Assembly (NCBI GenBank): GCA_030043405.1
Contig: JASHXS010000078.1
Coordinates: 1-13,895 of the forward strand
Direction: 5' to 3'
Origin: Thermoplasmata archaeon
GTDB taxonomy: Archaea > Thermoplasmatota > Thermoplasmata > Lutacidiplasmatales > UBA184
DNA: 13,895 bases
A model generated the notes under the pieces. That model saw only the letters and a list, made by a program, of their open reading frames with translations. It had not been told where the DNA came from and searched no databases. This document shows positions 1 to 13,895 of this stretch, piece after piece; the stretch's first letter is position 1, and each line of letters begins with the position of its first letter. The translations under genes were made by a program, and so were the position numbers.

Positions 1-55
1 AGCGCGAGCGGGGAGAATAGGCGAGAGATCCTCGCCGTGGACGATGACGGGCCAT
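1..55 (-). CDS. rpl3: Ribosomal protein uL3 (L3), 5' end only
   Basis: Read on the minus strand from the ATG at 55, the sequence begins M-A-R-H-R-P-R-R-G-S-L-A-Y-S-P-R-S-R and runs off the left edge after 18 codons. The stretch RPRRGSLAYSPR matches the conserved archaeal/eukaryotic N-terminus of large-subunit protein uL3, where it is typically PRRGSL-(A/G)-(F/Y)-SPRKR. uL3 binds 23S rRNA near the peptidyl-transferase centre. The identification rests on this short but highly characteristic motif. The gene diverges from tdh, and a TATA-like box at 106-112 lies about 50 bases upstream of the start. No well-placed Shine-Dalgarno is seen; a GGAGG on this strand (75-79) is 19 bases from the ATG, which is too far. 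The competing plus-strand reading of 1-57 is weaker. Confidence 0.85.
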   Translation of the reverse strand, partial: MARHRPRRGSLAYSPRSR

Positions 56-105
56 GAGTCGATAGGGGGTCCTGCCTCCGGTGGGGACGGGGGAGAAAGG
101 TACCC

Positions 106-112
106 TATATAA
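106..112. promoter_or_regulatory. TATA-like box between rpl3 and tdh
   Basis: TATATAA (plus) / TTATATA (minus) is the only strong AT-rich motif in the 226-base divergent gap. On the minus strand it would place transcription start near base 80, giving rpl3 a leader of about 25 nt. On the plus strand it is preceded by a purine-rich GAGAAAGG (93-100) resembling an archaeal BRE, and would start near 135, giving tdh a leader of nearly 150 nt. It fits rpl3 better by distance. A second weak candidate for tdh is GTTAAG at about 239-244. This is motif reading only. Confidence 0.5.
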
Positions 113-281
113 CGGCTCCTCGGAAATTGAGTTTTTCCTCGACAGCGGAGCCCCGGACCGCGCGTCGCCGACGCACGCCGGCCTGAACGCGCGCGTAGAG
201 GGCCCGGCGGCCCCCCGGCCCGGCCGCGCGCCCCAACCGTTAAGCCCGGAGTTCCCTCCGGCGCCTGCTCAGGGTGCGTGC

Positions 282-1343
282 GTGCAGGCGGTCGTCAAGA
301 CGACACGGGGACCCGGCGCCGAAGTCCGAACGGTTCCCGATCCGGTCCCGAAGGACGACGAGGTGCTCGTCGCCGTCCGGGCCTCGTCCGTGTGCGGGAC
401 GGATGTCCACCTCTGGCAGTGGAACGAGTGGGCCGCCTCCCGGATGAAGACGATCCCACTCGTGCTCGGCCACGAGCTCAGCGGCGAGGTCGTGCAGGTC
501 GGGAAGCGGGTCAGTTCCCTCGCGGTGGGGGATCACGTCTCGGCCGAGACCCACATCGCGGACGGGACGTGCTACCAGTGCCGCAACGGCAAGATGCACA
601 TCTGCCAGAATGTCCAGGTCCTGGGCGTCGACCGGGACGGGGTGTTCGCCGAATATACCGTGCTCCCCGCGATGAACGCGTGGAAGAACGATCCGTCTCT
701 CGACCATTCCATCGCCTCGATCCAGGAACCCCTCGGGAACGCCGTGCACTCGCTCGTCCCGGAAGAGGGCCTGGCCGACCTGACGGGGGCGAACGTCCTC
801 GTGACCGGATGCGGGCCGATCGGTCTCCTCGCGATCACCGTCGCCCGCCTCCTCGGGGCCCACGCCGTCTACGCCACGGAGGTGAACCCGCTGCGCGCCG
901 GCCTCGCGAAGCAGATGGGGGCCGACCGCGTGCTGAACCCCGTCGCCGAGGGCCCGGAGGTGTTGCGGACCTTGTTGTCCGAGACCGGCGGGAATGGGGT
1001 CGACGTGGCGGTGGAGATGTCCGGCCACCCGGCCTCGTTGCAGCTGGCGTTCGACGCGCTCACCTCGGGTGGGCGCGTGTCGCTGCTCGGGCTGTACGAC
1101 CGGGAAGCGGCCCTCCATTTCGACGAGGCCATCATCACGAAGGGGGCCCGGGTGTACGGGATCTTCGGGCGGCGGATGTTCACCACCTGGTTCCAGGTGA
1201 AGGCGCTCCTGGCGCGCCCGGAGCTCAAGGAGAAGATGGCGGCGATCATCACCCACCGGCTCCCGATCCGGGACCTCCCGAAGGCCATGGAACTGCTCCA
1301 GTCGATGCAGGCCTCCAAGATCTCCCTCGAACCGAAGTGGTGA
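282..1343 (+). CDS. tdh: L-threonine 3-dehydrogenase (zinc, NAD-dependent)
   Basis: Medium-chain zinc alcohol-dehydrogenase family, 353 aa from the GTG at 282. It oxidises L-threonine to 2-amino-3-ketobutyrate with NAD+ in the cytoplasm. Visible motifs are the catalytic zinc site C38 in SVCGTDVH with H64-E65 in GHE, the QEPLGNAVH helix typical of threonine dehydrogenases, and the Rossmann glycine motif GCGPIG followed by an acidic residue in ATEVNP. The middle closely resembles archaeal Tdh as I recall the Pyrococcus protein (ETHI, GVDxDGVFA, NAWKN). The frame is open back to an ATG at 81, but those 67 residues are low-complexity and unlike the family. GTG 282 (Met-Gln-Ala-Val-Val-Lys) gives the usual length and has GGGTG just upstream. 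Oddity: the structural-zinc loop reads ADGTCYQC...C, so the first of four usual cysteines is Asp94 (the others are C97, C100, C108). The stop is one base before kbl, so this is an operon. Some relatives act on other polyols, but the kbl neighbour supports threonine. Confidence 0.93.
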   Translation: MQAVVKTTRGPGAEVRTVPDPVPKDDEVLVAVRASSVCGTDVHLWQWNEWAASRMKTIPLVLGHELSGEVVQVGKRVSSLAVGDHVSAETHIADGTCYQCRNGKMHICQNVQVLGVDRDGVFAEYTVLPAMNAWKNDPSLDHSIASIQEPLGNAVHSLVPEEGLADLTGANVLVTGCGPIGLLAITVARLLGAHAVYATEVNPLRAGLAKQMGADRVLNPVAEGPEVLRTLLSETGGNGVDVAVEMSGHPASLQLAFDALTSGGRVSLLGLYDREAALHFDEAIITKGARVYGIFGRRMFTTWFQVKALLARPELKEKMAAIITHRLPIRDLPKAMELLQSMQASKISLEPKW

Positions 1344-1344
1344 G

Positions 1345-2538
1345 ATGCGCGACCCGACTTCCTTCCTGGCCCAGGAATATGGCGACCTGGTGCGCCAGGA
1401 ACTCGATTGGAAGCTCCGCATCCTGGAGGGGCCGAGCGCCCCCTGGTGCCAGATCGACGGGCATCGGGTCCTGATGTTCTGCTCGAACAACTACCTGGGG
1501 CTCTCGAACCACCCCCGCTTGAAAGCGGCCGCGACGGAGGCGGTGGCCACCCATGGCGTCGGCTCCGGTTCGGTCCGCCCGATCGCCGGGACGATGGACC
1601 TGCACGCGGAGCTCGAACGCCGGCTGGCGAAGTTCAAGCACGCGGAGGCCTCGCTCGTCTACCAGAGTGGGTTCGCCACCAATTCCGGACTGATCCCGCA
1701 GCTCGCCGGCGACGGGGACCTGATCGTCAGCGACGAACTGAACCACGGCAGTATCATCGACGGGGTCCGCCTCTCCCGCGCCGAGCGGGCCGTCTACCGA
1801 CACGCCGACGCCGACGACCTGGCGAAGGTGCTCCAGACGGCCGAGGCCCACACGCCCTCGTACCGCCGTATCCTCGTCATCACGGACGGCGTCTTCTCGA
1901 TGGACGGGGACGTCGCCCCCCTCGACCGGATCGCGGCCGTCGCGGGCGACCACGGCGCGATGGTCTACGTCGACGACGCGCACGGGGAGGGCGTGCTCGG
2001 CCCCGGCGGGCGAGGTATCGTCTCCCATTTCGGATTGACCCGCGACCAGGTGCACGTCGAGATGGGCACCTTCTCGAAGGCCTTCGGGGTCGTGGGAGGT
2101 CACATCTCCGGCTCGCGGGCGCTCGTCGACTTCGCTTACAACCGGTCGCGCACGTGGCTGCTCAGCGGGTCCCACCCGCCCCCCACGGTGGCGGCGTGCA
2201 TCGCCGCGGTCGACGTCCTCGAGCAAGAGCCGGCGCACGTGGAACGGCTCTGGGAGCACACGCGACGTTTCAAGAAGGCGATGGCCGACCTCGGCTTCCG
2301 GACCGGCAAGAGCACGACCCCGATCACGCCGATCCTCGTCGGGGAGAGCGCTCGGGCGAAGCAATTGAGCCAGCGGCTTTTCGAGCTCGGCGTGTTCGCC
2401 TTGCCGATCGTGTTCCCGATGGTCGCTAAGGACCAGGCGCGGATCCGGACGATCATGAACGCCGCCCTGACGCCGGACGACGTGACGTTCGCCATCGCCG
2501 CGTTCGAGAAGGCCGGCCGCGAGCTGGGTCTCCTCTAG
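1345..2538 (+). CDS. kbl: Glycine C-acetyltransferase (2-amino-3-ketobutyrate CoA ligase)
   Basis: A PLP-dependent alpha-oxoamine synthase of 397 aa, the normal length for this family. It cleaves 2-amino-3-ketobutyrate with CoA into glycine and acetyl-CoA, completing threonine breakdown started by Tdh. Visible are the substrate/PLP region NNYLGLSNHP near residue 50, SGFATNSG near 110, the DDAHGEGVLG motif (D211 expected to contact the PLP pyridine nitrogen, H213 nearby), and the Schiff-base lysine K245 in TFSKAFGVVGG. The ATG at 1345 follows the tdh stop with one base between. The DDAHGEG variant is shared with biotin-synthesis BioF and with archaeal homologues, so sequence alone does not separate KBL from BioF. 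The tight tdh linkage and the absence of bio genes favour KBL. The enzyme should be a cytoplasmic homodimer. Confidence 0.9.
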   Translation: MRDPTSFLAQEYGDLVRQELDWKLRILEGPSAPWCQIDGHRVLMFCSNNYLGLSNHPRLKAAATEAVATHGVGSGSVRPIAGTMDLHAELERRLAKFKHAEASLVYQSGFATNSGLIPQLAGDGDLIVSDELNHGSIIDGVRLSRAERAVYRHADADDLAKVLQTAEAHTPSYRRILVITDGVFSMDGDVAPLDRIAAVAGDHGAMVYVDDAHGEGVLGPGGRGIVSHFGLTRDQVHVEMGTFSKAFGVVGGHISGSRALVDFAYNRSRTWLLSGSHPPPTVAACIAAVDVLEQEPAHVERLWEHTRRFKKAMADLGFRTGKSTTPITPILVGESARAKQLSQRLFELGVFALPIVFPMVAKDQARIRTIMNAALTPDDVTFAIAAFEKAGRELGLL

Positions 2539-2600
2539 CGCCGAGCGGGAGGGGCGGTCGTCCGCGGGGCCGGCGGGTTACCTCGCCCCTATCTTGTGCG

Positions 2601-2608
2601 TAAATACT
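2601..2608 (+). promoter_or_regulatory. TATA-like box, probable leaderless promoter
   Basis: TAAATACT is the AT-rich island in an otherwise GC-rich 92-base gap after kbl. It lies 23-30 bases before the ATG at 2631, the spacing expected if the archaeal transcript starts at or just before the start codon. No Shine-Dalgarno is seen before that ATG, consistent with a leaderless mRNA. Confidence 0.5.
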
Positions 2609-2630
2609 CTGGTCGCCCTTTCCTAGTCGC

Positions 2631-3122
2631 ATGGCGCGCGCTCCGTCGGAGCCCGACCCCGAACTGCCCCAGCCTGCCCGGCTGTGGACCCCCGCGGAGG
2701 CGAACCGTCGCCTCGCGCAGCTCCAGGAACTGCTCCCCCGTCTCAAGACGTGGGGGCTCCGACTGGCCGAGGTCCACCTCGAAGTGGAACGCCTGACCTC
2801 GTTCTGGGGAAAGGAGATCGACGCGCCCGACCAGGTCGATCACGAGCGCAAGCAGCAGCTCGACACCGAGTGGAAGCACCTGACCCAGCGGTTGGAGGAA
2901 GCCGTCGGCACCCTCCAACGCGAGGGGATCGAGGTGAAGGATCTCGAGAGCGGACTCGTCGACTTCTACGGGCTCGTCAACGGGGAGGTCGTGTACCTCT
3001 GCTGGCGCCTCGGGGAGACCGAGGTCGGCTTCTACCATACCCTCGAGGGAGGGTATCGCTCGCGCCGTCCCCTGCCGGACCACGCCCGGGCGGCCGCCGC
3101 GCGACCCCGCGACCCGGCCTAG
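2631..3122 (+). CDS. DUF2203 family protein
   Basis: 163 aa, function unknown. It matches what I know of the DUF2203 family: an N-terminal segment of the type (F/W)TPxEANxxLxxLxxLLP at residues 18-36, a long charged helical middle (about 40-105) likely to form a helical hairpin, and the C-terminal signature VKDLESGLVDFYGLVNGEVVYLCWRLGE followed by VGFYHTLEGGYRSRRPL. No membrane segment or known catalytic motif is visible, so it is probably a small soluble protein. The family is widespread in archaea and in some bacteria without an assigned role. It has its own TATA-like box and looks like a single-gene unit. Its TAG stop overlaps the stop of the convergent DUF72 gene. Confidence 0.85.
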   Translation: MARAPSEPDPELPQPARLWTPAEANRRLAQLQELLPRLKTWGLRLAEVHLEVERLTSFWGKEIDAPDQVDHERKQQLDTEWKHLTQRLEEAVGTLQREGIEVKDLESGLVDFYGLVNGEVVYLCWRLGETEVGFYHTLEGGYRSRRPLPDHARAAAARPRDPA

Positions 3123-3961
3123 GTCGGTCCGGGCCCGACGGCGTCCTCGAGCCGCTTCGCCCCCCGCGCATACCGGCCGTAGTCGACCGGCACGAGCCCC
3201 AAGGCGGTACGAAATTCGTTCACGGACTCGGGCGCGAAGCCGGCGTAGTGGTTGTTGAAGAAGACGAACGAGGCCTCGAGCGTCCCCTCTCGCTCGAGGA
3301 GTCGCCCGGCCCAGCGGGCCGTTTCCGCGCTCCGGTCGACCCGGACCTCGCCATGCTCCTCCGCGGGAACGGTGTCGTGGTCCCCGATGAACCGCAGGTA
3401 CACGAAATCCGACGTCACCTCGGCCGGCACGTCGAGGTACGTCAGGTACGACCACGCCAACGCCACCCGACGGTCCCTCAACTCCCGTTCGAGGCGCGTC
3501 CACGTCGTCCCCTCGTACCATCCGCGGTCCCGCAGCTCGACCGCGTACCGGATCGAGGGATCGAGGGTGCGGAGGAGCTCGGTCAGGAACTCGGAGGCGC
3601 GCCCGGGGCGGACCCATGGAGGGAACTGGAGGAGGACCGGGCCGAGTTTGGGCCCGAGCAATCGCGCGCTCGCAAGGAACTCGGCGACCAGCTCCGACTC
3701 GAGCGGCGCCTTCGGGTCCAGCAGATCGCGGGGAAACTTGAGGGCGAACCGGAACCCTTCCGGTGTTTTCCGCCGCCAGCCCTCAACCACGGCCCGGCTG
3801 GGCGCGCGGTAGTACGTCGAGTCCACTTCCACCGTGTCGTAGAGCCGGGCGTAGGTACGGAGTCGGTCCCCATCCGCGAGGGACCGAGGGTACACCCGAC
3901 CCCACCAGGCTTCCGACGTCCAGGAACAGCAACCCACCCGAACCGGCCCGGTCATGTCCAT
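3119..3961 (-). CDS. DUF72 (YecE-like) family protein
   Basis: 280 aa, the usual length for DUF72, a TIM-barrel family of unassigned biochemical function. Recognisable stretches are VGCCSWTSEAWWGRVYP at the N-terminus, LYDTVEVDSTYYRAPS near residue 41, FRFALKFPRDLL near 71, LGPVLLQFPPW near 106, YAVELRDRGWY near 138, DFVYLRFIGDHD near 185, and FVFFNNHYAGFAPESVNEF near 236. The family's FNNH motif and Glu/Asp-rich strand ends suggest an active site, but no reaction is established. ATG 3961 is used; a second ATG at 3955 is equally possible. It lies 25 bases downstream of the membrane-protein gene on the same strand and may be cotranscribed with it. It converges on the DUF2203 gene with overlapping stops. 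Confidence 0.9.
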   Translation of the reverse strand: MDMTGPVRVGCCSWTSEAWWGRVYPRSLADGDRLRTYARLYDTVEVDSTYYRAPSRAVVEGWRRKTPEGFRFALKFPRDLLDPKAPLESELVAEFLASARLLGPKLGPVLLQFPPWVRPGRASEFLTELLRTLDPSIRYAVELRDRGWYEGTTWTRLERELRDRRVALAWSYLTYLDVPAEVTSDFVYLRFIGDHDTVPAEEHGEVRVDRSAETARWAGRLLEREGTLEASFVFFNNHYAGFAPESVNEFRTALGLVPVDYGRYARGAKRLEDAVGPGPT

Positions 3962-3986
3962 CGCCCGAGCGCGGCTACCTCGTGGG

Positions 3987-4907
3987 CTAGACGGCCGCGG
4001 GGCCGGTCTGCATCATCTGGATCGCCCGCAGCCCCACGACGAAAGCGCCGAGTGCGGAGAGTGCCGCGGAGGCGACGAGGACCAGCGGGAACGGGTCGCC
4101 CAAGGAGAGGAGCAGGAGGGCGAGCGGAGAGAACAACCCGGCGGCGCCGCCGACCACGCCCACCGCCGGACGGTCGGCCCGCAGCGTCAGGACCCCGGCG
4201 TAGGCGGCCAACACGGCGACGAGGCCGAGCAGGAGGATCCCGGCCCCGATCGAGGCCACGAACTGTTCGAGGTCGGTGAACGGGGTGAGGGCGTACGTCG
4301 AGGCGTTCGAGGGACCCCCCCGCGCCATCGACACCCCGAGGCCGGTCGCGCCGGCGGAGTACAGCGTGGAAACGAACGCGTCGACGGTGACCGGCGAGTA
4401 GCCCGACCGGGTGAACGTGATCGCGAGTCCGCCCGTCGGCAGGCCGGCGATCGAAAAGGACCCGTCGGCGCCCGTCGTGGTGCTCACCGACGCTCCGGAC
4501 TCCTCGACCACGGTGACCGTCACGCCTGAACCGGGCATCGTGCCGCCTGAGGCGGTCTGGAGTGTCACGCTCCCGTTCGTCGCGAAGCTGCCGGGGGCGG
4601 GTGCGATGACGGCATAGTACCCAAAGACCGCGGCGAGGACGACGGCGACGACCGCCACCCCGAAGAGGGTACCCGCGGCGACGGGCCGAGCCCGCCATCG
4701 GGGCAGTCGCGGGGGCGGCAGCGCGGGGTAAAGGCCCGGGATGACCTCCCAGGCGTAGAGCGGCGGTGGGTCCCGTGGGACGACCACCGGAACCGGGGCA
4801 TGGCAGTTCGCACACGGAAACCACTGCGTCGGGGGCGACGGGGCGAGGACCACCCGCAACGGGTGGCCGCACGCCGGACACCGCACCGAGACCGCCGGGC
4901 CGACCAT
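3987..4907 (-). CDS. Membrane protein: zinc ribbon, carboxypeptidase-regulatory-like domain, four predicted TM helices
   Basis: 306 aa. Domain order seen: an N-terminal zinc ribbon with CPAC (C10, C13) and CANC (C32, C35); a proline-rich linker (about 45-72); a strongly hydrophobic TM helix (about 77-101); a Ser/Thr/Gly-rich beta domain (about 112-178) with SGVTVTVVEESGA, TGADGSFSIAGLPTGG and RSGYSP, typical of carboxypeptidase-regulatory-like/CnaB-type folds; then three more TM helices (about 216-243, 247-268, 273-296). The likely topology puts the zinc ribbon in the cytoplasm and the beta domain outside. I do not recognise a named family; a surface or transport-linked role is only a guess. 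The gene diverges from the DUF99 gene and precedes the DUF72 gene by 25 bases. Confidence 0.75.
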   Translation of the reverse strand: MVGPAVSVRCPACGHPLRVVLAPSPPTQWFPCANCHAPVPVVVPRDPPPLYAWEVIPGLYPALPPPRLPRWRARPVAAGTLFGVAVVAVVLAAVFGYYAVIAPAPGSFATNGSVTLQTASGGTMPGSGVTVTVVEESGASVSTTTGADGSFSIAGLPTGGLAITFTRSGYSPVTVDAFVSTLYSAGATGLGVSMARGGPSNASTYALTPFTDLEQFVASIGAGILLLGLVAVLAAYAGVLTLRADRPAVGVVGGAAGLFSPLALLLLSLGDPFPLVLVASAALSALGAFVVGLRAIQMMQTGPAAV

Positions 4908-4930
4908 CGCCTTCGCTCGAGCGCGGACCG

Positions 4931-4940
4931 GGCTTTAGCC
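4931..4940 (-). promoter_or_regulatory. TATA-like element before the zinc-ribbon membrane protein
   Basis: On the minus strand GGCTAAAGCC lies 24-33 bases before the ATG at 4907, matching leaderless archaeal spacing. It is partly self-complementary (GGCT/AGCC arms) and abuts the TTG start used for the divergent DUF99 gene, so it cannot serve that gene in a simple leaderless way. The call is tentative because the motif is short. Confidence 0.35.
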
Positions 4941-5561
4941 TTGAGGCGCGCGCTCGGCAAGCCCCACTTCCACGTAGTAGCGGTCGATGACGGGGCGTTC
5001 GATCGACGCGCCCCCTGGGCCCCGCTCGCCGCGGTCCTGGCGGCCGTGCCGTCCCGGGTCGAAGCGGTCCGGATCGGCCGGGTTCGCGTCGACGGCACCG
5101 GCGCCGCCGCCACGATCGCCGAGCTGGTCCGGGCGACCGGGGGGCTGGAGAGCGTTCGGGCCGTGCTCCTCGACGGAGCGGTCGTCGGGGGCTTCAACGT
5201 GGTCGATCTCGACTTCCTCTCCAACGAGCTCGGAGTCCCGGTGGTCGCGGTCACCCGACACTCGCCGGACTTTCCGGCGATCCACGCGGCCCTCCGGAAA
5301 TGGTTCCCCCGCGACGCGGAGCGTCGCTGGCGGCTGCTGCGGGCGCATCGACTCTTCCCGTTGCCGGGGGCGCCGATGTGGGTCGCGGCGGCAGGATGCA
5401 GCCGAGCCGACGCCGCCTTGCTCGTGCGGCGGGCCGTGGTTGAGGGGCACGTCCCCGAGCCGCTGCGCCTCGCCCACCTGATCGCGTCGGCGGTCCCGCG
5501 GCCCGAGCGAAGGATTAAGGACGGCGGACCGCGTCGGAGGGGCCGCGGGCCTGTAGCTTAG
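4941..5561 (+). CDS. DUF99 family protein (endonuclease dU-like)
   Basis: 206 aa if read from TTG 4941 (Met-Arg-Arg-Ala-Leu-Gly-Lys-Pro). The family signature is clear: HVVAVDDGAF near the N-terminus, a central VRAVLLDGAVVGGFNVVDLDFL, then GVPVVAVTRHSP, and a C-terminal PEPLRLAHLIASAV. DUF99 proteins occur mainly in archaea and have been grouped with endonuclease V-like folds; one line of annotation calls them endonuclease dU, and function is otherwise open. The acidic residues in VDDG and LLDG are candidate metal ligands. The frame is open further upstream to 4800, but that part lies antisense to the neighbouring membrane-protein gene and is not family-like. Oddity: the reading frame continues past the expected family end (near PRPERR) through a basic tail. 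Its stop (TAG 5559-5561) lies inside the tRNA gene, overlapping it by 15 bases. Confidence 0.85.
   Translation: MRRALGKPHFHVVAVDDGAFDRRAPWAPLAAVLAAVPSRVEAVRIGRVRVDGTGAAATIAELVRATGGLESVRAVLLDGAVVGGFNVVDLDFLSNELGVPVVAVTRHSPDFPAIHAALRKWFPRDAERRWRLLRAHRLFPLPGAPMWVAAAGCSRADAALLVRRAVVEGHVPEPLRLAHLIASAVPRPERRIKDGGPRRRGRGPVA
5514..5518 (+). promoter_or_regulatory. TATA-like core for tRNA-Arg, inside the DUF99 gene
   Basis: ATTAA, within GGATTAAGG, is the only AT-rich stretch before the tRNA. It lies 29-33 bases upstream of the tRNA 5' end, the usual archaeal distance. It is embedded in the last codons of the DUF99 frame. Confidence 0.4.
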
Positions 5562-5653
5562 CACGGACGAAGCACTGGCCTTCTAAGCCAGGGAACTCGG
5601 GTTCAAAGGCCGGGGGAGGTCACCGCCCCCGACGGAGACTCCCGACAGGCCCG
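5547..5653 (+). tRNA. tRNA-Arg (anticodon TCT) with a T-loop intron
   Basis: Pairing is perfect throughout once an insertion is removed. The acceptor is GGGCCTG (5547-5553) with CAGGCCC (5646-5652), 7/7, then discriminator G5653. The D-stem is GCTT (5556-5559) with AAGC (5570-5573), and the D-loop carries GG. The anticodon stem is CTGGC (5575-5579) with GCCAG (5587-5591), and the 7-nt loop CTTCTAA gives anticodon TCT (5582-5584), which reads AGA. The T-stem is TCGGG (5597-5601) with CCCGA (5641-5645). The T-loop TTCAAA (5602-5607) resumes with T at 5640, restoring TTCAAAT. The mature RNA is 75 nt plus CCA, which is not encoded. U8, A14, G18, G19, T54, T55, C56 and A58 are all present. Read without an intron, the acceptor and T-stem fail. 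The 5' end overlaps the DUF99 stop. Confidence 0.88.
5608..5639 (+). other. Probable 32-nt tRNA intron at position 59/60 (T-loop)
   Basis: This segment separates TTCAAA from T-CCCGA in the tRNA-Arg T-arm. Its core can form a hairpin, CGGGGG (5611-5616) with CCCCCG (5626-5631), with a 9-nt loop. Boundaries could shift by one base either way (TTCAA|CT or TTCAAAG|C). I could not fit a strict bulge-helix-bulge with 3-nt bulges and a 4-bp central helix. The best partial match is TTC (5602-5604) with GGA (5634-5636), a short helix, so any processing motif would be relaxed. Archaeal introns outside 37/38, including in the T-arm, are known, mainly in Thermoproteales. Confidence 0.75.
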
Positions 5654-5693
5654 TCCCGCCCTCGGATGAAATGTCTATTATGGGGAGTCGAGG

Positions 5694-7226
5694 ATGTATT
5701 CCAGGATGGGCGCCAGCATCCCAATCCCTCGGGAGCTGATGGACTTCCTGAAGCTCCCCGGCCCCCAGTCCCTGTTGATCCGGGGCCCGCCCGGTTCCGG
5801 GAAGACGAGCCTCTCGCTCGCCCTGCTCGAGGCCTTCTCGGGCGCGCGCTACTACATCACGAACCGCGTCCCCGGGGAGGACGTGCTCCTCGCCTTCCCG
5901 TGGATCGGCGAGAACAGCTCGCGGGGGATCAAGGTCGTCGACAACACGGGGGAGTCGGTCAACCTCGCCCAGCGCGCCCGGCTCTTGATCCAGCCCGTCC
6001 CCACGGTCCTGATGGACTCCCCGGCCGAGTCCCAGGAGCTCACGGAGTTCCTCTGGCTCCCCGAACCGCTCCAGGAGGTCTGGAGCCGACTCGAGCCGAA
6101 CCGACCCGCCCTGGTGATCATCGACTCGTGGGATGCGCTCGTGGAAGCGTACCTGGGGACCCGCACCACCGGCGCCGTCGACCTGCCGTCGCGCGAGGAG
6201 ATCGAGCGGGCGTTGATCCGACGGATGGGCCGCAGCCGCACCCATCTGCTGTTCGTCCTCGAACGGGAGGAGCAGACCCATCTCGACTGGCTGGTGAACG
6301 GGGTCACCGTCACGAGCCGCGAAGTGGTGCACGACCGGCTCGAACGCTGGCTCACGCTGTACAAGCTGAGGGGGGTTCGGATCGAGAACCCGGTGTACCC
6401 CTTCTCGCTCGACTCGGCCCACTTCGAGTGCATCCTCCCGCTGAAGCCGTACTCCCACCTCCGCGGCGGGCGATTCGACCCGATGCCCGAGGTCATGCCG
6501 GGCCACCTCTGGCCGGGCTCGAAGGCATTCGCCGCCAGCTTCGGGCGGCTTCCGCTCGGCGGAACGACCCTCATCGAGGCCGACCGCGAGGTACCGAACC
6601 ACACGTCCGAGATCCTGCTGGCCCCGGTCCTGGCGAGCACCCTGGAACGGAACGGCCACGTGCTCATGGTCCCGAACCCGAACACGTTGCCCGAGGACGT
6701 CTGGGCCTCCGTCCACGGCTGCGTCGACAAGCACCGATTCCTCTCGAACGTTCGATTCCTCCTCCCCCCGCCCGGGCCCAACCAGCGCTCGTCGGAGTTC
6801 GACGCGGCCGCCGTCCACCTGGGGCGCCGCACGCCGGCGTCCATGGGCCATCCGTCGGAGGAAGCGAGCCTCGAACGATTCCTGCGCTCCGGCGCGTCGG
6901 CCGAGTCCCCCGGTCTCCTCATCGTGTTCGCCCAGGGCCTACCGGCCCTGGCCAATTCGTTGGGCCTCGCCTGGAGTGCCGAACTCGCGACCCAGTTGCC
7001 GAGCCAGATCCAGTCCGCCGTCCGCGGCTCCCCGCTCCACGCGGTCGTCGTCGGGGTCACCGACTCCCCGATGCTCGACCCGATCCGGCCGACGGCGGCA
7101 CTGAGGCTCCACCTGCATCAGCGGCAGGGGCGCGTGTTCCTGTACGCCTCGGACCCCTGGACGCCCACCTTCGTCCTGACGGAAGGGACGGACCAGTCCC
7201 CGTACGGTCTCCTTCGGGTCGTTTAG
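5694..7226 (+). CDS. KaiC/GvpD-like RecA-superfamily ATPase
   Basis: 510 aa, probably cytoplasmic. The first domain (about 10-250) has an intact Walker A, GPPGSGKTS at 31-39, and a Walker B strand ALVIIDSWDAL with D144. The strand after the P-loop reads YYITNRVPGEDV (53-64), like the ITTRVSPE of archaeal GvpD-like proteins, and lacks the paired glutamates of circadian KaiC. The second half (about 280-505) keeps a RecA-like rhythm of beta strands (TTLIEADRE, HVLMVPNPN, GLLIVFAQG, HAVVVGVTD) but has no P-loop, so it looks like a degenerate second domain. The start is ATG 5694, or ATG 5706 if the TATA-like TCTATTA (5674-5680) drives a leaderless mRNA. No gas-vesicle genes are nearby; instead it is followed by signalling genes, so a regulatory ATPase is likely. 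Substrate and partner are unknown. Confidence 0.75.
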   Translation: MYSRMGASIPIPRELMDFLKLPGPQSLLIRGPPGSGKTSLSLALLEAFSGARYYITNRVPGEDVLLAFPWIGENSSRGIKVVDNTGESVNLAQRARLLIQPVPTVLMDSPAESQELTEFLWLPEPLQEVWSRLEPNRPALVIIDSWDALVEAYLGTRTTGAVDLPSREEIERALIRRMGRSRTHLLFVLEREEQTHLDWLVNGVTVTSREVVHDRLERWLTLYKLRGVRIENPVYPFSLDSAHFECILPLKPYSHLRGGRFDPMPEVMPGHLWPGSKAFAASFGRLPLGGTTLIEADREVPNHTSEILLAPVLASTLERNGHVLMVPNPNTLPEDVWASVHGCVDKHRFLSNVRFLLPPPGPNQRSSEFDAAAVHLGRRTPASMGHPSEEASLERFLRSGASAESPGLLIVFAQGLPALANSLGLAWSAELATQLPSQIQSAVRGSPLHAVVVGVTDSPMLDPIRPTAALRLHLHQRQGRVFLYASDPWTPTFVLTEGTDQSPYGLLRVV

Positions 7227-7252
7227 TCGCGGGCGCCGGCCTCCTTCATCCC

Positions 7253-7259
7253 TTATTAA
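7253..7259 (+). promoter_or_regulatory. TATA-like box for the enlarged-loop response regulator
   Basis: TTATTAA in the 91-base gap after the ATPase gene. Transcription would start near 7283, leaving a leader of about 35 nt that contains the Shine-Dalgarno at 7305-7313. Confidence 0.55.
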
Positions 7260-7304
7260 CCCCCCGCCCCCATAGTAGTCGGAGGGTCCCGACCGGGGGG
7301 CTCC

Positions 7305-7313
7305 GGCGGAGGA
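7305..7313 (+). promoter_or_regulatory. Shine-Dalgarno fixing a GTG start
   Basis: GGCGGAGGA lies four bases before GTG 7318. It supports that GTG rather than any ATG further in, and it indicates that this genome mixes leadered and leaderless mRNAs. Confidence 0.6.
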
Positions 7314-7317
7314 TGCT

Positions 7318-7821
7318 GTGGCCGCGCTCCGATATCTGGTGGTCGACGACTCGCCGACGGTCCGCCTGACCATCCGCCAGGCGCTCCGTCAGGAGTCCAC
7401 TCCCGCGCGGATGGTCTCCGAGGCGGAGACCGCGGAGGAGGCGATCACGAAGTTCAACGCCGAGCGCCCGGACGTCGTCTTCCTCGACATCGACCTCACC
7501 GGAGGCGACCTCGGGCCGGCGGAGCCCGGGGGTCGGTTGGACCTGCTCCATCCCACCGCCGACAACCACCGCGACGCCCCCAATGTGGCCCGGTACATGC
7601 TGCAGAAGAACGCGAAGCTCAAGATCGTGGTCTGCACCGGGAACACCACCGACGACTCGCGCGTGCGCGAGTTGATCAAGCTCGGGGCCTTCCACGTCCT
7701 CTCGAAGCCCGTCCACCTGGCGCAGATCCGGGAGGTCCTGAAGGACGTCCGGGCCGAGCACGACCAGATGGTGGACGAACCCGAGGAACCGTCCGCCGAC
7801 CGGTATCAACGCGGTTTCTGA
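7318..7821 (+). CDS. Single-domain response regulator with an enlarged beta3-alpha3 loop
   Basis: 167 aa from GTG 7318. It is a receiver domain with acidic pair D10-D11 in LVVDDSPTVR, phospho-acceptor D57 in VVFLDIDL, the conserved Thr in IVVCTGNT, and the Lys in VLSKPVHL. There is no DNA-binding or enzymatic output domain; the short acidic tail after about residue 145 is probably disordered. The oddity is an insertion of about 25 residues after D57, between GGD and VARYMLQKN, where ordinary regulators have a short MPGMDG-type loop. The insertion is rich in Gly, Pro, His and Asp (GPAEPGG, HPTADNHRDAP) and sits beside the phosphorylation site, so it could alter partner choice. A CheY-like intermediate or a phosphate acceptor for the nearby HPt is plausible but unproven. 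It is convergent with the receiver-HPt gene, with stops two bases apart. Confidence 0.85.
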   Translation: MAALRYLVVDDSPTVRLTIRQALRQESTPARMVSEAETAEEAITKFNAERPDVVFLDIDLTGGDLGPAEPGGRLDLLHPTADNHRDAPNVARYMLQKNAKLKIVVCTGNTTDDSRVRELIKLGAFHVLSKPVHLAQIREVLKDVRAEHDQMVDEPEEPSADRYQRGF

Positions 7822-7822
7822 G

Positions 7823-8929
7823 CTACTTCGCGGCGAGCTCGGCGTCGACCGCCCGCTCCACCTCCCCCAGGTCCCGAACGACCCGACGGACCGTGGCGGA
7901 ACGGAGGGCGGCGTCCGAGACGCCCCGTTCCAGCTCCGCACACCGGGCGGCCAGTTCGTGGGCGCCCAATTGGGCACACGTCGATTTGAGCTGATGGGCG
8001 ATCCGGGCCAGGCCGGCCGCATCCCCGCGGGCGTCAGCCGTCTGCAACAGGCGAACCAGCCGGCCCGCCTCTACGTGGAACGTCGCGACGAGGTTCGGCA
8101 GGAACTCCGGGTCGGTGCGGGCCATCTCCCGAAGCTGGGTCCACGTCTCAACGTCCAGGGGACGGACCCGCTCTCGGGGCGTTGGGGCGGGAGCCCGGGG
8201 GGGACCTCGCTCCCAGAGCCAGACGAGGTGGCGGGGGCCGATCGGGGTGGGGAGGAGGCGGACGACGGCCAGTACGATCCCGATCGAAGGGTCGGTGGAG
8301 GGGAGGAAAGTGGCCGCGCCGGACTCCGCTCCGCCGGACGGGGGCAGGAGCCTCAGCAGAGGTCGCAGATCCTCCGGGACTTCGGATCCGGGCCCCGAGC
8401 TCGGCCCGGCCCACCGGCCGAATTGCTCGTTCGAGTCGACGACCCGCTCCCGGTCGATGATCGCTCCCGCGACGCCCCGAGACGAAAGGTCCGTCCACGG
8501 TCCCGAGAGGGGGGCACCGGTACGACCGACACACGACTCGACCTGCTGCCGGGCCACGGAGCGGCGGACGGCGTCCCCCAAGACGCCGCTCGGGAAGATC
8601 CCCTTCACCAAGTGATCTTGGGCTCCCGCCCCGATCGAGCGTGGGGTGAGGTCGGGGTCCTCCGCGCCGGAGAGCAGGAGGACGGCCACGTCCGGCGCTC
8701 GGGCCCGAAGGGCCCGGATGCCGGCCAGGTCGTGGGAGTCCGGAAGCCCGCGGTCGAGCAAGACGGCGTCAATGCGTTCCGTGGCCAGTCGCGCAACGGC
8801 GGCCGCCACGCGGTCGGCTCGGAGGGACTCGTACGGTCCCTCCGGCTCGTGACTCAAGGTCCATTCGGCCAGGCGGGCATCCGCCGGATTGTCCTCGACG
8901 ACGAGCACCCGCAGCGGCGGGCCGGGCAT
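7823..8929 (-). CDS. Receiver - linker - HPt phosphorelay protein
   Basis: 368 aa. Residues 5-128 form a receiver domain: VLVVEDNPADARL (E12, D13), phospho-acceptor D59 in AVLLDRGLPDS, LLLSGAED, and K-G in HLVKGIFP in place of the usual Lys-Pro. Residues about 145-250 are poorly conserved and Pro/Gly-rich, with a PAS-like hint (GAIIDRERVVDSNEQFGRW). Residues about 262-368 are a four-helix HPt domain with phospho-histidine H312 in IAHQLKSTCAQLGA, followed by AARCAELE. The protein can therefore accept phosphate on Asp and carry it on His, the intermediate steps of a multistep relay. There is no kinase ATPase domain. GCGGAGG at 8934-8940 supports the ATG. It lies 19 bases downstream of the Rcp1-like regulator gene on the same strand, so probably in one transcript with it. 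Confidence 0.85.
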   Translation of the reverse strand: MPGPPLRVLVVEDNPADARLAEWTLSHEPEGPYESLRADRVAAAVARLATERIDAVLLDRGLPDSHDLAGIRALRARAPDVAVLLLSGAEDPDLTPRSIGAGAQDHLVKGIFPSGVLGDAVRRSVARQQVESCVGRTGAPLSGPWTDLSSRGVAGAIIDRERVVDSNEQFGRWAGPSSGPGSEVPEDLRPLLRLLPPSGGAESGAATFLPSTDPSIGIVLAVVRLLPTPIGPRHLVWLWERGPPRAPAPTPRERVRPLDVETWTQLREMARTDPEFLPNLVATFHVEAGRLVRLLQTADARGDAAGLARIAHQLKSTCAQLGAHELAARCAELERGVSDAALRSATVRRVVRDLGEVERAVDAELAAK

Positions 8930-8933
8930 GGTG

Positions 8934-8940
8934 CCTCCGC
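8934..8940 (-). promoter_or_regulatory. Shine-Dalgarno of the receiver-HPt gene
   Basis: On the minus strand GCGGAGG lies four bases before ATG 8929 and supports that start. It is in the 19-base gap after the preceding regulator gene, consistent with translation from a shared mRNA. The same gap holds the 8-base palindrome GGGCGCCC (8942-8949). Confidence 0.55.
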
Positions 8941-8948
8941 GGGGCGCC

Positions 8949-9401
8949 CTACTCGTCGGGCAGTTCGACCGCAGTGAACCAGAACCCCTCGATCGTCTTC
9001 ACGACCTCGTGGAACTGGGCGAAGTCGATGGGCTTGCGGACGTAGCAGTTCGCGTGTTCGTCGTACGCCCGGGCGATGTCCTCCTCGGCCTGCGAGGACG
9101 TCATGATCACGACGGGGATCCGGCGGAGCAGCGGGTCCGATTTCACCTCGTGCAGGACTTCCCGTCCGTCCTTCTTGGGCATGTTGAGGTCCAGGAGGAT
9201 GAGGCTCGGCCGTGGGGCCCCGGCATGCTTGCCTTGCCGGCGCAGGAAGGCCATCGCCTCGACCCCATCCGGGGCCCAATGGATCTCGTTCAGGATCTTC
9301 GACTCACGCATGACTTCGCGCACGAGGCGTGCGTCCGCCGGGTTGTCTTCCGCGAGAAGGATCTGCACGGGTCGGCTGCGGTCGGGCCCCGGCGCGGTCA
9401 T
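8949..9401 (-). CDS. Rcp1-like response regulator (phytochrome-kinase partner type)
   Basis: 150 aa single receiver domain. Visible are LLAEDNPADARLV (E18, D19), phospho-acceptor D71 in LILLDLNMPKKDGREVL, IPVVIMTSSQAEEDI with the conserved Thr/Ser, the YDEHANCYVRKPID motif with the conserved Lys, and the tail VVKTIEGFWFTAVELP. The combination NMPKKDGREVL, AEEDI, ANCY and FW is the hallmark of the Rcp1/CheY-like subgroup that commonly accompanies phytochrome-type PAS/GAF histidine kinases. There is no output domain. Its neighbours fit: the kinase gene of the matching type lies 61 bases upstream and the receiver-HPt gene 19 bases downstream, all on the minus strand. D71 is the likely direct acceptor from kinase H216. 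Confidence 0.9.
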   Translation of the reverse strand: MTAPGPDRSRPVQILLAEDNPADARLVREVMRESKILNEIHWAPDGVEAMAFLRRQGKHAGAPRPSLILLDLNMPKKDGREVLHEVKSDPLLRRIPVVIMTSSQAEEDIARAYDEHANCYVRKPIDFAQFHEVVKTIEGFWFTAVELPDE

Positions 9402-9415
9402 GGCATACGAAGATA

Positions 9416-9429
9416 CGGGGGCACCCCCG
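9416..9429. repeat. Short inverted repeat CGGGGG-CA-CCCCCG upstream of the Rcp1-like regulator
   Basis: Perfect 6-base arms around two bases, 14 bases before the ATG at 9401. It lies between that start and the AT-rich AAGTATTACC (9431-9440, minus), so it would sit in the promoter core or very early leader. It could be a protein-binding site, a hairpin, or chance in GC-rich DNA. Confidence 0.4.
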
Positions 9430-9430
9430 A

Positions 9431-9440
9431 GGTAATACTT
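9431..9440 (-). promoter_or_regulatory. TATA-like element for the Rcp1-like regulator and receiver-HPt genes
   Basis: AAGTATTACC on the minus strand is the only AT-rich stretch in the 61-base gap after the kinase gene, 30-39 bases before ATG 9401. It suggests the two regulators can be transcribed without the kinase gene. Confidence 0.4.
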
Positions 9441-9462
9441 TCGTCCGGCGCGCGGGGCGCCC

Positions 9463-10851
9463 TCAGGCGAGCTCGCGCAACCGGTCTTCGATCAGGTCGT
9501 GGGCCCGGACATTCACGGCCTTCTGCTCGGCGGTCAGCGCCGGAGCGGGCGCGATCGGGGGGGCCCGCTTCTCGGCCGGGATCGTGAACCAGAAGGTCGT
9601 CCCCTTGCCGGGCTCGCCCGTGCTCTCGACCCAGATCCGGCCGCCGTGGCGTTCCACCACCTTCTGCGTGACGGCGAGACCGATGCCGGTGCCCGGGTAC
9701 TCCTCGCGGGAGTGGAGACGCTGGAAGATGACGAAGATGCGGTTCTGATATTCCGGCGCGATGCCGATCCCGTCGTCCTTCACCGAGAAGAGCCAGTCGG
9801 GTCCCTTCCGGACCGCCTCGACCCGGACGTGGGGCGCCCCCGGTCCGCGGAACTTGATGGCGTTCCCGATCAGGTTCTGGAAGACCTGGGCCAGCTGCGT
9901 GGGGTCCCCGAACACCCGGGGCATCGGCCCGTGGGTCACCTCGGCCTTAGCCTCCTCGATCGAACCTCGGAGATTCTGCAGCGCCCGATCGAGCACCTCC
10001 TCGACCGAGGTCTCGCGCAGGGGCTGGGCGCGGGTCCCGAGCCGGGAATAGTCGAGCAGGTCGTCGATCAGCTCCCGCATTCGGGTCGCACCCTCCTGCG
10101 CGTAGCCCAGGAACTCCTTCGCGTCGGTGTCGAGCCGGTCGGCGTAGCGGTTCGAGAGCAGCTGGGTGTAGCTCCCGACCATCCGCAGCGGCTCCTGGAG
10201 GTCGTGGGACGCGATGTACGTGAACTGCTCGAGCTCTCGGTTGGAGCGTGCGAGTTCCGCCGCGCGGCCCGCCAGCGCCTCGACGAGGGCCTCCCGCTCG
10301 ACCAGGTCGCGCAGGTGGATCCCCACGAGCGTCCGTCCTCGGCGGGCCACGGCGCGCAGGACCAGCTCCAGCGGGACCGTAGTTCCGTCGGGTCGGAGTC
10401 CCCGGAGCTCCAGACTCACGGGTGGACTGTTCGGCTGCTGCTGGGCGACCTGAGTCCGCACGTTCTCCCGCGCCTCGGGCACGAACAGCTCCACGCCGGA
10501 GCTCCCCACGATCTCCGATACCGGCCGGCCGAATATCTCGCCCACCGTCGGGTTGGCGAATCGGACTCGAAGCGTCGGATCCACCAGCATGAGCCCGCCG
10601 ACCGGGAGGTCGAAGAGCAGTCGGGTCTGCTGGTCCTCGAGCGGGCTCGCACGGAGGCTGAAGATCCAGACCCCGGTGGCCAGCACGATCAGGACCAGGG
10701 CGGCCACGATCGCTCCCAGGCGAAGGTCGGTGTAGCTTCCGGAGGGAGTCAGCTCGTGGAAGACAGCCCAGACGACGAGGGCCACGACCCCGGCGGCGAG
10801 CAGGCCCCCCATGATGCGGTTGCGCCATTGGACGGTGCCCGGCCCGCTCAT
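9463..10851 (-). CDS. Membrane PAS-domain sensor histidine kinase
   Basis: 462 aa. Two N-terminal TM helices (about 13-31 and 44-66) enclose a short external loop. A PAS domain follows (about 75-190; LLFDLPVGGLMLVDPTLRVRF, GRPVSEIVG, RPDGTTVPLEL), then a coiled segment (ALAGRAAELARSNRELEQF). The HisKA phosphorylation site is H216 in YIASHDLQEPLRMV. The ATPase domain carries the N box NLIGNAIKF (N326, N330), the G1 box DDGIGI (D360), FQRLH, the G2 box GTGIGLAV and TTFWFTIP. The HDLQEPLR form is typical of the phytochrome-like kinase class that partners with Rcp1 regulators, as here. A Pro/Ala-rich tail with a final helix (about 430-462) follows the kinase core and may dock a partner. The external loop is only about 12 residues, so the signal is probably sensed in the membrane, by PAS, or by the upstream 7-TM protein. 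The ligand is unknown. Confidence 0.92.
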   Translation of the reverse strand: MSGPGTVQWRNRIMGGLLAAGVVALVVWAVFHELTPSGSYTDLRLGAIVAALVLIVLATGVWIFSLRASPLEDQQTRLLFDLPVGGLMLVDPTLRVRFANPTVGEIFGRPVSEIVGSSGVELFVPEARENVRTQVAQQQPNSPPVSLELRGLRPDGTTVPLELVLRAVARRGRTLVGIHLRDLVEREALVEALAGRAAELARSNRELEQFTYIASHDLQEPLRMVGSYTQLLSNRYADRLDTDAKEFLGYAQEGATRMRELIDDLLDYSRLGTRAQPLRETSVEEVLDRALQNLRGSIEEAKAEVTHGPMPRVFGDPTQLAQVFQNLIGNAIKFRGPGAPHVRVEAVRKGPDWLFSVKDDGIGIAPEYQNRIFVIFQRLHSREEYPGTGIGLAVTQKVVERHGGRIWVESTGEPGKGTTFWFTIPAEKRAPPIAPAPALTAEQKAVNVRAHDLIEDRLRELA

Positions 10852-10865
10852 CGCCGCGAAACCTT

Positions 10866-10880
10866 GCGGGGCCGCCCCGC
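10866..10880. repeat. Short inverted repeat GCGGGG-CCG-CCCCGC upstream of the kinase gene
   Basis: Perfect 6-base arms around three bases, ending 14 bases before the kinase ATG at 10851. This is the same distance as the repeat ahead of the Rcp1-like regulator. It lies in the 112-base gap after the 7-TM gene, in which I see no clear TATA box. In the mRNA it could form a hairpin just before the start codon. Confidence 0.35.
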
Positions 10881-10963
10881 CGGCCCGGAATTCGGGAGCG
10901 CCAGTCCCGGCCCTGGAGAACGGGGCGATGCGTCGCTCGACGGGCTCGACCGCTCTCGCGCCC

Positions 10964-11749
10964 TCACGGCTGCGCGGTCACCCCGCGAGCGGTCTCGACC
11001 CCGTTATCGATCGACGCCAGCCCGAGCCGAGCGCGGAGGCGAGCCGGGGGGAAGTAGGCGAGGAGGGCCATCAGCGGGGGGATGAACTGGAGGAGACTGC
11101 GGACGAGGACCTCTTCGGTGGTGTTCGAGGGAATGAAGAGGTCGAGACCGAACCAGAGTAGGATGCTCGAGCCGATCAGCGCGATCCGGAACCGTCGGGT
11201 CGCGTCGTGGGCTCGGCGCAGCAACGTGAGGTAGAGGATCGCCCCCACGAGCTCCGGACCCAGGATGCCGAGGACGACGTAGAGAGCGAGCGCGAGGTTG
11301 CCCGTCCCGGCATACTCCAGCATGGGGAGGCCGGCCTGCGTCCCGACGGCGTAGGGCATCTCGGAGAGGATGTAGTACGTCGCGACGACGTAGAAGCTGG
11401 CGAAGTACACCGTGAGCCATCCCAGGTGGTACTTGCCCGAGTAGACGTAGACGAGGAACCCGACTAGACCCCACAACAGCACCGAGACGACCACGAGGTC
11501 GATCATCTCGAAGGTAAGGGCGAGGGGGAAGGTCAGGGCGTGGCCGACGTAGAAGACCCCCTGCAGACCGGTGATGCCGGCATCGGCGCCGAGTCCCGCC
11601 CACCAGACGGAGAACTGGACGGAGGCGAGCCGGGCCTGCGGGGAGACCTGACGTCGATAGAGCTGGTACCCGACGAAGAGATAGACGGCCGTCGCGGCCA
11701 GGTTGGCGGCGATCGAGGCGTAGACGCTGCCGTTCCCCGCCAGACTCAT
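10964..11749 (-). CDS. Seven-transmembrane protein of unknown function
   Basis: 261 aa from ATG 11749. Seven hydrophobic helices are visible, roughly at residues 9-30, 44-68, 75-105, 109-131, 151-177, 188-210 and 217-238. A short basic C-terminal tail suggests that this end is cytoplasmic. I find no retinal-binding lysine in the last helix and no transporter signature, so it is neither a recognisable rhodopsin nor a known carrier. It resembles in general form the 7-TM sensory modules found upstream of kinases, and its gene lies 112 bases ahead of the histidine kinase gene on the same strand, so a separate membrane sensor for that kinase is a reasonable guess. The frame is open to a GTG at 11803, but that adds an Arg-rich leader with no Shine-Dalgarno. 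The ATG has a weak AGGT ahead of it and begins right before helix 1. Confidence 0.7.
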   Translation of the reverse strand: MSLAGNGSVYASIAANLAATAVYLFVGYQLYRRQVSPQARLASVQFSVWWAGLGADAGITGLQGVFYVGHALTFPLALTFEMIDLVVVSVLLWGLVGFLVYVYSGKYHLGWLTVYFASFYVVATYYILSEMPYAVGTQAGLPMLEYAGTGNLALALYVVLGILGPELVGAILYLTLLRRAHDATRRFRIALIGSSILLWFGLDLFIPSNTTEEVLVRSLLQFIPPLMALLAYFPPARLRARLGLASIDNGVETARGVTAQP

Positions 11750-11844
11750 CGGACGAACCTGACGGAGGAGGTCTCGCGGGCTACGACCTGCCGAGCGGGG
11801 CACGGAGGCCGCGCGGGGCGCGAAGGAGGGTGCACAGGGAAGGT

Positions 11845-11880
11845 CCCCCGTTATGAACGCGAGTCCGGGGGTTAAGTTAC
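11845..11880 (-). promoter_or_regulatory. Promoter region of the 7-TM/kinase cluster (tentative)
   Basis: The 241-base gap between the 7-TM start and the preceding gene's stop (11991) contains two AT-rich minus-strand elements, GTTCATAA (near 11851-11858) and GTAACTTAAC (11871-11880). The first lies within an inverted repeat CCCCCG (11845-11850)...CGGGGG (11866-11871). Either could be a TATA box, with leaders of roughly 75-100 nt to ATG 11749. Nothing else recognisable is seen in this gap. Confidence 0.35.
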
Positions 11881-11990
11881 TATCGAAACAGCGGCTCCGC
11901 CCTCTCGAGGACCGGCGGGCGCCCTATCCGCATCAGGCGGTCCGACGAGTCCGAACCGAGCGGAGTCCGGAAGGGAAGGGGGGCGGCGGG

Positions 11991-13061
11991 CTAGACTTCG
12001 CCCACTTCGGCAGCGCATTTGGCGCAGAGCAGTCCCTTGTGGTCGGGTCCCAGCGGGGTGCCACACAGTGGACACTCGGCGCGGGCGTCGGCGGCGGCGA
12101 TGAGTTCCTGGACGCTCGTTCGGAGGGCCGGGTTCGACCCCGCCGGTGCGGGCTCGGCGGGCATGGTGACCGCCGCCGCGCTCGCCAACGGCATGAACGC
12201 GTCCAGCCGGGGACGGTACACTCCCGTCCGCCGGTCGAACGTTACCAGACCGCGAGCGGCCAGCCCCTGAAGGGCCGAGTCCATGAGCTCGCGCACCCCG
12301 CCAAACACGTGGGCCATCTCGACCGCGGTGAGCCCGTGCGACTCGACCAGGACCTGGAGGGCCCGGGCCGCCAGGACCGGCATCTCGCCGCGTCCGGTCA
12401 CCCGGTCCACGTACCAGCTGACGCGGGAGGTCCGGCGAACGCGTCGAGTGGGAGGGAGCCGTCCGGCGCGAGGGTCCGCGAGCACCAGCGAACGGACCAG
12501 GTCGAGTTCGTAGATCACCCGCTCCTCGGGGAAGTACGCGAGCACCGCCACGCAGAAGGGCAGCAGCCCTCGAGTCCGGCACGCTTCGATCCCCTCGTCG
12601 AGGTTGCGAAGGAACGTCGGCAAGCTGACCCGCGCCCCGCCGGCGGCGGCCCGGTCCTCTTCGACCCTCGACCGGGTGAGGTAGTGCTCGCGGAGCAGGA
12701 AGCGGACGATCACCCGCGTCGGCGGTGGCCCACCGGGGAGGGTCGCCTCCGCGCCCCCATCCGGTTCGAAACTCAGGCGGTCGATCGGCCGCAGGAACTC
12801 CCACGCCGCCCCGGGCGGAGGGGGAGGATCCAACCGGAGTTCGAGGGGTCCGGCCAGAGGGCTCGTGTCCGCGACGAGGTCGTAGAAGGTCGCGTACTCG
12901 CGCGAACCCGACCGCAGCCGGAAGGGGGCCAAGGGGGTCCGGCGTCGCGCGAGGAATTCTTCGTATGCCCGGGAGAGAGCCCGTTCCGAGTATGAATCGT
13001 GACGCTCCCCCGCGAGCGCGCGCGTCAGCTTCTGCAGTTCAGGCAGGGGTACGACCGCCAC
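11991..13061 (-). CDS. Uncharacterised protein with predicted winged helix and C-terminal zinc ribbon
   Basis: 356 aa from GTG 13061, with CGGAGGA (13065-13071) just upstream. I do not recognise a named family. Residues 1-60 are helical and charged. Residues 60-230 are a mixed region containing VIVRFLLREHYLTRSR, GLLPFCVAVLAYFPEERVIYELDLVRS and a very basic patch (RRVRRTSRVSW, about 206-216). Residues about 230-286 read like a winged helix-turn-helix: LQVLVESHGLTAVEMAHVFG, DSALQGLAARGLVTFDRRTGVYRPRL. After a Pro/Ala linker, residues 330-349 form a zinc ribbon with CPLC (C330, C333) and CAKC (C346, C349). The soluble, basic, DNA-binding-like layout suggests a transcription-related role, but that is inference. 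Its start overlaps the end of the glycosyltransferase gene by 23 bases, so the two are probably translated from one mRNA. Confidence 0.65.
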   Translation of the reverse strand: MAVVPLPELQKLTRALAGERHDSYSERALSRAYEEFLARRRTPLAPFRLRSGSREYATFYDLVADTSPLAGPLELRLDPPPPPGAAWEFLRPIDRLSFEPDGGAEATLPGGPPPTRVIVRFLLREHYLTRSRVEEDRAAAGGARVSLPTFLRNLDEGIEACRTRGLLPFCVAVLAYFPEERVIYELDLVRSLVLADPRAGRLPPTRRVRRTSRVSWYVDRVTGRGEMPVLAARALQVLVESHGLTAVEMAHVFGGVRELMDSALQGLAARGLVTFDRRTGVYRPRLDAFMPLASAAAVTMPAEPAPAGSNPALRTSVQELIAAADARAECPLCGTPLGPDHKGLLCAKCAAEVGEV

Positions 13062-13895
13062 CGGTCCTCCGAGATTCGATAAGATGTTCGTAGAGAGAGA
13101 TAAACCGGTGGGCCATCGTCTCCAGGGAGGCCTCGCTCCGAACGTACTCTCGTCCCCGCTCCCCGAGGCGGCGACGGGTCGCCGGGTCGCGTACGAGGTC
13201 GGTCAGCGCCTGGCCCAACGCCCCGGGGACCCGCATCGGCACCTTGCGACCGGTCACGCCGTCGGTCACGAGCTCCGCCGCGCCCCCCTCGGCCGGTGCG
13301 ACCACGGGGGTCGCGCAGGCCATCGCCTCCAGGAGCGCGATGCTCGACGTGTCGCTCGTGGAAGGGAGCACGAACACGTCGCTCTGACCCAGCAGCGCCG
13401 GCTTCTCCTCCTCGGCGACCGGTCCGATGTACCGGACGGTGCCCGAGAGACGCGGGTCCTCCCGGATCCGTGCGCGTACGCGACTCTCCTCGGGGCCCGC
13501 GCCGCCCACGACGGCCACCAGGTCCGTCTCCGACCTCGCCTCGGCCACCGCGTCCAGGAATCGGTGGACCCCTTTGTCGGTCGTGAGTCGGCCCAGGTAG
13601 GTGACCAACGGCGCTGCGCCGAACCCGCAGCGGGCGCGCCAGTCGGGCTGGGCGACCTGCGGGGAGAATCGGTCCAGGTCGATCCCGTTCGGCACGATCT
13701 CCACGGAACGTCGGAACGGCTTGCGGACGCTCTCCACCAGGGCATCGCGAGCCGACGTGGACGGGGCGGTCGCGACGTCACACCGCCAGTACAGGCCGAG
13801 GTTCCACCACCAGGCGACCCGGAAGAACTGCGGGACCAGGAACTTCGGCGGCACCGCCTCTCGCATGGCCCGGATGTTGGTATGGAACGTCCCGA
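13039..13895 (-). CDS. Family-4-like glycosyltransferase, 5' end beyond the window
   Basis: About 285 codons are visible. The frame continues upstream of the first in-window ATG (13866) with GTFHTNIRA, a typical GT4 interdomain stretch, so the true start lies past the right edge. Seen are the N-terminal domain end with STSARDALVES and the VPNGIDLDRFSP loop, then the nucleotide-sugar domain with YLGRLTTDKGVHRFLDAV, VGGAGPEE, YIGPVAEEEKPALLGQSDVFVLPS, and the donor-binding EX7E-like region TSSIALLEAMACATPVVAPAEGGAAELV. Such enzymes transfer a sugar from a nucleotide donor, usually in lipid, surface-polysaccharide or compatible-solute synthesis at the cytoplasmic side. Acceptor and donor cannot be told from the sequence. 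The 3' end overlaps the following gene by 23 bases. Confidence 0.9.
   Translation of the reverse strand, partial: GTFHTNIRAMREAVPPKFLVPQFFRVAWWWNLGLYWRCDVATAPSTSARDALVESVRKPFRRSVEIVPNGIDLDRFSPQVAQPDWRARCGFGAAPLVTYLGRLTTDKGVHRFLDAVAEARSETDLVAVVGGAGPEESRVRARIREDPRLSGTVRYIGPVAEEEKPALLGQSDVFVLPSTSDTSSIALLEAMACATPVVAPAEGGAAELVTDGVTGRKVPMRVPGALGQALTDLVRDPATRRRLGERGREYVRSEASLETMAHRFISLYEHLIESRRTGGGRTPA

Follow-up and report, generated by a model that had tools for sequence, protein, structure and literature searches.

In passages of reviews (PMC4090602, PMC4033280, PMC6379350), Euryarchaeota with alpha4 or alpha'2 splicing endonucleases are described as poor in tRNA introns, which lie exclusively at the canonical position, and non-canonical positions or relaxed motifs are tied to (alpha beta)2 or epsilon2 enzymes. 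The relevant passages of PMC4090602 place introns in fewer than 10% of euryarchaeal tRNA genes, all at the canonical position, and include 59/60 among the known non-canonical archaeal sites. Thermoproteales and other Crenarchaeota, which have (alpha beta)2 endonucleases, carry non-canonical introns, 59/60 included, at bulge-helix-bulge sites in many tRNAs per genome. Outside the Thermoproteales, parts of PMC11291895 describe many non-canonical tRNA introns in the Asgard Atabeyarchaeia and Freyarchaeia, with introns in 92-95% of genes and more than half with several, and parts of PMC3218864 report non-canonical introns in three thermophilic euryarchaeal methanogens as well as permuted tRNAs of Thermofilum pendens that are joined at 59/60.

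The intron of the tRNA-Arg(TCT) gene described here is of a known kind, but the cited reviews would not lead one to expect it in this lineage or with this type of enzyme. Like the crenarchaeal introns, it occupies a non-canonical bulge-helix-bulge site used in many tRNAs of the genome, but it belongs to another phylum with another enzyme, and 59/60 dominates, accounting for 12 of the 14 non-canonical introns in a complete genome of the genus (G029). With the 37/38 introns of Euryarchaeota it shares the 3-4-3 bulge-helix-bulge logic and the enzyme type, and differs in position and in number, since introns are present in 18 of the 41 tRNA genes found in that genome. Unlike the Asgard tRNAs, also of another phylum, the genes resolved here have one intron each, mostly at one site. 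The T. pendens joints involve the same T-loop bond, whereas exon order is normal here, and to the methanogens already reported the present case adds the Thermoplasmata.

Among the matches listed in our search of the open-licence literature, mostly titles and abstract starts, no prior paper on T-loop introns in Thermoplasmata or Methanomassiliicoccales was found. The Lutacidiplasmatales paper PMC9287336 used tRNAscan-SE 2.0.5, and the word 'intron' is absent from its main text. Prior reports or tRNA-database entries on such introns are possible, and the training set of tRNAscan-SE 2.0 suggests that some euryarchaeal cases are known to specialists. As far as seen, four elements appear to be new: how many T-loop introns a Thermoplasmata genus carries, their concentration at one bond, a rule at position 57 and their co-occurrence with an alpha'2 endonuclease.

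The window, that is, the whole 13,895-nucleotide stretch of DNA that was analysed, comes from a genome (G000) that is 56% complete and comprises 1.17 Mb in 226 contigs. On the sequence evidence, the tRNA-Arg(UCU) gene that it contains is very probably functional, belongs to a Lutacidiplasmatales-type archaeon (Thermoplasmata) and has a 32-nt protein-spliced archaeal intron at 59/60. The features of the locus are as follows, all on the + strand.

5507-5520, + strand: BRE/TATA-like element GCGAAGGATTAAGG, putative promoter, 27-40 bases before the start of the tRNA
5547-5607, + strand: exon 1 of tRNA-Arg(TCT), from the 5' end to A59 of the T loop (cloverleaf scripts, ARAGORN, alignment)
5608-5639, + strand: 32-nt intron at site 59/60 (genus search, alignment, covariation, cloverleaf script)
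5640-5653, + strand: exon 2, with T60, the 3' strands of the T and acceptor stems and discriminator G73 (cloverleaf, alignment)
5547-5553 with 5646-5652, + strand: acceptor stem (cloverleaf)
5556-5559 with 5570-5573, + strand: D stem (cloverleaf)
5575-5579 with 5587-5591, + strand: anticodon stem, anticodon TCT (cloverleaf)
5597-5601 with 5641-5645, + strand: T stem (cloverleaf)
5602-5607 and 5640, + strand: T loop, split into TTCAAA and T (cloverleaf)
5653, + strand: discriminator base G
5602-5605, + strand: central helix, 5' strand (T54 T55 C56 A57), facing 5634-5637
5634-5637, + strand: central helix, 3' strand (intron GGAG), with G5634 opposite A57 as an A/G mismatch
5606-5608, + strand: 5' bulge AAG, predicted cut after 5607, between the second A and G
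5638-5640, + strand: 3' bulge ACT, predicted cut after 5639, between C and T
5609-5633, + strand: intron-internal hairpin, 5609-5616 with 5626-5633, one C/A mismatch, 9-nt loop

Excision of 5608-5639 restores the full cloverleaf, with 21/21 stem pairs Watson-Crick and the T loop TTCAAAT, and the original prediction of a tRNA-Arg(TCT) at 5547-5653 with this insert was exact in coordinates and sequence. Both ARAGORN and Rfam report a single tRNA for the whole window. ARAGORN calls tRNA-Arg(tct) at the locus but places its ends at 5548-5624, and the Rfam tRNA model matches at 31.4 bits and leaves 18 of its positions around the T arm unmatched. When exon 1 was held and the 150 bases downstream were dinucleotide-shuffled, a chance second exon supplied the full 12 T-stem and acceptor pairs in 2 of 20,000 shuffles.

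A search of 37 genomes of the genus, the window's own included, matched the Arg(TCT) gene in 33, with the insert spanned every time; these gave 34 matches, G007 contributing two, both interrupted, and no match was obtained in G003, G012, G020 and G023 (65-73% complete). The alignment comprises 32 of the 34 matches; G019 and G024 were read separately and both have the intron. Across the 32 rows, 63 of the 75 columns of the two exons are invariant and the intron sequences vary. We regard this conservation, within the limits of genome sequence, as decisive for the reality of the interrupted gene. A pattern search for a contiguous Arg(TCT) copy matched in 0 of 41 genus genomes, and G029 and G018 have one Arg(TCT) gene each, interrupted. 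A search for the second gene copy that, according to the original prediction, could refute it was negative: another Arg(TCT) gene was found neither in the window's genome (56% complete) nor in G029 (100% complete), and an intronless copy was not found in relatives within the genus.

At 59/60 the junction forms a near-canonical bulge-helix-bulge, in which the T stem serves as the outer helix and the intron hairpin as the inner helix. In the window gene two 3-nt bulges fit, with cut sites predicted from the known rule for cutting within 3-nt bulges, and the central helix has three pairs plus the A57/G mismatch, a relaxed form. The statement made with the original prediction that no strict bulge-helix-bulge could be fitted holds for the window gene itself because of A57/G; a near-canonical fit nevertheless exists, with predicted cuts after the second base of each bulge, and all four central pairs are present in 11 of 29 T-loop introns from three genomes of the genus. 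This set of 29 comprises the 28 introns at 59/60 in G000, G029 and G018 that were used for position 57 below, together with the Arg(TCT) intron of G018 (L077). At least three central pairs occur in 29/29, and at least three central together with at least three of four inner pairs in 27/29; shuffled introns reach this combination in 1.5 cases on average and in no more than 6 (1,000 rounds). The central-helix test alone is weaker, as shuffles give at least three pairs in 8/29 on average and 16 at most.

Covariation among the Arg(TCT) introns of the genus shows that the structure is kept while the sequence changes. In each of the 31 distinct rows the intron offers standard pairing partners to T54, T55 and C56, and 7 of the 8 hairpin pairs show change on both sides. 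For the three central and eight inner pairs, paired cells amount to 94.7% vs 81.2% in shuffles, cells changed on both sides to 33 vs 8.3, and the covariation score to 0.415 vs 0.177, with 0/500 shuffles as high on these three measures; pairs with double-sided change number 7 vs 4.7, and 15/500 shuffles reach this value. It should be noted that the shuffle comparison is inflated by the relatedness of the rows; this relatedness is retained in slid controls, in which the partner was moved by 1-3 columns and the covariation score was 0.095-0.170.

Position 57 appears to follow a rule. Among the 28 introns at 59/60 in G000, G029 and G018, G57 has C opposite in 11/11, with four central pairs in 10 of these, and A57 has G opposite in 16/17 and T in 1/17; orthologues are non-independent, and the isoacceptors behind the pattern number about five for G57 and eight for A57. 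tRNA-Asn, which has G57-C in two genomes (one with an adjoining C56/C mismatch) and A57-T in the third, shows a compensatory change inside one orthologous set. A scripted count over the class covered 91 distinct Arg(UCU) introns: the base opposite G57 is C in 36/36, and that opposite A57 is G in 54/55 and A in 1/55. The introns with A57 also fit a register slipped by one base, with three pairs and 4-nt bulges, the two registers being indistinguishable. Arg(UCU) introns that were read measure 29-39 nt with A57 and 19-131 nt with G57.

Several alternatives deserve consideration. The intron might be spliced at another T-loop bond (56/57, 57/58 or 58/59), and the scripts do return mature cloverleaves that are equally good or nearly so for 56/57 and 58/59. 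We prefer 59/60 because 3-nt bulges then arise with the T stem intact as the outer helix, and because, with splicing at 56/57, 5 of the 32 rows (L040, L041, L044, L055, L057) would lack A58. The bond 58/59 is disfavoured by the bulge-helix-bulge fit only, and the cloverleaf script itself rewards a bulge-helix-bulge, so that its output is not independent evidence for the exact bond; on balance, splicing at a bond other than 59/60 seems very unlikely. A second alternative is that the insert is retained in a mature tRNA with an enlarged T loop and an extra hairpin. The conserved shape of the hairpin would agree with retention, yet the length of the insert is free within the ranges given above while its ends facing the T loop are constrained, and two genomes of the sister family (G037 and G039) have contiguous orthologues with exactly the predicted mature T loop, TTCAAAT. 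Retention would also make T54-C56, which take part in the usual D-loop contact, unavailable for it, and we consider it highly improbable. A disrupted, non-functional gene (pseudogene or insertion scar), whose loss might be tolerated since AGA is unused in 14 predicted frames of the window, is barely credible and strongly disfavoured given the invariant exon columns, the covarying intron structure, the TATA-like box upstream of most genus loci and the contiguous replacement copy not found in 41 genus genomes.

As to expression of the gene, 29 genus loci have 70 bases of upstream sequence; in 26 of them TTAA or TTAT starts at -32 to -28 and at no other place in that stretch. The 4,386 codons of the 14 predicted window frames include 0 AGA and 11 AGG, and the absence of AGA counts against our favoured explanation. 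The same is true of three structural results: the imperfect motif of the window gene (A57/G, and the C/A mismatch of its hairpin), the minimum-energy structure of the full precursor, which differs from the splicing-competent fold, and the isolated T arm with intron, which is no stabler than shuffles (z -0.75, 45/200 as stable).

The tRNA genes of three genus genomes were surveyed by RF00005 searches and intron-aware scripts applied to the stretches around matches; genes missed by RF00005 are uncounted. G029 (100% complete) gave 41 genes from 42 matches (L116 gave none), with 12 introns at 59/60, 4 at 37/38 and 2 in the D arm, 23 of the 41 genes being without intron. G018 (94% complete) gave 38 genes from 38 matches and 11 introns at 59/60, and G000 gave 23 genes from 27 matches (4 gave none) and 6 such introns. 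The 59/60 set of G029 comprises Asn GTT, Gly TCC, Arg TCT, Arg TCG, Glu CTC, Gln CTG, Ala GGC, Asp GTC, His GTG, Ser GCT, Ser GGA and Ser CGA. Annotation is affected, as ARAGORN called 3 of these 12 genes with wrong 3' ends and missed the other 9. D-arm introns of about 28-37 nt were also observed in tRNAs with anticodon CAT, which we take to be initiator-like, and in Arg(GCG) (G029 L099 and L107; G018 L139 and L148; G000 L024).

Two ideas on why these tRNAs carry introns were considered. Rare-codon bias was rejected as a cause, since T-loop introns also occur in tRNAs with anticodons GGC, GTC, CTC and CTG, which read common codons in GC-rich genomes, and codon rarity thus does not explain them. 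The idea that the introns shield tRNA genes against integration was approached through a tyrosine-recombinase search of 78 genus genomes (70 with a match). No tRNAs were found within about 1.5 kb of the best 30 matches, which were judged Xer-like, and two lower-scoring G029 recombinases lie near tRNAs by coordinates; the search was uninformative and was weighed neither way.

Beyond the genus, general and contiguous Arg(TCT) patterns were searched over 300 Thermoplasmata genomes, with family tallies counted by hand. Genes counted as interrupted matched the general pattern and not the contiguous one; Arg(TCT) genes with a 37/38 intron or a different T stem (e.g., in family f11) escape both patterns. 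The gene was matched in 39 of 41 genomes of the window's genus, in 21 of 21 of the other genera of its family (contiguous in 4, all of genus g28) and in 41 of 43 of the family of UBA593 (f8; contiguous in 16, genera g53 and g8). In the sister family f2 it is contiguous in 2/2, and the remaining families searched mostly have contiguous genes or no pattern match. In named genomes, at least 118 stretches matched the interrupted-tRNA pattern, the matches listed being mostly 'Thermoplasmata archaeon' records, including Candidatus Lutacidiplasma silvani AcS3-62, together with Methanomassiliicoccales (Candidatus Methanoplasma, Methanomassiliicoccaceae, Methanomethylophilaceae and Candidatus Methanomicula).

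Reading base by base placed the intron at 59/60 in 78 of 80 named loci examined, the other 2 being cut by the locus end and similar in look. Among 30 survey loci, 7 have a 59/60 intron and 19 are contiguous, and the script returned no tRNA for the remaining 4, of which G038 (f3) shows by eye a 13-nt insert at 59/60; a further 19 usable loci comprise 16 with a 59/60 intron, 2 contiguous and 1 cut short. Families with 59/60 introns are f1, f3, f4, f5, f8, f10, f16 and f33, of which f4, f10 and f16 include introns with weak inner stems (1-2 of 4 pairs), and family f13 possibly has one of 131 nt without an inner stem at the expected place. The gene is no singular oddity, given 12 and 11 such introns in two nearly complete genus members and T-loop introns in other Thermoplasmata families too, and the genomes indicate that 59/60 introns are a lineage trait.

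Intron gain and loss look frequent from the sequences compared, with the T-loop cases on the same bond. For example, Ala(CGC) and Arg(CCG) are uninterrupted in G029 and carry 59/60 introns in G037 of the sister family f2. The low-scoring matches examined in G037 (14), G056 (3) and G051 (3), a subset of the tRNAs of these genomes, are mostly genes with 37/38 introns. In G037, L383 is a tRNA-Gly(CCC) with a 72-nt 37/38 intron containing two copies of the near-palindrome ACCTTTCTTAAAAAGAAAGGTT. Interrupted archaeal tRNA-Arg(UCU) genes also appear in records named Atopobium sp. UBA1382 and 'bacterium' clean3188 (L198 and L215). The L198 intron is identical, except for one base, to the intron in L193, a Methanomassiliicoccaceae record, and, as far as the sequences tell, both record names are probably wrong.

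All 24 genomes searched have the splicing endonuclease (PF01974), and so does the window's genome, where it is cut off by the contig end and represented by its C-terminal part only. Two PF01974 matches lie within one open frame in 9 of 9 genus genomes searched. The protein has about 350 aa (start chosen by eye), and its C-terminal repeat aligns with A. fulgidus EndA, with Y, H and K, presumably the catalytic triad, kept at aligned places. The crenarchaea-specific loop before the LSLIE-like strand is absent, the alignment following native A. fulgidus EndA without the insert of the 3p1y chain, which we take to be that loop. The same identity of the insert follows from part of the text on the engineered A. 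fulgidus enzyme in PMC6379350. By its two fused repeats with a C-terminal catalytic triad, the genus enzyme is classed as a fused alpha'2-type endonuclease without the crenarchaeal loop, with homodimer formation predicted. An epsilon2 (ARMAN) endonuclease was rejected, as it needs three units with the catalytic unit in the middle. The question of substrate range that came with the original prediction is thus a real one.

This enzyme type does not track the intron, since the same fused endonuclease occurs in genomes without the Arg(TCT) T-loop intron (e.g., G037, G039, G044, G053). The ligase RtcB is present in 7 of 8 genomes searched; no copy turned up in the 56%-complete genome of the window, which counts against the favoured explanation, as does the description of alpha'2 endonucleases, in passages of PMC4033280 and PMC6379350, as cutting canonical motifs only. 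A strict enzyme may cope because the motif is near-canonical, so that what is unusual is the position and hardly the motif.

Taken in sequence, transcription would start from the TATA-like box, and the intron hairpin would stack on the helix of T54-T55-C56(-A57) with GGAG, leaving the two 3-nt bulges, an arrangement that is conserved and partly covarying. The alpha'2-type endonuclease would then cut inside each bulge, as expected from the enzyme family and the motif, the exons would be joined by RtcB, whose gene is present in relatives, and the mature T loop TTCAAAT could fold. The genomic data thus support the original proposal that a functional tRNA-Arg(TCT) of a euryarchaeal-type archaeon has a T-loop intron at 59/60.

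The recurrence of such introns in about a dozen tRNAs in each of the two nearly complete genus genomes surveyed is probably due to the T-loop half of the helix being nearly identical in all tRNAs. More broadly, we tentatively suggest, at somewhat less than even confidence, that the Thermoplasmata T loop acts as a shared intron docking site. The near-universal T54-T55-C56-R57 would provide one helix strand, so that one intron design fits any tRNA and introns are gained at one bond (up to a dozen per genome, and in different tRNAs in the sister family) under an alpha'2 enzyme without the loop. If this is true, intron position in archaea would be limited by the sites that can form the motif rather than by the type of enzyme, and acceptance of a relaxed helix by this alpha'2 enzyme would follow from the A57/G form. 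With many T-loop introns, an alpha'2 enzyme and no crenarchaeal loop, the lineage is, at the genomic level, a counter-case to the reviews, and the model of enzyme-intron co-evolution becomes open to a direct test, for which a single purified enzyme and two substrates (A57/G and G57-C) would suffice.

The neighbourhood of the gene offers further observations. An Endo_dU (DUF99, PF01949) open frame at 4800-5561 runs through the promoter-like box and overlaps the tRNA by 15 bases, its stop codon TAG (5559-5561) being made by T13-A14-G15 of the tRNA. Downstream, response-regulator and PAS/histidine-kinase frames occupy 7318-10851 (7823-9401 judged by eye), beside a frame at 5694-7226 with a GvpD P-loop match.
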